Part shown: one piece after another, positions 1-64,000 of the stretch
Layout of the letters: each line of letters starts with the position of its first letter
Position numbering within the stretch: the stretch's first letter is position 1
Origin: Pontibacter sp. G13
Lineage (GTDB): Bacteria; Bacteroidota; Bacteroidia; J057
Direction: 5' to 3'
Assembly: GCF_031851795.1 (NCBI RefSeq)
Contig: NZ_CP134696.1
Span: forward strand, 3,058,501-3,122,500
DNA: 64,000 nucleotides
Made by a program: the position numbers and the translations under genes
The notes under the pieces: generated by a model
What the model was told of the DNA's origin: nothing
Databases searched by the model: none
What the model saw: only the letters and a program-made list of their open reading frames with translations

Positions 1-69
1 CAACCTCATACCCTCGAACAGGGATTTGCGCTTCTGGATCGCCAGCTCAAGGCTCTGGAAAATGTCTAA
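1..69 (+). CDS. C-terminal end of an unidentified protein (partial)
   Basis: An open frame runs from the window edge to a TAA at 67-69 and is followed directly by a terminator, so this is the tail of a plus-strand gene. The visible 22 residues end in LLDRQLKALENV and look like a C-terminal amphipathic helix. There is too little sequence to name a family; an aminotransferase-like or other alpha-helical C-terminus would fit, but that is a guess. Confidence 0.5.
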   Translation, partial: QPHTLEQGFALLDRQLKALENV

Positions 70-86
70 TCAGTCCTCACTCGAAT

Positions 87-132
87 AAAAAAACTCGGCA
101 CCTCCACTGGAGCAATGCCGAGTCTTTTTTTG
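87..132. terminator. Bidirectional intrinsic terminator
   Basis: An 8-bp stem (ACTCGGCA at 93-100, TGCCGAGT at 116-123) is flanked by A residues on the left and a run of T on the right. It can end the plus-strand gene stopping at 69 and the minus-strand gene stopping at 147. Confidence 0.85.
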
Positions 133-146
133 AACAGCTTGAGATA

Positions 147-2600
147 TTATCGGAGCGCAACGGTGAACGCCCATTTCCAAGCGATATTTTTTTGCCAATC
201 AGGCGATCCATACGGCCCAAAATTGTAAAACACTCCACCGCCTAGTCCTGCATAAAAAGCATTCAGCATCGGAAGTCTTATGGCCTGGTCTACCCATGCA
301 CCCGTCTCCCAGTAACCGCGCTCCATCGTCTGAAATGGCATGGCAGAATGTCTCTCCGGATGCGCCAAGCTCCCAAAGGCTATACCTTGCGACAGATAAA
401 ACTGCGGTGCGGAAAACTTGCTGATCGGAATCGGTCCGCCCAATTGCTGTCGAATGAACAGGGAGGCGTATTGATCTGACAAAAATGCATAGACCGGCAT
501 GGTCTGAAAGGTGTTAGGCACCCAAATCCGTAGATCTTCTACCTGACTGCCTTGACCGAAGAACAACCTTGGTGCAGGAGCATTTCCCCAGACTTTGCCG
601 GCAGAAACGGAAATAGAGGTTTCACCCAACCACAGCGTTTGTCCCCGCCAATCCATTCGAAAATCGAGTCGATCATAGGCCAAAGCCTGATCTGAGAAAG
701 TATCCCAACCTCTAATCCATGCAGCCTGAAAAACGGGCAAATTCGACCCCATTGATACATGTTGCCCCATGACTTCCACCCATCTTTCTTTGGGGGCGTA
801 CCTGAGTTGCACCCGCGTTTCATCCAAAATAAACGCGGCAGAAAGGGGCATTCCATCTTCCGGCTGAAATTGATAAGGATATGCGGGCCTCAATTCGATA
901 TGGGCTGCTTGGAGACTCAGTTGCCATGCTTTGTGAATCTGGAGAAGCGATCGAAAGCCAAACTGATTAATTCGGTCTCGGCGATCGGCGATATTCCGGG
1001 AAAAATCCACTTCTGGATAAGGAGAACTCATGATCCTCAATCCCGGCTCTTCGAGATCCTGCTCCCAAAAAACCTGCAAAAAGCTTTGACCTTTGGGATT
1101 CGGCAAAAAAGAGAGGCTACTACCAAACTTCATTCGCTTGTCCCGGAATCCATACCGGAAATATCCACCCAACTCCCAATGCCTTGAAATTTTGTCGCCA
1201 GAGATCACCCCTAGCCCAAGCGTCAACCCTTCATGGAGATTGAATCCTCCGAGACGATTGAGATCAATATCCACAGGCCCGAGGGGAAATCGCCCTTTCC
1301 CAAAATGCTCGCCCATATCCATGATCCGCTGAAAATTGTGTGCCTCAGATACGCTATCGAGCAATTGATAAGTATTTTGCTCCCGAATAGAGAGTGGAAC
1401 AGGGCGCTGAGCATCCCACCAACCTTCATCCTGATACCCTGCGCTGTCAGCCAAGTTGACCTCCACCCACTTGATCTTTTGACGGGCAAGGCTGGGATCC
1501 AAATTCACATTTCGGAGGTCACTTCTTCCAGACATCTCGATTCCAATTCCCGATTCTCCCATAGAAGCCAACTGCATCTTGAAATTGAGTTGCTCTGGGA
1601 ACCAGTGCTCTCCATCAGGCCGATTGTAAAGCTGCTCGATCTTCATGTTCCAAAATCCTGTAATGGCAGGCTCGGCTGTAACCATTTGGACCGCCCACCG
1701 GTGGGTATTGACATGGAGAATTCCTTTTAGGCCATTAAATTTTCTTCCGCCTTTGGGCTTGTAGGTAATTTGATAAATGGTATCCAGTCCGTCGTACAAG
1801 GTATCCGCCATGGCAAAGTGGTATCGAGGAATTCCTACTGCACCGATGGGATTGGCGTAGGAGAGATCACCGATTTGGATCATGTCGTCGTAAAAGGAAA
1901 ACGGTTGGAAGTCGGTGGCAAGTGCCGCGAACGTGGGGTTTGGCAATCCAGACATTTTGGTGGCGATGACAGTCTGGGAGGCTTTGTCGGGGGCTTTGCC
2001 TTTTCTCTCGGTTACAGACTCCAAGACGACCAAGGCCATCTTTTCGACCTGCTCGCTGAGGTTTTCTCGTTCGGATGAGTCGGCAATACCGGACAGGGAG
2101 GAATCCATAATCGCCCAATCTCCCACTACCTTATTGTAGATTTCACAAGTATAACCGGGAAGATTTCTGGGTGCATTTTTTTTTCGGTGCTTGGCTACCT
2201 GCTTCATAACGTACCGAGCGGGATCGCGCGCTCCGGATATTTCTACAGGATCCAGAGATGCATTTGAGGGGCTAAGATGAATGACGGTTGATCCAGTCTC
2301 CAGCTCTCTGCGTTTGAACAATCTGGGGATGTACCCTACATAACTCACCGTAATTTCAGATTCTGAAGCTGGAACAGTCACATCGAATTCTCCTCGGATA
2401 TCTGCTACAGAACCATATTTTCGATCCTTGCCCCAGGTGACGTGGGCAAATGCCAATGGTTGTCCAGTTGAAGCATCCAAAATTTGGCCAGATAATTTCC
2501 AGCCATTTTGGGCTTGGACTTCGGGGAAAGGAAGCAAAACGAAGAGTAGGCTAAAGAATATTGGTATCCAGCCCAATTGTCTACATACGAGTTGGTTCAT
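147..2600 (-). CDS. DUF5686 / carboxypeptidase-regulatory-like outer-membrane protein
   Basis: An 817-residue protein with an N-terminal signal peptide (cleavage probably after VQAQ near residue 31), then a carboxypeptidase-regulatory-like beta-sandwich (about 34-115: LSGQILDASTGQPLAFAHV and ITVSYVGYIPR), then a long region with the layout of DUF5686, a Bacteroidota family predicted to form an outer-membrane barrel. The C-terminal half alternates short amphipathic strands and aromatic residues, and ends in FTVALR. The regulatory-like domain is also found in TonB receptors and may act as a periplasmic folding unit. The molecular role of DUF5686 is not established. It stands alone on the minus strand, with a strong terminator behind it and about 500 bases without genes in front. 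The ATG at 2600 directly precedes a plausible signal sequence and is accepted. Confidence 0.85.
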   Translation of the reverse strand: MNQLVCRQLGWIPIFFSLLFVLLPFPEVQAQNGWKLSGQILDASTGQPLAFAHVTWGKDRKYGSVADIRGEFDVTVPASESEITVSYVGYIPRLFKRRELETGSTVIHLSPSNASLDPVEISGARDPARYVMKQVAKHRKKNAPRNLPGYTCEIYNKVVGDWAIMDSSLSGIADSSERENLSEQVEKMALVVLESVTERKGKAPDKASQTVIATKMSGLPNPTFAALATDFQPFSFYDDMIQIGDLSYANPIGAVGIPRYHFAMADTLYDGLDTIYQITYKPKGGRKFNGLKGILHVNTHRWAVQMVTAEPAITGFWNMKIEQLYNRPDGEHWFPEQLNFKMQLASMGESGIGIEMSGRSDLRNVNLDPSLARQKIKWVEVNLADSAGYQDEGWWDAQRPVPLSIREQNTYQLLDSVSEAHNFQRIMDMGEHFGKGRFPLGPVDIDLNRLGGFNLHEGLTLGLGVISGDKISRHWELGGYFRYGFRDKRMKFGSSLSFLPNPKGQSFLQVFWEQDLEEPGLRIMSSPYPEVDFSRNIADRRDRINQFGFRSLLQIHKAWQLSLQAAHIELRPAYPYQFQPEDGMPLSAAFILDETRVQLRYAPKERWVEVMGQHVSMGSNLPVFQAAWIRGWDTFSDQALAYDRLDFRMDWRGQTLWLGETSISVSAGKVWGNAPAPRLFFGQGSQVEDLRIWVPNTFQTMPVYAFLSDQYASLFIRQQLGGPIPISKFSAPQFYLSQGIAFGSLAHPERHSAMPFQTMERGYWETGAWVDQAIRLPMLNAFYAGLGGGVFYNFGPYGSPDWQKNIAWKWAFTVALR

Positions 2601-3106
2601 ACTGAGGCGTTAGGTCTTAGGATTAAACATGCATTCGAATCGAATTCGCAACAAAAGCTACATTCCTTAGAATTAATCAAATGAAATTATTATTCAATTT
2701 GCGGCAAATATTAGGTGCCGAAACCGGAAAAACGGTTGCCCCAATCCGCAATTGAGAATCAGCTGCCTATACGATTCACCTGAAAAGAAAAAATGCTCCT
2801 CTACTCCTGCCATCTTAAAGACAAGTTTTACTGCAAAATCAACTCCTTGCCTTTTCTGATGACCTTTCTCCACTATAGGAAAAGACACTAAAACCGAAGG
2901 CAAATAGCTGGAATAAAGATTAGCACCTACTTATCAATAAGGTTTATTGATGCAAATTTGTTAGAAGCATGAAAGATCTAAACGCCTGACACTTGCAGAA
3001 CCTAAGTTCTAGAATATTGATACCAGCTCCGTTTCTTTATTTTGAGCACAGAAATGAATGACACTCTCTAATCTTCTTGCATTTGTAGGGATTCCGATCC
3101 TACCTT
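2601..3106. other. Intergenic stretch without a supported gene
   Basis: About 500 bases, AT-rich compared with the flanks. A 69-codon minus-strand frame at 2694-2903 has no recognisable domain, signal peptide or typical codon use and is not called. The part next to 2600 must hold the promoter of the DUF5686 gene, but I see no clear TAnnTTTG match. Confidence 0.5.
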
Positions 3107-3730
3107 TTAATCTTCGGGATTCAATTCCATGAGACAGGCCTTAAGTTCCTCGACGTGTTCACCATACAAGGCATACACATACCGCTTCCCTAATTTGGCA
3201 GCTCCCCAGCCAAAAATCAGCGCAATTCCGGCGACACCAATCCATACGGTACCGGGAACTTGGGAAAATGAAGCCCCTCGCGATTCCCCTCCATGATAGA
3301 ACCCAAACAACACACCCGCAGCGCCCACCGTGGGCATGAGGGTAGTGATGGTTGCCTGATAAATCATCATGTAAAATTCCATCGAACGGACAGACTGATT
3401 AAGGGAAGTCTTGAGATCTAGCGGTGCAATTCCTGATGGATTGATGGCTCTGTACTTCATCCAATAAAACCCTCCACTCAGCACCAAAATCATGAGCGAA
3501 ACCCCATACCAGATGTTGGCGCGTCCCGGAAGTCGCTCGGCGAGTGCTGCCACCATAATCACAAGGACAATGCTCAAGGACACCTCCACCCAGATTCCCC
3601 GATTGATGCGTTGAAGCGCGGAGTCACTACGAGCATGGAGCATTTTCCGAATCTCCGCCTGGTCGAGGCGTGGTTCGGGATCTGCTTGGGAAGAAGCTTC
3701 CCACAAGATTTTGAGTTCTTCGAGCTGCAT
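3107..3730 (-). CDS. Four-helix membrane protein, probable partner of the upstream sigma factor
   Basis: Start chosen at the ATG giving MQLEELKILWEA (207 residues), 12 bases after the sigma-factor stop; an upstream ATG at 3766 would overlap the sigma gene by 25 bases. The N-terminal soluble part (about 1-45) is charged and helical and resembles the short cytoplasmic domains of Bacteroidota membrane proteins encoded behind ECF sigma factors. Hydrophobic segments lie near residues 48-68, 73-92, 125-145 and 160-180, so four membrane passes are likely. The C-terminus returns to a charged tail. By position it may be an anti-sigma or sensor protein, but no ZAS-type zinc motif is visible and the role is inferred from context only. 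Confidence 0.65.
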   Translation of the reverse strand: MQLEELKILWEASSQADPEPRLDQAEIRKMLHARSDSALQRINRGIWVEVSLSIVLVIMVAALAERLPGRANIWYGVSLMILVLSGGFYWMKYRAINPSGIAPLDLKTSLNQSVRSMEFYMMIYQATITTLMPTVGAAGVLFGFYHGGESRGASFSQVPGTVWIGVAGIALIFGWGAAKLGKRYVYALYGEHVEELKACLMELNPED

Positions 3731-3741
3731 GTCGTTTCGAT

Positions 3742-4242
3742 TCAGGAAAAATGAGGAGTCATCCACTTTCTCAACTTAGCCTTTATGCGGTTGATTTTGA
3801 CCCCAACATGATTCGGGGTGATCCCGGTGATTTCGGCGATTTCTTCATAGCTGTGGCTATCCAAATAGAGCATGATGATGGCTTTCTCGACCTTGGATAA
3901 TCGATCGATGGCCCGATGCAAGAAGACCGTTCGCTCTTGCTGCTCTCGATCCCATTCCCCTGATCCCGTGGGGAGTTGGAATTCTTTTTCGGAGAGCGAA
4001 AGGCTCTGCGGCCTTCGTTTCTTCTTGCGGAGTCCTGAGATCGCGGTATTGAGGGCGATTCGGTACATCCAGGTACTCACTTTGGATTTGCCGGAGAATG
4101 AGTCCCGAGATTTCCAGATTTGCAGGAGAATCTCCTGAAAAAGGTCACTGGTTTCCTCCGGATCATCGCTATACATGCGAGCGACCTTATGGATAATTCC
4201 CTGATGTTCCTCAATCAACGCGGTAAAGGAAGCCTCTTCCAT
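3742..4242 (-). CDS. ECF-type RNA polymerase sigma factor
   Basis: A 166-residue sigma-70 family protein. Region 2 is at about 5-75 (FTALIEEHQGIIHKVARMYS, DLFQEILLQIWKS, STWMYRIALNTAISGLR) and region 4 at about 105-160 (LSKVEKAIIMLYLDSHSYEEIAEITGI, then a helix-turn-helix with VGVKINRIKAKLRKW). Regions 1 and 3 are missing, as in ECF sigma factors. The ATG at 4242 is preferred over the one at 4377: the extra 45 residues of the longer frame are not sigma-like, while MEEASFTALIEEHQ is a normal family beginning. It forms a two-gene unit with the following membrane protein (12-base gap), which probably controls it. The target promoters cannot be seen here. Confidence 0.9.
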   Translation of the reverse strand: MEEASFTALIEEHQGIIHKVARMYSDDPEETSDLFQEILLQIWKSRDSFSGKSKVSTWMYRIALNTAISGLRKKKRRPQSLSLSEKEFQLPTGSGEWDREQQERTVFLHRAIDRLSKVEKAIIMLYLDSHSYEEIAEITGITPNHVGVKINRIKAKLRKWMTPHFS

Positions 4243-4423
4243 GCGTGAAATTTCTGGGATAGATGCCCAAGTTGGGGCGGTGTTGTATAAGAGTCGCCTT
4301 TCGTAGCGAATCCTTACAAAACGTAAGAAAAGTTCGCAGATACTCAAAGCCCTCTTGTCGGATACACAGATGACCAAGCTATTGCCCTTTTCCGTGAAAT
4401 CTTACCGTGGTTGAATGGACGTG

Positions 4424-4452
4424 TTTGCCGAACGAAAAAATGTGTACCTTTG
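4424..4452 (+). promoter_or_regulatory. Candidate Bacteroidota-type promoter for tpx
   Basis: TTTG at 4424-4427 and an exact TAnnTTTG match (TACCTTTG) at 4445-4452, separated by 17 bases, 29 bases before the tpx start. The Bacteroidota consensus is TTTG about 19-21 bases before TAnnTTTG, so the spacer is slightly short. Confidence 0.5.
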
Positions 4453-4481
4453 ATCAGGATTAACGAAAACCTCCCGTATTC

Positions 4482-5000
4482 ATGTCATCCGTAACACTCA
4501 AAGGCACTCCCTACCCCATCAAGGACGATATTCCAGAGGTAGGAGAAATCGGTGCTGACTTCACATTCGTCACCAAAGATCTGCAAGAGAAAACCTTGCT
4601 TGATGATATTCACGGCAAAGCCAAGGTTCTAATTGCAGTTCCAAGTTTGGACACAGGAATCTGCCAAATGGAAACGCGCAAATTCAACGAAGCGTTGAGT
4701 CAGCGCGAAGACGTAGTAGGCATTGTCGTTTCTCGTGATCTTCCTTTCGCTATGAATCGCTTTTGCGAAGCAGAAGGAATTGAGAATGTCATGCTTGCTT
4801 CTGACTTCCGCTATGGTGATTTCATCGACACGTACAACACTGAAATCCTTCGTGGCCCCTTGAAAGGCTTGTCCGCTCGCGCGGTATTTGTACTCGATGC
4901 AGACAATGTGATCACATACGCTGAGTTGGTTCCTGAAATCGCCCAAGAGCCTGATTATACCAGTGCCTTGGAAGCAGTAGACCAAATTCTCGGCAATTAA
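4482..5000 (+). CDS. tpx: Thiol peroxidase (Tpx, atypical 2-Cys peroxiredoxin)
   Basis: A 172-residue periplasm/cytosol peroxiredoxin that reduces hydrogen and alkyl peroxides with electrons from thioredoxin. The peroxidatic cysteine is Cys61 (PSLDTGICQMETRKFN) and the resolving cysteine Cys95 (DLPFAMNRFCEAEGI), the same spacing as in E. coli Tpx. The C-terminal family signature VTYAELVPEIAQEPDY appears as ITYAELVPEIAQEPDY. Length is normal for the family (about 165-172). No signal peptide, so it should act in the cytoplasm. It is a single-gene transcription unit with its own candidate promoter and a strong terminator behind it. Confidence 0.97.
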   Translation: MSSVTLKGTPYPIKDDIPEVGEIGADFTFVTKDLQEKTLLDDIHGKAKVLIAVPSLDTGICQMETRKFNEALSQREDVVGIVVSRDLPFAMNRFCEAEGIENVMLASDFRYGDFIDTYNTEILRGPLKGLSARAVFVLDADNVITYAELVPEIAQEPDYTSALEAVDQILGN

Positions 5001-5024
5001 TCTGGCACCTGCCAAACTGATTCC

Positions 5025-5059
5025 AACAGGCGATCCATGCATAATGGGTCGCCTGTTTT
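5025..5059 (+). terminator. Intrinsic terminator of tpx
   Basis: 12-bp stem with one U-G wobble (5025-5036 with 5046-5057), followed by four T residues. Confidence 0.8.
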
Positions 5060-5183
5060 GACATAATTAGAGGCCTAACGCCGTAGGATGGCCGCGACAC
5101 ACGATCATCATTTCACGTAATTATACCACATCGAAACTAAAAAATTTTCACATTTTGTGCGATCGTAAAATTTCCATTTGCCA

Positions 5184-5215
5184 TTTGTTTAATTATGCAT
5201 AAAATCTTAGCTTTA
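5184..5215 (+). promoter_or_regulatory. Candidate promoter for the PepSY-like gene
   Basis: TTTG at 5184-5187 and TAGCTTTA at 5208-5215 (one mismatch to TAnnTTTG) with a 20-base spacer, the expected distance. It lies 48 bases before the start codon at 5264. Confidence 0.5.
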
Positions 5216-5263
5216 GGATGAGCTAGGACTTATTTTCACTCGTACCAGATCAATCCCCTTGCC

Positions 5264-5695
5264 ATGCGTACTTACCTTTTGTATCTGACGTTGTCATTGG
5301 CGATTACTACCCTTCAGGGCCAAGTCACCCGCGGCCAACAATTGCCAGAAGGCCTAATCGAAACATTTGATACCGATTACCCAGAAGCCGACGAAACTGA
5401 GTGGAGTCGAAATGGGGCGAAGTATTCCGCCTTGTTCCTGCTAAATGAATTTCGAATGGAGGCTGTCTATGATCAAGTCGGAGAATGGCAATACACCGAT
5501 GTATTCCTCCCTGAAACGGAAATTCCCGAAAAGATCGCCAGTCATTTCCGGGCATTTTACGCCAATTCTGGGTACAGCCTCAAGGAAGCATTATTCCATG
5601 ATGCCCCATCCGAAAGCTTCTACATTCTCAAGATCCAAAAGGGTTCCCAAGCCCAATCGTTGAGATTTACCGAAGAAGGTGATTTATTGGAATAG
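5264..5695 (+). CDS. Secreted PepSY-like protein
   Basis: A 143-residue exported protein. The signal peptide spans about residues 1-20 (hydrophobic run, cleavage near LQGQ). The mature part resembles the PepSY-like / putative beta-lactamase-inhibitor-like fold common in Bacteroidota periplasmic proteins: an opening helix with FDTDYPEADETEWSRNGAKY, strands with FRMEAVYDQVGEWQYTDVFL, and a helix-strand repeat with KIASHFRAFY and SFYILKIQKG. Such proteins have no proven enzymatic role and are thought to bind or regulate periplasmic partners. It is a monocistronic gene with a candidate promoter in front. The family call is moderate; no lipobox or anchoring signal is visible. Confidence 0.7.
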   Translation: MRTYLLYLTLSLAITTLQGQVTRGQQLPEGLIETFDTDYPEADETEWSRNGAKYSALFLLNEFRMEAVYDQVGEWQYTDVFLPETEIPEKIASHFRAFYANSGYSLKEALFHDAPSESFYILKIQKGSQAQSLRFTEEGDLLE

Positions 5696-6092
5696 CCCTC
5701 CGATCGTCATTGCCCTATCATGGGGACACTCTAGGAACTGATTGGCTAAGCCTGAAAAGCTGAAAGTACAAACATCTTTCCTTTGAGTTCCTCCAAAAAG
5801 CCGAAAAAATTGGTTCCTTTTCGATTCCAGTTTCTTCAAAGAAGTTTTTTGAAGAATTCTCACCGAGGAAATGTATTCGGTCTTTGTCTAGGTGGTGATC
5901 AGCTTATGGAATCGAGCGTAGCTTTGGGGCAAAATCCCTCCTCAAATTTCGTCCTTATACTTACCACAATCTGTTATTTGTGGGGGCAAAACGTATGGGA
6001 TCGGGGGGACAGGAGTTCACCCACAACCACTTAGCCTGCACCACTCCAAAAATCCTGTATATTGCAGATGGAAGAATTGGAAATTTCCCATC
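5696..6092. other. Intergenic stretch upstream of the hexuronate operon
   Basis: About 400 bases without a supported gene. An 83-codon frame at 5783-6034 shows no family features. TGTATATTGC at 6056-6065, 27 bases before uxaC, is a near match to the TAnnTTTG element and a possible operon promoter. Confidence 0.45.
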
Positions 6093-7508
6093 ATGCGTAC
6101 ATTCATTCATCAGGATTTTTTGCTCCAGTCTGAGCCCGCTCGCCGCCTCTATCACGAATTCGCTGCGGACCTACCCATCATCGATTACCACAACCATCTC
6201 CCTCCAGCGGAGATGGCTGCCAATCATCAATGGGACAATATCTCCCAAGTCTGGCTTGCAGGAGATCACTACAAGTGGCGGGCCATGCGTGCCAATGGCA
6301 TTCCCGAAAGCCATATCACGGGTACCACACCTGATGATGAAAAATTTCGTCAGTGGGCCAAAACCGTTCCTTTCACGCTCCGAAATCCCCTATACCATTG
6401 GACGCACCTTGAGCTTTCTCGCTATTTCGGCGTGGATGAATTGCTCAATGCCGAAAACGCGGATGCTATCTATGCACATTGCAATGCCCAGCTCGCCCAG
6501 CCGGAAAACTCCGCGATGGGACTTTTGGCTCGCATGCAGGTGGAAACGCTCTGCACAACGGATGATCCAACAGATGACCTCGCCTTTCACCAATCCATCC
6601 GATTGAGTGGCGGTGACATACGCGTCCTTCCCACATTCCGACCCGACAAGGCACTCGGCGTGGAAGATCCCGTGTCTTACAATGCCTATTTGGATAAATT
6701 GTCCGAGGTAACAGGTTCCAATGCGGACCACTTTCTCGATCTGCTCAGCATGCTCCAGCAAAGACTCGATTTCTTTCACGAGCAAGGATGCCGACTATCA
6801 GATCATGGACTGGAACAGATGTATGCCGCAGAATTCTCCGATGCACACATCAACTATCTCTTCCACAAAGTTCGACTAGGGAATTACCTCGATCCAGCGG
6901 AACAATTGCACTTCAAATCCGCGGTACTCTACCACCTAGGCGTGATGTATCATGAGAAAGGCTGGACCCAACAATTTCACCTTGGCGCACTTCGGAACAA
7001 CAATGCCCGGCTTCAGGCGCGATTGGGAGCTGATGCAGGATGTGATTCAATGGGAGATTTTGAGCAGGCCAAGCCACTTTCTCAATACCTGAATCGATTG
7101 GAAACCGAAGGAAAATTGGCCAAGACCATCCTCTACAATCTCAATCCAAGGGACAACGATCTCTTTGCCACGATGATTGGCAATTTCCAAGACGGTTCTA
7201 TGGCCGGAAAAATCCAATTTGGCTCAGGATGGTGGTTCTTGGATCAGAAAAAAGGCATGGAAGATCAACTGAACTCCTTGTCCAATATGGGGCTATTGGC
7301 ACACTTCGTCGGGATGCTCACCGATAGCCGGAGCTTCCTTTCCTTCCCACGACACGAATACTTCCGCCGAATCCTTTGCAATCTGATCGGAGAGGATGTC
7401 CAGCAAGGACTTCTTCCAAATGACTATGGCTTGCTGGGAGATTTGGTCGCAAGAATCAGCTATCACAATGCGAAGACCTTCTTCAAATTTGACGAAGTGA
7501 AGGTGTAA
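6093..7508 (+). CDS. uxaC: Uronate isomerase (glucuronate/galacturonate isomerase)
   Basis: A 471-residue enzyme of the amidohydrolase superfamily that interconverts D-glucuronate and D-fructuronate, or D-galacturonate and D-tagaturonate, the first step of hexuronate breakdown in the cytoplasm. The metal-binding motif DYHNHLPP (His33, His35) is present, followed by the family features WLAGDHYKWRAMRANGI and LCTTDDPTDDL. The middle region QFHLGALRNNN and the segment FGSGWWFLDQKKGMEDQ are typical of UxaC. Length matches the family (about 465-475). It heads an operon with three TRAP transporter genes 40 bases downstream, which points to uptake and use of a uronic acid. The later enzymes (uxuA/uxaA, kdgK, eda) are not in this window. 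Confidence 0.97.
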   Translation: MRTFIHQDFLLQSEPARRLYHEFAADLPIIDYHNHLPPAEMAANHQWDNISQVWLAGDHYKWRAMRANGIPESHITGTTPDDEKFRQWAKTVPFTLRNPLYHWTHLELSRYFGVDELLNAENADAIYAHCNAQLAQPENSAMGLLARMQVETLCTTDDPTDDLAFHQSIRLSGGDIRVLPTFRPDKALGVEDPVSYNAYLDKLSEVTGSNADHFLDLLSMLQQRLDFFHEQGCRLSDHGLEQMYAAEFSDAHINYLFHKVRLGNYLDPAEQLHFKSAVLYHLGVMYHEKGWTQQFHLGALRNNNARLQARLGADAGCDSMGDFEQAKPLSQYLNRLETEGKLAKTILYNLNPRDNDLFATMIGNFQDGSMAGKIQFGSGWWFLDQKKGMEDQLNSLSNMGLLAHFVGMLTDSRSFLSFPRHEYFRRILCNLIGEDVQQGLLPNDYGLLGDLVARISYHNAKTFFKFDEVKV

Positions 7509-7548
7509 TTCGAGCAAAAAAAGAACAAACTAACAACCGACTACCTAC

Positions 7549-8565
7549 ATGAAACGCTTGATCCTTCTGGGAATCATGGCGGGGATCTGTATGGGCTGCC
7601 ATCAGATTCGAGACCGCCGAAGCCTCAAACTTGCCCACGGGCTGGATACCCAGCACCCCGTCCACCTAGCAATGGTGAAGTTTGCTGAAACCTGCGATGA
7701 AATTTCCAATGGCAAACTGAAAGTGGATATCTATCCCAGCCAGCAGTTGGGTACAGAGCGAGAAACGTTGGAGCTTCTTCAGCTGGGCAGTATCGCTATC
7801 ACCAAAGTTTCGGCAGGAGTATTGGAGAATTTTGCCCCTTCGACACAGGTACTCGGCCTTCCTTATGTATTCAAAAGCCGCGCTCACCAATATGCCGTGC
7901 TCGATGGCCCAGTCGGAGATTCGCTCCTGATGGCTCCCGTCGAATACAAAATGCGCGGATTGTGCTTTTTCGACGCCGGCTTTCGATCCTTTTACACCAA
8001 AGAGCGGCCAGTCAACCGCCCTCAAGATCTCGATGGGTTGAAAATCCGTGTGATGGAATCCCAAACCGCCAAGGACATGGTAAACGGGCTGGGCGGAAGC
8101 GCAACTCCTATGGCATGGGGAGAACTCTATAGCGGTCTTCAACAAGGAATCGTGGATGGAGCCGAGAACAATCCTCCGAGCTTTCATTCCTCCGGTCACT
8201 ACGAAATCTGCAAGTATTATACCCTCAATGAGCATACCGCCGTACCCGACGTCCTGCTCATGAGTACCATCATCTGGGAACAACTCAATGACCAAGAACA
8301 AGCCTGGGTCAATGAGGCTATTGACATTGCCTTGGCTTACCAACGGATTGCCTGGGTCGAAGCAGAACAAGAAGCATTGGAAGCCGTGCAAGCTGCAGGC
8401 GTAGAGGTGATTCGTCCAGATAAGCAGCCCTTCATGGAGGAATTGGCCGATATGTTCGAAAAATTCCAAGATCGCCCAGACCTGTATCCCACCATTCAAG
8501 CGATTCTAGCTACGCCAGATCCCACCCAAATACCTGACTCAACCTCCAATCCCTCAGAATCATGA
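7549..8565 (+). CDS. dctP: TRAP transporter substrate-binding lipoprotein (DctP family)
   Basis: A 338-residue periplasmic solute receptor for a TRAP transporter. The N-terminus has a lipobox (GICMGC, Cys near 17-18), so it is probably membrane-anchored, which is less usual for DctP proteins. Family features are LAHGLDTQHPVHLAMVKFAE, YPSQQLGTERETLELLQLG, and LKIRVMESQTAKDMVNGLGG before the ligand-loop segment ATPMAWGELYSGLQQGIVDG with AENNPPSF. The conserved Arg in KIRV binds the substrate carboxylate in this family. Placement after uxaC suggests a hexuronate ligand, which is an inference. Its last codon overlaps the dctQ start (ATGA at 8562-8565), so the two are translationally coupled. Confidence 0.93.
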   Translation: MKRLILLGIMAGICMGCHQIRDRRSLKLAHGLDTQHPVHLAMVKFAETCDEISNGKLKVDIYPSQQLGTERETLELLQLGSIAITKVSAGVLENFAPSTQVLGLPYVFKSRAHQYAVLDGPVGDSLLMAPVEYKMRGLCFFDAGFRSFYTKERPVNRPQDLDGLKIRVMESQTAKDMVNGLGGSATPMAWGELYSGLQQGIVDGAENNPPSFHSSGHYEICKYYTLNEHTAVPDVLLMSTIIWEQLNDQEQAWVNEAIDIALAYQRIAWVEAEQEALEAVQAAGVEVIRPDKQPFMEELADMFEKFQDRPDLYPTIQAILATPDPTQIPDSTSNPSES

Positions 8566-9044
8566 AAAGCTACATCGACAAAATCCTCGAATCGAGCCTA
8601 GTGATTCTGCTGGGAATCATGGTTATCAATGTCGTCTGGCAGGTGATAGCACGGACCTTCAACATCTCGAGTTCATGGACCGAGGAACTGGCGCGTTACC
8701 TCTTGATTTGGTTGGGGATGCTCAGCGCCGCTTACGCAACAGGCAAAAAGCTCCATTTGGCGATCGACCTACTGCCTCAAAGTCTCGAAGGAGCATCTGC
8801 CAAAAGACTACAAGCAGTCATCACGATCCTGATGGCCCTTTTTGCATTGGGAGTGATGGTCATAGGAGGAAGCCGACTAGTCATCCTCGTGTGGGAATTG
8901 GGCCAAACCAGTGCCGCCATGAAACTGCCCATGGGGTGGGTTTATGGTATCATTCCGATAAGTGGTGTACTGATCGTGTACTATTGCATGCATCACCTCA
9001 TCACCCCAGATCCTTTGTTTTCCCCTAACGCTCAAACCAAATAA
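8562..9044 (+). CDS. dctQ: TRAP transporter small permease (DctQ family)
   Basis: A 160-residue integral membrane protein with four predicted helices (about 10-32, 45-63, 85-107 and 125-147). The DctQ pattern is seen in WQVIARTFNISSSWTEELARYLLIWLGMLSAAYATG, given here as its ends WQVIARTF and LLIWLGMLSAAYATG, then KLHLAIDLLP. DctQ forms the membrane complex with the large permease DctM and is needed for sodium-driven solute uptake. It starts inside the dctP stop (4-base overlap) and is followed 3 bases later by dctM, so the three proteins are made together. Confidence 0.92.
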   Translation: MKSYIDKILESSLVILLGIMVINVVWQVIARTFNISSSWTEELARYLLIWLGMLSAAYATGKKLHLAIDLLPQSLEGASAKRLQAVITILMALFALGVMVIGGSRLVILVWELGQTSAAMKLPMGWVYGIIPISGVLIVYYCMHHLITPDPLFSPNAQTK

Positions 9045-9047
9045 GCC

Positions 9048-10346
9048 ATGGAGTGGATTGAAATTGCTACCCTCGTCATCAGCTTTTTGCTGCTATTATC
9101 CATCGGTGTACCTATTGCCTACAGCATCGGGATTTCCTCAGCGCTGACTTTGGTTCTGAGCATGGACAGCCTCACGGCCCTCACCACCATCGCCCAGCGG
9201 ATGGGTACGGGCTTGGATGGATTTTCCCTGCTGGCCATCCCATTTTTCATCCTAGCCGGACAGTTGATGAATCAGGGTGGAGTGGCCCGAAGGCTGATCG
9301 ATTTTGCGAGAACACTCGTGGGAAGTCTGCCAGGAGGGCTTGCCTTTGTCAATATCGTCGCATGCATGCTGTTTGGAGCGATTTCCGGATCTGCTGTAGC
9401 GGCAGCCAGTGCCATTGGCGGAGTCATGCATCATCGGATGACCAAAGAAGGCTATGAGCCCGGATTCAGCGCGGCAGTCAATATCTCGTCCGCTACTACC
9501 GGGATGATCATTCCTCCTAGCAATATCCTGATCGTTTATGCACTAGCCGCAGGTGGTGGTGCTTCCATAGCCGCGCTTTTCCTTGCAGGCTATTTGCCGG
9601 GAATTTTGATCGGATTGGCCTTGATGGTCGCCGCAGGTATCCAAGCGAAGCGCAACAATTACCCCGTTGGTGAAAAGACATCCTTCCGCGAAACACTCAA
9701 AGCCTTCTGGCAGGCAATCCCAAGCTTGCTGTTGCTGGTCGTGGTCATTGGCGGGATCATCATGGGCATTTTCACCGCCACAGAAGCTTCTGCCATCGCA
9801 GTCGTTTATGCGCTCGTCCTCGGATTTATCTACAAGGAAATCAAAGTCCAAAACCTGAGGGATATCCTCCTCGCCACCGTAAAGACTACAGCAATCGTAC
9901 TCCTCTTGGTATCCGCTTCGATGGCGATGTCGTGGGTGATGGCCTTTGAAAATATTCCGCAGCAGGTTTCCGAACTATTGCTATCCCTGAGTGACAATCC
10001 ATTCGTAATTCTACTGATCATCAATTTGCTGCTTCTGGCAGTCGGCGTCTTCATGGACATGACACCTGCAGTTCTGATCTTCACGCCGATATTCCTGCCA
10101 GTGGTCACTGCCTTGGGCATGGACCCCGTGCATTTCGGGATCGTGATGGTGATGAACCTCTGTATCGGATTGTGTACTCCTCCTGTTGGATCTGTATTAT
10201 TTGTTGGAGCGGCCGTAGCCAATCTCCGAATATCACAAGTCGTGCGACCCTTGATTCCGCTATTCATCGTCATGCTGATCGCCTTGGTCGCTACGACCTA
10301 TGTCCCTCAGCTGAGCCTCTGGTTGCCGAGCGTCTTCGGACTCTAG
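9048..10346 (+). CDS. dctM: TRAP transporter large permease (DctM family)
   Basis: A 432-residue membrane protein with about 12 hydrophobic segments, the Na+-coupled transport channel of the TRAP system. Diagnostic segments are GLDGFSLLAIPFFILAGQLM, the loop around FGAISGSAVAAASAIGG, and IIPPSNILIVYA; the C-terminal repeat carries MDMTPAVLIFTPIFLPV and CIGLCTPPVGSVLF. Length is normal. It closes the uxaC-dctPQM operon. Its stop codon (10344-10346) directly touches the stop of the convergent Lrp gene (10347), leaving no room for a separate terminator. Confidence 0.95.
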   Translation: MEWIEIATLVISFLLLLSIGVPIAYSIGISSALTLVLSMDSLTALTTIAQRMGTGLDGFSLLAIPFFILAGQLMNQGGVARRLIDFARTLVGSLPGGLAFVNIVACMLFGAISGSAVAAASAIGGVMHHRMTKEGYEPGFSAAVNISSATTGMIIPPSNILIVYALAAGGGASIAALFLAGYLPGILIGLALMVAAGIQAKRNNYPVGEKTSFRETLKAFWQAIPSLLLLVVVIGGIIMGIFTATEASAIAVVYALVLGFIYKEIKVQNLRDILLATVKTTAIVLLLVSASMAMSWVMAFENIPQQVSELLLSLSDNPFVILLIINLLLLAVGVFMDMTPAVLIFTPIFLPVVTALGMDPVHFGIVMVMNLCIGLCTPPVGSVLFVGAAVANLRISQVVRPLIPLFIVMLIALVATTYVPQLSLWLPSVFGL

Positions 10347-10829
10347 CTATATCCAGATCTGGTGCGATTCCTTGATCTCTTTCATCACGAAAGAACTCTG
10401 GACATTGCTGATATTTTCCAGAATAGCGAGCTTATGCGTGATGAACCGATGATAGGCTTCCATATCCTCGACATTCACCCGTAGGAGATAGTCAAATCCT
10501 CCAGCAATATGATAGCAAGCCATCACCTCAGGAAGCTCCTGAATCTGCTGTTCGAAGGTTATCAGCAATGGCTTGGCATGTAACTTGAGCGATACACTAC
10601 AATACGCCAACAGCTTTTTCCCTAAGCGGTCACGATTGAGCAACGCAACATACTTGCGGATCAATCCTGACCGCTCTAATTTTTTGATACGCTCATGTAC
10701 GGGAGTGGTCGTCAGGTGGAGTTGGGACGCCAATTCTTTGGTGGTCATCTTGGCATCCTCTTGGAGGAGACGGAGGATTTTCAGATCTACCTCGTCCAAA
10801 TCCAAGGTCGTAGATTTTTTTTCTATCAT
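10347..10829 (-). CDS. Lrp/AsnC family transcriptional regulator
   Basis: A 160-residue regulator. The N-terminal winged helix-turn-helix covers about 10-62 (LDEVDLKILRLLQEDAKMTT, KELASQLHLTTTPVHERIKK) and the RAM ligand-binding domain about 75-150 (AYCSVSLKLHAK, VMACYHIAGGFDYLLRVNV). Lrp proteins form octamers that respond to amino acids. It is divergent from the Cys/Met PLP enzyme 137 bases away, the classic layout for a regulator of its neighbour, so a sulfur amino acid (for example methionine) is a plausible effector. That link is inferred. It ends exactly against the dctM stop. Confidence 0.92.
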   Translation of the reverse strand: MIEKKSTTLDLDEVDLKILRLLQEDAKMTTKELASQLHLTTTPVHERIKKLERSGLIRKYVALLNRDRLGKKLLAYCSVSLKLHAKPLLITFEQQIQELPEVMACYHIAGGFDYLLRVNVEDMEAYHRFITHKLAILENISNVQSSFVMKEIKESHQIWI

Positions 10830-10847
10830 GGAAGTTCCAAATCTTAA

Positions 10848-10881
10848 TAGAAAGTAAAATAATCTATCAATTTTAGAAAGT
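10848..10881. promoter_or_regulatory. Direct repeats in the Lrp / PLP-enzyme divergent region
   Basis: Two copies of TAGAAAGT (10848-10855 and 10874-10881), 26 bases from start to start, in an AT-rich divergent promoter region. They could be regulator binding sites; Lrp proteins often bind phased AT-rich repeats. The assignment is speculative. Confidence 0.3.
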
Positions 10882-10965
10882 GAAGGTAATTATCCCAAAA
10901 TAATATCCATACATAGAAAAATTAGTTCCCAATTTTACATTTGACAGACTAATCACTCTGTCACC

Positions 10966-12225
10966 ATGTCCATCACCAAGAATCTTCACGATTTCAAGCC
11001 AGAGAGCTTGATGATGTCCCACGGTTACAAGCCATCGCTTTCCGAGGGATCCATCAAATGTCCCATTTTCCAGACCTCCACATTTGTCTTTGACAAGGCT
11101 GAGGATGGGAAGGCATTTTTTGAAGTAGCTTATGGTCTGAGAGAGCCCGCCGAGGATGAATCCCAAGGGCTGATCTACAGTCGCCTCAACAATCCCGACC
11201 TCGAGATTCTGGAGGATCGCCTCACCTTGTGGGATCAAGCTGAAGCTTGTGCGGTGTTTGAAAGTGGAATGTCGGCCATTTCCACGGTATTGATGGAGTT
11301 TCTTCAACCAGGCGATCTGCTGCTCTACAGCAATCCCCTGTATGGTGGCTCCACGCATTTTATCCAAAACTTCCTGCCCAAATATGGCATCCACGTCGTG
11401 GGATTCCGCCCGGGCCAGACCCGTGAGGAGATTGAGCAGATACTTGACGAAACCGGACATCGCGACAAACTCGCCATGATCTACGTCGAGACTCCCGCCA
11501 ATCCCACCAATGACCTCATCGATATTGCCTGCTGTCATGGGATTGCGGCCGATCACACTTCTGAAGATCGCAAAGTGGTTCTCGCCGTGGACAACACGTA
11601 TCTGGGGCCACTGTGGCAACATCCCTTGAAGCTGGGCGCAGATATCGTCATGTACTCCGCCACCAAATACATCGGCGGACATAGCGATGTGATTGCTGGA
11701 GCCGTGCTCGGATCAGCGGAACTGATCACTCGGGTGAAGACGCTTCGTACTTTCCTCGGCAACATGACCGGACCGATGACGGGATGGCTTTTGATGCGAA
11801 GCCTTGAGACCCTCAAAGTACGGATGGAGCGCCAAGCCAAAAATGCTGCCCAGGTCGCGCAATTTCTCAGTACACATCCCAAGGTCGAAAAGATCTACTA
11901 TCTGGGAATGCTCACCAATCCTCACCAGCGCGCCATCTTCGAACGCCAATGTGAATCCGCGGGAGCGATGGTCTCTTTTGATATCAAAGGTGGAGAGGCT
12001 GAGGCATTCAGATTCCTCAATGGTCTCAAATTGGCCAAACTTGCCGTGAGCTTGGGGAGTACCGAGTCTCTCGCCCAACACCCAGCTACGATGACGCATG
12101 CAGGAATGGCACCTGAGGAAAAGGAAATCTTGAGGATTAGCCCGAGCCTTGTACGACTCTCTGTAGGGGTTGAGCATATCGATGACCTCATTTGGGATAT
12201 TTCTCAGGCACTCGAACAGGCTTGA
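10966..12225 (+). CDS. Cys/Met metabolism PLP-dependent enzyme (methionine gamma-lyase / cystathionine gamma-lyase-like)
   Basis: A 419-residue fold-type I PLP enzyme of the Cys/Met metabolism family. The catalytic lysine is Lys234 in YSATKYIGGHSDVIAG; YSRLNNP (Tyr71, Arg73) is the phosphate-binding motif contributed by the neighbouring subunit; GMSAI after the ESG motif and VETPANPTN are also family hallmarks. The C-terminal part has SLGSTESLAQHPATMTHAGM, common to gamma-lyases and gamma-synthases. It carries a short insertion (YGLREPAEDESQ) before the YSR motif. Substrate cannot be fixed from sequence alone: methionine gamma-lyase, homocysteine lyase or cystathionine gamma-synthase are all possible. 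The divergent Lrp regulator favours an inducible catabolic role. Confidence 0.85.
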   Translation: MSITKNLHDFKPESLMMSHGYKPSLSEGSIKCPIFQTSTFVFDKAEDGKAFFEVAYGLREPAEDESQGLIYSRLNNPDLEILEDRLTLWDQAEACAVFESGMSAISTVLMEFLQPGDLLLYSNPLYGGSTHFIQNFLPKYGIHVVGFRPGQTREEIEQILDETGHRDKLAMIYVETPANPTNDLIDIACCHGIAADHTSEDRKVVLAVDNTYLGPLWQHPLKLGADIVMYSATKYIGGHSDVIAGAVLGSAELITRVKTLRTFLGNMTGPMTGWLLMRSLETLKVRMERQAKNAAQVAQFLSTHPKVEKIYYLGMLTNPHQRAIFERQCESAGAMVSFDIKGGEAEAFRFLNGLKLAKLAVSLGSTESLAQHPATMTHAGMAPEEKEILRISPSLVRLSVGVEHIDDLIWDISQALEQA

Positions 12226-12300
12226 TCATCCAGCGTTTGGGAATTAGAGGTTATTGAAGTTTCTTGTAAGCTCATCAGTCAACCTCACAATCTCTAATAC

Positions 12301-12516
12301 ATGGAAAAGAAATCACTCTTCGTTGCATACATGCTTTGGTTGTTCTTGGGCTTCTTCGGAATCCACAAGTTCTACCTCGGCAAAACAGGCTGGGGCCTCG
12401 TCTATATCTTCACTGGTGGGTTGTTCACCATCGGCTGGATCATCGACTTGTTTACCCTCCCCGGTCAGGTGGAAAACTACAACCTCGAGATTGAGGTACA
12501 CCGCCGCAATCATTGA
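12301..12516 (+). CDS. TM2 domain membrane protein
   Basis: A 71-residue protein with the TM2 domain: two membrane helices (about 6-22 and 30-52) joined by the conserved turn GFFGIHKFYLGKTGWG, then GGLFTIGWIIDLFTLP. TM2 proteins are small inner-membrane proteins of unknown activity. The full length of the family is present. It is 75 bases behind the PLP enzyme and has its own terminator. An upstream, larger frame in another phase is spurious. Confidence 0.9.
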   Translation: MEKKSLFVAYMLWLFLGFFGIHKFYLGKTGWGLVYIFTGGLFTIGWIIDLFTLPGQVENYNLEIEVHRRNH

Positions 12517-12561
12517 TACTGACATCGGGATTCATTTCCCAAAAGCTTTTACTAAGCCCAG

Positions 12562-12595
12562 CAGGAATCGTCGTTTAGGCGGTTCCTGTTTTTTT
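12562..12595 (+). terminator. Intrinsic terminator after the TM2 gene
   Basis: Hairpin with arms CAGGAA/TTCCTG extended by CG-rich pairs around TTTAG, followed by seven T residues. Confidence 0.85.
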
Positions 12596-12646
12596 GTTAC
12601 CGAAGTCTTCAGGAAGATTTTTGAGCTAGCTGGGGTAAGTCCAGAT

Positions 12647-12836
12647 GATTGGGGCGTATCTCGGCGCCCAAACAGGAGAGAGGGCTCTAGGCATAAGGGT
12701 CGCCGAGTCGGGCCCTTCCGTGCTCGCTGACGCTCGGTCGAGGATCTGCGGGCGAGAGATCGCAGCCCGCAGATCCTCGACTCCTCCTGGCGGAGGCCAC
12801 TACAGACCCCTTACGCCGCTGCCAAGCCCACCGCAC
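12647..12836 (+). repeat. Dispersed palindromic repeat, copy A1
   Basis: Begins GATTGGGGCGT and ends GCCCACCGCAC. The core GGGCCCTTCCGTGCTCGCTG then CGCTCGGTC is shared with the other copies. It holds a 17-bp perfect hairpin (12737-12753 with 12765-12781) around the loop GAGAGATCGCA. The right part CTCCTCCTGGCGGAGGCCAC matches copy B read on the other strand. It lies back to back with copy A2. Confidence 0.85.
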
Positions 12837-12879
12837 TCTACATGAAGGGAACGAGACTTGGGCAAAGGGAATCCCATGA

Positions 12880-13101
12880 AATGTGCGGATGGCCCGTGGG
12901 GCGTGATGGGCCTGGAGGATTCAGTCGGTGGAGACGGATCTCATGCTCGGAGCAAGCGATGGATCGGCATTGACTCAAGATGTCCGGCTCATCCAAATCT
13001 CCACCGACCGAGCACCGCGAGTCCGGAAGGGCCAGACCCCGTGCCTCCTCTGATCAGCAAGATCCCAGATCCCAAGCACACGGGGACACGCCCAAATGAT
13101 C
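12880..13101 (-). repeat. Dispersed palindromic repeat, copy A2
   Basis: Same element in opposite orientation to A1. On the minus strand it starts GATCATTTGGGCGTGTCCCC and ends GCCCATCACGCCCC, then GGGCCATCCGCACAT. The middle has GGTCTGGCCCTTCCGGACTC and TCGGTCGGTGGAGA, with the pairing arm TCTCCACCGACTGAATCC about 90 bases later. It is longer inside than A1 and B. Confidence 0.85.
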
Positions 13102-13109
13102 TCCCGCAC

Positions 13110-13144
13110 AAAAAAATGCCCCTGCTTAGCAAGACAGCAGAGGC
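13110..13144 (-). terminator. Terminator of the first DUF1501 gene
   Basis: Read on the minus strand: stem TGCCTCTGCT / AGCAGGGGCA (one wobble) and then seven T residues. It lies about 105 bases after the stop at 13251. Confidence 0.75.
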
Positions 13145-13250
13145 ACACAACAAGCGGTAAACACAAAAGTTTAGCAAGCATCAAAAGAGATTCCATCCAA
13201 CAGGGAAAAGTAATTCTTCCTCCAGATGGGAGATAGCAGGTCAGGGCTCG

Positions 13251-15005
13251 CTACTCGGTTACCACTATTTTTTCTGTACAAATCACCCGGGAACTAAATG
13301 CGCTCCCCTTGTTGGCCACAATTTGCAGGACGTAGGTTCCCGCATGGAGGCTACCGATGTCCCAGGAGGTTTGTACCATTCCCGCAAACATTCTCAATTC
13401 TCGTTCCAATACTGTTCGGCCCTGCATATCATACAGCGCCAAATGGGCAGGCTGCATTCTAGACCATTCAAATTGGATGTTGAGCATACCTGAGGTGGGA
13501 TTGGGGCCGATTTCCACCTGAACCTGAGTGGAAGCAGGATGGGAGATCGAGGTAGTCAAAGTAGGCAAATCCGGCGTGGTGTCGCAGGTAGTGTCCGCTA
13601 CATAGTTCACCAAGTTGCCGCTGCCATCATTGTATTGTGAATTGACGAGGTTGAGTTTCTGTCCGGAGAATTCATAGAATCCGGTCTCATCCAGCGTCCC
13701 GTTATTGGCCCCCAACCAATCCTGCATGACAGTGGTGAATACCTGCCGGTAATCATGCTGGTAGGAGGTGAAATTGTTGTTGTTGATTTGATTGAGATTG
13801 GGGTTGGTACCCGAGACTCCGGGATTCACGCCACGCCCAAAGATCATCATAGGCGCTGAGGTTCCGTGGTCCGTTCCCATGGTGCCATTCTCTGCCACCT
13901 GTCTTCCGAATTCCGAAAGCGTAACGGTCATCACACGATCCGCCAAACCCTGCGCCGCGAGATCATCTTGGAAAGCTTTTACCGACTGAGACAAGTGGTA
14001 CAACAAACTACCATGTGCGCCATAGCTGGGTTTTCCGGCCAAAGCCTGATGGGCATGCGTATCGAATCCGCCCATCCGCACAAGGAAAATCTTGGTGCGA
14101 CTGCCTCCACTGATCAGACGAGCCACCGTCTTGAGCTGAGGAGCAAGCCTGTTTTTGTAGTTGAACTGGGTCGGAGTGTGATAGACATCAGGATAGGTCA
14201 CGCTGGGATCATTGGTTCCCGCGGTGAATAGCTGATCGAGTCGCTCTGCATATACATTGGTACTTCGCTCCATTTCCACGAGGTACTGCAACTCTGCTCC
14301 ATAATCCGATGCAGGAAATTGATCCGGCAATGCTCCGCCTACCCCAGACAGCAAGCTCTGGAAGGAAGTAGGATTATTGCTCAAGGTCAATCCCATGGGT
14401 ATGCCCACCTGACGGTGAAACCCCAAGGAAACGATATGGCTTCCAAATTCCAGCCCCGGAGGATCTTCCATGTCGGGGTTGGGATAGACGTCGGGATAGT
14501 TGGGGTAGCGATGATCGAGATATCGTCCAAACCATCCATCGACAGGATTCTCGGGCATATTGATCCCGTCCTTCCCTGAGAGCAGGATATCGGTCCCCTT
14601 GAAATGCGAACCATTGTTGTCTGGATAGGAGACATCCTGCACGATATGGACGAGGCCATCATCGTACATGGATTTCATGGCCATCAGATCTGGATGAAGA
14701 CCGACCTGGTCTTGGTTAGCCATGGTGGAATCCAGTTCGATATATTTTCGAGGGCCAGAATCCTTGATCCCGATCAGGGGTCTCAAGGACTTGTAGGTAT
14801 TGTATTGTTCGAGGGGAATGAGGGTATTGAGGCCGTCATTGCCCCCGTGTAGTTGGATCAAAACCAGAATCCGGTCACTGACCTCTTCACAGGAAAAAGA
14901 GCTAGTGAGTGCGGATTGTCCCATCACTCGGACAGGGATGCCGTTGAAAGCGAGCGGAGCCAATGCGAGGGGCATGACACCCTTGAGGAAATTTCTCCGG
15001 TTCAT
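13251..15005 (-). CDS. DUF1501 protein with type IX secretion C-terminal domain
   Basis: A 584-residue DUF1501 family protein (alkaline-phosphatase-like sulfatase fold is suspected for the family, activity unproven). The N-terminus has a twin-arginine-type signal (MNRRNFLKGVMPLALAPLAF). The DUF1501 body covers about 40-460: VLIQLHGGNDGLNTLIPLEQ, GSHFKGTDILLSGKDG, FLVRMGGFDTHAHQ, TLSEFGRQVAENGTMGTDHG. Residues about 495-584 form a type A type IX secretion sorting domain (GPNPTSGMLNIQF, LALYDMQGRTV, LHAGTYVLQIV). So it is likely exported and attached at the cell surface. A Tat-like leader together with a type IX tail is noteworthy. It sits 35 bases behind the DUF1800 gene, its usual partner. 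Confidence 0.9.
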   Translation of the reverse strand: MNRRNFLKGVMPLALAPLAFNGIPVRVMGQSALTSSFSCEEVSDRILVLIQLHGGNDGLNTLIPLEQYNTYKSLRPLIGIKDSGPRKYIELDSTMANQDQVGLHPDLMAMKSMYDDGLVHIVQDVSYPDNNGSHFKGTDILLSGKDGINMPENPVDGWFGRYLDHRYPNYPDVYPNPDMEDPPGLEFGSHIVSLGFHRQVGIPMGLTLSNNPTSFQSLLSGVGGALPDQFPASDYGAELQYLVEMERSTNVYAERLDQLFTAGTNDPSVTYPDVYHTPTQFNYKNRLAPQLKTVARLISGGSRTKIFLVRMGGFDTHAHQALAGKPSYGAHGSLLYHLSQSVKAFQDDLAAQGLADRVMTVTLSEFGRQVAENGTMGTDHGTSAPMMIFGRGVNPGVSGTNPNLNQINNNNFTSYQHDYRQVFTTVMQDWLGANNGTLDETGFYEFSGQKLNLVNSQYNDGSGNLVNYVADTTCDTTPDLPTLTTSISHPASTQVQVEIGPNPTSGMLNIQFEWSRMQPAHLALYDMQGRTVLERELRMFAGMVQTSWDIGSLHAGTYVLQIVANKGSAFSSRVICTEKIVVTE

Positions 15006-15040
15006 GGATTCTTTGTTGAAGGGAAATGCAACACAACCGT

Positions 15041-16705
15041 CTAGCCCAATTGGAATTCTGGGCTTTGCAACAAGGCTCTGATCAGCTTTTTGATCTGGGG
15101 CTTCACATTGGAGTCATCCAGGGTCGCGAGATAGAGATCCCATTCGAAGGACCAATTGATCTCCGAGAGACTATCTAGCAGAATCTCATTCAAGAAGTAG
15201 TCGAACCGGGCTTGAGGCAATGCTTCCGGCATCAGGTAATCGACCAGTTCTTGCACCAAATGCGGGGCGATTCGAGCGCCGGGATGCGGGCCGGGTGCGC
15301 CATTGGCATCTGCTCCGGCAAATTCCGTGATACGCGTGGTATCCTGCACAAAAGCCATGACATCCATCTGCAGGATCTCGGGGCCATCCAGATGCTCGTC
15401 CGGCAAGGCATATCGAGCAGGAATGGATTTGGAGCCCACCCACAGGCGATTGAACTCTGGTGACTGATAGACAGGCGGATAGCCCGCCACCTCTGAGGGC
15501 CCCAAGATATCCATGCATGCCAGTGATTGAGGATCTTGAATCCCCGACCAGTAGAAGGTTACGTAGGCTTCGAATGGATCAACCGCAGGATCTGGAAGCG
15601 GCACATCAAAATACCGGATGATCTGCGTCTGCAATTCTAGTGGAGATTTGATCAACGCGCCCACTCTACCATCCGTCGCATCGGCATCATCCGCATCGAA
15701 GAAATGCTCGCTTTTCAGCAATTGCTTCAAGACCGGTAGCACTTCAAAATTGTTGGCGATGAAGGACTGTGCCAATGGCTGGATGATGCCCGTCTCCGCA
15801 TCCGAGGAAATATGGTAATGCACGAATAGCCGATAGAGGCGACGCATGATATACTCCGCAGTGGCAGTCTGATTGAAGATCATATCCACAAATTGCTGCA
15901 ACTCCAGCAACATACCAGCGGCCGTATCGGTACCAGCGATGATGGTATTCTGAAAGCGTGCGGAAAAGAGTTTGTCCGTGGGATCATGCTTATTCGGATC
16001 AATCCATGCTTGTGGAAACCCTGTCACGGGATCTAGGCGTGTCGGATCATCCCAGTCATTGTTGAGTCGGAAACCTGTGAGCAAACGGGCCGCTTCGTTG
16101 ACGTCTTGTTCAGTGAAAGTGGTGTAATCACCCGTACCGGCTGCAGGACCTTTTCCGATGGTAAAAAGCTCCAGAAACTCACGGGCAAAATTCTCATTGG
16201 GATTTCCCTCCACACTTTCACCAATGTCGAGAAATTCATTCATCCCGCCGTCGAGACAGATCTTGAAGGCGAGGTCTTTGTAGCTTTTGTCCACAAAGTA
16301 GTTCAGGAGCCTGATCGTGTAGTAGTGGTTTTCATTCCACTCGATGTCCTTGAAACTGGTGACAAAGCTCGTATGCAGGAAAAAGAACAGTTTATGCGCA
16401 AGGGTAGGGCTGGCGGAGGCGGTCATCATGTGATGGAGCCACCAAGAATTGACGATGTATTTGAGATCCTCGTTGGGCGAATTGGCTTGCGTACGCCCGG
16501 CAGGGAACCAAGTGAGATTAGTTGCTGGATCGATTGGCTCAGTTGCCATGACCGGTATGACCGACAAAGCATCCACTGCCTGATCGGCAGTCATGGAGGC
16601 AAATGAATCGATCTCGGTACGGGTAGCTCCAAAGGTTGCGCGACGTAGCAAGTGAGCCGCCAACCTTCGGCCCAAAGTGCCAGATCTAGGTGCTAGAGAA
16701 GCCAT
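15041..16705 (-). CDS. DUF1800 family protein
   Basis: A 554-residue DUF1800 protein. Family landmarks are LAAHLLRRATFGATRTEIDSF near the N-terminus, WWLHHMMTASASPTLAHKLF, the segment NENFAREFLELFTIGKGPAAG, EQDVNEAARLLTGFRLNND and the C-terminal YPPVYQSPEFNRLWVGSK and QSPEFQLG. DUF1800 proteins nearly always sit directly upstream of a DUF1501 gene, as here (35-base gap), and the two are believed to act together; their biochemical role is unknown. No clear signal peptide is visible at the ATG at 16705, so either export is indirect or the start lies elsewhere. A second, shorter pair is at 53201-55814. Confidence 0.88.
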   Translation of the reverse strand: MASLAPRSGTLGRRLAAHLLRRATFGATRTEIDSFASMTADQAVDALSVIPVMATEPIDPATNLTWFPAGRTQANSPNEDLKYIVNSWWLHHMMTASASPTLAHKLFFFLHTSFVTSFKDIEWNENHYYTIRLLNYFVDKSYKDLAFKICLDGGMNEFLDIGESVEGNPNENFAREFLELFTIGKGPAAGTGDYTTFTEQDVNEAARLLTGFRLNNDWDDPTRLDPVTGFPQAWIDPNKHDPTDKLFSARFQNTIIAGTDTAAGMLLELQQFVDMIFNQTATAEYIMRRLYRLFVHYHISSDAETGIIQPLAQSFIANNFEVLPVLKQLLKSEHFFDADDADATDGRVGALIKSPLELQTQIIRYFDVPLPDPAVDPFEAYVTFYWSGIQDPQSLACMDILGPSEVAGYPPVYQSPEFNRLWVGSKSIPARYALPDEHLDGPEILQMDVMAFVQDTTRITEFAGADANGAPGPHPGARIAPHLVQELVDYLMPEALPQARFDYFLNEILLDSLSEINWSFEWDLYLATLDDSNVKPQIKKLIRALLQSPEFQLG

Positions 16706-17179
16706 GGGTGAAGGATTGATTGAAAGCGAATACAGACACTCGACATTCTACTCGGAGGCAAAAGCACATGGGTATCAACCCATTACCGAAGCTCCGGAAT
16801 GGAATGCGAAATCAGTTCAAGTACTCGTTCGTCAGTGGAAAAAAATACCCCAAAAGCAGGCAGAAAGGATGTATGACCTGCTTGAGACCAAAGATAGGAT
16901 TCGGTCGAATATTTCCCAGTATGCCATTTCCGCAACACATGTTAAGTTTCTCGGGAAATTGTATGCTGGAAAAAGGACCCATTGCGGAAATATCCATAAC
17001 TATTTCGCGAATGGTCCAATGTGGGCCATTTTTCGGACTACATACGAATATGTACCTAGGTATGTCTTGCCTGTAATAATATTCCCTTTTTTTGCATAAA
17101 GCCCCTGATAATAATCCAGAGTTTTGAACCATCAGCTAATTTTGCTGGAACTTGCTTCTAGGTTTACCTTGTAAGAATC
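16706..17179. other. Divergent intergenic region between DUF1800 and the PKD protein
   Basis: About 470 bases. A plus-strand frame at 16677-17099 overlaps the DUF1800 start and shows no family features, so no gene is called. A small hairpin AATGGTCC/GGGCCATT lies at 17010-17031. TAGGTTTA at 17159-17166 is a weak promoter-like match before 17180. Confidence 0.45.
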
Positions 17180-19579
17180 ATGCGCTTCTGGATCATTTCT
17201 TGGGCAATCGGCCTGTTTTGCTGGATTCCCCTATCCGTCAAAGCCCAACTTCCCCCCAATCAACCCGAACAGGATTGTAGCAGGGCCATCTCCTTGTGTC
17301 AATCCACATACATCCAAACCAACTCCTATCGAGGAGCGGGAAAGGACCCTGATGAGATCAATGGAGACTACTCCTGTATGCTGATCGGAGAGCGAAACAG
17401 CGTTTGGTACACCTTCACGGTCCGAACTTCAGGGATGCTCTGCTTTTCGATCATTCCCTTCGATACGTTGGATGATTATGACTGGGCCCTTTTCGACCTG
17501 ACCAATGCGGATTGCGGAGATATCCGAAACGATCCCAACATCCAGATTCGCTGCAACTGGGAATACAACCAGGGATGTCAGGGCATTACCGGAGCCAATG
17601 GAAATACCATCTGTCCCGGTCAAAGCGAAGATTGCATCCAAGTACAGGCAGGTGAGACTTATGTGCTGAATGTGAGCAACTTCTCCGCTTCGAATGCGGG
17701 CTACACCTTGGACTTTTCGGCTTCCTCTGCCAACCTCTATGACAATGTCCCTCCGGAGGTCAAATCCATGACGAGCTTTTGTCAAGGAGTAACGGTTGAA
17801 TTCAACGAAAATATCCAATGCAGCACGGTCGACAGTTTGGACTTTACGTTTTCGGGACCGGGTGGGCCTTATACCATCTCTCGAGTCACCAGCGAATGGT
17901 GTGATCAAGGCTACGGATTTGATCGCGAGTTCAATCTTTTTCTAGATCCTCCGATCACCCAGCCGGGCAATTACACGATCACCTTGACAGGGTATGTCGG
18001 CGATGTCTGCGGCAATGCAGCTGTGAGTGTTAGCCAGCAGATTTATATGCCACAGCCTCCCAATGCCGCCATGCTCGCGGTAGATCCTCAGTGCGAGGAA
18101 GCCAACCTGTTCAGCTTTGTCTACACAGGAGCATCCAAGATTGCCGGGTATGACTGGAACTTTGGAGACGGTCTCAGATCGAGTCGAGCCAATCCGATCC
18201 ATTCCTTTGCGCAATTCGGTGAATACGACCTTCGATTGGCCATTATCGATGAAAATGGTTGCCGAGATACAGTCCACCAAAATGTCAGTGTGCTACCTGG
18301 ACCGGGGGCCTATTTTGACATTTCCCCAATCGTCTGTGAATTGGATTCGGTATCCTTCACCAACCTCACCACCAACCGTGGGGGCTATCCTCCGACTTCC
18401 TTCGAGTGGGAATTTGGGGATGGAAGTAGGCTCACAGACTTCGAGCCAATCTTCAGCTTCCAAAGTCCGGGCGACCATTTGGTTTTGCTGGAAACCTACA
18501 ATGCACTCGGTTGTAGGGATACATTTTCCAGAGTCATTCCCGTCCTTCCTGCACCGGATGTACTGTTTATTCCAGAAGAGGATGTCTGCATGGGCGATGA
18601 AGTCACGCTGCTGAATTCGAGTACGATGCCGCTTCAGGTTCAGGAAGATGTGATCGAAAGCTGGTTTTGGCTGTGGGGAGATGGAGATACGACCTTCATG
18701 GATTTGGCCCCCACGCATACCTACGATACTGCTGGCATCTGGCCCGTAACGCTAGTGGTGCAATCCAATCAGGGATGTGTGGATAGCTTGACCCTTGATC
18801 AGCCTATTTACCGACCAAATGTTCCCGCTTTGGCGGACATCCCTATTTGTTTAGGGCAGCCAGTAACGCTACTGGTAGAAACGGATTCGCAAACCATTCC
18901 CCATTGGTACCACCTTCCGGATGGGATGGAAAGTTTCCGTCAAGGTCCCACTCACCGAATCGAGTTTTTGGTTTATCCAGATACCTTCTACCTGGAAGCG
19001 ATCTCAGAGATTGGCTGTATTTCCGAACGAGTGATGCTGGACATTGCTCCTACTCCCATTCCTCAAGGGGATATTCTGGCATTGGACACCTTGACACCAT
19101 TGACACAGCCGATCGAATTCATCTTCGAAACCGATGGCGTTCCTGTACAATGGGCTTGGAATTTGGGAGATGGCACGCGAGATACGGTGGCAACCCTTTC
19201 GCATCTGTACCCAGCCCCGGGAAGATATCGGGTGAGGTTGGAGGTGGTGGATACCACTGGATGCGCCAACCAATTCGAGCAATGGATTCAGGTACAGCCT
19301 ACAGGCTTGCCTTTGGTCCCGAATGCATTTTCTCCCAACGGAGATGAATACAATCCCATCTTTTTCATTCCCCCTCACGAATTGAGTCAGTTCACCTGCT
19401 CCATTTTCAGCCGAAATGGCCAATTGATTTATCAAACAGATGATCCCGCGATCAATTGGCGGGGGGTATCCTCAAGTGGAAAATCTGTTCCGGAAGGAAC
19501 ATACGTATATGCGTTGCAGGGAATTGACCCACTGGGCAATCCCGTTCAAATGAGTGGAACCATCACTTTGTTCCGCTAG
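17180..19579 (+). CDS. PKD-domain surface protein with gliding-motility-associated (type B) C-terminal domain
   Basis: A 799-residue secreted protein. Signal peptide 1-22 (cleavage near VKAQ). Residues about 30-180 form a Cys-rich beta-sandwich (CSRAISLCQSTYIQTNSYRG, VWYTFTVRTSG, YVLNVSNFSASNAGYTLDF). Several PKD repeats follow, each with the WxFGDG-type motif: YDWNFGDGLRSS, FEWEFGDGSRLTD, FWLWGDGDTTF and WAWNLGDGTRDT. The C-terminal 85 residues (LPLVPNAFSPNGDEYNPIFF, IFSRNGQLIYQTDDP, VPEGTYVYALQG) are the type B sorting domain used for type IX secretion. It is probably a cell-surface adhesin or matrix protein. It is a single transcription unit with a strong terminator. Confidence 0.92.
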   Translation: MRFWIISWAIGLFCWIPLSVKAQLPPNQPEQDCSRAISLCQSTYIQTNSYRGAGKDPDEINGDYSCMLIGERNSVWYTFTVRTSGMLCFSIIPFDTLDDYDWALFDLTNADCGDIRNDPNIQIRCNWEYNQGCQGITGANGNTICPGQSEDCIQVQAGETYVLNVSNFSASNAGYTLDFSASSANLYDNVPPEVKSMTSFCQGVTVEFNENIQCSTVDSLDFTFSGPGGPYTISRVTSEWCDQGYGFDREFNLFLDPPITQPGNYTITLTGYVGDVCGNAAVSVSQQIYMPQPPNAAMLAVDPQCEEANLFSFVYTGASKIAGYDWNFGDGLRSSRANPIHSFAQFGEYDLRLAIIDENGCRDTVHQNVSVLPGPGAYFDISPIVCELDSVSFTNLTTNRGGYPPTSFEWEFGDGSRLTDFEPIFSFQSPGDHLVLLETYNALGCRDTFSRVIPVLPAPDVLFIPEEDVCMGDEVTLLNSSTMPLQVQEDVIESWFWLWGDGDTTFMDLAPTHTYDTAGIWPVTLVVQSNQGCVDSLTLDQPIYRPNVPALADIPICLGQPVTLLVETDSQTIPHWYHLPDGMESFRQGPTHRIEFLVYPDTFYLEAISEIGCISERVMLDIAPTPIPQGDILALDTLTPLTQPIEFIFETDGVPVQWAWNLGDGTRDTVATLSHLYPAPGRYRVRLEVVDTTGCANQFEQWIQVQPTGLPLVPNAFSPNGDEYNPIFFIPPHELSQFTCSIFSRNGQLIYQTDDPAINWRGVSSSGKSVPEGTYVYALQGIDPLGNPVQMSGTITLFR

Positions 19580-19591
19580 GATTATTAATTG

Positions 19592-19631
19592 GGGCGGCGG
19601 CTATTTCAATAGAAATGGCCGCCGTTTTTTT
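19592..19631 (+). terminator. Intrinsic terminator after the PKD protein
   Basis: GC-rich stem (CGGCGGC with GCCGCCG, extended by CTATTTC/GAAATG pairs) followed by seven T residues. Confidence 0.88.
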
Positions 19632-19788
19632 ATGGCGTTTCGAAAGAATAGGCTTTCCACTACTTAGGCCAAAAATCACCTTTTCCACTTCATGATGGCA
19701 GAAATGTCAGGCATTTGACGGGAATTCAAAACCGAGATGGTAATTTAGCGTATTCGGTGTTCAAACATTATTCTAATCATTGGAACCC

Positions 19789-20442
19789 ATGACAATTGAA
19801 AAAACCACCCTGCTGTATGCTTATGATGCATTTTGCGGATGGTGCTACGGGTTTTCACCTGTAATGAAGCAATTGAAGGAAGAATTTGGCGATCAGATCG
19901 ATTTCCAAGTACTGAGTGGCGGCATGGTCATGGGCGACCGTGTAGGTCCAGTTGGTGAGCGTTTTGCCTTCATCAAAGACGGCATGGGCCGTGTGGAAGA
20001 ATTGACCGGCGTGAAGTTTGGCCAAGCTTTCATGGACATGTTCGAGGATGGGACCACGGAGTTCAATTCAGAGCCTCCTTCCATCGCCTTGACTGTGTTC
20101 AAGACTTACCGCCCCAATGACGGGGTGGAATTTGCCCATGCACTTCAAAGCGCTGTTTACGAGCATGGCAAAGATCTCACCCAACCCGAGGTATATGCTG
20201 AATTGGCAGAATCATTTGGGCTTGACGGTGTGGAATTTGTCCAGAAGATGGGATCTGAAGAAATGGTCAAAAAGACCTATGAAGAATTCCAGCTGGTGCA
20301 GCAATTGGGCATCAACGGATTTCCGGCGGTGATCATGATCAAAGACGCTCAGGGCTATCTGCTCAGTAGAGGTTATCAGCCGATCGAACCCATCCGTCAG
20401 AATATCGAGAAGGTACTCGCAGGTCCAGCACCTGTCCAATAA
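19789..20442 (+). CDS. DsbA family thioredoxin-like oxidoreductase
   Basis: A 217-residue cytoplasmic protein of the DsbA/FrnE-like group. The redox motif is Cys16-Gly-Trp-Cys19 (YDAFCGWCYGFSP), and the cis-proline loop is GINGFPAVIMI near residue 180. An all-helical insertion lies between them (SEPPSIALTVFKTYRPND). No signal peptide is seen, so it is not a periplasmic oxidase. The ATG at 19789 is preferred over an in-frame TTG at 19780, which would only add three residues. Related proteins act as disulfide isomerases or glutathione-type transferases; the exact reaction is unknown. It is monocistronic, with a terminator 110 bases downstream. Confidence 0.88.
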   Translation: MTIEKTTLLYAYDAFCGWCYGFSPVMKQLKEEFGDQIDFQVLSGGMVMGDRVGPVGERFAFIKDGMGRVEELTGVKFGQAFMDMFEDGTTEFNSEPPSIALTVFKTYRPNDGVEFAHALQSAVYEHGKDLTQPEVYAELAESFGLDGVEFVQKMGSEEMVKKTYEEFQLVQQLGINGFPAVIMIKDAQGYLLSRGYQPIEPIRQNIEKVLAGPAPVQ

Positions 20443-20552
20443 GTCTCTCCATTCTTTTCGAAGTTGTGTGAAGATTTCTCTTCAAATCTCGCGCACAGCT
20501 TCATTGTGTATACGATTCATGTCTGAATAACTCAACTAGATTCATGTGTGCG

Positions 20553-20585
20553 ACCAGCGGGGAGATGATTCCCGCTGGTTTTTTG
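20553..20585 (+). terminator. Intrinsic terminator between DsbA-like and PIN genes
   Basis: Perfect 9-bp stem ACCAGCGGG / CCCGCTGGT (20553-20561, 20571-20579) followed by a T run. It serves the plus-strand gene. Confidence 0.85.
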
Positions 20586-20601
20586 TGGGAAGATTGAGTC
20601 C

Positions 20602-21075
20602 CTAGAATAGTTCTCCAAAAAACTCATTCGGAGGAGTTCTAAGGTCTACATATTGGCAACTCATTAAACTTTCGCTAAGCAGAAATTCCATTACCTTTTT
20701 TGCCCCATCATCCCGACCAAGAAAGATCGTTGCTTGTTGGACTTCTGCTTGTGCAAATAGCTTGGTATCATTTGGGATAAGTACCCTATGCTTCAAATCT
20801 ATCGCCCCCTTTCGTTTGGCTTCATAAGCAGACTTGGCAAACAAGGCACAAACTTCTGCATGCCTATAATCAAAAGAAAGGATCTTGAGAACATCCAAAG
20901 GCAAAAAATGAATACTCTCTTTTACCCCAAATTCTGCAAGAACTATGGTAGATGTGATCACCTCCACATCATCTTGGATAAACTTGGTGAAATAGGTTTT
21001 GGCGAAATGATGATATTCATCAGTGGAGTCCAACAACCTGACGAAAAAGCTTGTATCTAAAAATACGCGATCAAT
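20602..21075 (-). CDS. PIN-domain ribonuclease, probable toxin of a coupled pair (non-canonical ATT start)
   Basis: A 157-residue PIN-domain protein when read from the ATT at 21075. The acidic active-site set is in place: Asp7 (RVFLDTSFFVRLLD), Glu48 (TSTIVLAEFG), Asp103 (IPNDTKLFAQA) and Asp122/Asp123 (FLGRDDGAKKV). PIN domains bind metal ions and cleave RNA; many are toxins. The first in-frame ATG/GTG/TTG is a TTG at 21036, but that start would remove Asp7 and the first strand, so it cannot give an active protein. The frame is closed by TAG just before the ATT. ATT shares its last base with the TGA stop of the upstream gene (ATTGA), which fits reinitiation after the partner is translated. 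The region is AT-rich compared with its flanks, suggesting transfer. Confidence 0.75.
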   Translation of the reverse strand: MDRVFLDTSFFVRLLDSTDEYHHFAKTYFTKFIQDDVEVITSTIVLAEFGVKESIHFLPLDVLKILSFDYRHAEVCALFAKSAYEAKRKGAIDLKHRVLIPNDTKLFAQAEVQQATIFLGRDDGAKKVMEFLLSESLMSCQYVDLRTPPNEFFGELF

Positions 21076-21856
21076 CTACATATCCTCTAATCTGGCTTAG
21101 CCATTCTTCTTTGTTACTTATTTTTGAGAGAGCAGGAGTCGCTTTTTCAATGAGAGTGTCAAGATATTCTTCAAAAGAATTATGGGATTCATGACTCAAG
21201 AATCGGACAAGTTCTGCTGATTTCGGATCAAACTCACCAGTAGAGATATCTTGGCGAATATTCACTTCAATCCTTACCTTTTTGTAGAGATAGTTCTGGT
21301 CGAGTTCAGATAATGCTTCCTTGCTGGCTTTGATAATGAGTTGGCCAAATTCTTTTGTTCGAAGATGGATATTGGGAGATTTACTTCCCCCAATATTTTC
21401 AACTATTCCATCAATGATTGGAGACACCTCCGCCCATACGATACTCGAGGCGGTAAATGAAGAATATCTATCTATTTTCAATCCCTCATTTTTCGCCCCA
21501 GATCTACCAATAGAGATTCTATAATTACTTTTCCTAGCCAGTTTTTGAAAATATTGAATGGCCCCTTGCTGTTTTCGAGGTAAACCCGACAAATCCATTC
21601 TTTCATTCACATGACTTAGTAGAGCATTCGCCTGAATTACGGTTCCGACAAGGGTTGTCAAAAGAAATTTGATGCTTCCTTCTTGAACATCTACTGTGAT
21701 TGGCTGACGCTTTTCTCTTATTTGGAAAGATGTCAACAAGTCACGGCCATACTTAAGCGTGTCTATCCAATCCTCAATGTCAAAGCTTGATTTAGAAACC
21801 TTGCTCTCGGTCCCTAAACCTTCAATGTGAATCTCTAACGCATCTAAGTTTGACAT
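21071..21856 (-). CDS. Uncharacterised partner of the PIN nuclease (antitoxin-like)
   Basis: A 261-residue protein; the ATG at 21856 (MSNLDALEIHIEG) is preferred over an upstream one that would add an implausible hydrophobic leader reading into the promoter. I do not recognise a named family. The N-terminal half contains a beta-strand pair (LEIHIEGLGT) and VDVQEGSIKFLLTTLVGTV; the middle is helical (GLPRKQQGAIQYFQKLARKS); the C-terminal third (IIDGIVENIGGSKSPNIHLR, then YLYKKVRIEVNIRQ) looks like a small beta-barrel. The order of an EGS-type strand domain followed by a barrel resembles uncharacterised proteins I recall next to PIN genes, but this is memory, not a search. Its stop codon overlaps the presumed PIN start, so it may neutralise the nuclease. 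Confidence 0.6.
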   Translation of the reverse strand: MSNLDALEIHIEGLGTESKVSKSSFDIEDWIDTLKYGRDLLTSFQIREKRQPITVDVQEGSIKFLLTTLVGTVIQANALLSHVNERMDLSGLPRKQQGAIQYFQKLARKSNYRISIGRSGAKNEGLKIDRYSSFTASSIVWAEVSPIIDGIVENIGGSKSPNIHLRTKEFGQLIIKASKEALSELDQNYLYKKVRIEVNIRQDISTGEFDPKSAELVRFLSHESHNSFEEYLDTLIEKATPALSKISNKEEWLSQIRGYVD

Positions 21857-21995
21857 ATCGGTTATATAGATTAGAAAAAATAAGGCAACACTTATCAAAT
21901 TGCAAATTAGGATAGGTGGAAAATCAGAACGAACTGGGCTAATATTGGTTTTCATCTCCCCCCATTATCCCCAATCATTCTGTATATTGCCCCCT

Positions 21996-22496
21996 ATGAA
22001 ACGGGAATACTTTCAGGATCACCTCCCTGACAAAAAATGCTTTGGATGTGGTACCGAAAATGCGGAAGGGCTCCAAATCAAGAGCTATTGGGAAGGAGAT
22101 GAAGCGGTCTGTTTCTGGACTCCCAAACCCCATCATCACGGCTGGACCAACATCCTCAATGGCGGGATTCTCGGTACAATTATCGACTGCCACTGCATGG
22201 GAACAGCTATGGCTGGCGCCTATCGGGCCGAAGGCAGGTCGCTAGACTCTGATCCCAAGTACCGATACGCCACGGGAACCATGACCGTGAAATACCTGAA
22301 ACCCACTTCCAATCTAGACCCCGTGGAATTGCGTGCCACCATACGCGAAATCAAAGGAAAAAAGACCGTGATGGAATGCAGGGCCTATTCAAATGGTGTC
22401 CAAACTGCCTTAGCTGAGGTGATTGCCATCCGAGTAGTCAACACCAACGAATCTTCCCACGGCAACCCCTTTCAACAAGGTCAAGCCAACTCCTAG
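21996..22496 (+). CDS. PaaI-type hotdog-fold thioesterase
   Basis: A 166-residue hotdog protein of the PaaI/YbgC-like group that hydrolyses acyl-CoA thioesters. The N-terminus CFGCGTENAEGLQIKSYWEG is typical of a subgroup often annotated as PaaI family thioesterase. The hotdog helix region HHHGWTNILNGGILGTIIDC includes the usual HxGxxxGG-type arrangement, with GILGTIID in place of the common GGxxATLLD; the strand TGTMTVKYLKPT follows. The catalytic acid position is Asp in TIIDCHC. ATG at 21996 is chosen because the upstream extension lies in AT-rich sequence on the opposite side of the divergent promoter. A LolD-like ATPase follows 19 bases downstream, so both are probably one transcript. Confidence 0.8.
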   Translation: MKREYFQDHLPDKKCFGCGTENAEGLQIKSYWEGDEAVCFWTPKPHHHGWTNILNGGILGTIIDCHCMGTAMAGAYRAEGRSLDSDPKYRYATGTMTVKYLKPTSNLDPVELRATIREIKGKKTVMECRAYSNGVQTALAEVIAIRVVNTNESSHGNPFQQGQANS

Positions 22497-22515
22497 ATCT
22501 AGACTTCATTCAGTT

Positions 22516-23172
22516 ATGCTTCAAGCTTCCGATATTCAAAAATCCTACGGACAGGTTCCGGTTCTCAAAGGGGTAGACATGCAGCTCTCCGAAGGGGAAG
22601 TTGTGGCACTCGTAGGGAAATCAGGCGCAGGCAAAAGTACCCTGCTCCAAATTCTGGGAACCTTGGATCGACCGGATCAAGGCTCTGTGCAATTCGATGG
22701 AAAAAATATCTTGTCGATGGGAGAGCGAGAAACGGCCGAATTTCGGAATGAATCTTTGGGATTTGTGTTCCAATTCCACAATCTCCTCCCTGAGTTCACG
22801 GCAGTAGAAAATGTCTGCATGCCTGCCTTCATCCAAGGGGCGAACAAGATTTCCGCCATGGAAAAAGGCAAAGAGCTGCTCGTCAATCTCGGGCTTGGGC
22901 ATCGCCTCGATCATAAACCCACCCAAATGTCAGGCGGGGAGCAGCAGCGTGTCGCGGTCGCGAGATCTCTGATCAATTCCCCAAAATTGGTCTTGGCTGA
23001 TGAGCCTACCGGAAATCTGGACACCCAAAATAGCGAAGCACTCTACGAGATTATCTTCGGAATGGCCAGACAAATGGGGGTAGGATTCCTGATTGCTACC
23101 CACAATCAGGAAATGGCGCGCCAGGCGGATCGTGTGATCCACATTCAAGATGGCGTACTCGTTGATCTCTAG
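22516..23172 (+). CDS. ABC transporter ATPase, LolD/MacB-like
   Basis: A 218-residue ATP-binding subunit. Walker A is GKSGAGKST (about 35-43), the Q-loop is [18 protein letters not shown], the signature is [15 protein letters not shown], Walker B is [12 protein letters not shown], and the switch histidine is in [10 protein letters not shown]. The LLPEFTA segment is diagnostic for LolD-type ATPases, which drive lipoprotein release from the inner membrane together with LolC/LolE permeases. No permease gene is next to it, so the partner must be encoded elsewhere. In Bacteroidota, such separated lolD genes are common. Transcribed with the thioesterase (19-base gap). Confidence 0.93.
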
Positions 23173-23183
23173 GGTTTGAGTTG

Positions 23184-24026
23184 TTAGGAAATGGGCAAAT
23201 GCTCCAAGGTCTTGGGCTTGTGGACCACCACGGTCTGTTGGAGCAATTTCTCCTGAGGCATGACAACCCAAGTCTCGCCAGTGTCGATGGTTACAGAGAC
23301 TCCATCAATCTTCACGATTTCTCCCTTGAATCCATCCAGTTCGATGGTCTGTCCCAGTTCGAAATTTTCCTTGGAGTAATAACTGGACAGCATATTCTGC
23401 AGGACATTTTTCGCTGCCAATCCATATCCGATGGCAAAAGCCAGCAAAATGCCTCCCAAAATAATGGAGAAATTATCCTCAATGACAGCCGTATCGATTC
23501 CCGCTTCCTTCAGGGAGGTGACCGCTACCACCAACATCAATAGATAGAATACCAAGCCACTGATCAATTTCCAGGCCGGAACTCCCATGGATTTCAAGGT
23601 CCGGGAAATCGCGCGCTTGACTGAGTCTGCAATAAAAAATCCAGCTACCAAGATCACAAACGCCGTCACCAACTGCGGTATGAATGCAATGATGAGGCCT
23701 ACCTGCTCAGACAGGATTTGAAGATCGAGTGTTTCTGTTGAGGTGAGGAGCGCCAATAATACGATGATCCAAAAGATGATCGCTTTGACGATGCGTACCG
23801 GTTGGAAAGAAAGGTTGGCATCACGGAAGGTCTCAGTCTGGTTCAGCTTTTGGGCGAGCCGGTCCAGTCCAATTCTGCTCAAGATTTTCCCGACAATCGA
23901 GGAAACCAGCTTGGCCAGAATCCACCCGACGGCAATGATCAGTATCGCGACGAGTACGTTCACAGACTCCGTCAACATTTGGGCCTTGACGGATTCAATG
24001 GCTTTGACAAAGGAATTCTCCTCCAT
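23184..24026 (-). CDS. Small-conductance mechanosensitive channel (MscS family)
   Basis: A 280-residue membrane protein. Helices fall near 17-40, 77-97, 102-125 and 150-172 and a pore-lining helix near 190-215 (FSIILGGILLAFAIGYGLAA). The MscS beta-domain follows (about 220-275: FELGQTIELDGFKGEIVKID, VTIDTGETWVVMPQEKLLQQ). The N-terminal helix pattern VNVLVAILIIAVGWILAKLV matches the conserved-TM-helix repeat found in longer MscS relatives. The family opens under membrane tension and releases solutes during osmotic downshock. It ends convergently only 11 bases after the LolD-like gene, so there is no space for separate terminators. Confidence 0.9.
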   Translation of the reverse strand: MEENSFVKAIESVKAQMLTESVNVLVAILIIAVGWILAKLVSSIVGKILSRIGLDRLAQKLNQTETFRDANLSFQPVRIVKAIIFWIIVLLALLTSTETLDLQILSEQVGLIIAFIPQLVTAFVILVAGFFIADSVKRAISRTLKSMGVPAWKLISGLVFYLLMLVVAVTSLKEAGIDTAVIEDNFSIILGGILLAFAIGYGLAAKNVLQNMLSSYYSKENFELGQTIELDGFKGEIVKIDGVSVTIDTGETWVVMPQEKLLQQTVVVHKPKTLEHLPIS

Positions 24027-24067
24027 GGAACAGCAGATTTCAGTTTGCAGGTTTTAGGTAACAATGA

Positions 24068-24319
24068 TCAAGATTGCTCGGAAGCAGGTTGATTCCAAGG
24101 CAATTCTGGAGAATCTCCCGAAGGTAAAGACTGCGTTTCGTCAGGTTTTTGAGGCACGGCCCGTTCGACCAAATCTGCCGCGATGGCACTTCCTTTAGAC
24201 AAAAAAAGGTCGAGCATATCCGACACCAGCCTTGCGGTGTAGATATTGCCCAACGTCTGTTTTTTCACCTGTTTCGGTAGCGAATCCTGCGGTTCTAGAT
24301 CTTTAAAAGGGTTATCCAT
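24068..24319 (-). CDS. Small protein encoded behind the ECF sigma factor
   Basis: An 83-residue soluble, acidic protein with no recognised domain. It has a short amphipathic helix (TARLVSDMLDLFLSKGSAIA) and a low-complexity C-terminal tail rich in Pro, Ser and Glu. It overlaps the sigma-factor gene by 8 bases, so the two are translated together, and codon use looks real. It has no membrane segment, so it is not a typical anti-sigma factor, but its position suggests a role with the sigma factor. No function is assigned. Confidence 0.6.
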   Translation of the reverse strand: MDNPFKDLEPQDSLPKQVKKQTLGNIYTARLVSDMLDLFLSKGSAIAADLVERAVPQKPDETQSLPSGDSPELPWNQPASEQS

Positions 24320-24962
24320 GCCGAATGGGTGGTTTTTCCGATTGGCGGATCAATTGCTTGACCCGTTTACGCGCCCGGGCGAGCCGCATTTTGACGGCAC
24401 TTTCCGAAAGCTCTAGCGTATTCATCAGCTCTTTGATGGAGATATCGTCTTGATACTTCATCATGAGGATCATCTTGTCCTCAGGCGCTACTTGATCGAG
24501 TGCCCGCTGGAGATGATCACGTCTTAGTGCCAATATTTCCAGATCGTCTGCGTCCCCCTCATCCGAAATATCCGGACCTTCTTCTATCCCGACGGTACTC
24601 ACCTTGTTGTTTTTGCGGTAGTATTCCACACAGTAGTTGTAGGTGATAGAGTACAGCCAAGTGGAAAAACGAGAGTTTCCCTTGAATTTGGAAAGTTGGG
24701 TAAAGACCTTGATGAGAATATCCTGCACCATATCCTGTGCCACATCCCGATCCCTAACAAAGCTAATACATTTCCGATAAACTTTGTCGGAATAGCGATC
24801 ATACAGAATGCTAAAAAGGTGCGTACGCCCTCCCTCCGTGATTTCGTGAATCAACGCCTCGTCAGAATATGTATGATAGTCTTTGACCAAGTCACCAAAG
24901 GTAAAGTGAAACTGAAAAATGGTTGATTTGCCTTGGTAAGATTTCGCGTGCTGTTGATGCAA
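24312..24962 (-). CDS. ECF-type RNA polymerase sigma factor
   Basis: A 216-residue sigma-70 family protein with region 2 (about 45-110: FSILYDRYSDKVYRKCISFV, DMVQDILIKVFTQLSKF, RFSTWLYSITYNYCVEYYRK) and region 4 (about 150-205: LDQVAPEDKMILMMKYQDDI, SIKELMNTLELSESAVKMRL, ARARKRVKQL). An acidic linker (ISDEGDADDLEILA) joins them. The first 25-30 residues before YHTYSDEALIHEI are unusual and the true start might be further in, but no other ATG is present there. It is co-translated with the 83-residue protein behind it. Confidence 0.88.
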   Translation of the reverse strand: MHQQHAKSYQGKSTIFQFHFTFGDLVKDYHTYSDEALIHEITEGGRTHLFSILYDRYSDKVYRKCISFVRDRDVAQDMVQDILIKVFTQLSKFKGNSRFSTWLYSITYNYCVEYYRKNNKVSTVGIEEGPDISDEGDADDLEILALRRDHLQRALDQVAPEDKMILMMKYQDDISIKELMNTLELSESAVKMRLARARKRVKQLIRQSEKPPIRHG

Positions 24963-25076
24963 TAAGGATATTTTGACTGAATATCCTGACCCAAAAACCC
25001 TTGCGAAACAGGAAGTCTAATTCGACTATCCCCCAGTAGGTTTCACCATTCAATCGGCTTCACACACCGAATATCT

Positions 25077-25107
25077 AAAAAAAATCCCGTCTGTGTGAGA
25101 CGGGATT
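25077..25107 (-). terminator. Intrinsic terminator of the PDH E1-beta gene
   Basis: Perfect 10-bp stem AATCCCGTCT / AGACGGGATT (25083-25092, 25098-25107) preceded on the plus strand by eight A residues, so it ends minus-strand transcription. Confidence 0.85.
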
Positions 25108-25149
25108 CAATATCTTTTCATGAAGGGTGCCAATCAAATGGCACATGTA

Positions 25150-26133
25150 TTAATTGCGGTACATCACGGTTTTGACCGCCTCCATGATACGCTTGGTGGA
25201 TGGCAAGAATGCATCTACCAATGGTGCGGAGAATGGAAGCGGGGTATCGCGACCAGTAACACGCACTACAGGAGCGTCTAGGTAGTCAAAAGCTTTGCGC
25301 TGCAACATGTAAGTGACCTCACCTGCAAAAGCAGCCAATGGCCAAGATTCCTCCACGAATACGCAACGGTTGGTCTTTTTGACAGATTCGATGATGGTAT
25401 CGTAGTCAATCGGACGGAGAGAACGCAGGTCAATCATTTCCGCGTTGATTCCTTCCTTGGCAAGCTCATTACAAGCATCCATCGCTACGTGCACCATTTT
25501 ACCGAAGGAGCAGATGGTAACGTCAGTACCTTCGCGCTTCACCTCAGCCTTGTCCAGTGGGATCAAGAACTCAGGACCTTCAGGCACTGCACCTTTATCG
25601 CCGTACATCACCTCGGACTCCATGACGAGTACAGGGTTTTCATCACGGATAGCAGACTTCAACAAGCCTTTGCCATCAGCTGGCGTACTAGGGGTCACTA
25701 CTTTGAGGCCTGGGCAGTTAGCATACCAGTTCTCCAAGCTCTGGGAGTGAGTAGCGGCCAATTGACCGGCAGATCCACTAGGACCACGGAAAACAATCGG
25801 ACAGTGGTACTGACCACCAGACATGTTGTAGATCTTCGCGGCGTTGTTGATCACCTGGTCGATCGCAACCAAAGAGAAGTTGAAAGTCATGAACTCGATG
25901 ATTGGACGGAGGCCAACCATTGCAGAACCAACTCCAACACCAGCAAAGCCAAGCTCAGAAATAGGCGTGTCGATAACGCGCTTCTCTCCAAACTCCTCCA
26001 GCATTCCCTGGCTGACTTTGTAGGCACCGTTGTATTCGGCGACTTCTTCTCCCATCAGATAGATGCGATCGTCGAGGCGCATCTCCTCTACCATGGCTTC
26101 ACGAAGGGCTTCGCGAAATTGTATTTCTCTCAT
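25150..26133 (-). CDS. pdhB: Pyruvate dehydrogenase E1 component, beta subunit
   Basis: A 327-residue transketolase-like beta subunit of the pyruvate dehydrogenase complex, which with E1-alpha and thiamine diphosphate decarboxylates pyruvate. Family landmarks are FREALREAMVEEMRLDDRIY, MGEEVAEYNGAYKVSQGML, the TPP-region RVIDTPISELGFAGVGVGSA, GGQYHCPIVFRGPSGSAGQL and HSQSLENWYANCPGLKVVTP. The C-terminal transketolase domain has VTICSFGKMVHVAMDA and IDLRSLRPIDYDTI. Length is normal (about 325). E1-alpha (pdhA) and E2 are not adjacent; the gene is alone with its own terminator, as in many Bacteroidota where the subunits are scattered. A branched-chain 2-oxoacid dehydrogenase beta subunit is a less likely alternative. 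Confidence 0.95.
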   Translation of the reverse strand: MREIQFREALREAMVEEMRLDDRIYLMGEEVAEYNGAYKVSQGMLEEFGEKRVIDTPISELGFAGVGVGSAMVGLRPIIEFMTFNFSLVAIDQVINNAAKIYNMSGGQYHCPIVFRGPSGSAGQLAATHSQSLENWYANCPGLKVVTPSTPADGKGLLKSAIRDENPVLVMESEVMYGDKGAVPEGPEFLIPLDKAEVKREGTDVTICSFGKMVHVAMDACNELAKEGINAEMIDLRSLRPIDYDTIIESVKKTNRCVFVEESWPLAAFAGEVTYMLQRKAFDYLDAPVVRVTGRDTPLPFSAPLVDAFLPSTKRIMEAVKTVMYRN

Positions 26134-26230
26134 AGCTAGGCGTATGTTCTAATCGGTTTCGAAGATAGAAAAATTTTTGTTATCCAATCGGCATTTATCC
26201 TTCATCTGAGAAGGCTTCCTGCCGGACAAA

Positions 26231-26926
26231 TCATACCGGAGGCTTGGAATTCAAAGGCCTGATCTCGACTTCACGAATCAGACAGTTGGGTGGTGTATTC
26301 AAGATATGGACCACCGTAGATGCTACTTCCTCAGGTTTCAGCATGTTATCATGCGCGCCTGTGCCTGGGATTTCATCGAAAAAGCCCGTGGAGACTGCAC
26401 CGGGATAGATGGTGCTCACTTTGACTCCCGCTTTTCTGACCTCTTGAAAAAGGGATTCAGAAAATCCCGCCACCCCAAATTTGGATGCATTGTATCCAGT
26501 CCCGTACGCTACTCCCGTCCTTCCTGCTACACTGGAAATATTGATGATGTGACCAGAGCCTCGATACTTCATATCTGGCACCCAAGCTTGCGACACCAAA
26601 AACATGGCCTTCACATTCACTTCAAACATAGCCTCCCATGCAGTAGCCTCAAGATCTTCTATCAACGCAAACTGGCCAAAGCCCGCATTGTTGATCAAAA
26701 AATCCACGATGCCGTGCGCCTCCAAAGTCTCCAGGTAAGCCCGTTTCACCTCGTCGGCATCTTGAACCCGAACCGCGTAAAAGTGAAGATTGGGATGCTC
26801 GAAATCCGGCGCAGTTCGCCCCCATCCGATCACTTTCGTTCCTTGATTCAACAGAGCTTCCGCAAATGCTTTGCCCAATCCCTTGCTGACCCCCGTTATC
26901 AGGGCGGTTTTACCTTTCAAGTACAT
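26231..26926 (-). CDS. Short-chain dehydrogenase/reductase (SDR)
   Basis: A 231-residue classical SDR. The cofactor motif is TGVSKGLGKAFA (TGxxxGxG) near residue 9, the NNAG motif is in FLINNAGFGQFA, and the catalytic set is Ser in NISSVAGRTG with Tyr and Lys in YNASKFG. IYPGAVSTGFF is the usual loop after the active site. The ATG at 26926 (MYLKGKTALITG) is chosen; a frame starting at 26974 adds 16 residues with no SDR character. NADP(H) or NAD(H) preference and substrate are not defined; 3-oxoacyl-ACP reductase-like or sugar/alcohol oxidoreductase activity is possible. No partner gene is adjacent. Confidence 0.9.
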   Translation of the reverse strand: MYLKGKTALITGVSKGLGKAFAEALLNQGTKVIGWGRTAPDFEHPNLHFYAVRVQDADEVKRAYLETLEAHGIVDFLINNAGFGQFALIEDLEATAWEAMFEVNVKAMFLVSQAWVPDMKYRGSGHIINISSVAGRTGVAYGTGYNASKFGVAGFSESLFQEVRKAGVKVSTIYPGAVSTGFFDEIPGTGAHDNMLKPEEVASTVVHILNTPPNCLIREVEIRPLNSKPPV

Positions 26927-27238
26927 GGATTCGTTCTTGACCAGTGAAAATGGATTCACGAATGGACAGATCATTCTGAACGAAAATTGAAACCGTGGAC
27001 TTAGCCTGTAGCGATCGTACCCACAGATGGCTATTTACCGTGATTGCCAGTCTATCCAATGTGAATTCGACGGCAAAAATAGTCAACTCCTCCGTAATCT
27101 TCCTACTCAGAATCCAATTGGATCTCTCTTGTCGGGGTCGACTGAATGTCAGCTCAAAACCCAATTGTCGAGAATTCCCAGTTTTTGAATCACAATTCGC
27201 AGATTCGCCTTATTTTTGGGTAACAATACTATCCCAAT
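26927..27238. other. Divergent intergenic region
   Basis: About 310 bases between the SDR gene and the plus-strand secreted protein. No supported gene. TATTTTTG at 27211-27218, 20 bases before the start at 27239, matches TAnnTTTG, and a TTTTTG is found upstream at 27182-27187 (spacer 23, longer than usual). Confidence 0.4.
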
Positions 27239-28177
27239 ATGTGCAAGACTATGATCGGACGAATGCTATGGGCCATGCTGATACTGATTGGCACCCTCAC
27301 CCACATCAATGCCCAGACATCTAGTTCCTCTCAATCACCGGAACTATCCGCACATACTGCCTTCTTCGAAGCAACCATGTCTGAATTCCAAGCCTATCTG
27401 GTAGATGCCAAACTGGAAACCGTCATGACAGAAGGCAAAGTAACCGTCGAAGACAGATTGCTGACTTTGACATTTGAACATGCCTTCAGCAATGACACTC
27501 GGCTAAAATCTACCTGGACTGGCCTCGCCAACCTATACAAGCGACTCAACAAGCAATCGCTAGCGGAGGACCTCTTCATGCAGGCAGCCTTTATCTTTCA
27601 GGTTGATCCTGACCTACTGCGAATGAGAATTGTCGGTGCTGATAATCAGACCCTCAGAGTTTTGTTTGACTACCGGCAGGGAGCATTTGTATTCGAATCC
27701 TATTTCCCTGAAGAAATGCAAGGCGGGAGTTTGACTTTCAGTCCTTGGCGAGTGCCTAGAATCGGCGCATTGGCACAATCCAATCTCCCTCCAGATGTAT
27801 CTGTCGAACAAACCCTTGAGGCGTTGCATCAATTTGTCCGAGGCCAATTCGACAATGCTCAGGCACAATTCGAGATTCTGGACCATGATAACGAGGCGCC
27901 CAATCATCAGCACATGACCATTTTGGCGACGGGCGTTACCCCGGTTATTCTTCCCGAGTCTACCGATGCACTCGAATCCATCCTTTTTCACATTGACATC
28001 GAGCAAAAAACTGCATTTACCCAAATCAAGGTAACATTGTCAGGTGCTCAATCTGCAGGTCTAGAAGCCCCCGGTTTCCGCAATATGCCTTTGACTCCGA
28101 TTCGCCAGGTTGCAGACCTCAAGGCCTACGCCACACATTTCAGCAACGTCATGACTGAATATCTCATGATGCTTTAG
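27239..28177 (+). CDS. Uncharacterised secreted protein
   Basis: A 312-residue protein with a signal peptide (about 1-24, cleavage near INAQ). The mature chain is soluble and rich in amphipathic helices (LKSTWTGLANLYKRLNKQSL, AEDLFMQAAFIFQ) followed by beta-strand-like segments. I recognise no family. No lipobox, membrane helix or repeat is clear. It stands alone between a divergent SDR gene and a tRNA region; the long hairpin just behind its stop probably stabilises or ends its mRNA. Whether translation starts at MCKTM or at the ATG four codons later does not change the signal peptide. Confidence 0.6.
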   Translation: MCKTMIGRMLWAMLILIGTLTHINAQTSSSSQSPELSAHTAFFEATMSEFQAYLVDAKLETVMTEGKVTVEDRLLTLTFEHAFSNDTRLKSTWTGLANLYKRLNKQSLAEDLFMQAAFIFQVDPDLLRMRIVGADNQTLRVLFDYRQGAFVFESYFPEEMQGGSLTFSPWRVPRIGALAQSNLPPDVSVEQTLEALHQFVRGQFDNAQAQFEILDHDNEAPNHQHMTILATGVTPVILPESTDALESILFHIDIEQKTAFTQIKVTLSGAQSAGLEAPGFRNMPLTPIRQVADLKAYATHFSNVMTEYLMML

Positions 28178-28208
28178 GGATCGCACAAGTGTTCAGCTCA
28201 TTTCAACC

Positions 28209-28252
28209 AATCAACAGGGGCTTTCTCCATTGCGGAGAAAGCCCCTGTTGAT
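28209..28252 (+). terminator. Long perfect hairpin after the secreted-protein gene
   Basis: Arms of 19 bp (28210-28228 with 28234-28252, ATCAACAGGGGCTTTCTCC and its complement) around the loop ATTGC. No T run follows, so it may be a processed 3' end or rho-independent-like structure rather than a textbook terminator. Confidence 0.6.
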
Positions 28253-28289
28253 TTGGGACCACTTGGAAAAGTGTCTTGAAATTCGGTCT

Positions 28290-28324
28290 AAAAACAAAAA
28301 CAGGCGAGTCAAAAGACTCGCCTG
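28290..28324 (-). terminator. Terminator of tRNA-Ser
   Basis: 10-bp stem CAGGCGAGTC / GACTCGCCTG around TTTT, read on the minus strand, then TTTTTGTTTTT. Confidence 0.85.
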
Positions 28325-28331
28325 CTGGCAG

Positions 28332-28416
28332 CGGAGGAAGAGGGATTCGAACCCCCGGTACCTCTCGGCACAACGGTTTTCAAGACCGCCGCATTCGACC
28401 ACTCTGCCATTCCTCC
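28332..28416 (-). tRNA. tRNA-Ser (anticodon UGA)
   Basis: An 85-base class II tRNA on the minus strand. Acceptor stem GGAGGA/TCCTCC with discriminator G; D-loop AGAGTGGTCGAA; anticodon loop CTTGAAA with anticodon TGA, reading UCA-type serine codons; a long variable arm (TTGTGCCGAGAGGTACC); and a T-arm GGGGGTTCGAATCCCTC. CCA is not encoded, as usual for Bacteroidota. A strong terminator follows 7 bases later. Confidence 0.97.
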
Positions 28417-28539
28417 GGCACAAAGGTACAAACGCATCCAGAATTGACAAATACGATCGTGGAAATTTTGCATCATAAATTACCAGCCAATTCAGACTCA
28501 GCGACTTGAATCTTCATTTTTTTTTAATGCAGGCTTTAT

Positions 28540-29313
28540 TTAGTCGATTTTTAGCCTCGAAGGGCCATACCAAGGCCTGATTTCCATGATAAGTCGACCA
28601 GCCTTTACCGCGGGGTCAGCTTCCGTAATGGCCCGAGCTTCTTCCATGGAATCGACATTTAGGATAAAAATTCCCCGTATCTCACCTTCATCCAAAAATG
28701 GACCTGCCACAGATAGTTTTCCTTCCCTAGCGAGATTTCGGATGTGGGCAAGATGTTCCGATTGAATTTGGGCGAGCTTCTGATCCGGGATGGTGTCGCG
28801 CGCAGGAGCAGCCTTGAGCATGACCATGTAGTAGGTTTGCATTTCTTCCGAGATCCGGCGGGAGATCCCGACAAATCGATCGTCCTGCTGCCCATCATTG
28901 TCCCAATCGACCAACCCAGAAAATTCAGCCCGCTCTTCATCCAGCCATCGCACCCTAAAAGCATTGGCCTTTTCAGGGGCACCTTCAGGATAGGCATACA
29001 TGCTGTCTTGACTCACATACCACCTTCCCTCTATTTTCGCCAGCAGGCTGTCTCCTTCACCCAAATAATACTCGGTATAGGTCGAATCACTGTGATAGTC
29101 CCCGGCATTGGTTTTGATGCCTAGCACCTGTAGAAAATCTGTCTTATTGGCCTCAATTGTCTTGACAGAAACTCCTTGAGCCCCGTCAACGGAAACCGAG
29201 ATCGATTCGGCCTCCCAGTTTCCAGACATGTTTTGCATGGAGATCGGCCTAGACTCCTGTGCCAAAAGGAATCCAACTGTCGCCGACAAATAGAAGGTGA
29301 GGAGATATTTCAT
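28540..29313 (-). CDS. Secreted protein with lipocalin-like and YCII-related domains
   Basis: A 257-residue exported protein. Signal peptide about 1-19 (FLLAQ). Residues about 25-150 resemble a lipocalin-like stability domain: NMSGNWEAESISVSVDG, DYHSDSTYTEYYLGEGDSLL, RWYVSQDSMYAYPEG, VRWLDEERAEFSGLVDWDND. Residues about 165-255 are a YCII-related dimeric alpha/beta domain: YYMVMLKAAPARDTI, HLAHIRNLAREGKLSVAGPF, GIFILNVDSMEEARAITEAD. YCII domains are usually cytoplasmic, so an exported fusion is unusual. The ATG at 29313 gives MKYLLTF; a TTG six bases earlier is possible. Function is unknown; the divergent neighbour is the ceramidase-like gene. Confidence 0.75.
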   Translation of the reverse strand: MKYLLTFYLSATVGFLLAQESRPISMQNMSGNWEAESISVSVDGAQGVSVKTIEANKTDFLQVLGIKTNAGDYHSDSTYTEYYLGEGDSLLAKIEGRWYVSQDSMYAYPEGAPEKANAFRVRWLDEERAEFSGLVDWDNDGQQDDRFVGISRRISEEMQTYYMVMLKAAPARDTIPDQKLAQIQSEHLAHIRNLAREGKLSVAGPFLDEGEIRGIFILNVDSMEEARAITEADPAVKAGRLIMEIRPWYGPSRLKID

Positions 29314-29484
29314 AGCCAATGTTGTTTGGGTAAAATGAGGTCATTGGTCCAATGGATTCCAAATACAACCAATGAGGTTATCCACATTGTTGCAGATTTT
29401 TTCAACCCAAAATGGGAGATGTTCAAGCGCGCAACGGTGATCCAGACCTTCCAACATTCCTGTAAATTCGATAAATTCGCTCCC

Positions 29485-31020
29485 ATGAAAAGGTGGCTTA
29501 CCAGAATGCTTTCCCTCATCATCGTGTTAGTTGCCATGGCAGCCGGATGGGGCTATCTCCAAATGAAAGATCGTTTTCCCGGATATCAAGTCGATCTGGA
29601 CTTGACTCCCCCTGAAGGAATCGTGGAAATGAAGGTCGGATTCGCAGCGATGCCTATCACCCCGGAGGAATGGGAGACTTGGCAGGACGTGGATGGAGAT
29701 GCGACTTTCAACCCCAAGAAAGGCGATACCTTCCAAGATCTCAATGGCAATGGCAAACTTGACGCTCCCTATATCGCGGGCTTTCATGCCAACCGCCCCG
29801 CAACAGGTATCCACGATGACCTCTGGGTACGAGTCATGGTATTGGATGACGGCAAAAATCGGATGGCTATCGCATCACTGGACCTCATCGGGCTCGGTTC
29901 TGACGATGTGATCTACATTCGGATGTTGATTCCCGAAAGTCTGGAAATCGATTATACGACCGTCATGGCGACCCATACCCATCAAGGTCCGGACGTGTTG
30001 GGCATGTGGGGGCCTAATCCATATCAAACGGGTCTGGACGAATACTACATGAGCTTTGTCCGCACTCAGACTGCTCTGGCCATCATTCAAGCTGCCCAAC
30101 GCATGCGACCCGCCAGATTGATGTATGCAGAAGACCTGACTGGGGCCGCTGGGCTCGTAGGAGATTCTCGCCCACCCGAAGTCAAAGACCCCGGTATCCG
30201 GATCATTCAGGCGATCGATGCCCAAACAGATACTACCTTGGGAACGTTGGCATGCTGGGCCAATCATCCAGAGACACTTTGGTCAGGTAATACCGAGATC
30301 TCGTCTGACTTCCCCCATTATTATCGGGAAGCCATGGAACAAGGCGTGGGCAATCTTTCCGGAACAGGAGGTATTTGCGTGTATGTAAACGGTGCCATCG
30401 GTGGCCTCATGACTACTGATACCACCCTTTCCGTACGCCATCCGATCACGGGGACTGTTTACCGAACCCCGTCATTCGGCAAGGCAGAAGCCCAAGGGAA
30501 GCAGTTGGCCATGTTGAGCCTAAAAGCACTTCGACGCGCAGAGCCTATTCCTCCGGCAGGTTTGAGGATTGTCGCCAAGACGGTAGAATTGCCTTTGGAG
30601 AATCAACTCTTCATGCTTGGCGCCTACATGGGCGTTCTTCAACGAGGCATGCCGAGCTGGTTGACTGTTCGATCGGAAGTTGCTGCCTGGCGCATAGGCC
30701 CGCTATCTTGCATTCAAGTGCCGGGAGAAATCTATCCAGAGTTGGTGAATGGAGGTGTAGAATCTCCTGCTGGCGGAGATTTCAGCACTATAGAGATCGA
30801 AACCCAACCCTTGCGCACTCAGATGCCCGGTGAGCATAAATTGGTATTTGGACTCGCCAATGACATGATTGGGTACATCATTCCTCAAGGTCAATGGGAT
30901 GTAGAACCGCCATTTACCTACGATCAGGCTGGCGCTCCATATGGTGAGATCAACTCGCTAGGCCCACATACTGCTCCTAAACTGATGAATGCAGCCAAAG
31001 AAGTCATTGAGCGTTTATAA
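29485..31020 (+). CDS. Neutral/alkaline ceramidase-like protein
   Basis: A 511-residue protein related to the N-terminal domain of neutral non-lysosomal ceramidases, which hydrolyse ceramide. It opens with one membrane helix (about 8-24, LSLIIVLVAMAAGWGYL), so it is anchored or secreted. Family hallmarks are VGFAAMPITP, IHDDLWVRVMVLDDGKNRMA, IASLDLIGL and the metal-binding MATHTHQGPDVLG (His164, His166), then EYYMSFVRTQTALAIIQAA. An extra calcium-loop-like segment (DVDGDATFNP at 68-77, DLNGNGKLD at 85-93) is inserted before the FHANRPATGIHDDLW motif. The start at 29485 is chosen for its helix; earlier in-frame codons are in spacer. Substrate could be ceramide or another N-acyl lipid; enzyme activity is inferred. 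Confidence 0.82.
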   Translation: MKRWLTRMLSLIIVLVAMAAGWGYLQMKDRFPGYQVDLDLTPPEGIVEMKVGFAAMPITPEEWETWQDVDGDATFNPKKGDTFQDLNGNGKLDAPYIAGFHANRPATGIHDDLWVRVMVLDDGKNRMAIASLDLIGLGSDDVIYIRMLIPESLEIDYTTVMATHTHQGPDVLGMWGPNPYQTGLDEYYMSFVRTQTALAIIQAAQRMRPARLMYAEDLTGAAGLVGDSRPPEVKDPGIRIIQAIDAQTDTTLGTLACWANHPETLWSGNTEISSDFPHYYREAMEQGVGNLSGTGGICVYVNGAIGGLMTTDTTLSVRHPITGTVYRTPSFGKAEAQGKQLAMLSLKALRRAEPIPPAGLRIVAKTVELPLENQLFMLGAYMGVLQRGMPSWLTVRSEVAAWRIGPLSCIQVPGEIYPELVNGGVESPAGGDFSTIEIETQPLRTQMPGEHKLVFGLANDMIGYIIPQGQWDVEPPFTYDQAGAPYGEINSLGPHTAPKLMNAAKEVIERL

Positions 31021-31060
31021 TGCCATCATATCGAGGCTGGATCTTCGCAAAAATTAAGAC

Positions 31061-31726
31061 ATGAAATCCCGAATTATATTTGATTGCGATGGAGTCATCG
31101 TAGACAGTGAGATATTGGCAGCCCAGAATTTTCTGGAAGCGCTGGCCCAATTCGATTACACCCCTAACTTGGACGAATACACCAAGATCTATGCAGGGAA
31201 GAAGGACACGGACATTGTCCGGATTCTCAAGGACGAATTGGGGCTGAAATTGCCGGAAGGTTTTTTGGAAGAAACCCATCAAAAACTCAAGGCCCGATTT
31301 GCAGAGGAGCTCAAAGTGATTCCGGGCATGGGAGAATTGATCAGGGGTTTGGAAATGCCCAAGGCTGTGGTATCCAATAGCGACCTGAAGCATGTGGAAA
31401 TGTGTCTTGAGCTTGCTGGGCTTTCCGAGGTATTTGGGGATCGAATATTCTCAGCTGACCAAGTAGCGAATCCCAAGCCGGCTCCCGATGTCTACGAATT
31501 TGCGATTGAGCAGCTTGGATGGAATAAGGAAGAGTGTCTCGTGGTGGAAGATAGCCTCACTGGGGTAGAAGCTGCAGTTGGGGCAGGATTGGAAGTGGTG
31601 GGATTCTTGGGAGCAGGTCACATCATGGGCAATCATGGTGAGCAAGTCCTTGCATTGGGCGCTCAAGCTCTGGCTGAAAATGCGAACAGCCTGCAATCAT
31701 ATATCTTGCAGACTGTTCAATCATAG
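31061..31726 (+). CDS. HAD family hydrolase, beta-phosphoglucomutase/phosphoglycolate phosphatase-like
   Basis: A 221-residue HAD subfamily IA protein with a helical cap. Motif I is IIFDCDGVIVDSE (Asp8 nucleophile, Asp10), motif II is KAVVSNSDL, motif III Lys is in VANPKPAPDVYEFA, and motif IV is CLVVEDSLTGVEAA. These proteins dephosphorylate small phosphorylated metabolites or shift phosphate within sugars. The cap region (AAQNFLEALAQFDYTPNLDE) matches phosphatases of the YieH/GPH type. It follows the ceramidase-like gene by 40 bases and may be co-transcribed with it, but no shared pathway is evident. Confidence 0.92.
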   Translation: MKSRIIFDCDGVIVDSEILAAQNFLEALAQFDYTPNLDEYTKIYAGKKDTDIVRILKDELGLKLPEGFLEETHQKLKARFAEELKVIPGMGELIRGLEMPKAVVSNSDLKHVEMCLELAGLSEVFGDRIFSADQVANPKPAPDVYEFAIEQLGWNKEECLVVEDSLTGVEAAVGAGLEVVGFLGAGHIMGNHGEQVLALGAQALAENANSLQSYILQTVQS

Positions 31727-31783
31727 CTTGTTCAAAAAGCAGTGATCCATCGAATTCAAGGTGGGTGCTGTGAAGCAGGAAGA

Positions 31784-32236
31784 TTACTGTTCGATTACGG
31801 TGACCTTGGAGATTTGCTCCAATCCCTTCACCAATACATCAAACTCCTCGTCTCGCACCACGTCTCGCATACGGGTGGACAATTCTCGGAGCAGCTCACT
31901 GTAGTCGGACAACAGTTTCTTTCCTTTGGTAGTCACATTGACGAAGATAGAGCGACGATCGGTTTTGGAGTTCACACGCTTTACGAGCTTCTGAGTCTCC
32001 ATCCGGTCGATGATGTTGGTCAAGTTACTCAACTTGACGCTTACGCGTTCCCCAATGTCCTTCATCTTCTTGTCCCCATCCCCTTCAAGCAATTTCAAGA
32101 TGTCAATCTCGACAGCAGAAACTTTAAAACGCTTCTGGACGATCTCTTGATGTTTCTGGATCACATCGGTCAATTGAAACAGGCTATGCTCCAGACGTTC
32201 CAGCGGATCCCCATGAGAGTCGTGATTGTCATGCAT
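31784..32236 (-). CDS. MarR family transcriptional regulator
   Basis: A 150-residue MarR protein. Winged helix-turn-helix about 40-110: VSAVEIDILKLLEGDGDKKM, DIGERVSVKLSNLTNIIDRM, ETQKLVKRVNSKTDRRSIFV (wing with DRRS), followed by a dimerisation helix LLSDYSELLRELSTRMRDVV. MarR dimers usually repress their own gene and a neighbour until a ligand binds. No adjacent partner is obvious: the flanking gene is convergent (HAD) and the other side is a gene-poor region. An acidic His-Asp N-terminal tip (HDNHDSHGD) is unusual. Confidence 0.93.
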   Translation of the reverse strand: MHDNHDSHGDPLERLEHSLFQLTDVIQKHQEIVQKRFKVSAVEIDILKLLEGDGDKKMKDIGERVSVKLSNLTNIIDRMETQKLVKRVNSKTDRRSIFVNVTTKGKKLLSDYSELLRELSTRMRDVVRDEEFDVLVKGLEQISKVTVIEQ

Positions 32237-33189
32237 AGTGGTTAGGTTTATGTGGGTTGATGTTGAAATGAAATAATTGCCTAGCCCTGATTACCCCGAG
32301 GTAGCATTTCGGGTATAGAAGCATTGATTCACCTGCAGCAGTTCAAGTGGAATTAGCAAGAGTTTGAATTGATCTTATTGGGAGCGATCAAAAATCTGAC
32401 CATACATAAGCGACAATTCTCAGGCCGCCGTTATGTCAGAAAAATAAATAATCTGGAACCTGATTCTTTTCAAAAGAAACATTTTCAGCCCAAAAACGCA
32501 AATTCCGAAAGTTATTTTCGAAAAACTCTTTCAGAAATAGATAGTTTCTATAAACGAATTTTTTCAAATAAAATCAGATTAGAATCTATCTAAATTGTGG
32601 CAATCACGCACAACTTCGCAATTTTAGCCTAACGAACGTATGGTTAGAAACCGCTTCCAACTCCCTGTACATGAATGGACCTACACCCCAAAATCTGAAA
32701 CATGTCCAGATTTTGAGATATTCAAATGCTATTTGTAATTAGGTGGCAGGTTTTATTAGAATAATAAAAACAATGGCCAGAACCCTGCTGGAGCAATTTA
32801 CAATTTTCCAAAGCAGGAACTTCCAGTTACCACAAAATCACAGAAGGATTGAATCAAAATTACTCAGATTGAGTAGTCAGAAAACCTACACGTCGAATGG
32901 CCTCAGGAGAGGCTACAGAAGAATGACGGCTTGGATACAGAAGGGAGTAAGAAATTACAGGACGAAATGAATTCAGCCTCAAGATATCATCTCGGATTAA
33001 TATTTACACAGACAAATTAATGGCATTCACAAAGTTTTTTGAATAGGGATAATATTATCCATAAATACACCAATATGCGCCCAAAAGCGCAAATCAGTCT
33101 GCCGAGGTATTGTCAATTCGAATCAGATCATCAGATAATGTGGGAATTCTTACACCTTCCCCCCAAAACGCGGGCTAGACAATCTCCGA
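32237..33189. other. Gene-poor AT-rich region
   Basis: About 950 bases, clearly richer in A and T than the flanks. Frames at 32369-32593 and 32743-32970 have no recognisable features. There is a short hairpin AAAATCTG/CAGATTTT (32687-32712 area) and one TTATCCATA-like sequence at 33054-33063, a poor match to a DnaA box. It may be remains of a degraded insertion or simply a regulatory desert. I see no RNA gene. Confidence 0.5.
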
Positions 33190-35028
33190 TCAATGATAAA
33201 TCAGGCGGGTCTTGAAAATCTTAAGCAATTGATCCAAAGCAGGGTTCTGACGAGCCATCTCCTTGAGCTTCTCATCATCTGTATAGGGAATCGCACTCCG
33301 CGAAGCATCCTCCGCGACATCCACCTTCAATTCCACAAACAACTCTGAAACGCCCAAAGACTGCCGGAGATATGGCAACAAGTTCTGCTCGCGCTCAACC
33401 ATCTTGAGCAGCAAGTCATTGTTGACCGTGAAGATCCACTTGTTATGGACAAATTCAGATTTGCTGTCCGTCAGGATCGAAGCCTGTGTGATCTGATTGG
33501 CATCCTTGAGTCGCTGCGCATACGCCATCAAAGCTTCATGAAACTTTGCTTGATCGATCTGGATCTTGGGATTGACCTCATACACGACCTCAGCTTCTTC
33601 TGCTTGTTGCTTGGCCTTTTCCTCCTGGATTTGCTGGGTGATCTGGTCTTGGACCGCGTCCAGATTGGCCCCAAAGGGCATGTTGTTCCCACCAGTCCCT
33701 CTTCTGCGCTTGCGGTGGCTTTTCACCGTAGTCTGCGCGACAGTCACCTCCATGGGGGTTGGAGGAGCCTGAACAGGTGGATTTGGCACCGTTGCAGGAT
33801 GGGTTGGGTTGGGGGTTTCCTGAGTTTTGGCTACAGATTGTTCAGTCGTGGTAGCCTTTGGGACACTTTTGGAAGCTGCCTTAGGCTGGCTCAGTGGCTT
33901 TTTTTTTTCTCCCTCACCTTGAGCTACTGCAATCGCCGATTGCAGGTGGGCCAATTTCATCAAAACCAACTCTACCTGTAATCGAGGCTGGGAAGCCGTT
34001 TTGGTCCGTGCCTCTGCATCCGAACAGAGGTTGAAGGCATTCAGCAGGAAAGTCGGTCCAAGTCGTTGGGTTTGGGCGAGATATTGTTGTCGGACCTGAT
34101 CTGAAGTTTCGAGCAACTTCACCGTCTCCGGCTGTTGAGCGACCAGCAGGTTGCGGAAATGCTCTGTCAGTCCCACTACAAATGCCTTGGCTTCGAAACC
34201 CTTGGAGATAATTTCATCCAACAACAGGAGCAAATCGGTGTGATTTTCCTCCATCATCAGATCTACCGCGCGGAAATAGTACTCGAAATCCAGAATATTG
34301 AGATTCTCGAGGACAGATTGGAACGTCAATTTTCCGGTAGAAGAGCTGACCAATTGATCATAGAGACTAAGTGCATCCCGCAGCGCACCATCGGCCTTGA
34401 GGGCAATCTGGTTGAGGGCGGCATACTCATATTCGATTCCCTCGGATTGACTGATATATTCCAAATGCTTGGCAATATCATCCACACGGATTCGGCGGAA
34501 ATCGAATTTCTGACAGCGCGACAAGATTGTAGGAAGGATCTTGTGCTTCTCAGTCGTTGCCAAAATGAAGAGTACGTGGGCCGGCGGCTCTTCCAGCGTT
34601 TTGAGGAATGCGTTGAAGGCAGACTGCGAAAGCATGTGGACCTCATCGATGATGTAAACGCTCTTTTTTCCGGAGGTCGGCACATAGCGCGTCTGGTCGA
34701 TCAGGTTCCGGATATCCTCCACCGAGTTGTTGGAGGCGGCATCCAGTTCATGAATATTGATGCTCTTGCCTTCATTGTAGGCTCTGCAGGAATCACATTG
34801 ATTGCAGGGCTCACCATCGGACTGGAGATTCTCGCAGTTGATTGCCTTGGCCAAAATCCGTGCACAGGTAGTTTTTCCTACGCCCCGAGGTCCTGAAAAC
34901 AGGAATGCATGCGCCAGTTGATCCAAGAGGATGGCGCTTTTCAGGGTATTGGAAACGTGGGATTGGCCTACGACAGACTGGAAGGTGTCCGGACGATATT
35001 TCCGAGCAGAAACAATGTAATTTCCCAT
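33190..35028 (-). CDS. dnaX: DNA polymerase III subunits gamma and tau
   Basis: A 612-residue clamp-loader protein. AAA+ domains I-III cover about 1-370: Walker A GPRGVGKT (46-53), four zinc-binding Cys (65, 75, 78, 81), Walker B IIDEVHMLS, sensor 1 FILATTEKHKILPTILSRC. Tau-specific residues about 378-612 start with a Pro/Thr/Gln-rich linker and end in a helix-rich domain (KIQIDQAKFHEALMAYAQRL). ATG at 35028 (MGNYIVSARKYRPDTF) is chosen: the longer frame to 35343 overlaps thrS and its promoter. A run of ten A (minus strand, 33899-33908) sits at codons Glu374-Lys377 exactly between domain III and the linker; slippage by one base in either direction gives a stop within a few codons and so a gamma form of 378 or 382 residues. 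Divergent from thrS. Confidence 0.95.
   Translation of the reverse strand: MGNYIVSARKYRPDTFQSVVGQSHVSNTLKSAILLDQLAHAFLFSGPRGVGKTTCARILAKAINCENLQSDGEPCNQCDSCRAYNEGKSINIHELDAASNNSVEDIRNLIDQTRYVPTSGKKSVYIIDEVHMLSQSAFNAFLKTLEEPPAHVLFILATTEKHKILPTILSRCQKFDFRRIRVDDIAKHLEYISQSEGIEYEYAALNQIALKADGALRDALSLYDQLVSSSTGKLTFQSVLENLNILDFEYYFRAVDLMMEENHTDLLLLLDEIISKGFEAKAFVVGLTEHFRNLLVAQQPETVKLLETSDQVRQQYLAQTQRLGPTFLLNAFNLCSDAEARTKTASQPRLQVELVLMKLAHLQSAIAVAQGEGEKKKPLSQPKAASKSVPKATTTEQSVAKTQETPNPTHPATVPNPPVQAPPTPMEVTVAQTTVKSHRKRRRGTGGNNMPFGANLDAVQDQITQQIQEEKAKQQAEEAEVVYEVNPKIQIDQAKFHEALMAYAQRLKDANQITQASILTDSKSEFVHNKWIFTVNNDLLLKMVEREQNLLPYLRQSLGVSELFVELKVDVAEDASRSAIPYTDDEKLKEMARQNPALDQLLKIFKTRLIYH
33899..33908 (-). 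promoter_or_regulatory. A10 slippage site in dnaX
   Basis: Ten consecutive A on the minus strand within GGA-GAA-AAA-AAA-AAG-CCA. Adding one A leads to K-A-T-E-P-A-stop (TAA at 33881-33883). Losing one A leads to S-H-stop. Thermus thermophilus dnaX uses a similar A9 run, and E. coli uses A-AAA-AAG, to make gamma. Confidence 0.6.
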
Positions 35029-35033
35029 ATCGG

Positions 35034-35041
35034 CAAAACTA
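35034..35041 (-). promoter_or_regulatory. Candidate -7 element of dnaX
   Basis: TAGTTTTG on the minus strand matches TAnnTTTG but lies only 6 bases before the ATG, so it would give a leaderless or nearly leaderless mRNA. No good -33 match. Confidence 0.3.
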
Positions 35042-35155
35042 ACATTTTTTTGGCACCTGCGCGGGAAGGAATTCAATTGGCGAAAATCATTCCCATAAGG
35101 TGGAATTTTCCTTGCCTTTCTCCCGGCCATTTTTCCGAATCTGGGCAAAGCTCTG

Positions 35156-35163
35156 TAACTTTG
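35156..35163 (+). promoter_or_regulatory. Candidate -7 element of thrS
   Basis: TAACTTTG matches TAnnTTTG, 29 bases before the thrS start. The -33 region has no clear TTTG. Confidence 0.4.
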
Positions 35164-35191
35164 CCCGCTGAAAAACAACCCGGTTATTTCT

Positions 35192-37135
35192 ATGCCAGAC
35201 ATGATCAACATCCAGCTTCCCGACGGATCCCAGCGCCAATTTGAGCCCGGGGTGACCGGAGAAGCCATCGCCCGGGACATTTCCGAAGGACTTGCCCGAA
35301 ACGCCTTAGCAATCAAAGTAAACGGAGAGGTGAGAGACCTCAACCGAACGATTGATACCGATGCGACGGTTGAGATCCTGACGTGGCGAGATCAAGATGG
35401 CAAGGAGACGCTTTGGCACTCTTCTGCACACATCTTGGCGGAAGCTCTGGAAGCGCTCTACCCGGGCATCCAGTTGGGCTTCGGTCCTCCCATCGAAAAT
35501 GGATTCTACTACGATATCGACTTCGGCGACTACGAATTCGGTGCGCACGACTTTGCCAAGGTCGAGAAGAAATTCCTCGAACTGGCCAAAACGGGAGAGA
35601 CTTTTGAGCGCCAACAAATCTCCAAGGCTGATGCGTTGGCCCATTACCAGCAGATCGGAAACGAGTACAAGCAGGAACTCATCGACGGACTGGAAGACGG
35701 AAACATCACCTTCTATCACAGCGGCAACTTCACCGATCTGTGTAAGGGACCTCACATCCCTACCTCCAAAGTGATCAAAGCTGTCAAGCTTCTCAATACC
35801 GCTGGTGCATACTGGCGAGGCAATGAGAACAACAAACAGCTGACGCGGATTTACGCCATTTCTTTCCCTAAGAAGAAAGAACTGACCGATTATCTGGAGA
35901 TGCTGGAGGAAGCCAAGAAGCGCGACCACCGCAAAATCGGCAAGGAGCTAGACCTCTTCACCTTCTCTGACAAGGTGGGGATGGGATTGCCACTGTGGAT
36001 GCCCAAGGGAACTCGCCTACGTGAAACCTTGGTGGATTTCCTCAAAAAAGTACAGGAAAAAGAAGGCTACCATCAGGTCGTTACCCCGCATATCGGGAAA
36101 AAAGATCTGTACGTAACATCTGGCCACTACGAAAAATATGGAGCAGACTCCTTCCAGCCGATCCTCACTCCTCATGAAGGAGAGGAATTTTTGCTGAAGC
36201 CGATGAACTGCCCACACCACTGTGAGATCTACAAAGCTCGTCCGCATTCCTACCGCGATCTGCCATTGCGGATTGCTGAATTCGGCACAGTTTACCGATA
36301 TGAGCAGAGTGGCGAACTTCATGGATTGACCCGAGTGAGAGGGTTTACCCAAGATGACGCCCACATTTTCTGCCGTCCGGATCAGGTGAAGGACGAATTC
36401 AAGAAGGTGATCGACATCGTTCTCTACATCTTCAGAGTTTTGGACTTCAAGGATTTCAAGGCACAGATCTCTCTTCGGGACCCAGACAACCCAGGGAAGT
36501 ACTTCGGTAGCCCTGAGCAATGGGATTTGGCCGAACAGGCGATTACCGAAGCTGCTCAAGAAAAAGGACTGGAGACAGTCACGGAATACGGAGAAGCTGC
36601 TTTCTACGGTCCTAAACTGGACTTCATGGTTCGCGATGCCCTCAGAAGAGAATGGCAATTGGGAACGATCCAGTTGGATTATCAGTTGCCAGATCGTTTT
36701 GAGCTGGAATACGTAGGAAGCGACAATGAAAAGCACCGTCCTGTGATGATCCACCGGGCGCCATTCGGATCTTTGGAACGATTTGTGGCGGTATTGATTG
36801 AGCATACTGCTGGAGACTTCCCATTGTGGTTGGCTCCGAGTCAGGCCATCATCTTGCCGATTGCAGAGGTATTCAATGACCACTGCTACGCCCTTCAAGA
36901 GCGTCTTCAGGCAGCTGGAATTCGCGTAGAAGTGGATGGCCGCAACGAGAAGGTAGGCAGAAAGATTCGAGATGCGGAGCTGAACAAGTATCCGTACATG
37001 CTGATTGTGGGCGAAAACGAAATGGCCGAAGGCGCTGTTTCTGTCCGCAAGCGAAAAGAAGGAGATTTGGGGGTCATGAAGGAAGCCGATTACATCGAGC
37101 ATTTCCAGACCACCATTGCCGAGCAGCTCGCATAG
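35192..37135 (+). CDS. thrS: Threonyl-tRNA synthetase
   Basis: A 647-residue class II aminoacyl-tRNA synthetase that charges tRNA-Thr. Domains in order: TGS (about 3-62), editing domain with [11 protein letters not shown] (about 76-86) and CKGPHIP, catalytic core with motif 2 [20 protein letters not shown] and the zinc-binding Cys/His region [13 protein letters not shown], motif 3 [11 protein letters not shown], and the anticodon-binding C-terminal domain ([20 protein letters not shown] to [15 protein letters not shown]). Length matches the family (about 640-650). It precedes infC by 170 bases, an arrangement common in bacteria, and is divergent from dnaX. Confidence 0.98.
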
Positions 37136-37159
37136 TCTAGCTAGGCATTTTTCCATCAT

Positions 37160-37208
37160 CCGCAATCCGAGGCATCCAGTCTGTTTTTGGGCTTCGGGTT
37201 GCGGTTTT
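37160..37208 (+). terminator. Hairpin between thrS and infC (terminator or attenuator)
   Basis: A 14-bp stem with two G-U pairs (CCGCAATCCGAGGC at 37160-37173 and GCTTCGGGTTGCGG at 37191-37204) followed by TTTT. It could stop thrS transcription or act as an attenuator in the infC leader. Confidence 0.5.
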
Positions 37209-37305
37209 ATCCTAAATAGTGTTTCTTGTATGAGGGTTACGGCCCTCACGCTGACTAAATTGCAGGCATGGACTATTTCCTGCATGTTCACAAAAACAAA
37301 ATAAC

Positions 37306-37890
37306 TTGGCAAAAAGAAGAAGAAGAGCTCCCAGAAACATGCGGGTGGACACCCGCGAGCACCGAATCAATCACGAAATTCGCGTTCCTGAGGTCCGTTT
37401 GACCGGACTTGGCCAATACCGGGAAGAGCTCGGAGAAAGAGAAGATGGGGTATACGCTACACAGGATGCCCTCCGTATGGCCAATGAGCTAAACTTGGAT
37501 TTGGTTGAAGTTGCAGCCAAAGCCATCCCTCCTGTCTGCCGGATTGTCGAGTATTCGAAATTCCGCTACGAGCAGAAAAAACGAGAAAAAGCCAACAAGG
37601 CCAAACAACATACCGTGGTCATGAAGGAAATCCGATTCGGTCCCAACACCGATGAGCACGATTTCCAGTTCAAACTCCGCCACGCCCAAAAATTCTTGGA
37701 AGAAGGCAACAAGCTCAAAGCTTATGTCCAGTTCCGTGGTCGTAACATCATCTACAAAAACCGCGGTCGCGACATGCTCGACAAATTTGCCGAGGAGTTG
37801 GACGAATTGGCCAAAATCGAAATGGCTCCCAAGATGGAAGGTCGCCGGATGATCATGATCATGGCACCTCGCAAAGGAGCTAATACCTGA
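37306..37890 (+). CDS. infC: Translation initiation factor IF-3 (TTG start)
   Basis: A 194-residue IF-3, which binds the 30S subunit and checks start-codon pairing. The N domain has HRINHEIRVPEVRLTGLGQY, AQ-type helices and LDLVEVAAKAIPPVCRIVEY, with the linker FRYEQKKREKANKAKQHTVV. The C domain has KEIRFGPNTDEHDFQFKLRH, NKLKAYVQFRGRNIIYKNRG and MEGRRMIMIMAPRKG. No ATG, GTG or ATT lies in frame upstream before a stop; TTG at 37306 gives a basic leader (MAKRRRRAP). IF-3 genes often use rare start codons so that IF-3 represses its own translation, which fits here. The usual followers rpmI and rplT are absent; a repeat and a convergent gene follow instead. Confidence 0.95.
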   Translation: MAKRRRRAPRNMRVDTREHRINHEIRVPEVRLTGLGQYREELGEREDGVYATQDALRMANELNLDLVEVAAKAIPPVCRIVEYSKFRYEQKKREKANKAKQHTVVMKEIRFGPNTDEHDFQFKLRHAQKFLEEGNKLKAYVQFRGRNIIYKNRGRDMLDKFAEELDELAKIEMAPKMEGRRMIMIMAPRKGANT

Positions 37891-37911
37891 TCTACTAGAT
37901 CGAGGATTAAA

Positions 37912-37945
37912 GAAAAGGGGCTGTCTCTCGAGACAGCCCCTTTTC
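37912..37945 (+). terminator. Terminator of infC
   Basis: 15-bp perfect stem GAAAAGGGGCTGTCT with its complement, loop CTCG/TCGA, the T residues being part of the stem. It can work in both directions. Confidence 0.8.
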
Positions 37946-37968
37946 GGGTTTGGACATGCATGAATCTC

Positions 37969-38160
37969 GATGTGCGGATGGCCTGCGGGGCGTGATGGGC
38001 CTGAAGTGGCCTCCGTCAGGAGGAGTCTCGAATCTGGAGGTGGCGATCTCTCGCCTCCAGATTCGAGACCGAGCGTCAGCGAGCACGTAAGGGCCAGACC
38101 TCGCGCTTGATTCTCCAGAGAAAGCCTACTGTCAAGCACGCGGGGGCACGCCCAAATCTC
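37969..38160 (-). repeat. Dispersed palindromic repeat, copy B
   Basis: On the minus strand it starts GAGATTTGGGCGTGCCCCCG and ends GCCCATCACGCCCCGCAGGC, then CATCCGCACATC. It holds a 16-bp perfect hairpin (38025-38040 with 38054-38069). The arms differ in sequence from copy A1, but the loop core GAGAGATCG is identical. It fills the gap between infC and the convergent TPR gene. Confidence 0.85.
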
Positions 38161-38178
38161 GCTCCCAACCCAAGAGCA

Positions 38179-39264
38179 TCAAGAAAGGTGGCTCAGGACC
38201 AACTGCTTGAAATCGGGATCATCTCCGAATTGCGCAAATGCGGGTTCATCGAGGACCTCCAGCGGATCTTCGTAATAATACGTCAATGCCTGCTCCAGAT
38301 ATTCGAGGAAAGATGCCCGATCTCCTTTTGCTGCATAAATCTCCGCCAAAGTCGCGTAGGCAATGGAATGCTCGCCGTCGGCATCCAATGCTGCCTCAGC
38401 ATCGAGAATCGCTTCCTGATAACGACCTTGCTGGCTGTGAATCCACGCGCGATTGTTGAATGCCAATGGGTGCGCTTCCAAATCCAATGCCTTGTCAAAA
38501 TCGGCCTTGGCCGCCTCTAGGCTCTGCTCCAACTTCAACACTCCCCGATCCACGTAGTATCCAGCTTTGGAACCATCCACCTCGATCAGTCGATCATATT
38601 CCTCGATGGCACCTTCGACATCGCCCAGCTCTACGAGGCATTGGGAACGGAATAAATACAGCTCCGCCATGGTGGGCATTTCGCGCTGTGCTTGGAGAAA
38701 ATCAGCCGCGGCGGCTTTGTAATCGGGATTTCGCTGACGAAAATGGGCCATTCCCCGCATGAAGTAGGCATCGGGATCGGGTGCCGCTTGAATCAAGCGG
38801 TCGTAATGCCTGATCGCATCCTCATATTCTCCCAGTTTGCTAGAGAGCTCCCCGAGGTTTTTGAGGGCGATAGGATTGTCCTTTTCGTGCTTGAGGACAT
38901 GCTCGAAATCTTCCTTGGCTTTTTCCGAGAAATCCTCGAAGGTGCAATTCATGTACATCCGGCCGCGAAGATTGTAGTAGAGCAGTTGGTCAGGGACCAG
39001 CTCGATGGCTGCCTCGTAATCCTCCATGATCTGGTGGAACAAGTCTGGGTCTTCGAATGCCTGCCCTCGATCGCCCTCCAACATGGAAGTACCACGGATG
39101 ACGTGCACCTCGGCCAATTCAGCTTCATCGAATAGCAATCGGTCAGGATCTTCTTCCTGAATCATCCCGAGTGCCAAACTGAGTTTGGTGGTGGCCTGCT
39201 CGAAAGCCCGCTCTTCGTATGAGCGGCGGCCCATATCGATCAATTTTTGGATTCGCTCTTGCAT
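38179..39264 (-). CDS. TPR-repeat protein
   Basis: A 361-residue soluble protein made of tetratricopeptide repeats, about 34 residues each, for example AKEDFEHVLKHEKDNPIALK, YEDAIRHYDRLIQAAPDPDA, VEGAIEEYDRLIEVDGSKAG and LEAAKADFDKALDLEAHPLA. The repeats pack into a right-handed superhelix that binds other proteins. No catalytic domain, signal peptide or membrane segment is visible. It ends 19 bases from repeat copy B. The partner proteins are unknown. Confidence 0.88.
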   Translation of the reverse strand: MQERIQKLIDMGRRSYEERAFEQATTKLSLALGMIQEEDPDRLLFDEAELAEVHVIRGTSMLEGDRGQAFEDPDLFHQIMEDYEAAIELVPDQLLYYNLRGRMYMNCTFEDFSEKAKEDFEHVLKHEKDNPIALKNLGELSSKLGEYEDAIRHYDRLIQAAPDPDAYFMRGMAHFRQRNPDYKAAAADFLQAQREMPTMAELYLFRSQCLVELGDVEGAIEEYDRLIEVDGSKAGYYVDRGVLKLEQSLEAAKADFDKALDLEAHPLAFNNRAWIHSQQGRYQEAILDAEAALDADGEHSIAYATLAEIYAAKGDRASFLEYLEQALTYYYEDPLEVLDEPAFAQFGDDPDFKQLVLSHLS

Positions 39265-39354
39265 GAGATTACCTTGGAAATGGAAGCATCCTTAAAGATG
39301 ACTTCCCAAAAAGCCTGATGACAAAATTAGGAGTTTCCCACTAGAAAGACAGCT

Positions 39355-39663
39355 ATGGACTTCGCTTCCTTCCATCAATCCCTAACAGATTCGCAGCCAC
39401 CTGCAGGACTTCATCCGCTACTTCGGGCGATGTGGTATGATGGCCGAGGGGATTGGGACAGTTCACATGATATCGCGCAGGATATTCCGGGGAAATGGGG
39501 ATCTTGGGTTCACGCCTACCTACACCGAAAGGAAGGGGATGAATGGAATGCTGGATATTGGTATCGTCAAGCAGGCAGGCCTTTTCCTCACCTGTCGCTC
39601 GAAGCTGAATGGGAAGAAATCGTCCAGCAGCTACTCGGTCAATATCCGGTTCAGTCTAGCTGA
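39355..39663 (+). CDS. Conserved uncharacterised protein
   Basis: A 102-residue soluble protein. The segment LLRAMWYDGRGDWDSSHDIA, then WVHAYLHRKEGDEWNAGYWY and RQAGRPFPH belongs to a widespread uncharacterised family that I recall in many Proteobacteria and Bacteroidota, with the typical order short-tryptophan-rich helix, HAYLHRKEGD, then YWYRQAGRP. The pattern looks like one degenerate TPR-like helix pair. No role is known. Its last 13 bases overlap the end of the convergent pseudouridine synthase gene. Confidence 0.75.
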   Translation: MDFASFHQSLTDSQPPAGLHPLLRAMWYDGRGDWDSSHDIAQDIPGKWGSWVHAYLHRKEGDEWNAGYWYRQAGRPFPHLSLEAEWEEIVQQLLGQYPVQSS

Positions 39664-40346
39664 AACCCCTTCCACCAGTCTTTGTCCGGCCAAGGAGCGG
39701 TCACTGTCAAAGGTTCTTTCTGCGTGGGATGGACCAAGCTCACCTCCCGAGCCAGCAAGGCGATATCCTGATCCGGCAAAAACCCAGAAGCACCGTATTT
39801 CACATCTCCCAGCACTGGGGTTCCCTTGGTAGCCATTTGGGCGCGGATTTGATGCCTACGACCTGTGATCAGCCTGATCTCCACGAGCGCCTTGCCTTGA
39901 TTCACACTCAAGACTCGGTACTCCAATTTGGCGGGTTTGGCGCCATCGACAGGTTTGGGATGTGCCCGGACAATATTCTTGTTGGGGAGTTTGCGGATAT
40001 GATGAGAGAGTGTTCCTGCGGCAGGTTTGGGCACTCCTTCGGTGACGATATGGTAGATTTTCTGGACTTCCTTGCCTTGGAATTGCTTGGAGACGCGCGC
40101 CGCTGCTTTGGAAGTACGGGCCAGGACCAAAGCTCCCCCTGCGGGTCGGTCCAGCCGATGGATAAGCCCGAGATATACATTCCCGGGCTTGTTGTATTTT
40201 TCCTTGATATAGGCCTTGGCCCATTCCACTACCGAATCGTCTCCCGTATCGTCTCCTTGAGACAACATGCCAAATGGCTTGTTCACGATCAGCAAATGAT
40301 TGTCCTCGAATAAGACGTCCCGTTCTGGGTCCAGTTTTGGTAGCAT
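39651..40346 (-). CDS. RluA-type pseudouridine synthase
   Basis: A 231-residue enzyme that changes uridine to pseudouridine in rRNA or tRNA. The catalytic Asp66 is in the RluA motif IHRLDRPAGG, preceded by YLGL and followed by VLARTSKAAARVSKQFQ; other landmarks are LLIVNKPFGMLSQGD near the N-terminus and VEIRLITGRRHQIRAQMA. The N-terminal S4 RNA-binding domain of RluC/RluD is missing, as in RluA and short relatives, so the target base cannot be told. It lies 38 bases behind panB and may share its transcript. Confidence 0.93.
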   Translation of the reverse strand: MLPKLDPERDVLFEDNHLLIVNKPFGMLSQGDDTGDDSVVEWAKAYIKEKYNKPGNVYLGLIHRLDRPAGGALVLARTSKAAARVSKQFQGKEVQKIYHIVTEGVPKPAAGTLSHHIRKLPNKNIVRAHPKPVDGAKPAKLEYRVLSVNQGKALVEIRLITGRRHQIRAQMATKGTPVLGDVKYGASGFLPDQDIALLAREVSLVHPTQKEPLTVTAPWPDKDWWKGFQLD

Positions 40347-40384
40347 GAATGAAGGCTCAGGGATTGATAAGGTCTGGTCGATGA

Positions 40385-41203
40385 TTAATACGCTTCCTCG
40401 TCTTTGGGGAAATCGCCGGATTTCACATCCTCGATATAGTGTTCGACAGCGCCTTTCATGACATCGTAGAGATTGGCGTATCTACGCAGGAATCGCGGAG
40501 AGAACCCCTTGTTGATTCCCAGCATGTCGTGGGTGACCAGCACTTGCCCATCACAGCCATTGCCGGCGCCGATCCCGATGGTGGGGACATAGAGCCTTTC
40601 GGAGGCTTCACGAGCCAATTGACGAGGAATCTTTTCGAGGACCATAGCAAAGCACCCGGCTTTTTCGAGCTTGGTGGCATCGGAGAGCAGGATTTTGGCT
40701 TCCTCTTCTTCTTTGGCGCGGACGGTGTACGTGCCGAATTTGTAGATCGACTGCGGGGTCAATCCCAAATGCCCCATGACCGGAATTCCGGCAGAGACAA
40801 TTCGCTTCACAGAATCCACGATGAATTCTCCCCCTTCCATCTTGATGGCATGCGCTCCAGATTCTTTCATGATCCGGATAGCACTTTTGAGAGCGTTTTT
40901 GGAATCGCCTTGATAGTGGCCAAAAGGGAGATCTACCACAATCAGGGCACGCTTGACAGCGCGAACCACAGAACTGGCATGGTCGATCATCTGATCCAAG
41001 GTGATCGGGAGGGTGGTCTCATGACCATGAATCACATTGGAAGCGGAGTCGCCTACGAGGACGACATCGATACCGGCATCATCCACGATACGGGCCATGG
41101 AATAATCATAAGCCGTCAGCATGGAAATCTTGATTCCCTGCTCTTTCATGGCTCGTAGCACATGGGTGGTCACCCGTTTGACCGATTTTTTCGCCGTTGA
41201 CAT
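40385..41203 (-). CDS. panB: 3-methyl-2-oxobutanoate hydroxymethyltransferase
   Basis: A 272-residue PanB, the first step of pantothenate (vitamin B5, CoA) synthesis: it transfers a hydroxymethyl group from methylene-tetrahydrofolate to 2-oxoisovalerate. Landmarks are [38 protein letters not shown] (metal-binding Asp52), [15 protein letters not shown] (Asp91), [26 protein letters not shown] and [19 protein letters not shown]. Length fits the family (about 265-280). panC and panD are not in the window. Read toward RluA-type synthase with a 38-base gap. Confidence 0.97.
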
Positions 41204-41306
41204 GTATATGAGATTAGCGCAACTGAGTAATGCAGCCCAGATTAAATTTGTGCAAAATTAGAATATAAAATCCATATTCGTGGCATTGTGTCCTAACAGG
41301 CAATTC

Positions 41307-42374
41307 ATGAACCGAGTTTTTGCTGTTTTTTCTGCCCTGATCGCGCTGGCTACCCTCCAAAGTTGTAGCACAGAATTCGACCTCAATGCCCCACCCAAGG
41401 ATATTTGGGTCGTTTATGGCACGTTGAATCCCAGCGCCGACTATCAGTATATCCGAGTTTCCCAAGCATTCTTGACTGAAGGAAATGCCCTCGAATATGC
41501 TAAAGAGAATGACCTGAGCGCCCCGAATCTGCTCGTCACCCTCGAAGGGGATGGGAAAACCTACACCGCCACGCAAGTGGATAGTGTACCCAAAACTCCT
41601 GAGGACGGATTGTTCTATCCATATACCACACTGTATCGGTTCGAAACGACCGGAAATCTAGCGCTACGGGCTGGAAAGAGCTATGACCTCACCGTTCAGC
41701 AGCCGGACAACCCCGATTTCGAGCTGACGGCCGAAACGGATATTCCCGAGGAAGTTACCCTCACAGGCCTGAACTACACCCCCAATTCTACAGGACGATG
41801 CCTAAGAGTGGTGGAAATCTCCGGACTCTACACCCTGGAATTCACCAAGGGCCGAGATGTCCCCGGCTCTGCATTTGAAATTCGCTCTTGGCTCAAGTTG
41901 ACCAAAAACGGTGAACCCGTCGAATTGAGCTATGGGCCTACTGGCTCCTTCACGGATGATGTGCGCTGTTCAGAGTCTGGTTCTGTCGTATGCTATCAAT
42001 TTCGTGAAAACGAGATTTTGCAGACATTTTACACCGACTTATTACCTACCGACAATGACCTGATTGACTTTGGAGTCAACGAGGTGAATCGCTGTGATGA
42101 CGACATCGATGAGCTGCCCATTGAGTTTTGGTTTCGGGTGACTGCCATGGACCGCAATCTCTATTTGTACCAATTGGTGAACAGCCCAGGCTTTCAAGAT
42201 CTCAATTCAGTCCGCAATCAGTACTCCAATATTGAGGGCGAAGGAGATGTCATTACCTTGGGGATTTTCGGGTCCATCAGTACATCCGAAAGACCCGCGG
42301 ACCTCGGCCAATGCAGTCGGTATCTGCTAAAAGTTAACGAAACTGAACGTCCTACCTCCCCCTGCTCCCTGTAA
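41307..42374 (+). CDS. DUF4249-like lipoprotein
   Basis: A 355-residue exported lipoprotein: signal sequence with lipobox LATLQSC (Cys near 20). The mature part is beta-rich with KDIWVVYGTLNPSADYQYIR, LLVTLEGDGKTYTATQVDSV, YDLTVQQPDNPDFELTAETD and a Cys-containing central region, matching Bacteroidota DUF4249-type proteins that often accompany TonB systems. Their role is unknown; they may bind a surface ligand. The ATG at 41307 is preferred over a GTG at 41280 because the lipobox then falls at a normal distance. It is divergent from panB. Confidence 0.72.
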   Translation: MNRVFAVFSALIALATLQSCSTEFDLNAPPKDIWVVYGTLNPSADYQYIRVSQAFLTEGNALEYAKENDLSAPNLLVTLEGDGKTYTATQVDSVPKTPEDGLFYPYTTLYRFETTGNLALRAGKSYDLTVQQPDNPDFELTAETDIPEEVTLTGLNYTPNSTGRCLRVVEISGLYTLEFTKGRDVPGSAFEIRSWLKLTKNGEPVELSYGPTGSFTDDVRCSESGSVVCYQFRENEILQTFYTDLLPTDNDLIDFGVNEVNRCDDDIDELPIEFWFRVTAMDRNLYLYQLVNSPGFQDLNSVRNQYSNIEGEGDVITLGIFGSISTSERPADLGQCSRYLLKVNETERPTSPCSL

Positions 42375-42504
42375 CTGAATTGAATAATCGAGGCCCCCTT
42401 CGTAAATTCAGAAAATTCAACTTACCTCCAATCCCATACCCGGTACTTGTTGGTGGATGCCAATGAGGTCTGGTATGGGATCGGGAACTTTCGAACTAGG
42501 TAGC

Positions 42505-42882
42505 ATGGCTTTTCCCGGCAAACGCATCTTGATTGTAGAAGATGACGACATCAATTTGATGATCGCCCAGCATGTTCTGAAAAAGACCGGATACGTCATT
42601 GAAACTGCGGACAATGGCGAGACCGCAGTGGAAATCGTCAAGGATCGACCCTTTGATCTGATCTTGATGGATATCGAAATGCCCATCATGGGTGGACTCG
42701 AAGCCACCCCCCTAATCCGCGAACTCGAATATGGTCGAGCCGTGCCCATCATTGCCCTCACAGCCCACAGTCTACCCGAGAAGCTGGAACAATTCAAAGC
42801 AGCGGGTATCACAGACTATCTCACCAAACCCATCGACAAGGAAAAATTCGCCTCCATTGCAGATCGCTTCCTGAGCGTATAA
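42505..42882 (+). CDS. Single-domain response regulator
   Basis: A 125-residue receiver domain only. Acidic pocket EDDD (Asp13, Asp14), phosphorylation site Asp56 (LILMDIEMPIMGG), switch Thr in IIALTAHS and Lys in YLTKPIDKE. No output domain, so it acts by protein contacts or in a phosphorelay. It is of the type found beside hybrid kinases (a CheY-like or Spo0F-like role). Start at 42505 (MAFPGKRILIVEDD) is chosen over a longer frame at 42457. No kinase gene is adjacent. Confidence 0.93.
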   Translation: MAFPGKRILIVEDDDINLMIAQHVLKKTGYVIETADNGETAVEIVKDRPFDLILMDIEMPIMGGLEATPLIRELEYGRAVPIIALTAHSLPEKLEQFKAAGITDYLTKPIDKEKFASIADRFLSV

Positions 42883-43136
42883 TTTCTTTCGCAGCGAAGG
42901 GATACATGCATCTGTTTGGAGCGCTGGTCGTCTTTCTCACGACTTGATTCCGTACTTCTCAGTCCGCAGTACCTGCGCATTTCCTCAACACCTTTACCCA
43001 TTCCCACCAAGATTTGACACGGATGATCCGATGATCTATTTGTGCATATCTAGCGGTCTGGTTCTTGCGGCAAACAGGGAAGTGCAGCATATTGCACCGG
43101 AATTATCCAAAAGCCATAAAACCCATTCTCGTCAAG

Positions 43137-44285
43137 ATGAAGCATCTGTTACCCGTAATTCTCATCCTCCTCATGGCTGGCGCTGGCTGCAGGAGCACCC
43201 AGAAAGCCTTCCAACGGGGCAACTATGAGAAAGCCGTCTTCAATTCCATCGAGCGCCTCCGCCGTTCCCCCAACAATGTCAAATCTCGAGAGACGCTCCG
43301 AGAAGCATACCCTGCAATGGTGGATTACATCAACGATCGGGTCATCTCCGCCAAACAGAGTCCCGACCCGTTCAAGTGGGAATCCATCATGAGATACTAC
43401 CGCACCCTCAATCGCGCTTATGATGAGCTTCAACGTGCACCGGCTGCCTTGGAGGTTGTGTACGATCCTCGCAATTACGAAACTGAATATAACCAAGCCG
43501 TCTACAATGCAGCTGATGCACGGTATGCAGTAGCTCGCCAAGACCTGGATCGTGGCAAGGCTGGAGATCGCGAAAGCGCCAAAAATGCCTATCGGAATTT
43601 CGAACGCGCATTGGCGATTCGCCCGAATTTCAAGGATGCCATAGACCTCAAAGCTGAAGCGCTTGACTATGCCACCCTCATCATTCAGATCGAACCCATC
43701 CCGATGCATTCGCAGTCCCTCGCACTGACCAACGAGTTTTTCGAAAACCAGCTCTACGAATACATCGCCTCAGCCGGCTTCAACCAATTTATCCTGTTTG
43801 TCTCCGGCAAGGAGTCCGAGGTTGCTCGCCGAAACCCCGACCAAGTCATTCAAATGGTCTTTGACGAGTTCCAAGTGGGAGATGCCTTTGTCAAGGAGAC
43901 GGTATTCAACCGCAAAAAAGATAGTGTGGTTGTCGGCCAGGTAGAAGTGAACGACTCCCTGTATGATGCCTATGGAACGGTCGAGGCAGAAGTTCACAGC
44001 TTCACCAAAACCATCACCTCCGATGGCCTATTGGACCTCCGGATCATCGACAACCGCACTGGCGCCATCCTTTCTCAACGCAAATTCCCAGGCTCCTACG
44101 CATGGACCGATAGCTGGGGATACTACAAGGGAGACGACAAGGCACTCTCTGAGGAAGACGAGAAAATCTGCTCCAAAGACAAGGAGTCGCCCAATCCTGA
44201 CGCTCAATTCCTGTTCGTGGAATTCACCAAGCCCATCTTTACCCAAGTCACTTCCTTTGTGAAGGAATACTACCGGTCTTATTGA
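43137..44285 (+). CDS. Uncharacterised lipoprotein with TPR-like helices
   Basis: A 382-residue protein with a lipoprotein signal: MKHLLPVILILLMAGAGCRS (lipobox AGAGC, Cys 18). After it come helical, TPR-like segments (STQKAFQRGNYEKAVFNSIE, RLRRSPNNVKSRETLREAYP, SAKNAYRNFERALAIRPNFK) and then a beta-rich C-terminal domain (VEVNDSLYDAYGTVEAEVHS, LLDLRIIDNRTGAILSQRKF). It is probably anchored in the outer membrane. I recognise no named family for the C-terminal part. It is monocistronic, and repeat copy C lies behind it. Confidence 0.7.
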   Translation: MKHLLPVILILLMAGAGCRSTQKAFQRGNYEKAVFNSIERLRRSPNNVKSRETLREAYPAMVDYINDRVISAKQSPDPFKWESIMRYYRTLNRAYDELQRAPAALEVVYDPRNYETEYNQAVYNAADARYAVARQDLDRGKAGDRESAKNAYRNFERALAIRPNFKDAIDLKAEALDYATLIIQIEPIPMHSQSLALTNEFFENQLYEYIASAGFNQFILFVSGKESEVARRNPDQVIQMVFDEFQVGDAFVKETVFNRKKDSVVVGQVEVNDSLYDAYGTVEAEVHSFTKTITSDGLLDLRIIDNRTGAILSQRKFPGSYAWTDSWGYYKGDDKALSEEDEKICSKDKESPNPDAQFLFVEFTKPIFTQVTSFVKEYYRSY

Positions 44286-44443
44286 TCGAGATTGAGACAC
44301 CCACAAGATATATTCGGCGGAGAATTCCCACTCCGCCGATTTCTTTTAGCGAACCGATGATCCCCATTCATCCAATGCTTTCTTTCCAATCGGAGGCTGA
44401 ATTGAACTTGCCTACGGATCATGGGAACCAGAATCTGGAGGAT

Positions 44444-44661
44444 GATTTGGGCGTGCCCCCGCGTGTTCGGCCTTGGGTACCTTTCAGAAATTCGAGTCGC
44501 GGGGTCAGGCCCTTCCGGACTCGCCAGAGGCTCGGTCGGTGAAAACAAATCCCTACCGATCAACATATTAAACCTCATACAATTGACTCCTCCAGATGAA
44601 GTTTGCAACCCACCGACTGAATCCTTCAGGCCCTTCACGCCACACCAGCCAGCCGCACATC
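44444..44661 (+). repeat. Dispersed palindromic repeat, copy C
   Basis: Begins GATTTGGGCGTGCCCCCGCG and ends AGGCCCTTCACGCC, then GCCGCACATC. It has GGGGTCAGGCCCTTCCGGAC and GGCTCGGTCGGTG near the middle, and the pairing CACCGACTGAATCCTTCAGG 70 bases later. It lies between the lipoprotein gene and the hydrolase gene at 44755. Confidence 0.85.
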
Positions 44662-44754
44662 TACCAGAATTTTCCCAAAATTGAAACCAAAAATTGGAAG
44701 TCTCGTCCAGTATTTAGACATTTATCTAAATACCTAACCACATTTCAATTCGTC

Positions 44755-46182
44755 ATGAAATCAATCCTACCAATACTGACCTTGGCCATCTGTATGATGA
44801 TGGGCATTGGTTCCGCTCAAGCACAGACCTTCCCCACGGGCAGTTGGGGAGGAAAATTGGATCTAGGCTCGATGGAGCTTCGATTGATCCTGAATGTAAG
44901 CCAAGGAGAAGACGGCGTACTGCAAGGGACGCTCGATAGCCCAGACCAAGGAGCCAAAGGACTTCCTGTGGACAAGGTCTCGTTTGAGAACAATGTGCTC
45001 ACCTTCACAGCTATGGGTGGAGCAGCTACCTACGAGGGCACTTATGATGCCGCCCAGTCCCAAGTCTCCGGAACATTTTCACAAGCTGGCCAGCAATTTC
45101 CGCTGGTTCTGACTCCTGCGGGAGAGACTGGACCACCCAAGAGACCCCAGACTCCCCAACCGCCTTACGCCTATGGCATAGAGGAATTGGAAATCCCCAA
45201 CGAGGAAGCTGGAATTACGCTTACCGGAACCTTGACATACCCGCCCAATCGTGCCATCAAATCCGCGATTGTGCTCGTTTCCGGCTCTGGTCCACAAGAC
45301 CGCGATGAAACGATCATGGGGCACAAGCCCTTCGCCGTATTGGCCGATGCTTTCACAAAAGCTGGCTATGCAGTATTTCGATATGACGATCGAGGCGTGG
45401 GCGCTTCTACGGGCCAGTTTGCCACTGCTACCACCGAAGATTTTGCTTCGGATGCCCTCGCTGTCGTGAAATTCCTCCAAAAACGTGCTGATATCGATCC
45501 GGACAAGATCGTCGTCGCCGGACATAGTGAGGGAGGAGCCATAGCCACCATGCTGGCAGCCCACCACTCAGAAGTTGCAGGAGCCATCTTCATGGCTGGG
45601 CCTGGCGTCGCGATGGATGAGATCCTGATTCAGCAGGAGCGCGATCTTTTCGTTAAATCCGGATTCGAACCTGAACTCATGGACAGGTGGAAGCTCGTGA
45701 AGGAAAAGCTCTATAAAGCAGTCCTCAACTCCAATGATGAAGGAGAACTCGAGCAGATCATCTTGGCTCAGGCAGAAGATTGGCTGGCAGATATCACCCC
45801 CGAAGAGCGCCAAATGCTCGATGCCACTCCCGAGAAGCTCACTCAATCCATCCGCACCTTGAGTAGCCCTTGGATGCGATTTTTCCTCAGCTATGATCCC
45901 GCCAAGGATCTTCAGTCCATCAAATGCCCGGTCCTCGCCATCAATGGCAGCAAGGACATTCAAGTTGCTCCCAAGCAGAACCTTACCGCCATCCAGCAGA
46001 ATCTCGAAGCAGGCAAGTGCAAGGACATCACCGTTCAGGAACTCGAAGGTCTGAACCACCTCTTCCAAACCGCCGATACAGGCCTGCCGATTGAATACAA
46101 CCAGATCGAGGAGACCTTTGCGCCGTCCGCAATCGAAGTCATGATCGAGTGGCTGAAGCCCCGCTTCCCAGATTACCAATAA
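44755..46182 (+). CDS. Secreted alpha/beta hydrolase
   Basis: A 475-residue exported hydrolase. Signal peptide about 1-24 (SAQAQ). Residues about 27-125 form a beta-sandwich, common in the family (GTLDSPDQGAKGLPVDKVSF, VSGTFSQAGQQFPLVLTPAG); the alpha/beta hydrolase domain follows. The oxyanion region is IVLVSGSGPQDRDETIMGHK, the nucleophile Ser258 is in VVAGHSEGGAIATM, and Asp and His are likely in INGSKDIQVA and LEGLNHLFQT. A frame reaching to 44596 would take its first residues from repeat copy C, so the ATG at 44755 is the true start. Substrate is probably an ester or peptide; not defined. Confidence 0.9.
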   Translation: MKSILPILTLAICMMMGIGSAQAQTFPTGSWGGKLDLGSMELRLILNVSQGEDGVLQGTLDSPDQGAKGLPVDKVSFENNVLTFTAMGGAATYEGTYDAAQSQVSGTFSQAGQQFPLVLTPAGETGPPKRPQTPQPPYAYGIEELEIPNEEAGITLTGTLTYPPNRAIKSAIVLVSGSGPQDRDETIMGHKPFAVLADAFTKAGYAVFRYDDRGVGASTGQFATATTEDFASDALAVVKFLQKRADIDPDKIVVAGHSEGGAIATMLAAHHSEVAGAIFMAGPGVAMDEILIQQERDLFVKSGFEPELMDRWKLVKEKLYKAVLNSNDEGELEQIILAQAEDWLADITPEERQMLDATPEKLTQSIRTLSSPWMRFFLSYDPAKDLQSIKCPVLAINGSKDIQVAPKQNLTAIQQNLEAGKCKDITVQELEGLNHLFQTADTGLPIEYNQIEETFAPSAIEVMIEWLKPRFPDYQ

Positions 46183-46201
46183 TCATATCGACCTCAATCA
46201 C

Positions 46202-46235
46202 GCAAAAAGCCGCACGAAATCGAGCGGCTTTTTGC
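46202..46235 (+). terminator. Terminator of the hydrolase gene
   Basis: Perfect 12-bp stem GCAAAAAGCCGC / GCGGCTTTTTGC (46202-46213, 46224-46235), with A and T runs inside the arms. Confidence 0.8.
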
Positions 46236-46369
46236 ATGTTTTATCCGGAATTTCTGAATATTTCGGCATGAGTACTGGGAGAATCGGCACGATTGTTCTA
46301 TTTTTAACCCAAGACATTTGGCTCAACCTGCATACCGCTCTCATACATTGACCCTATTTTCTGAACTCT

Positions 46370-48193
46370 ATGGAGCTTGAACTGATAGACTGGCTATTCA
46401 TCGCCGGTTTTTTTGTCCTGTCATTGGTCATTGGGTTGGCCGTTTCCCGCAAATCCGGCGCCTCTTCCACCGAATATTTCCTCTCTGGTCGAAACATGCC
46501 TTGGTGGCTCTTGGGCATCTCAATGGTCGCCACCACCTTTTCCGCCGATACCCCCAACTTGGTAGCCAACATCGTGAGATCCACCGGGGTCTTCGGCAAC
46601 TGGGTATGGTGGGCATCTCTCCTCACAGGTATGCTGACGGTTTTTGTCTATGCCAAACTGTGGCGTAGATCAGGCGTTGTCACTGATGTCGAATTCTACG
46701 AAATGCGTTACTCAGGCCGTCCAGCGGCTTTTTTGCGCGGGTTTCGGGCGCTATATCTAGGCGTATTCTTCAATGTCATGATCATGGCCAATGTCTCACT
46801 CGCCGCCATCAAGATCGGGAGCGTGATGTTGGGATTGGCCCCTTGGGAAACGCTATTGATTGCCTCCACGGTAACCGTGATTTATTCTTCATTGGGGGGG
46901 CTTCGCGGAGTCATGATTACGGACTTTGTCCAATTCTTCATCGCCATTGTCGGCTCATTCGCAGCTGCCTACTATCTGCTGGACCTTCCCCAAGTCGGCG
47001 GGCTGGACGGCTTACTTTCTCACCCATCCTTGGAAGGAAAACTTTCCGTTTTACCTGATTTTGCCCAAACAGAATGGACGGATCTCTTGCCGATGTTTGT
47101 CGTGCCATTGCTCGTACAATGGTGGGCAGCTTGGTATCCGGGCGCAGAACCCGGTGGGGGTGGATATGTTGTCCAGCGCGTCCTCTCAGCCAAAAACGAG
47201 AAGCACGCGATGGGGGCTACATTGCTGTTCAACGCTGCCCACTACGCCCTGAGACCTTGGCCTTGGATTTTGGTGGGGCTTGCCTCCATGATCGTTTTCC
47301 CCAATCTAGACTCCATCCAAGCGGCTTTCCCGAATGTGGAAGCTCATCTGATTGGAGATGACCTCGCCTATCCTGCCATGCTGACCTACCTGCCTTCCGG
47401 ACTGCTTGGCCTAGTCGTGGCATCCTTGATTGCGGCATTTATGTCGACCATTTCCACTCAGCTCAACTGGGGTTCATCATACATTGTCAACGATTTCTAC
47501 AAGCGATTTATCAAGCCAGAAGCTTCCGAAAAGGAATTGGTAATGGTGGGTAGGCTTACGACAGTTGGCTTGATGGTGCTTTCTGCACTGATGGCCTTGG
47601 CGCTAGAAGATGCCTTGGGAGCCTTCCAAATCCTCATGCAGATTGGTGCCGGAACAGGCCTGATCTACCTGCTGCGCTGGTTCTGGTGGCGCATCAATGC
47701 CATGACCGAAATCGTCGGGATGGTCGCTTCATTTGTCATGGCCCTGCTTCTGGAGATTGTACTTCCACAATGGTTCGGTGTGAAGTTCGAAGCGCATGTC
47801 AGCATGCTGATCGGCGTAGGGGTAACTACCGCGTGCTGGTTGGCGGCAACCTTCATGACTGAGCCGACAGATGAAGTCACCTTGCGCAACTTTGTCCGCA
47901 TCATTCAACCGGGCGGAAATGGCTGGAACCCCATCGACCAAGCTGCTGAAGCCGATGGAGAGATCCTGAGACCAGATCGCAAGCAAGGACAATTGAACCT
48001 CGAAATTCTCTGCATGGTGATTGGCACTCTGACCATCTATTCAGCCTTGTTTGCCGCAGGATTCTGGATTTATGGAGACTACACCTTCGGAGGAATTCTG
48101 ACGGTAGTAGCTGCCATTGGTACCTTTGTACTTTTCAAAGTCTGGGGGAGACTTCAGGCGCGCGATGAAAACGAAGTGAAGGAAACCGCATAA
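46370..48193 (+). CDS. Sodium:solute symporter (SSS/SLC5 family)
   Basis: A 607-residue membrane transporter with about 13 hydrophobic segments. SSS landmarks are SSTEYFLSGRNMPWWLLGIS, MVATTFSADTPNLVANIV, YLPSGLLGLVVASLIAAFMS and TISTQLNWGSSYIVNDFYKR, the last holding the Na+-site region. It takes up a solute with sodium. The C-terminal part carries an extra helix and a hydrophilic tail. The substrate could be a sugar, proline, or another small molecule. Its convergent neighbour is a creatininase-family amidohydrolase, but they are not co-transcribed. Confidence 0.9.
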   Translation: MELELIDWLFIAGFFVLSLVIGLAVSRKSGASSTEYFLSGRNMPWWLLGISMVATTFSADTPNLVANIVRSTGVFGNWVWWASLLTGMLTVFVYAKLWRRSGVVTDVEFYEMRYSGRPAAFLRGFRALYLGVFFNVMIMANVSLAAIKIGSVMLGLAPWETLLIASTVTVIYSSLGGLRGVMITDFVQFFIAIVGSFAAAYYLLDLPQVGGLDGLLSHPSLEGKLSVLPDFAQTEWTDLLPMFVVPLLVQWWAAWYPGAEPGGGGYVVQRVLSAKNEKHAMGATLLFNAAHYALRPWPWILVGLASMIVFPNLDSIQAAFPNVEAHLIGDDLAYPAMLTYLPSGLLGLVVASLIAAFMSTISTQLNWGSSYIVNDFYKRFIKPEASEKELVMVGRLTTVGLMVLSALMALALEDALGAFQILMQIGAGTGLIYLLRWFWWRINAMTEIVGMVASFVMALLLEIVLPQWFGVKFEAHVSMLIGVGVTTACWLAATFMTEPTDEVTLRNFVRIIQPGGNGWNPIDQAAEADGEILRPDRKQGQLNLEILCMVIGTLTIYSALFAAGFWIYGDYTFGGILTVVAAIGTFVLFKVWGRLQARDENEVKETA

Positions 48194-48219
48194 ACATCGA
48201 CTCACAACAGTCTTCAATT

Positions 48220-48256
48220 AAAAACGGGAATGGACCTCTGATCCATTCCCGTTTTT
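48220..48256. terminator. Terminator between symporter and creatininase genes
   Basis: Perfect 15-bp stem AAAAACGGGAATGGA / TCCATTCCCGTTTTT (48220-48234, 48242-48256). It can serve both convergent genes. Confidence 0.85.
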
Positions 48257-48277
48257 CTATGCCATACCATCTCAAGG

Positions 48278-49045
48278 CTACGGTCGATCATCTTGCCAGA
48301 TTTCCTGAGTCTGGGCCAAATCCACGAGAAAGTTCGCAATCTCCAAAGCAGAAGCTTCCAAATAGGCCTTTCCTTTTTCCGCAGTCGCAGCAGCAGGATT
48401 CCCTACGCCAGTATCGGCGGTCACTTTGCTCCACGCTCGTTGAGCGATAGCCCACCCTTCTCGAAATGCCTTGATCGAATAGGACTTCGCGTATCCATCC
48501 CCAGCCTCCGAAAGCGGAAGCACTAATTCCGGCCGGATATGCATCATCGTACTGGTTTCCATTTCCCCAGCATGATCCCCCGGTTCATCAAAGTACGCAT
48601 GCCAATCCTGTGCCTGAAACCAATTGATGGCACATACAAAGAGCTCAGGAAAATGGTAAGATAACTCCCGGATGATATTCTTGAAATGATTGCCCCCGTG
48701 CCCATTCATCATGACAAGCTTTTTGATGCCTGCCCGCTGGACCACATCGGCAAGATCCTTGGCGATGGCCAATTGCGTGGATGGATTCACATTGAGGCAT
48801 AGGTCGATGTCGAGCTGCCCGGTATTGATTCCGAAAGGAACATTGGGGAGGACAATCACCTTGGCGCCATGTGCCCATGCTTTTGCAGCGGCGAGATCGA
48901 TGACATGTTCATTCTGGTAATTGTCGGTTCCATAGGGGAGGTGATAATTGTGGGCTTCGGTTGCCCCCCAAGGAAGCACAGCGACCTCATATTGAGTCTC
49001 GCGAACAGCTTGCCAATTGGTTTCGGAGAGGAGATAGGGTTTCAT
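48278..49045 (-). CDS. Creatininase family amidohydrolase
   Basis: A 255-residue metal-dependent amidohydrolase of the creatininase superfamily. Metal-binding motifs are VLPWGATEAHNYHLPYGTDN (Glu, His, Asp), MMNGHGGNHFKN and EPGDHAGEMETSTMM. The family opens cyclic amides such as creatinine, or works in riboflavin/F420 and mycofactocin pathways. The ATG at 49045 (MKPYLLSETNW) is chosen; a frame starting at 49114 adds residues with no family match. It faces the SSS symporter at its end, and the TonB receptor lies upstream on the same strand, with a terminator between. Confidence 0.9.
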   Translation of the reverse strand: MKPYLLSETNWQAVRETQYEVAVLPWGATEAHNYHLPYGTDNYQNEHVIDLAAAKAWAHGAKVIVLPNVPFGINTGQLDIDLCLNVNPSTQLAIAKDLADVVQRAGIKKLVMMNGHGGNHFKNIIRELSYHFPELFVCAINWFQAQDWHAYFDEPGDHAGEMETSTMMHIRPELVLPLSEAGDGYAKSYSIKAFREGWAIAQRAWSKVTADTGVGNPAAATAEKGKAYLEASALEIANFLVDLAQTQEIWQDDRP

Positions 49046-49074
49046 GCGAGTGAATGGTTTGAGCACAAGGTCAC

Positions 49075-49107
49075 AAAAAAAGCGGATTTGCCATTGGACA
49101 AATCCGC
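49075..49107 (-). terminator. Terminator of the TonB receptor gene
   Basis: Perfect 9-bp stem GCGGATTTG / CAAATCCGC preceded on the plus strand by seven A, so it works on the minus strand. It overlaps the region just before the creatininase start. Confidence 0.8.
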
Positions 49108-49207
49108 ACACCAAAGATTAATTATGCTCGTAGTGCCTTTGTTGCTGAGTCTAAATTGGAGTTTACGTAATCTGGTAAATTTCCAGAAAACTCCCAACTC
49201 CAAGGGA

Positions 49208-51571
49208 TTAGAATTTGATCGTAGCGGCCAAACTTGGCAGTACTGGCAGCTGATACAAGGTTTCCTTGGTAACTCGATCAAAATAGAAAATATTGTTGCG
49301 ATCGTAGGCATTCACCACATTGGCACTCACCTCCACCAACATCGCATTTTTGATCAACCAGCGACGCTTGGCACTCAAGTCCAATCGGTGATAATAGGGC
49401 AATCTTCCCTGATTGAGATCCTCGCTGAGGAAGATTCCCAATTGGCCATTCTGGGTAGCCAGATCGGTTTCTGCACCTTCGAAGCCCAATTGCAGCGATT
49501 CGTAGTACCCTTGGGTCTGAGTGAATGGGAAACCTGAACCCAAGTTCCAACGCAAGGAGAACTCCCACTTTGGCTCATTGAACTTAGGTTTCACCTGCTC
49601 GTCTCCTCGCTTCTGCAACCCGAAACTTCCCGTACGATAGGATGCCACCACATTGACATTGTGACGACGGTCAAACGAGGTCGGATAGGTCACTGGTTCT
49701 TCAGAATCGAGTCGGTAAGTACGATCTGATTTAGCCAACCCATAAGTCACGAAGAAATAGGTGTTGCGCTTCTGATACTTCAGCGTCACATCTACCCCCT
49801 TTGCAAGTCCCGTCTCTGTGATGTACTGCGGTTCTTCCGGGAAGATGCGATCACGGTTGATGTTGGTCAACTGGGTGAAATCTTTGAGCCAGACTTCGGC
49901 TTGGGTGGAGAGATTCTCTACAATCTCAAATTCAGCCCCCGCCAACAAGTGGAAGGCTGTCTGCAGGGTGTGGCTTTTCACTCGATAGTCCAGATCTTCG
50001 GGAGCAGAGAGGAATCCTTGGAAGAAATTCACTACGTCTCGGTCTGAAGTCGCAGACAGCAAGTTCTGGCTATACAATCCTGTACCAAAGCTCAGGCTGA
50101 CGCGAGGCAAGTTCAACTTTGCCCGCAAACGAGGCTCAGCAAGGAGTTTCTGCTGGTTGTTGTAGAAATGGAATCGGATACTCGGCTCGATTACCGCCCA
50201 GTCCTTGAAGCGTCCATCTCCCTGATCTTTACGAATCACCTTTTTGTAGACAGCCGCCAAAGCCGCTTCGGTGTTGGAAGCCGCATCGTCTGTGCGATAT
50301 CCATATTCATTGGTGAAGGAGTAATCCGTGGAGAATCCGGACACATTCACCGAAAAATCAAACTGGTCAACAGAGTTAAAGGTGTAGCCCACTTTCAAGG
50401 TACCGTTGAAGCCCGCGATATCTGAGGTCCGTGGGAATCCTCGTTCCGTCAATTCTGTGTGGTAATTCGAATAGGCGAATACCCCAGTAATAACCGCCCC
50501 ATCGCCGGAAGGCAGGATCTGGAAATTCAATCCCCCTCCTACTGCATCCCAGGCGGTATTGGCTGCGAATTCGTAGTTGGCTTGGTCGGTCTGACGGAAA
50601 CCAAATACGCTGGCGAAGTTGATACCATCAGAAAGGCTGAGCTTTCCATACAAGTCCAGGAAATTGTAGGGAATACCGACCGTATCGCTGACGTAGCCAT
50701 ACAGAGAAGTGGATGTCTCGTCGATATACAAATTCCTAGCTGAAAGCAGGTAGGAGAATCCCGCACCTGTTTTTTGGCTACCACCAAGTGGACCTTCCAC
50801 CATCGCGCCAGCCATAAATGGCGACACATTGAATTTGCCCTTGAATTCCTTCAAAGAACCATTTCGGGACTTGATATCAATGACAGAAGAAACTCTTCCT
50901 CCATAGTCCGCAGGGAAAGCGGCGGAATACACGTCCACAGTCCGGATGTAGTCTGGATCAAATACACTGAACAATCCAATTGAGTGGAATGGACTGTAAA
51001 TGATCATATTGTCCAAAAGCACCATGTTCTGGATAGGCGTACCACCACGAATGAATAGCTGACCGCCTTGGTCTCCCGAGAATACAATCCCCGGCTGTAC
51101 CGTCAACACATTCACCAAGTCAGGGTTACCGAGACTCGGCATGAGGTTGATTTCCTGAGGCGTAATTTCTGTCACCCCGATCTCCACCTCGGTGGTATTG
51201 ATCTCACCGGTACTATTTCCCACAATCTCTACCGCATCGGTGTAGATCGTTTGCTCCTTGAGGACAAATCCTTCGGTAGTGGTTTGATCGCGCTCGACCT
51301 GAACCTCGGTACGGAGCGTATCATAGCCATAGTAGAATACCATGACATCATAGATCCCAACTGGGACCTTGTTGACCGAATAGATTCCGTTGTCATCGGA
51401 GTAGGAACCCATCTTGATTTCGGGCATAAATACCGTAGCACCTACCAGCGGCTCACCGTCTTCATTGACGATTTTTCCACGGAGCTGTCCCACCTGCGCG
51501 GTGATCGGAGCAATTCCGAGAAATAAAAAGCCCAGCAATAGGCATATATGAACGTGTAACGATTTTTTCAT
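49208..51571 (-). CDS. TonB-dependent receptor with carboxypeptidase-regulatory-like domain
   Basis: A 787-residue outer-membrane receptor. Signal peptide about 1-26 (APITAQ); carboxypeptidase-regulatory-like domain about 30-110 (GQLRGKIVNEDGEPLVGATV, MVFYYGYDTLRTEVQVERDQ); plug domain about 120-250 (INLMPSLGNPDLVNVLTVQP, GIVFSGDQGGQLFIRGGTPI); the remainder is a 22-strand barrel with a C-terminal strand ending in IKF. No SusD partner gene is next to it, so it is not a simple SusCD unit and more like a siderophore or small-molecule receptor. Start at 51571 (MKKSLHVHI) is chosen over the longer frame at 51607. Energy comes from TonB-ExbBD. Ligand unknown. Confidence 0.93.
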   Translation of the reverse strand: MKKSLHVHICLLLGFLFLGIAPITAQVGQLRGKIVNEDGEPLVGATVFMPEIKMGSYSDDNGIYSVNKVPVGIYDVMVFYYGYDTLRTEVQVERDQTTTEGFVLKEQTIYTDAVEIVGNSTGEINTTEVEIGVTEITPQEINLMPSLGNPDLVNVLTVQPGIVFSGDQGGQLFIRGGTPIQNMVLLDNMIIYSPFHSIGLFSVFDPDYIRTVDVYSAAFPADYGGRVSSVIDIKSRNGSLKEFKGKFNVSPFMAGAMVEGPLGGSQKTGAGFSYLLSARNLYIDETSTSLYGYVSDTVGIPYNFLDLYGKLSLSDGINFASVFGFRQTDQANYEFAANTAWDAVGGGLNFQILPSGDGAVITGVFAYSNYHTELTERGFPRTSDIAGFNGTLKVGYTFNSVDQFDFSVNVSGFSTDYSFTNEYGYRTDDAASNTEAALAAVYKKVIRKDQGDGRFKDWAVIEPSIRFHFYNNQQKLLAEPRLRAKLNLPRVSLSFGTGLYSQNLLSATSDRDVVNFFQGFLSAPEDLDYRVKSHTLQTAFHLLAGAEFEIVENLSTQAEVWLKDFTQLTNINRDRIFPEEPQYITETGLAKGVDVTLKYQKRNTYFFVTYGLAKSDRTYRLDSEEPVTYPTSFDRRHNVNVVASYRTGSFGLQKRGDEQVKPKFNEPKWEFSLRWNLGSGFPFTQTQGYYESLQLGFEGAETDLATQNGQLGIFLSEDLNQGRLPYYHRLDLSAKRRWLIKNAMLVEVSANVVNAYDRNNIFYFDRVTKETLYQLPVLPSLAATIKF

Positions 51572-51730
51572 AGGGTAAGAATGGACTACAGGGCTCGAAA
51601 ATACCATCTACCAACTGTTCAAACAATGGACAAAAAATGTGGCCAATTACCGAATTACTCGAATTCCCCATTAACGAGAGAAATTCGAGCAATTTTGACC
51701 GCGAAATTGAGGGAATCAAGCAGGATTATC

Positions 51731-53080
51731 TTAGTGGGATGCGGATGTTTGAATCATCCCCGCGCAGATTGCATCAGCAAATTCAGTGGTGGAAACCGTC
51801 CGATGTCCAGCAAATCTCCGAGCAAGGTCCGGCGTGATGATCGATTGCCGCATGGCTGAAGCCAACCCGAGTTGAATAAGTTGGGCAGGTTCTTCCCATC
51901 CCAAGTGATGGAGCATCATTTGGCCTGCCAAAATCAGGGAGACAGGATTGACACGATCCGTACCAGCCAATCTAGGAGAGGTTCCCTGAGTTCCTTCGAA
52001 TAATGCCCTACCAGTAGTCCCATTGACATTGGCACGCGGCAACAGCCCTTTGGCTCCGAGCATAGCCGTCAGCGTTTCAGAGACAAAATCCCCCGTGAGA
52101 TTCAGAGCCACGACCACATCGAAGTTTTGGGAATTGGCCAATAGTTGCGGGAAGAAAATATCGACCAGACTGTCCTTAATTTCGAGCTTGCCAGCCTGCA
52201 TGGCAGCCTTGTATTCAGCCATCGCCACCTCACGCCCCTTTGCAGCGGCAGTGCGATGATAAGTTGCCCAAGAATAGATTCGCTCGCCAAATTCTCGCTC
52301 CGCCAAAGCATATCCCCAATCCCGGAAAGCTCCCTCGGTTAATTTCATGGCATTGCCCTTATGCAGCAGCGTCAGTGATTTCCTCCCATGTTGAAGGGCA
52401 TAAGAAATGGCCATTCGTACCAAACGCTCTGCACCTAGCCTAGAGATGGGCTTCCAATCCAACGCAACCTCAACCCGAGGCTCCTCCCGAACGCCTTGTT
52501 CTTCCAACAATTTGGCCGCCTCTTCCGTCGATGCGAAACGTACCTTGGCATAGTCATCTGGATATTCCGCCTGCAAAAAGGCCAGCATTTTTTCGGACTT
52601 CTCCGAACCTGAAGGGGCTTCAATTCCGGCAAAAAGCCCTTCTGAATGCTCGCGAAACAGCGTGAGGTCAATGGGATGTGGAGTCTGGATAAATGTCGGG
52701 AAACCGGGAATCGCCTGCAAAGGCCTCACCCGAGTATGAAGATCAAGGGTATATCTAAGCGCTACATTAAGTGATTTGATTCCTCCTCCAACTGGAGCAG
52801 TCAGCGGTCCTTTGAGCAAGATGGGATGTTGCTCCATCATATCCACGGTAGGTTTCGGGAGCCACTCGCCAGTCTCGTTGAATGCCCGCTGACCCGCCAC
52901 CAATTCTTGCCAGTGAATTTTGCGAGAATCACCATAGGCACAAACGACCGCCTGATCCATTACCCGCTGAGTAGCCCGCCAAATATCTGGACCACTTCCA
53001 TCGCCAGAAACGTACGGGATGATGGGATCATCTGGCACCTGCCAAGCTCCTTGCCGAAAGGTAATGGGGGTTCCTACCAT
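51731..53080 (-). CDS. Divergent isocitrate dehydrogenase-like enzyme
   Basis: A 449-residue protein of the isocitrate/isopropylmalate dehydrogenase family, with the layout of NADP-isocitrate dehydrogenase: IIPYVSGDGSGPDIWRATQR, HPILLKGPLTAPVGGGIKSL, Ser103 (SLNVALR), Arg109, Arg119 and Arg143, and Lys241 (LLHKGNAMKLTEGAF), Asp307 and Asp331. But the equivalent of the catalytic Tyr160 of E. coli is Phe150 (GLFAGIE), Asp311 is Glu335, and NADP-contact residues are changed (H339 to Gln365, K344 to Arg370, Y345 to Leu371, Y391 to Pro417; R395 kept). So it may be weakly active, use another substrate or cofactor, or be a paralogue. The start at 53080 (MVGTPITFRQ) is preferred; 53092 is possible. 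Confidence 0.85.
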   Translation of the reverse strand: MVGTPITFRQGAWQVPDDPIIPYVSGDGSGPDIWRATQRVMDQAVVCAYGDSRKIHWQELVAGQRAFNETGEWLPKPTVDMMEQHPILLKGPLTAPVGGGIKSLNVALRYTLDLHTRVRPLQAIPGFPTFIQTPHPIDLTLFREHSEGLFAGIEAPSGSEKSEKMLAFLQAEYPDDYAKVRFASTEEAAKLLEEQGVREEPRVEVALDWKPISRLGAERLVRMAISYALQHGRKSLTLLHKGNAMKLTEGAFRDWGYALAEREFGERIYSWATYHRTAAAKGREVAMAEYKAAMQAGKLEIKDSLVDIFFPQLLANSQNFDVVVALNLTGDFVSETLTAMLGAKGLLPRANVNGTTGRALFEGTQGTSPRLAGTDRVNPVSLILAGQMMLHHLGWEEPAQLIQLGLASAMRQSIITPDLARRFAGHRTVSTTEFADAICAGMIQTSASH

Positions 53081-53200
53081 ATAGATCAACATAAAGCTCG
53101 AACGAGATCGCCTAAAAAGCATCCCATCCGAGCTAGGGGATTTCCCTCCAATTTAGGGAAAAAGATCAAGCTAAATCCGAAGTAAATCGGGTTCCTTTGC

Positions 53201-54388
53201 CTATACCAAATCGATATGACCGAAAGATCGTTTGAGGATTTGCTGCGAATCAACCTCCAGCCAATTGTCGAGAATGGTGGCATATACCGATCTAAAATCG
53301 GTCGAGAGCGACACGTCTCCATCGTCGAGCTTAACAAGGTCGGGGGAATCATTGACGATCCCTGCTTTTTTGAGGTTTCCTCCAACAATCCAAAGGTTAT
53401 TGGCCTTACCATGATCCGTTCCTTGACTGGCATTTTGAGCTACCCTTCTTCCAAATTCCGAAAATGTAAGCACCAACGTATCCTTGAACAGATCGTACTT
53501 ACGCATCACCTCGATAAATGCATCGACCGCCTCCGCGTAGTTCTTCAACAATTGGCTATGCTGATTGGCTTGGCGTACATGCGTATCGAATCCGGTCAGC
53601 GAAGTGTAGAAGACCGAAGTATTCACCCCTGCCACCATCAATTCCGCTACCAACTTCAATTGTCTGGCCAATGGATTTTGAGGGAAATCTCTGACCAATC
53701 GTTCTTTCCCCACTTGCTCCTGTAGATAGTCAGCCGAGGACATCGTTTCGGTCATGACCTTATGCATGAAATCCAGCTCAGCATTTCCGGAAGACTCACG
53801 ACCCGCCAAGTGCCGTACCCACTGATTTCGGCTACTGTTTTGGAGCTGCTTGATATCTCGCATTCCAAGTCCCTGAATATTCGCCCCTTTCACCGCAAGA
53901 CTCAACGTTTCCTCTGTCTCGATCATTCGATGAGGTTCAGGAGCTCCTTCGCAGGCATGATCTAGATATCTACCCAACCAACCCGTCTCCCAGTATTCGT
54001 CCGAATTACTTCCGGTGTGCCAGATATCCATAGATCGGAAATGCGACCGATCGGGATTGGGATATCCCACGCCATTGATCATCTGCACCCAGCCCTTGTC
54101 ATACCATTTCTGCAAGGGAGCAAGTGCGGGATTGATGCCCTGTTCTTGGGTCAGTTTGATCACGTTGTTCGGGGCAATGGCCAATCCGGGTCGAGCTCGG
54201 TAATAATCATCATTGCGAAACGGCACGAATGTATTGAGGCCATCATTTCCACCTGAAAGCTGGATCACTACCAACCTCTTTCCAGACGGCGCAACTCCTC
54301 CTTTGCCTAGGGCATGAAGGAAGCTCGGCATCATGACGCTTGCAGATGCCAGCGAAGACCATTTTAGAAAATCTCTTCTTGAATGCAT
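53201..54388 (-). CDS. DUF1501 family protein (second pair)
   Basis: A 395-residue DUF1501 protein. It begins with a twin-arginine-type signal (MHSRRDFLKWSSLASASVMM). Landmarks are LVVIQLSGGNDGLNTFVPFR, RSHFRSMDIWHTGSNSDEYW, FYTSLTGFDTHVRQANQ and TLVLTFSEFGRRVAQNASQG with TDHGKANNL. Unlike the first DUF1501 protein (13251-15005), it has no type IX sorting domain and ends after LKRSFGHIDLV, so it probably stays in the periplasm. It follows its DUF1800 partner by 16 bases. Confidence 0.9.
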   Translation of the reverse strand: MHSRRDFLKWSSLASASVMMPSFLHALGKGGVAPSGKRLVVIQLSGGNDGLNTFVPFRNDDYYRARPGLAIAPNNVIKLTQEQGINPALAPLQKWYDKGWVQMINGVGYPNPDRSHFRSMDIWHTGSNSDEYWETGWLGRYLDHACEGAPEPHRMIETEETLSLAVKGANIQGLGMRDIKQLQNSSRNQWVRHLAGRESSGNAELDFMHKVMTETMSSADYLQEQVGKERLVRDFPQNPLARQLKLVAELMVAGVNTSVFYTSLTGFDTHVRQANQHSQLLKNYAEAVDAFIEVMRKYDLFKDTLVLTFSEFGRRVAQNASQGTDHGKANNLWIVGGNLKKAGIVNDSPDLVKLDDGDVSLSTDFRSVYATILDNWLEVDSQQILKRSFGHIDLV

Positions 54389-54404
54389 GGTAATGAGGTT
54401 GGGG

Positions 54405-55814
54405 TTAGCAAAGTTGATATTCGGGCGTACACATCATGCGTGACAGCAAGTTGGGGATCTCTTCTCCCGGTAGATTTTTGGCATAGAGGGCCAATTTCTT
54501 TGAAGCGGGGCCTTGATTGGAGGAGCCATAGAGGAATTCGGCCAATAACGATACCCGCTGGTCGGGCTGTTTGCCATTCAACTCCTTTTCGATAGACTGC
54601 CAATCGATGGTGCCTTTCATCCGCTTATAGAATTTCCCGCCTTTAGACATCGTGACATCCTCATTTCCCGCGAATGACGCCTTCATACGTGTCCTCAATT
54701 CTTCTCCCAAGATGACAGCGTTGGGCCATTGAAGTCGAACCAACAGCGAGCTGCTATCCAACCAATATCGTCCAGAGGGCCAACCCGACACATTCGGCGG
54801 TTGAAATAAGATCTGCCCCAATACTCGCTGCATCATGAGGATCCCCTCATCGGGCATATCCATTTCCAGCTGGCGCATCATGCCGATCAGCAATTCCACT
54901 GGGGATTTGACATGGGTACCCATATGCTGCTGCTCATAAAAATGATCCGACAAAAACATCGTGTGCATCAAGGCGAGAATGTCATAATCGGATTCGTAGA
55001 ATAGGCGTGCCCATTTTTTGATCACGGCTTGATCTACCTGCTCAGAGACATAATAGCGATACAATTTCTCCGTGATCATCTCGGCAGTCCGAGGATTGTC
55101 CAGGACCATATCGAGAATGTCTTCACCGGAGAAATTGCCTGTTTTCCCCATGAAGGTCTTCTTCCCATTGTCATGCTGCCGATATCGGAAGACAAATTCG
55201 CCCAGGGGATTGAATCCCCAACCAGTGAAAGCCCTTGCAGCTTCCTGAATATCTTCTTCGGTGTAATGGCCTCGCCCGAGCGTAAAAAGCTCTAGCAGTT
55301 CACGGGCGAAATTCTCGTTGGGATGTTGTTTTCGGTTTTGCTGATTGTTGAGAAATTGCAGCATGGCGGGATTTTTGGCCACGGCATGCAGCATTTTTCG
55401 GAAGGAACCGAGCGCATGGTCTCGGAGGAGCTTGTTTTGCTGCCAGACCATTTCAGCATTGTTGAGGCGGCAGGCAAAATGGTCATGCCAGAAGACCGTA
55501 GCCTTTTCTCTCAGTTGGGCATCCGAGTGGGCCATTTGTCGGACCCACGCCGAATTGAGCACTCTCACATCTTGGCGTGATTTGGTACGGCGTTCCCGCA
55601 GCTCTTCTTCGGACATGGACATTCTCAGCTCCCGAGTCAAGGGAGGAGGCATGTCGAATTTGAGCGTTTGGGACTTTTTGGAACCCTTCACGAGGGACTT
55701 CCAGACGTCCGCGACAGATTGGTCTTTTTGATCAGACCATGCTGACCATTTGGGGCCAAACCCCGCCCTGCTCAGTAGATGATGAATTCGTTGAGAAGTG
55801 GTAGACGTTTTCAT
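54405..55814 (-). CDS. DUF1800 family protein (second pair)
   Basis: A 469-residue DUF1800 protein: RIHHLLSRAGFGPKWSAWSD at the N-terminus, ATVFWHDHFACRLNNAEMVW, HPNENFARELLELFTLGRGH, YTEEDIQEAARAFTGWGFNP, MVLDNPRTAEMITEKLYRYY and VKSPVELLIGMMRQLEMDMP, then the closing LFQPPNVSGWPSGRYWLDSS. It matches the partner of the first pair in order and spacing but the sequences differ clearly, so this is an old duplication or separate lineage. Function unknown. The start at 55814 (MKTSTTSQR) is chosen over 55838. Tight coupling to the DUF1501 gene (16-base gap). Confidence 0.9.
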   Translation of the reverse strand: MKTSTTSQRIHHLLSRAGFGPKWSAWSDQKDQSVADVWKSLVKGSKKSQTLKFDMPPPLTRELRMSMSEEELRERRTKSRQDVRVLNSAWVRQMAHSDAQLREKATVFWHDHFACRLNNAEMVWQQNKLLRDHALGSFRKMLHAVAKNPAMLQFLNNQQNRKQHPNENFARELLELFTLGRGHYTEEDIQEAARAFTGWGFNPLGEFVFRYRQHDNGKKTFMGKTGNFSGEDILDMVLDNPRTAEMITEKLYRYYVSEQVDQAVIKKWARLFYESDYDILALMHTMFLSDHFYEQQHMGTHVKSPVELLIGMMRQLEMDMPDEGILMMQRVLGQILFQPPNVSGWPSGRYWLDSSSLLVRLQWPNAVILGEELRTRMKASFAGNEDVTMSKGGKFYKRMKGTIDWQSIEKELNGKQPDQRVSLLAEFLYGSSNQGPASKKLALYAKNLPGEEIPNLLSRMMCTPEYQLC

Positions 55815-55862
55815 GGAGGTTAGATTACAAAAATCCACCTGAGTTTAAGGCAACATATGTAC

Positions 55863-55889
55863 AAAAAAAGGAACCCATCTGGGTTCCTT
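55863..55889 (-). terminator. Terminator behind the Toprim gene
   Basis: 9-bp stem AAGGAACCC / GGGTTCCTT with loop ATCT, preceded by seven A on the plus strand, so it ends the minus-strand gene at 55945. Confidence 0.75.
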
Positions 55890-55944
55890 GTCTATGCGGA
55901 GGTAATTGCGTCTATAGAAATTGGAAAGAAGTTCACTTTATGGA

Positions 55945-56994
55945 TTATGCCATGATCCGTGCATGCTCCCAACTTGTGCGGAGTAACTGCCGATCGTATC
56001 GATGGCGTACATAGTCACTGATGTCGGTGTGCCCCTGCAAATGATCCATTGGAGGGAGCGAAACCCATCGCAAATCATGAAGCTTGGCAAGTTGTTTCCC
56101 ACTTCGGATTCCTACCTCATCCTGATCGTACAGGACTGCGATATGCTCGAATCGTTTTTTCAATTCTCGAATCGTATCAGTGGGAATATGGGCTGTCTCG
56201 CTGTTTAGGGAAATGGCAGGGATTCCCAGCGCATAAAGGGTCATCACGTCCTTTTCACCGCCAGTCAGCACCACTGCTTGGCCGTCGTCAGGTAATTGAT
56301 CCCATCCAAACACATAGGGATCGGGTTTGCTCCCCACCCACGTGTATTTGAAACGTTTGGAGTTGGGACGATAGAGTTTGTAGGCAAAAGGTCCTGCCTC
56401 GATGGCAAAAATCGGATCGCGCTTTTTACCTGTGATGGTGTAGGCCTTGCCCTGCTTGTCAAATGCCGTGTAGGACATCGCGGAATGCACGCCGAACGTG
56501 TTGAGAATTTCAGGAGTGATCCCATACCCCAACCACCAAGCGGCTTCTGACAATTCCCATGATTTGATGCTCAGCTCAAAGGTGCGGTCCCGGATACAGG
56601 TCAATGCTGAATCCGGGAGAGGCCCTTCGGGATTGATGGGAAGCTGATATTTCGGGGCGCCTTCTTCCATGCGTCTTCCCAAATTCAGCTGAAACTCCCG
56701 ATTGATGATGGACAAGGCCGTTGGAAACGAGCACCCCATCAAGGTCATCACCAGATCGAATGCACTGCCCTCATCAGCTGTGGAAAAATCCTTGAAGCGC
56801 CATTCCCCTGAAGATTTGTGCAAGTAGATATTGAAGGAAGGCGTCTCTTGCTGTCTTTTGAGAAATGGATTGCTGATGTGCTGGCCTTGTCTGAGGTATC
56901 CTTTCCTGTGGTAGGGACGCAGGAAATGATTCAGGATCTCATAGCTGCTCACATGTTGCAAAATGGTCTGACGGTTCATGCTAAAGGCTTCCAT
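55945..56994 (-). CDS. Toprim/primase-like protein without zinc ligands
   Basis: A 349-residue protein like the primase half of phage and mobile-element primases. Residues about 12-100 resemble the CHC2 zinc-finger fold (SYEILNHFLRPYHRKGYLRQ, NPFLKRQQETPSFNIYLHKS, WRFKDFSTADEGSAFDLVMT), but the four Cys/His ligands are replaced (CPFH is NPFL; CFxC is KDFS). The Toprim domain covers about 235-330, with Glu247 (VVLTGGEKDVMTLYALGIPA) and Asp290/Asp292 (AVLYDQDEVGIRSGK) in place. No helicase domain follows. It could make RNA or DNA primers or bind DNA for a mobile element; no integrase or other phage gene is next to it. Start at 56994 or 56979 (MNRQTILQ). Confidence 0.78.
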   Translation of the reverse strand: MEAFSMNRQTILQHVSSYEILNHFLRPYHRKGYLRQGQHISNPFLKRQQETPSFNIYLHKSSGEWRFKDFSTADEGSAFDLVMTLMGCSFPTALSIINREFQLNLGRRMEEGAPKYQLPINPEGPLPDSALTCIRDRTFELSIKSWELSEAAWWLGYGITPEILNTFGVHSAMSYTAFDKQGKAYTITGKKRDPIFAIEAGPFAYKLYRPNSKRFKYTWVGSKPDPYVFGWDQLPDDGQAVVLTGGEKDVMTLYALGIPAISLNSETAHIPTDTIRELKKRFEHIAVLYDQDEVGIRSGKQLAKLHDLRWVSLPPMDHLQGHTDISDYVRHRYDRQLLRTSWEHARIMA

Positions 56995-57223
56995 GATGTC
57001 TTAGTTTGTTGTGGTAATTACCAATAATATTAGCACATATCCAACTTTATTGGCAAATTTCCTCTCAATATTTTAGCCACCATGTAAGCAAATGCAAAAA
57101 AAAATAGCATCCAATATTCCACAGATTCCCGCATATTCAATCTATTCGGCAATTGATTCCTGCTTATTCGAACAATTCCCGTAATTGCCATTTTGAAGCA
57201 TATCACCAGCAATAAATATCTTC

Positions 57224-57985
57224 ATGGGTAAACTGACCCCAACCTCCCCAGCCGATCGGGAACGCGCGATCGAATTGATGGCCGAAGCATTTCACTCTCC
57301 GGATGAGCAAACCGCCAGTCGACTCGCACAGGAAGCATTGAAGACAGATCCCAACAACGCAGATATCTATGTGTATCTCGGCAACGAATCCGAATCTCCG
57401 GAGGAGGCAATGGATTGGTACCAAAAAGGAGTTGAAGTCGGCAAAGCGCTGATTGAAGATCGAATGGACCAATTGGCTGGCCATATGTGGATGGAACCCG
57501 AGGCTCGTCCCTACCTGCGTGCGCTGTATGCCCTAGCGGATTTTAATGGATTTCAAGGGGAAATAGACAAGGCGATCGGGATGTTCGAAGAGTTGCTCAA
57601 ACTCAATCCCATGGACAACCAAGGGGCCAGATACGATCTACTCCAACTATATTTCCAACAAGATCAAATCGAGGATGCCACGCGGTTGATGAAGCAGTTC
57701 GAGGACGACCAATCTGCAGATTGGAAGTACGGTGCTGCCATTTTGTCCTATCTCAATGCCCCAGAAGACTCCGGCACAGCAGGTGCATGGAAGGAAGCAG
57801 TGGCCTTCAATCCACATGTCCTCGGGTTCTTGACGGGCGAAAAGGAGCCCCCAGCGGGTTTGCCCATGGACTATGCCCCAGGGTCCGAAGAAGAAGCAGT
57901 ATTGTACGTCGCAAGGATCTTTCCGCTGCTGTTGAGCAAGCCGATGATTTTGCGGTTCTTCCTAGATGATTTGGGAGTAAACTAA
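57224..57985 (+). CDS. TPR protein of a conserved uncharacterised type
   Basis: A 253-residue soluble protein with tetratricopeptide repeats: SRLAQEALKTDPNNADIYVY, EAMDWYQKGVEVGKALIEDR, IDKAIGMFEELLKLNPMDNQ, GARYDLLQLYFQQDQIEDAT. The segment ARPYLRALYALADFNGFQGE, then NQGARYDLLQLYFQQ and SADWKYGAAILSY resembles a conserved TPR family found in many bacteria (the ST7-like type). No enzymatic part is seen. It is a single gene. The C-terminal half has a second region with PHVLGFLTGEKEPP, not repeat-like. Confidence 0.78.
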   Translation: MGKLTPTSPADRERAIELMAEAFHSPDEQTASRLAQEALKTDPNNADIYVYLGNESESPEEAMDWYQKGVEVGKALIEDRMDQLAGHMWMEPEARPYLRALYALADFNGFQGEIDKAIGMFEELLKLNPMDNQGARYDLLQLYFQQDQIEDATRLMKQFEDDQSADWKYGAAILSYLNAPEDSGTAGAWKEAVAFNPHVLGFLTGEKEPPAGLPMDYAPGSEEEAVLYVARIFPLLLSKPMILRFFLDDLGVN

Positions 57986-58094
57986 TTGAGAAACAGCCTT
58001 CTCGCAGATAAGGGGTATCCCAAATGAGATAGGTTTCGTATATTGTTTTCGACTGGAAACACAGTAAAAAGAACAAACATAGAAATTTCCACCG

Positions 58095-58814
58095 ATGAGA
58101 GGATTTGATAATTTTCAGAATGCATCCGTCCGGGAACGAGAATTCGTTGAGTCCGGCTCCGCACGGCTGTTTATGCGTCAGGTATTCACCAATATGTCGT
58201 TGGGGCTACTGATTACGGCTCTTTCCGCGTATTTCGTGGCGACCAACCAGGCCCTGATGACCTTTTTCTATTCCGGCATCACCCGGTATGTCGTGATGTT
58301 CGCACCATTGATCTTTGTCATAGTGCTTGCTTCGCGGATCCATAAAATGTCCTTCACCAATGCGAGTTTGACATTTGCAGCCTACTCGCTCGTGAATGGT
58401 ATCAGCTTGGCCTTCATTTTCTGGATGTTCGAGATGTCTGGTATCGTTCAGACCTTTGCTGTTACTGCCGGTACATTCGGAGCCATGGCCCTGATCGGCT
58501 GGACAAGCAAAATGGATTTGAGCCGAATCGGTTCTGTACTTTGGATGGCCCTGATCGGATTGATCATCGCAAGTGTCGTGAACGTCTTCCTTGGATCACC
58601 CATGATGGATTTCATCATCTCCGGTGCAGGGGTTCTGATTTTCTCTGGCTTGACTGCATGGGATGTACAGAAGTTGCTCCGTATCGGTGCCCATGCTGAC
58701 CCAGAATCCGACAGCACACGCAAAGTGGCCTTGATGGGCGCTTTGACCTTGTACTTGGACTTCATCAACCTGTTCTTGTTCTTGCTCCGCTTCTTCGGCG
58801 GCGGTCGGGACTAA
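58095..58814 (+). CDS. Bax inhibitor-1/YccA family membrane protein
   Basis: A 239-residue membrane protein with seven hydrophobic segments (about 33-55, 60-80, 86-106, 112-130, 140-160, 170-190 and 205-225). Family features are FMRQVFTNMSLGLLITALSA near the N-terminus, the central FTNASLTFAAYSLVNGISLA, GILIFSGLTAWDVQKLLRIG-like segment (GAGVLIFSGLTAWDVQKLLR) and the closing LTLYLDFINLFLFLLRFFGG. Members modulate membrane protein quality control (YccA inhibits FtsH in E. coli) or ion leak. It is a single gene with a strong terminator. Confidence 0.92.
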   Translation: MRGFDNFQNASVREREFVESGSARLFMRQVFTNMSLGLLITALSAYFVATNQALMTFFYSGITRYVVMFAPLIFVIVLASRIHKMSFTNASLTFAAYSLVNGISLAFIFWMFEMSGIVQTFAVTAGTFGAMALIGWTSKMDLSRIGSVLWMALIGLIIASVVNVFLGSPMMDFIISGAGVLIFSGLTAWDVQKLLRIGAHADPESDSTRKVALMGALTLYLDFINLFLFLLRFFGGGRD

Positions 58815-59228
58815 TTGGAGCGGGTGACTGATACCTAAATTCCAACAAACCGGATGGCGAATGTATTCGCCATCCGGTTTTTTATTGAACAGTATGTAAG
58901 TTTTGTCATAAAATTGGCACGCGAATCCTTCGTCAAGTTTCCGAATATTTGGATAATTACGTGTAGAAGCCTGTCTTGCCACGATACACGCAGATCCTTT
59001 CCCAATAATCTGCTTTTCCCCTACTTTCAGCCAATCGCAAGAATAGTGTCTAGGCAATATTTTTTGAATCATCGAAAATGCCAAGATTTCGGCACCTAAA
59101 GAGCTTTCGGGTCTGACAAGCTGCTCAGATGCCCGATTTGCGTGAAAACGGTCGTTATCGGCCCCAGAACTGCGCAAATTGCTCCGAGGGAATTTGTATA
59201 TTGGCCTAAAACGAAAGGATCGATTTTT
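58815..59228. other. Intergenic region before the phosphorelay operon
   Basis: About 410 bases. Apart from the terminator (58847-58883) it has no supported gene; a frame at 58854-59099 overlaps that terminator. TGTATATTGG at 59195-59204 is a near match to a -7 element, about 25 bases before the response-regulator start. Confidence 0.45.
58847..58883 (+). terminator. Terminator of the Bax-inhibitor gene
   Basis: Perfect 16-bp stem AAACCGGATGGCGAAT with its complement (58847-58862, 58865-58880), loop GT, then T residues. Confidence 0.85.
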
Positions 59229-59660
59229 ATGAATATACTACTGGTAGAAGATAATCCGGGAGATGTACGCTTGACCGAGGAAGCACTCAAGGAAGGGGAC
59301 TTCTATCACGAATTGGAACTCAATGTGGTCACCGACGGAGATGACGCGCTACAGTATCTGAACCGAGTCGGAAAATATAGCGACATTACCCTTCCCGATA
59401 TCATTTTTCTGGATTTGAATCTCCCCAAACGGGATGGCCGCGAGGTACTGGCGGAGATCAAGCAAAATCCCATCTTGAAAATGATTCCGGTTGTAGTCTT
59501 GACCACATCCGAAGCTGAACAGGACATCTTGAACAGTTACGAGTTGCATGCCAACTGCTACATCACCAAACCTGTGGACATCAATCGATTCATCGATGTC
59601 ATCAAAAGCATCGAGAACTTCTGGTTCCACGTGGTGAAATTACCCTCAATGAAACACTAG
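59229..59660 (+). CDS. Rcp1-type response regulator
   Basis: A 143-residue single receiver domain of the Rcp1/phytochrome-partner type. Acidic pair in LLVEDNPGDVRLTEEAL, phosphorylation Asp62 (IIFLDLNLPKRDGREVL), switch Thr in VVVLTTSEAEQDI and Lys in CYITKPVDINRF. The NPGDVRL motif and length are typical of Rcp1-like regulators, which often partner with hybrid kinases or bacteriophytochromes. No output domain. ATG at 59229 (MNILLVEDNP) is chosen. Next gene begins only 5 bases after its stop, so the two are one transcript. Confidence 0.93.
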   Translation: MNILLVEDNPGDVRLTEEALKEGDFYHELELNVVTDGDDALQYLNRVGKYSDITLPDIIFLDLNLPKRDGREVLAEIKQNPILKMIPVVVLTTSEAEQDILNSYELHANCYITKPVDINRFIDVIKSIENFWFHVVKLPSMKH

Positions 59661-59665
59661 GAGCC

Positions 59666-61603
59666 TTGCGTACACGCCCTTACCACATACTGCTCATCGA
59701 AGATCACGATCCGGACGCACGTCTGATCCAATTGTATCTCGATCAAGAAGGGAGCCTCCTCAAAGACAATTTGGCGGGCTACCGCCTCTTTCGTGAAACG
59801 AGTCTGGAGAAAGGCCTGAAACTGCTGGAAACCCAACAGGTGGATGTTGTATTCCTCGATTTGGGACTTCCCGACAGTCAAGGTCTCGAAACCTTCGACA
59901 CCTTCAACTTCCATCACCGGGAGCTGCCTGTCATTGTCCTCACGGGTCAAACTGACTTCGAAAACACACTGGGGCTTGATGCAGTCAGTCGCGGAGCGCA
60001 GGATTTTATCTCCAAGGAGATTATGTCCGGTCCCGTTTTGGTCAAAGCGATGCGGTATGCGATGGAGCGGAGTCGCCTGAATCGGGAACTCAAGCGTGCA
60101 CAGGATATCGCCAAGCTTGCCTCCTGGAAGTATCTGTTCGATACAGAGCAGTTCGATTGCTCCAAGCTCATGATGAATTGGCTGGACCTCAATACCAGCA
60201 ATCGGGCTTCCGGTTGGGAACGATTCCTGTCGGCTATCCATCCAGATGACCGTATGCGCGTGGACCAAGCCATCATGATGGCCATCGACGAGCAGGCCGA
60301 GTTTTCACTGGAACACCGCCTACTGTTACCGGACGGTTTCGTCATGTTTGTGCGGACGCGGGGCGTATATGAAGTTGGGGAATTCGGTAAATATCCCGTG
60401 CTAGTGGGTTCCACGCAGGATCTCACGCATCAGATCCAGATGGAGCAATTGGCCAAAGAACACGAATTGGCCATCCGGGAAGCGGAGCTTAGACGAGAAT
60501 TCCTCGCCAAAACCTCCCACGAGATTCGGACGCCCCTGAATCCGATCATGCTGCTCACCCACATGTTGCTCAAGACCGAACTGACCGAGCAGCAAACCCA
60601 ATATCTCAAGACCATCAATACTGCCGGTAAGACCTTGCTTGCAGTAGTCAATGATATCCTGGATCTCTCCAAGATCGAGGCAGGAAAAATAGACTTCAGT
60701 AGCCACCCTTTCAAGCTGGCGGAGATTGTCGATTCTATCCAAAATATGCTCCGGCCTTCTGTGGATCGCAAAGGGCTGAGATTCTCTATTCAGGTTGACG
60801 AAAAGATTCCAGAAGAATTAATCGGGGATTCTGCGCGATTGACTCAGGTGATCATGAACCTGTGCAACAATGCCATCAAGTTCACCGAGCAGGGATTTGT
60901 GGAAGTAATGATCCAAAAGATCAAGGATACCACAGGGGGCATCAAGCTCCGAATCGAGGTATCAGATTCCGGAATCGGCATTCCCTTGGACAAGCAACGG
61001 GACATCTTCGAGAGTTTCCACCAGCTGGACAGTCCCATCAATATCCGTCAAGGAGGTACTGGCCTCGGGCTGAGCATCGTCAAGCAATTGGTCATGCTAC
61101 AAGGCGGGGAAGTAGGGCTGGAAAGTACTCCCAAGGTAGGCTCTACATTCTGGTTTGAACTGACTTTTGCATTGGAACCTCCCAAGACCGAGCACAGAGA
61201 CAACGGAGTAGATATCAATGGCGAGGACCTCAAGGGCATGCGTGTGCTGCTGGTTGAGGACAATCCTCTGAATCAATTCGTGACCCAGAAGTTGTTGGGA
61301 GATTGGGGCGTGGAAAGCGTAGTCGCCAACAATGGGAAAGAGGGCGTAGAGCTGCTTCAGAGCGAAACCTTCGACTTGGTGCTGATGGATGTGCAAATGC
61401 CGGAAATGGATGGCTATGAAGCCACGAGGTTCATCCGGAGGAATTTTGCGGCTCCGCTCAACAACATTCCGATTATCGCTTTGACTGCGAATGCCTTTAC
61501 GGGAAGTGATGACGAATGCCTCAAAGCGGGGATGAATGATTATGTTTCGAAGCCGATCGAATTGAAGATACTCTATAGCAAACTTCATCAATATAGTCCG
61601 TAA
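59666..61603 (+). CDS. Hybrid sensor histidine kinase, REC-PAS-HisKA-HATPase-REC (TTG start)
   Basis: A 645-residue soluble hybrid kinase. Order: receiver 1 about 7-120 (Asp65 in VVFLDLGLPDSQG), PAS about 145-255 (LASWKYLFDTEQFDC to VLVGSTQDLTHQI), HisKA with His285 (FLAKTSHEIRTPLNPIM), HATPase about 390-500 (N box NLCNNAIKFTEQG, G boxes VSDSGIGIP and GGTGLGLSIVKQL), receiver 2 about 525-640 (Asp575 in LVLMDVQMPEMDGYEATRFI). No membrane helix. The start must be the TTG at 59666, 5 bases after the previous stop and preceded by AGGAG, an unusually good Shine-Dalgarno site for this phylum. It should pass phosphate to the HPt protein encoded next and to receiver proteins. Confidence 0.93.
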   Translation: MRTRPYHILLIEDHDPDARLIQLYLDQEGSLLKDNLAGYRLFRETSLEKGLKLLETQQVDVVFLDLGLPDSQGLETFDTFNFHHRELPVIVLTGQTDFENTLGLDAVSRGAQDFISKEIMSGPVLVKAMRYAMERSRLNRELKRAQDIAKLASWKYLFDTEQFDCSKLMMNWLDLNTSNRASGWERFLSAIHPDDRMRVDQAIMMAIDEQAEFSLEHRLLLPDGFVMFVRTRGVYEVGEFGKYPVLVGSTQDLTHQIQMEQLAKEHELAIREAELRREFLAKTSHEIRTPLNPIMLLTHMLLKTELTEQQTQYLKTINTAGKTLLAVVNDILDLSKIEAGKIDFSSHPFKLAEIVDSIQNMLRPSVDRKGLRFSIQVDEKIPEELIGDSARLTQVIMNLCNNAIKFTEQGFVEVMIQKIKDTTGGIKLRIEVSDSGIGIPLDKQRDIFESFHQLDSPINIRQGGTGLGLSIVKQLVMLQGGEVGLESTPKVGSTFWFELTFALEPPKTEHRDNGVDINGEDLKGMRVLLVEDNPLNQFVTQKLLGDWGVESVVANNGKEGVELLQSETFDLVLMDVQMPEMDGYEATRFIRRNFAAPLNNIPIIALTANAFTGSDDECLKAGMNDYVSKPIELKILYSKLHQYSP

Positions 61604-61645
61604 TTTTGAGTCTCATGGCCCACCAGGCCTCAATTGTGTAATCCG

Positions 61646-62005
61646 ATGGACATGTCAAATACCCAGTATATCGACCTCTCGCTACTATCTACCACCGTTG
61701 GCGGCGCTTCCGAAATCATCAAGCAGACCATCTTGATGTTTCTCGAAAATGCGCCCAAGGACATGGAGACGATGAATGCCGCTCTCGCAGGCGAAGATTT
61801 CAAAAAGCTCCGCGACACTGCCCACAAGCACAAATCTTCCGCTGCATACATGGGCATCCACCCGGTCGTTTCGGCTTGCGAAACCCTCCAGAACATCTAC
61901 GAAACCAATGGAGATTTTTCGAGATTCCCAGATCTCGTCAAGACCATCATCGAAGGGACCGAGCATGCCATCCCCGAACTTCAGGAAGCCATGAACAACC
62001 TCTAG
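61646..62005 (+). CDS. HPt phosphotransfer protein
   Basis: A 119-residue helical HPt protein. The phosphorylated His60 is in RDTAHKHKSSAAYMGIHPVV, the usual HKLKGSSxxLG-type motif (here HKHKSSAAYMG). The flanks are LLSTTVGGASEIIKQTILMF and HPVVSACETLQNIYETNGDF. It links the hybrid kinase upstream (42-base gap) with a final response regulator, so the three genes make a phosphorelay. ATG at 61646 is preferred over a TTG at 61634. No obvious output gene is next to it. Confidence 0.9.
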   Translation: MDMSNTQYIDLSLLSTTVGGASEIIKQTILMFLENAPKDMETMNAALAGEDFKKLRDTAHKHKSSAAYMGIHPVVSACETLQNIYETNGDFSRFPDLVKTIIEGTEHAIPELQEAMNNL

Positions 62006-62167
62006 GGTTGAGGCAGGAAGATTCCATGCTGCGAATCAAGGATCTCGCCCCAACTAGTTGCGAGCGGGAAATTTCCGATCGAAAATCCTGATTCAGCGTT
62101 GTTCCCAATTTGTCCGATCTCTCGAAAGCCCGTAAATTAGGTCGATTTCGAACCAATTTGTGCGGGT

Positions 62168-63004
62168 ATGACCCAAGACTTCCTCTATACAACTCCTGCG
62201 GGAAACGAGCTTCCCATCACCCTCTATGGCGCCTCACACTACGGGAGCGGCCCATGCGTCCTGTATGTACATGGATTCAAAGGATTCAAGGATTGGGGAT
62301 TTGTGCCCTATGTGGGCGAGCGATTTGCAGAAAGTGGGATTGCTTTCGTGGCTTTCAACTTTTCGCACAACGGGATTGGCGCAGACATGCAGCAATTTAC
62401 CGAAACCGAAAAGTTTGCCCAGAATTCCTATTCCCTCGAAGTATCGGAAGTCGCAGCCATGATCCATGCGGTAGTCCATACCGACTTGCTGGGTAGCCAC
62501 CTCACTGGCAAATTGGGGTTACTGGGCCATAGCCGTGGCGGAGGAGTCGCCCTCCTGAGTGCTGCACAATCCCGAGATGTAGACGCTGTCACGACTTGGG
62601 CTTCAATCTCCACCATTGAGCGATACGACAAGGACATCCTCAAAAAGTGGAAGGCTCAAGGGCATCACGAAGTGAAGAATTCCCGCACAGGTCAAGTCTT
62701 CCAACTGGGCATGGATCTCTACAAGGATATCACCCAAAAAGGCCAAGACGAGCTCAATATCCTCCAAGCAGCCCAAAACCTCCACAAACCCCTATTGGTG
62801 ATTCACGGTCAACAAGATGAGTCCGTTCCCTTCTTTGAAGGCGAGCAAATCAATATCTTTGCAGAACCGACTCTCACTTCCTTTCAATTGATTCCGGGTG
62901 GAAGCCATACCTTTGGTGCCACTCACCCATTCAGCGAATCCACTTCCGCACTGGACAATGCAGTGGCGAGTACGATCGCATTCTTCGAGGAACATCTTGC
63001 ATGA
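62168..63004 (+). CDS. Cytoplasmic alpha/beta hydrolase
   Basis: A 278-residue alpha/beta hydrolase of the dienelactone hydrolase / esterase-like type. It opens with VLYVHGFKGFKDWGFVPYVG, has the nucleophile Ser122 in LLGHSRGGGVALL, Asp in LLVIHGQQDESVPFFEGEQI and His in IPGGSHTFGATHPF. No signal peptide. Substrate unknown. Its stop (62... TGA at 63002-63004) overlaps the start of holA by ATGA, so it is translated together with a DNA polymerase III subunit, an unusual but probably accidental pairing. Confidence 0.9.
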   Translation: MTQDFLYTTPAGNELPITLYGASHYGSGPCVLYVHGFKGFKDWGFVPYVGERFAESGIAFVAFNFSHNGIGADMQQFTETEKFAQNSYSLEVSEVAAMIHAVVHTDLLGSHLTGKLGLLGHSRGGGVALLSAAQSRDVDAVTTWASISTIERYDKDILKKWKAQGHHEVKNSRTGQVFQLGMDLYKDITQKGQDELNILQAAQNLHKPLLVIHGQQDESVPFFEGEQINIFAEPTLTSFQLIPGGSHTFGATHPFSESTSALDNAVASTIAFFEEHLA

Positions 63005-64000
63005 CGGCTAACCAGCTCATCCAATCCATCCAGCAAGGGCAACTCGCCCCCGTCTACTATCTGCACGGTGCAGAAGACTATTTCATCGACAAGATCGCAC
63101 AGGCGCTCATGGCCGATGGGGCAGTGCTGCACCCCCATGAGGTGGATTTTAACCGGGAAGTATTTGTCGGTCCAGAAACCAAGGCCAGCCAAGTCATCAA
63201 TGCCTGCCGGAGTTTTCCGGTCATGGCTCAGCGGAGGCTCGTCGTGATCAAGGAGGCTCATCGGATGCCGAAACCCGAGATGGAGAAGGTGGGTGCCTAT
63301 CTACAGCAACCCGTGCCTTCGACTGTGCTGGTTTTACTATTCAAAGATCCGAGAGCGGCTTTGGGCAAAAAGGTGGTAGCCGGATTGACCCAGGCAGGGG
63401 GAATCGATTTTCATGCCAAGCGCATGTACGATCGGGATGTCGTCCAATGGGTAGATGGATTCATTCGGGATAGCGGATTTGATGCAGAGCCCGGAATCGG
63501 GAATATCCTCGTGACCAACCTCGGAACCAATCTAGGGCTGATCGAGAACGAACTGGAGAAAATCTTCATCAATCTCCGCATCATCAAGCAAACCCATCTC
63601 AGCAAGGAATTCCTGTTTGAGATGATCAATATCGACAAGGACTTCAATGTGTTTGAGCTCATCGGAGCCATCTCCAAGCGGAATGCCCCCCGAGCACACA
63701 TGATCGCGGACCGATTGACCCGCAACCCCAAGATCAATCCTCCCACGCTCATGGTCAGTGCGCTGTACCAGTTTTTTCACCAAGTGGCGATGGTCCATCA
63801 GCTCAAGTTCAAGGACCCCAATTCCATCAAGAATGGCATGAAGGTGAACTACTATCAAGCGCAGGACTACCTCGCGGGAGCCAAAACCTACCCCAAGGCC
63901 ATCGTCTATCGAAATATCGGATTCCTTGAGCATGCCGACCTGCAACTCAAAGGTCAGATCCAGACCAGCATGGAAGCCCCGCATATCATCAAGACCCTTG
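63001..64000 (+). CDS. holA: DNA polymerase III subunit delta (partial)
   Basis: Open from ATG at 63001 to the window edge (333 codons). It begins MTANQLIQSIQQGQLAPVYY, then LHGAEDYFIDKIAQALM, the usual HolA beginning (short helix, then LxGxExYxxD). Further on are RRLVVIKEAHRMPKPEMEKV, TVLVLLFKDPRAALGKKVVA, FDVFELIGAISKRNAPRAHM-like helices (NVFELIGAISKRNAPRAHMI) and QVAMVHQLKFKDPNSIKNGM. HolA opens the sliding clamp within the clamp loader, together with DnaX (dnaX at 33190 in this window). The full family length is about 340-350, so only the last few residues are missing. Confidence 0.92.
   Translation, partial: MTANQLIQSIQQGQLAPVYYLHGAEDYFIDKIAQALMADGAVLHPHEVDFNREVFVGPETKASQVINACRSFPVMAQRRLVVIKEAHRMPKPEMEKVGAYLQQPVPSTVLVLLFKDPRAALGKKVVAGLTQAGGIDFHAKRMYDRDVVQWVDGFIRDSGFDAEPGIGNILVTNLGTNLGLIENELEKIFINLRIIKQTHLSKEFLFEMINIDKDFNVFELIGAISKRNAPRAHMIADRLTRNPKINPPTLMVSALYQFFHQVAMVHQLKFKDPNSIKNGMKVNYYQAQDYLAGAKTYPKAIVYRNIGFLEHADLQLKGQIQTSMEAPHIIKTL

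Follow-up and report, generated by a model that had tools for sequence, protein, structure and literature searches.

What is the sequence that recurs between genes at positions 12647-13101 of a 64-kb stretch of the Pontibacter sp. G13 genome (the window, meaning the whole 64,000 nucleotides analysed), and how has it spread? An earlier note had described two neighbouring copies there, A1 and A2, and two more, B and C, elsewhere in the window, all sharing conserved blocks in the same order. The four copies are present where they had been placed, and a covariance model built on an initial alignment of 21 copies in this genome (R1) agrees with the proposed coordinates within 1-3 nt in every case. 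Each is a full-length member of a single family (R1, E 7e-36 to 6e-19), and R1 gives no further match in the window at E<=10. As had been described, all four are intergenic and A1 and A2 are arranged tail to tail; these two are separated by 42 nt. A1/A2 and B occupy convergent gaps between called genes, and C a tandem one. The copies, the predicted strands of the fold in C and the inner hairpins of A1 and B are located as follows.

12647..12838, plus strand: copy A1, subtype T1, with an inner long hairpin (R1 81.6 bits, E 5.7e-19)
12740..12778, plus strand: perfect 14-bp inner hairpin of A1, GAGGATCTGCGGGC...GCCCGCAGATCCTC
12881..13098, minus strand: copy A2, subtype T2, tail to tail with A1 (R1 144.5 bits, E 1e-34)
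37970..38158, minus strand: copy B, subtype T1 (R1 98.3 bits, E 3.8e-23)
38026..38068, minus strand: perfect 15-bp inner hairpin of B, TCTCGAATCTGGAGG...CCTCCAGATTCGAGA
44444..44660, plus strand: copy C, subtype T2 (R1 149.2 bits, E 7e-36)
44450..44455, plus strand: C, P1 5' strand GGCGTG, partner 44636-44641, with covariation
44457..44463, plus strand: C, P2 5' strand CCCCGCG, partner 44498-44504, enclosing a variable loop of about 34 nt
44498..44504, plus strand: C, P2 3' strand CGCGGGG, partner 44457-44463
44507..44512, plus strand: C, P3 5' strand AGGCCC, partner 44629-44634
44517..44519, plus strand: C, P3b 5' strand GGA, partner TCC at 44622-44624
44535..44541, plus strand: C, predicted P4 5' strand GTCGGTG, partner 44611-44617, enclosing a variable loop
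44611..44617, plus strand: C, predicted P4 3' strand CACCGAC, partner 44535-44541
44629..44634, plus strand: C, P3 3' strand GGCCCT, partner 44507-44512
44636..44641, plus strand: C, P1 3' strand CACGCC, partner 44450-44455
44647..44660, plus strand: C, conserved 3' tail AGCCAGCCGCACAT, outside P1

Copy number, fold and relatives of the element

The expectation that these copies belong to a dispersed family with hundreds of members is supported by searches beyond the window, in which both BLAST and the covariance model find many more matches than the four. BLAST with one copy as query returned 69 matches, and in the genome-wide R1 search, in which the best 150 candidates were scored, all 150 matched at E<=5e-16. 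We estimated the copy number from 60 evenly spaced 20-kb pieces (1.2 Mb) chosen without bias, in which R1 gave 83 matches at E<=1, 81 of them at E<0.001; one copy per approximately 14.8 kb in this sample corresponds to about 510 copies in 7.67 Mb. The elements are 120-250 nt in size.

In the 21-copy alignment, the 5' half of the element consists of GATTT, GGGCGTG (P1), CCCCGCG (P2), a variable loop, CGCGGGG (P2') and TC-AGGCCC (P3), followed in the middle by TTCC-GGA (P3b), CTCGCTGGTCGCTCGG, GTCGGTG (P4), a variable loop and CACCGAC (P4'), and in the 3' half by TCC (P3b'), CAGGCCC (P3'), CACGCC (P1') and a tail whose last letters are GCCGCACAT. The fold is multi-branched and closed by P1; one arm carries P2 and the other P3, P3b, P4 and P5, and the conserved head GATTTGGGCGTG and the tail form its two ends. 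The element had been called a large palindrome, which is accurate for the GGGCGTG and CACGCC ends, as these do pair, but not for the whole, since the fold is branched and about 20 nt more lie beyond the right arm. Inner hairpins are interchangeable between copies; those of A1 and B have different sequences around a like kind of loop.

The alignment was produced with MAFFT and was unfitted to the structure, while the structure itself was read from the same sequences. Paired cells amount to 96.1% in the 21 copies, compared with 38-46% when the partners are slid, and 15 base pairs have changed on both sides (56 cells); not one of the 500 shuffles attains such values. Unguided RNAalifold recovers a nearly identical structure. 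P1 itself occurs as GGGCGTG/CACGCC, GGGGGTG/CACCCC, GGGCGAT/ATCGCC, GGGTGTG/CACACC and other variants among 83 sampled copies, whereas the P4 pairs are invariant among subtype T2 copies and hence carry no covariation signal. The fold is thus kept by Watson-Crick compensatory change across widely differing sequences. Single-sequence DNA folding of A2 gives a minimum that differs from the model structure. Inspection by eye gave no support for a pseudoknot that would join the P2 loop to the tail.

The existence of similar elements in Bacteroidota had been mentioned, and the same architecture is indeed found in a genome of the same family, in other Bacteroidota and in Saprospira grandis. In the same-family genome (G009), at least 27 copies, shorter than those of the window, have the same architecture; an alignment of them together with four copies from further genomes, fitted to the model, contains 27 compensatory pairs (167 cells; 0/500 shuffles). 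A covariance model of this type (R2), combined with a pattern scan, identified the architecture in a Saprospiraceae MAG (G067), in three further genomes (G281, G320 and G034) and in S. grandis strains Lewin and DSM 2844. Judging by architecture and weak R2 scores (E 0.001-5 each), the Saprospira elements are probably homologous to those of the window. No match was obtained in 11 of 12 other genomes of the same family, nor in plasmid and phage collections. The rarity of the element in a survey of 395 genomes should not be interpreted as absence, because detection, with 6-8 candidates scored per genome, was insensitive.

Genomic placement and replacement of contents

None of the 79 sampled copies for which both neighbours were called overlaps a called gene. 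They occupy 27 convergent, 49 tandem and 3 divergent gaps, against 53, 286 and 87, respectively, of all 426 gaps, a comparison that takes gaps of any length and is uncontrolled for length. Convergent gaps are favoured and divergent gaps avoided, and the element is found mostly at gene 3' ends. Of the 79 copies, 24 have a hairpin resembling an intrinsic terminator no more than 110 nt from the head, and 13 have one at that distance or less from the tail. Among the best 150 copies there is no consistent strand excess along the chromosome in 0.5-Mb bins, the replication origin not having been placed.

Most copies are single. Where copies share one gene-free gap, all 11 cases, A1/A2 included, are tail to tail, while the chance expectation is a quarter, and the six close pairs in each S. 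grandis strain are all arranged in the same way. At one locus (L174) a unit in which two heads-out elements enclose other repeats is present twice, inverted; homology of the duplicates (71 to 1677 versus 12507 to 11165) stops exactly at the outer heads, and the sequences beyond are unrelated. Two copies at L146 are 87% alike, with the likeness confined to the element. The two copies at L157 have head, P2 and tail in common, a likeness that extends 16 nt past the tail, but differ in their inner modules and have unrelated 5' flanks.

Other palindromic intergenic repeats, dispersed or in tandem, are often enclosed by two heads-out copies; they include CATCCCGCAAAATTTCG...GAAATTTATGCGGGATCTCAAGCTTCGTGCATG and arrays with periods of ~432 and ~164 nt. 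Separately, Acido-Lenti-1 RNA (RF01687) has three matches between two element copies, one of them above the gathering score.

L174:241-1460; L142:1587-2436; L178:8084-9210; L177:4156-6731 and 16529-18539: other palindromic repeats
L012:762-807, 906-951, 1107-1152, minus strand: Acido-Lenti-1 RNA matches (Rfam RF01687)

The two S. grandis strains, compared over 400 kb each, are ~94.5% identical and keep synteny over 345 kb. R2 gave 63 and 62 matches and the anchor pattern 83 and 89, from which 61 orthologous element pairs were obtained (anchor pattern). The junction blocks GCTCGC, GCTCGGCC and GGTCT show no difference in the 61 pairs, an invariance that is partly by construction because the anchor pattern (nearly) fixes those blocks. 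The modules, on the other hand, frequently differ: P2 in 43 pairs, P4 in 42, P5 in 39, P6 in 34, and segments X and Y in 33 and 35. X and Y together form P3b, and their triplets pair in 163 of 172 elements, compared with a mean of 48.5 and a maximum of 66 in shuffles; between the strains, 19 double changes kept the pairing versus 2 one-sided changes.

Core identity is mostly 93-100% for copies that were kept and mostly 62-84% for copies that were replaced, the latter making up 26 of the 61 orthologous copies. Within the one tenth of the genome that was searched, 25 of the 26 replaced copies are nearer to a non-orthologous copy (8 at >=95%), as are 2 of 22 kept copies, and the flanks are ~93-95% identical versus 69% for the replaced elements. 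Of about 61 R2-detected positions, no more than one or two clearly have no counterpart. Sites are therefore stable, while their contents are overwritten, in the inner modules or across almost the entire interior, by sequence like that of another copy. Of two candidate empty sites, one was an internal deletion and the other an intergenic stretch that had been replaced; with no clean whole-element empty site between the strains, no insertion event of a single new copy was captured.

S. grandis also contains a second, related subfamily, TTTTGGGGCCTCC...ATCGCTAGGCC (L245-L264, L265-L284), and at one locus (Lewin offset 251561) the two strains have different subfamilies. Palindromic segments (AATGAGGGTTAAAACCCTCAT...) are inserted within the P2 loop of resident elements and are polymorphic between strains.

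Lewin offset 164011; DSM offset 194411: P2-loop insertions

Possible routes of spread

We consider it somewhat better than an even chance that this is a non-autonomous intergenic DNA element acting as a folded single strand or cruciform, REPIN-like but of a new modular type. From the observed fold, placement, pairing and replacement we infer that element-length copies would pass between sites and overwrite resident copies, that more rarely they would establish new sites, as single elements or heads-out pairs, and that a trans-acting protein or host recombination would recognise head, tail and junction blocks. Against this reading stand the lack of a linked candidate mobilising enzyme and of a clean empty site, the A2 folding minimum, and the nature of the evidence for Saprospira homology (architecture and weak R2 scores). 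Orientation bias, which would be expected under IS200/IS605-type single-stranded DNA transposition, is likewise not seen in the best 150 copies.

A doubtful but quite possible alternative is that the process is passive: hairpins break or stall replication forks (cruciform cleavage, e.g. by SbcCD), repair copies another copy by ectopic gene conversion, and an ancient family is homogenised in this way without dedicated machinery. This is consistent with the resemblance of replaced copies to others in the genome, the conserved synteny and the hypervariable hairpins, but the homology shared between copies amounts to short blocks (6-8 nt), with ~69% overall identity of the elements, and the original populating of ~500 sites, the invariable tail-to-tail pairing and the duplication ending at heads would go unexplained. 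The mobile folded DNA element that we favour might even represent a new class of selfish DNA in Bacteroidota, in which branched single-stranded DNA spreads mainly by overwriting its own resident copies at fixed intergenic sites by means of a dedicated enzyme, with recombined hairpin modules and a strict Watson-Crick constraint; this is a speculative and rather unlikely extension.

A link to a REP-associated tyrosine transposase (RAYT) had been suggested as a check. The genome encodes two Y1 genes, resembling subclasses 1.2 and 2.6 by motif, and a model search found no element copy within 1.5 kb of either; each is flanked on both sides by its own repeats, which differ from the element. The subclass-2.6-like gene (NHIH, YIHQNP; L032:1100-2060) has several flanking ~47-nt palindromes, CGCGGACTTCCGGACC...AGTCCGCG, which are likely its cognate REP family. 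The subclass-1.2-like gene (YIRRQKEHH; L031:1000-2380) has GGGAATGAAATTCCCTGCCTGTGATATGTCGGGC repeat arrays on both sides; no typical repeats have been reported for subclass 1.2 (PMC6006769). G009 also carries subclass-2.6-like Y1 gene(s), its Y1 genes being on short contigs, and no Y1 genes were found in S. grandis in 800 kb plus loci (~10% of each genome). A cluster of copies near a RAYT was explained by repeated duplication of an RHS-like gene cassette. In L072 (G000:C1 5465000-5484999), RHS-like C-terminal cassettes are repeated, several of them followed by an element copy, with a 3' flank identical among them.

It is improbable that the element is of REP/REPIN type and moved in trans by a host Y1 (RAYT-like) transposase. 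Inverted ends, a hairpin with compensatory changes and inverted doublets do fit REPINs (PMC3116915), and this genome and G009 both have Y1 genes resembling subclass 2.6, a subclass with "atypical" structures in Bacteroidetes (PMC6006769); however, both Y1 genes here have other repeats as neighbours, the element is without a GT[AG]G foot, G067 carries the element with no match to a Y1 gene, and there is no strand bias.

That the element is a structured RNA, either a 3'-UTR element or a small RNA, spread via some mobile process, is similarly unlikely. The compensatory changes, the placement at gene 3' ends and the strand-specific conservation of unpaired motifs would all be compatible with it. 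However, P1, P2, P3 and P3b of 83 copies contain 4 G·U cells versus ~1593 Watson-Crick cells (0.25%), while 18 tRNAs from the same sample contain 26 in 383 (6.8%). Stepwise change under RNA selection should often pass through G·U, so its near absence implies that G·T acts as a mismatch or that both strands are under selection, which suggests, short of proof, that the selected form is folded DNA and not RNA. The element is also without an Rfam match: the only window match at gathering score is a tRNA elsewhere in the window, and at four loci carrying elements only chance-level matches touch or adjoin an element (NsiR1, E 0.45; mir-492, E 0.35). Finally, a MITE of a DDE-type transposon with incidental hairpins, already disfavoured, is very improbable. 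In its favour, the element is short, non-coding, dispersed and sharp-ended; against it, head and tail show no terminal inverted repeats that match, no target duplication is visible in the flanks, and the covarying pairs are internal, far from the ends.

Known systems and significance

Double-hairpin and mobile palindromic elements of mitochondrial DNA are short mobile hairpins with compensatory change; they differ in being organellar, and we know of none with a branched fold and fixed junction blocks. BOX elements are composed of boxA, boxB and boxC modules with repeated boxB. Those of Streptococcus pneumoniae (PMC3049150) are, like the present element, dispersed, modular and structured intergenic repeats, but they come from another phylum and have other modules, a distinction made by description and not by sequence.

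REPINs, which are REP doublets forming hairpins, share with the element (in Pseudomonas and others) hundreds of intergenic copies, inverted ends, a variable hairpin spacer, frequent compensatory changes, inverted doublets and a non-autonomous nature (PMC3116915). The element is larger (120-250 nt) and multi-branched, its inner modules are interchangeable and its copies are replaced in place. REPs are recognised by a GT[AG]G foot at the hairpin base (PMC6006769), which neither the head GATTTGGGCGTG nor the tail GCCGCACAT provides, and no cognate RAYT was found; since both the foot motif and a linked RAYT were looked for without success, we do not claim REP membership. "Atypical secondary structures" adjoin subclass 2.6 TnpA_REP genes in Bacteroidetes (PMC6006769) and are comparable in being structured, in occurring in Bacteroidota and in having further genomic copies. 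Here it is the ~47-nt CGCGGACTTCCGGACC...GTCCGCG palindrome, and not the element, that flanks the subclass-2.6-like gene, and the published structures are provisionally set apart on this basis.

The element is absent from Rfam, and a literature search by sequence motif and by topic, with most subscription literature outside it, found no description. With ~500 copies here and, by extrapolation, ~670 in a 4.3-Mb Saprospira genome, it ranks among the main constituents of the intergenic DNA of these bacteria. Its copies document, in nature, how selection acts on base pairing in DNA as opposed to RNA, and the two S. grandis strains, Lewin and DSM 2844, allow content replacement at fixed sites to be traced event by event. 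Identifying the factor responsible would bring either an extension of the HUH/RAYT world or a further route by which short folded DNA is moved or converted.

What the first reader, a model, noticed from the sequence alone, without database searches (positions are those of the whole stretch)
12737..12781. Repeat hairpins with different arm sequences but preserved pairing
Copy A1 has a 17-bp perfect stem (TCGAGGATCTGCGGGC plus one more pair) and copy B a 16-bp perfect stem (GTCTCGAATCTGGAGG) at the same place in the element, around the identical loop core GAGAGATCG. The arms differ at most positions yet stay fully paired. Copies A2 and C carry a third pair of arms (TCGGTCGGTGGAGA / TCTCCACCGACTG) split by about 80-90 bases. 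This is a strong sign of selection on structure (an RNA or cruciform) rather than on sequence.
Basis: partly seen in the sequence, partly recalled or inferred. Interest (0 to 1): 0.7.

Follow-up and report, generated by a model that had tools for sequence, protein, structure and literature searches.

The report
Dispersed folded RNA related to Flavo-1
The hairpins are part of a large, many-times-repeated genetic element whose copies change letters but keep the same intricate single-strand fold; it appears to be a divergent, enlarged relative of Flavo-1, a bacterial RNA of unknown function, and looks like a spreading element that settles in the gaps between genes.

Summary
The hairpins are real and belong to a bigger thing. 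The window holds four copies (12650-12840 -, 12879-13095 +, 37968-38155 +, 44447-44662 -) of an element mostly 160-255 nt long; 183 copies were paired in the 1.31 Mb that I read of this 7.67-Mb genome. In 59 aligned copies a fold of eight helices keeps 96.5% of pairs, with 346 compensatory cells against 81 in shuffles. Wobbles on the sense strand are 38 G-U against 2 A-C, so a single strand (RNA or ssDNA) is selected, not a duplex cruciform. A model built from other Bacteroidota copies, many containing Rfam Flavo-1, finds the window elements: a divergent, enlarged branch of that family, below Rfam's threshold. Copies differ in flanks, come and go between congeners, prefer gaps between convergent genes, and pair head-to-head (22 against 1 tail-to-tail and 0 tandem within 1 kb), 3' ends outward, often bracketing repeat-filled gaps. 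One 32-nt loop changes far faster than the rest. No mobiliser was found; RAYT, IS200, retroelement and MITE tests were negative or weak. Best reading: a non-autonomous, structure-selected mobile element; host function of individual copies is not excluded.

The parts
12650..12840 (-). Copy A1, whole element, type I core (sense strand is minus; 5' end at 12840, 3' end at 12650)
   Evidence: cmsearch R1, 181.9 bits; R2 frame model E 0.0013
12737..12781 (-). Hairpin Pb of A1 (the finding): arms 12737-12753 and 12765-12781
   Evidence: fold -36.4/-35.5 kcal/mol on the two strands; helix 5
12722..12737 (-). Hairpin Pc of A1 with invariant tandem G-A (GA/GA in 59 of 59 copies) and a GNNA-type loop
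12660..12707 (-). Hairpin P3 of A1: arms 12660-12666 and 12701-12707, hypervariable loop 12667-12700
   Evidence: helix 8; loop variability
12653..12658 (-). 3' strand of closing helix P1 of A1 (pairs with 12812-12817)
   Evidence: helix 1
12812..12817 (-). 5' strand of closing helix P1 of A1
   Evidence: helix 1
12879..13095 (+). Copy A2, whole element, type II core; head-to-head with A1, 38 nt between the 5' ends
   Evidence: cmsearch R1, 102.9 bits
37968..38155 (+). Copy B, whole element, type I core
   Evidence: cmsearch R1, 197.1 bits; R2 E 7.3e-4
44447..44662 (-). Copy C, whole element, type II core
   Evidence: cmsearch R1, 102.3 bits
12560..12590 (+). Terminator-like hairpin just before the 3' end of A1 (context, not part of the element)
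   Evidence: 3 found in 12200-13300, 1.3 expected
13120..13134 (-). Terminator-like hairpin just beyond the 3' end of A2 (context)

Best explanation
The site is one copy of a dispersed, non-coding element that spreads between intergenic sites of its host and is a divergent, enlarged member of a Bacteroidota-wide superfamily that includes Flavo-1 RNA. Shown: the element has fixed ends (5' GTGCGG, 3' CGCCCAAAT), a frame of closing helix P1, helix P2 (3 bp, mismatch, 2 bp), short helix P2b and hairpin P3 with a hypervariable loop, and an exchangeable core (at least four types); the fold is conserved by compensatory change on one strand only; copies sit at unrelated sites and are gained or lost between congeners. 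Inferred: the sense strand folds when single (as RNA or as ssDNA) and that fold is what an unidentified trans-acting enzyme recognises when it copies or moves the element, so only copies that fold are multiplied, which keeps pairing while sequence drifts. Copies are tolerated mainly past the terminators of convergent genes; later repeats collect behind their 5' ends, so elements end up as outward-pointing bookends of the gap.
For: Covariation on 59 copies; G-U 38 against A-C 2 on the sense strand; 183 paired copies in 1.31 Mb, 167 exact 3' ends in the genome with 0 for the reversed pattern; near-identical copies in different flanks; relatives: R2 model built from 18 class-level copies hits known elements in 25 of 26 cases in 424 kb of own DNA, best E 4.4e-9, and Rfam Flavo-1 lies in 14 of 20 class-level loci at E <= 1, in 6 rows over the gathering score; turnover: at 3 of 3 G084 elements looked up by their flanks in G119 the element is absent, and core alignment resumes 0, 0 and about 16 nt from the element's 3' end; context and head-to-head rule; no own promoter-like flank.
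Against: No mobiliser found; no target duplication; in one congeneric pair 3 elements, and a fourth at a rearrangement, sit in the same gap with the same orientation while flanks have decayed to background, which a purely selfish element does not predict; near-identical copies differ in the P3 loop only (0 of about 155 against 8 of 32), which suggests constraint on single copies or rewriting of the loop. The core of the own-genome element is not found by Rfam Flavo-1.
Confidence: 0.55

Rival explanations
1. Host-retained RNA: the element is copied with its neighbourhood and kept because each copy works as an RNA in UTRs or between convergent genes (protein binding, processing, or blocking read-through).
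For: Same-gap, same-orientation copies in G084 and G119: element identity 0.91, 0.84, 0.75, 0.85 against flank identity 0.42-0.67, unrelated flanks 0.51 on average; elaborate fold with tandem G-A motifs; constraint outside the P3 loop between recent copies; 63 of 146 elements between convergent genes against 72 of 382 gaps.
Against: Copies at unrelated loci reach 0.95 identity, so likeness of orthologues is weak evidence; 3 of 3 sites looked up by flank were empty of the element in G119; in F. psychrophilum Flavo-1 hits were indistinctly sense or antisense to transcripts and many lay outside transcripts (PMC9723704, passages); no orientation rule in tandem gene contexts (39 against 33).
Confidence: 0.27
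2. REP-like DNA mobilised by a RAYT or IS200-type Y1 transposase.
For: High copy number, intergenic, inverted doublets, no target duplication.
Against: Only 2 Y1_Tnp genes in the genome; both are flanked by other repeats; no element within 1.5 kb (pattern scan); R2 hits near relatives of the RAYT in 3 of 46 Bacteroidota loci; no replication-strand bias: +31/-32 and +39/-42 on the two arms, 144 of 147 hits in the listed bins.
Confidence: 0.07
3. Duplex DNA element: cruciform or protein-binding inverted repeat.
For: Perfect palindromic hairpin; the Pb stem folds equally well on both strands.
Against: G-U 38 against A-C 2 on the sense strand; multi-branched fold with short covarying helices such as the 3-bp P2b is not a cruciform.
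Confidence: 0.03
4. Guide-type RNA: a constant scaffold that presents a copy-specific 32-nt loop (and, in types II and III, a longer copy-specific stretch) to a target.
For: P3 loop at background identity (0.53-0.56) in pairs 80-94% alike elsewhere; 8 of 8 differences of one pair in the loop.
Against: Loops and cores match their own flanks no better than shuffled pairings (146 elements); loops match 1.22 Mb of the genome no better than random genomic 32-mers (13.02 against 12.96, capped at 14).
Confidence: 0.05

Closest known systems
Flavo-1 RNA (Rfam RF01705; Weinberg et al. 2010, PMC2864571, table passage seen; PMC9723704 passages seen)
   Same: Class-level copies that hold Flavo-1 share the frame GCGTGA/CACGCC (P1), P2 of 3 bp + mismatch + 2 bp, RAGYGG next to P2b, P3 loop and CACGCCCAAA end; multi-copy in Bacteroidota
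   Different: The window elements score below Rfam's threshold, are 160-255 nt instead of the model's 76 positions, carry extra hairpins Pa, Pb, Pc and a conserved 5' tail; P1 and P3 are not in the Rfam model
REP / REPIN / BIME with RAYT (PMC3733652 and PMC6006769, passages seen)
   Same: Many intergenic copies, inverted doublets, strand that folds
   Different: REPs are 20-40 bp with a GTAG or CGTC end (PMC3733652 abstract in listing); here 160-255 nt, no such foot, no associated RAYT
ERIC, BOX and similar long bacterial repeats (recalled, no call)
   Same: Dispersed, non-coding, foldable, about 100-200 nt
   Different: From memory these lack a covarying multi-branched frame with exchangeable cores; not tested here
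Miniature inverted-repeat transposons (MITEs, recalled)
   Same: Non-autonomous, short, many copies
   Different: No terminal inverted repeats at the two ends and no target duplication

Membership tests
Flavo-1 (RF01705) | Score at or above Rfam's gathering score of 42 bits | tested here: not met
   No hit in the window at gathering, none at E <= 5 in 8 own loci; own genome 0 matches in the class search with strict filters, 15 of 932 candidates scored
Flavo-1 superfamily (frame defined here) | Common frame P1, P2, P2b, P3 and 3' CACGCCC | tested here: met
   R2 built without own sequences hits own elements, 25 of 26 hits on paired elements; reverse search with R1 finds L071 (E 5e-10) and L212 (0.002), weak L211 0.081, of 28 loci
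REP/RAYT | 20-40 bp palindrome with GTAG or CGTC terminus | tested here: not met
   Length mostly 160-255 nt and end GTGCGG / CGCCCAAAT
REP/RAYT | RAYT gene flanked by the repeat | tested here: not met
   exception: L276 and L278 (one MAG) have an R2 hit about 280 nt upstream of the RAYT, and L290 has one about 0.75 kb downstream
IS200/IS605-type ssDNA transposition | Orientation bias to the lagging-strand template | tested here: not met
   skew flips near 3.6 Mb, no bias in 144 of 147 hits
IS200/IS605-type ssDNA transposition | No target duplication, no terminal inverted repeats | tested here: met
   (122 of 146 elements): mean match 1.99 against 2.05 shuffled
MITE of a DDE transposase | Terminal inverted repeats and target duplication | tested here: not met
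   and end sequences
SINE-like retroelement | Reverse transcriptase available in trans | tested here: inconclusive
   One RT in the genome, beside a SLATT_5 protein; best profile group_II_RT_mat 140.9 bits under its cut-off of 300, Drt3a 84.3 under 200
Conserved host RNA | Kept at orthologous sites | tested here: inconclusive
   3 same-gap pairs plus 1 at a rearrangement, 3 sites where absent

The most novel reading that the evidence does not exclude
Extended Flavo-1 is a new kind of mobile RNA-scaffold element: its folded RNA is itself the recognition body for an unknown mobilising enzyme, the copy-specific P3 loop is rewritten at or after each move, and head-to-head pairs act as outward-pointing ends of small mobile islets that can carry genes (as in the G084 block with a small ORF between two elements).
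Probability: 0.12. Interest if true: 0.88.

Novelty: new variant of a known kind. Interest (0 to 1): 0.6.

Why it matters
Flavo-1 is an abundant bacterial RNA motif without a function. This genome supplies hundreds of diverged copies of a larger relative, which show ends, fold, sense strand, core types and context that the 76-position Rfam model does not contain. That makes the question testable: whether Flavo-1 is a host RNA or the visible core of a mobile element. If mobile, it is a widespread structured transposable unit of Bacteroidota with no known enzyme.

Tried and rejected
Replication-strand bias, target duplication, variable parts matching own flanks and P3 loops matching the rest of the genome (one search showed an excess, with residual elements masked and random genomic 32-mers as control, removed it): all negative. 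RAYT/IS200 and RT as mobilisers: not supported. An ORF-bearing long version: the 6 long left-right pairs rested on weak left hits (E 6.7 or worse) and were dropped; none accepted was longer than 358 nt. First gene-context run with crude ORFs replaced by a hexamer gene finder. First P3-loop extraction failed (4 elements) and was redone (146 of 151). Strict DNA pattern in genome contigs found nothing. Rows dropped before counts: L108:1198-1410 left out of A1 because another repeat is inserted in it (59 of 60 type I used); L205 and L207 left out of A2 (18 of 20 class-level rows of L194-L212; also not the three from L071, L072, L079), later found by R2. Elements with left or right E above 0.01 left out of flank tests (151 of 183 kept, 150 or 146 usable). 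Literature: no paper found that links Flavo-1 to mobility or prints these sequences, in searches (open-licence PMC only).

Full report
Observation. The 17-bp stem at 12737-12781 and the 16-bp stem of copy B are there, around the same loop core. The arms of A1 and B differ at 5 of 16 positions, not at most, and all five are compensated. The arms of A2 and C are 63-68 nt apart and belong to another core type.

What it is. The hairpin is one part (Pb) of an element mostly 160-255 nt long. The window holds four copies: A1 12650-12840 (-), A2 12879-13095 (+), B 37968-38155 (+), C 44447-44662 (-). The own genome (G000, 7.67 Mb) holds 167 exact matches to the 3' end pattern and none to its reverse. 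In 1,305,712 bases read in 98 blocks, left and right frame profiles pair into 183 elements; 8 left and 35 right hits stayed alone and 6 long pairs were rejected. The blocks were chosen around known ends, so the number cannot be scaled up. A regex sorted the 183 into core types: III 71, I 60, II 17, IV 14, other 21.

Fold. On 59 of 60 type I copies the structure has 47 pairs in 8 helices: 96.5% standard cells, 32 pairs with changes on both sides, 346 such cells against 81.2 (sd 6.8) in shuffles, none of 500 reaching any measure, and 29-46% paired when slid. The shuffles ignore relatedness, but the slides keep it. The 3-bp helix P2b, which the energy fold did not show cleanly, covaries at all three pairs. 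Hairpin Pa swaps tandem G-A (24 copies) with Watson-Crick pairs; Pc keeps GA/GA in 59 of 59. Outside Pa there are 38 G-U and 2 A-C cells, so the selected form is one strand, RNA or ssDNA; wobble and G-A pairs alone do not separate these two.

Relatives. In 13 family genomes R1 hits the own genome (150, the scoring cap) and G009 (23); 11 have none. A strict frame pattern matches 20 of 395 class genomes. These copies look like GCGTGAGGGATAGAAGCGG..hairpin..AGCGGATAGCCCGACCC..loop..GGGGCACGCCC. Rfam Flavo-1 falls on 14 of 20 such loci at E <= 1, with 6 rows over the gathering score, one of them a second copy in its locus. Flavo-1 itself occurs in 108 of 295 class genomes and in none of the copies of the own genome that were scored. 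A model R2 made from 18 class-level copies, none of them own, gives 26 hits at E <= 1 in 424 kb of own sequence, best 4.4e-9; 25 lie on paired elements, among them A1 (0.0013) and B (7.3e-4). R1 finds L071 (5e-10) and L212 (0.002) in the other direction; most class-level loci are missed by it. I conclude common descent of the frame, with the cores diverged or exchanged.

Literature. Weinberg et al. 2010 (PMC2864571, table passage) list Flavo-1 as a likely RNA, not cis-regulatory, in Bacteroidetes. In F. psychrophilum, Flavo-1 hits were indistinctly sense or antisense to transcripts and many lay outside them (PMC9723704, passages seen). No paper found ties it to mobility.

Context. Of 146 elements with genes on both sides 63 lie between convergent genes and 11 between divergent ones; gaps of 150 nt or more are 72 and 90 of 382. 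Of 179 elements 10 overlap a predicted gene. A1 and A2 lie between two terminator-like hairpins, 3' ends outward. Neighbours under 1 kb apart are 20 head-to-head, 1 tail-to-tail and 0 tandem; a further sample of 42 elements gives 4 head-to-head, 2 of them already counted, and nothing else. Paired elements are of different core types (window: I and II), so they are not the two ends of one duplication. The 5' flanks share other repeats in 189 (same strand) and 201 (opposite strand) pairs, the 3' flanks in 7 and 4. Interiors of head-to-head pairs of 0.4-2.2 kb are often free of genes.

Mobility. Near-identical copies sit in different flanks. In congeners G084 and G119, 3 pairs share the gap and the orientation and a fourth lies at a rearrangement: element identity 0.91, 0.84, 0.75, 0.85, flanks 0.42-0.67, unrelated flanks 0.51. 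The caveat is that unrelated copies reach 0.95. At the 3 G084 elements that I looked up by flank, G119 lacks the element: an 850-bp block with a small ORF between two outward-pointing elements faces 57 bp, and 324 and 303 nt face 96 and 178 nt of other repeats; core alignment resumes 0, 0 and about 16 nt from the element's 3' end. So copies are gained or lost, and some are kept.

Hypervariable loop. The P3 loop of about 32 nt is at background identity (mean 0.546 between random copies) in pairs that are 80-94% alike elsewhere; one pair is identical over the rest and differs at 8 of 32 loop positions. Conserved bits in the loop (TGCCAAG near the start, CCCAGC at the end) remain. Loops do not match own flanks or the sampled genome beyond control.

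Mechanism. Shown: single-strand fold under selection, fixed ends, dispersal, turnover, polarity. Inferred: a trans-acting enzyme that recognises the fold. Not found: that enzyme. Two Y1 transposases have their own repeats, the one RT sits beside a SLATT protein, RAYT relatives carry R2 hits in 3 of 46 loci, there is no strand bias with replication and no target duplication.

Verdict. A real, strong and ordinary-looking hairpin turned out to be part of a large structured element, a divergent and enlarged branch of the Flavo-1 superfamily; most likely a non-autonomous mobile element whose fold is selected, with host function of single copies the main rival.

Noticed in passing
L081:1200-2250 and L019:915-960: The IS200-type TnpA gene (NCBIfam transpos_IS200) is flanked on both sides by repeats that resemble the family that gave an Rfam Acido-Lenti-1 hit at L019; Acido-Lenti-1-like repeats may be REP-type elements of such an enzyme.
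   Followed up: partly
L082:1258-1803 (-): A RAYT-like Y1 protein with its own GC-rich flanking repeats; 59 relatives in genome contigs, mostly Bacteroidota, several with short REP-like palindromes on both sides.
   Followed up: partly
L173:219-2334 (-): Reverse transcriptase beside a SLATT_5 protein; RT scores below the cut-offs of all listed DRT models: possibly an undescribed antiviral RT pair.
   Followed up: no
L108:1198-1410; also elements at G000:C1:1608611 and 3511099: A small palindrome CCCCGGATCAAGTCCGGGG-like repeat is inserted inside P2/P3 of a few copies.
   Followed up: no
5' flanks of elements, e.g. G000:C1:463398, 803152, 1454390: Arrays of other long palindromic repeats (TTCAGAATGACA and GTTCAGGATGACA types) fill the gaps behind the elements.
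   Followed up: no
L276:2111-2222 and L278:2130-2236: In one Chitinophagaceae MAG two RAYT genes each have an R2 element about 280 nt upstream; the only hint of a RAYT link.
   Followed up: no
L226:9567-9665 against L214 and L216: An element lies where synteny between G084 and G119 breaks, as if inverted elements had recombined.
   Followed up: no
type II and III copies, e.g. window 12935-12997: The Pb position holds copy-specific stretches of about 60-100 nt in these types; not traced to any source.
   Followed up: partly
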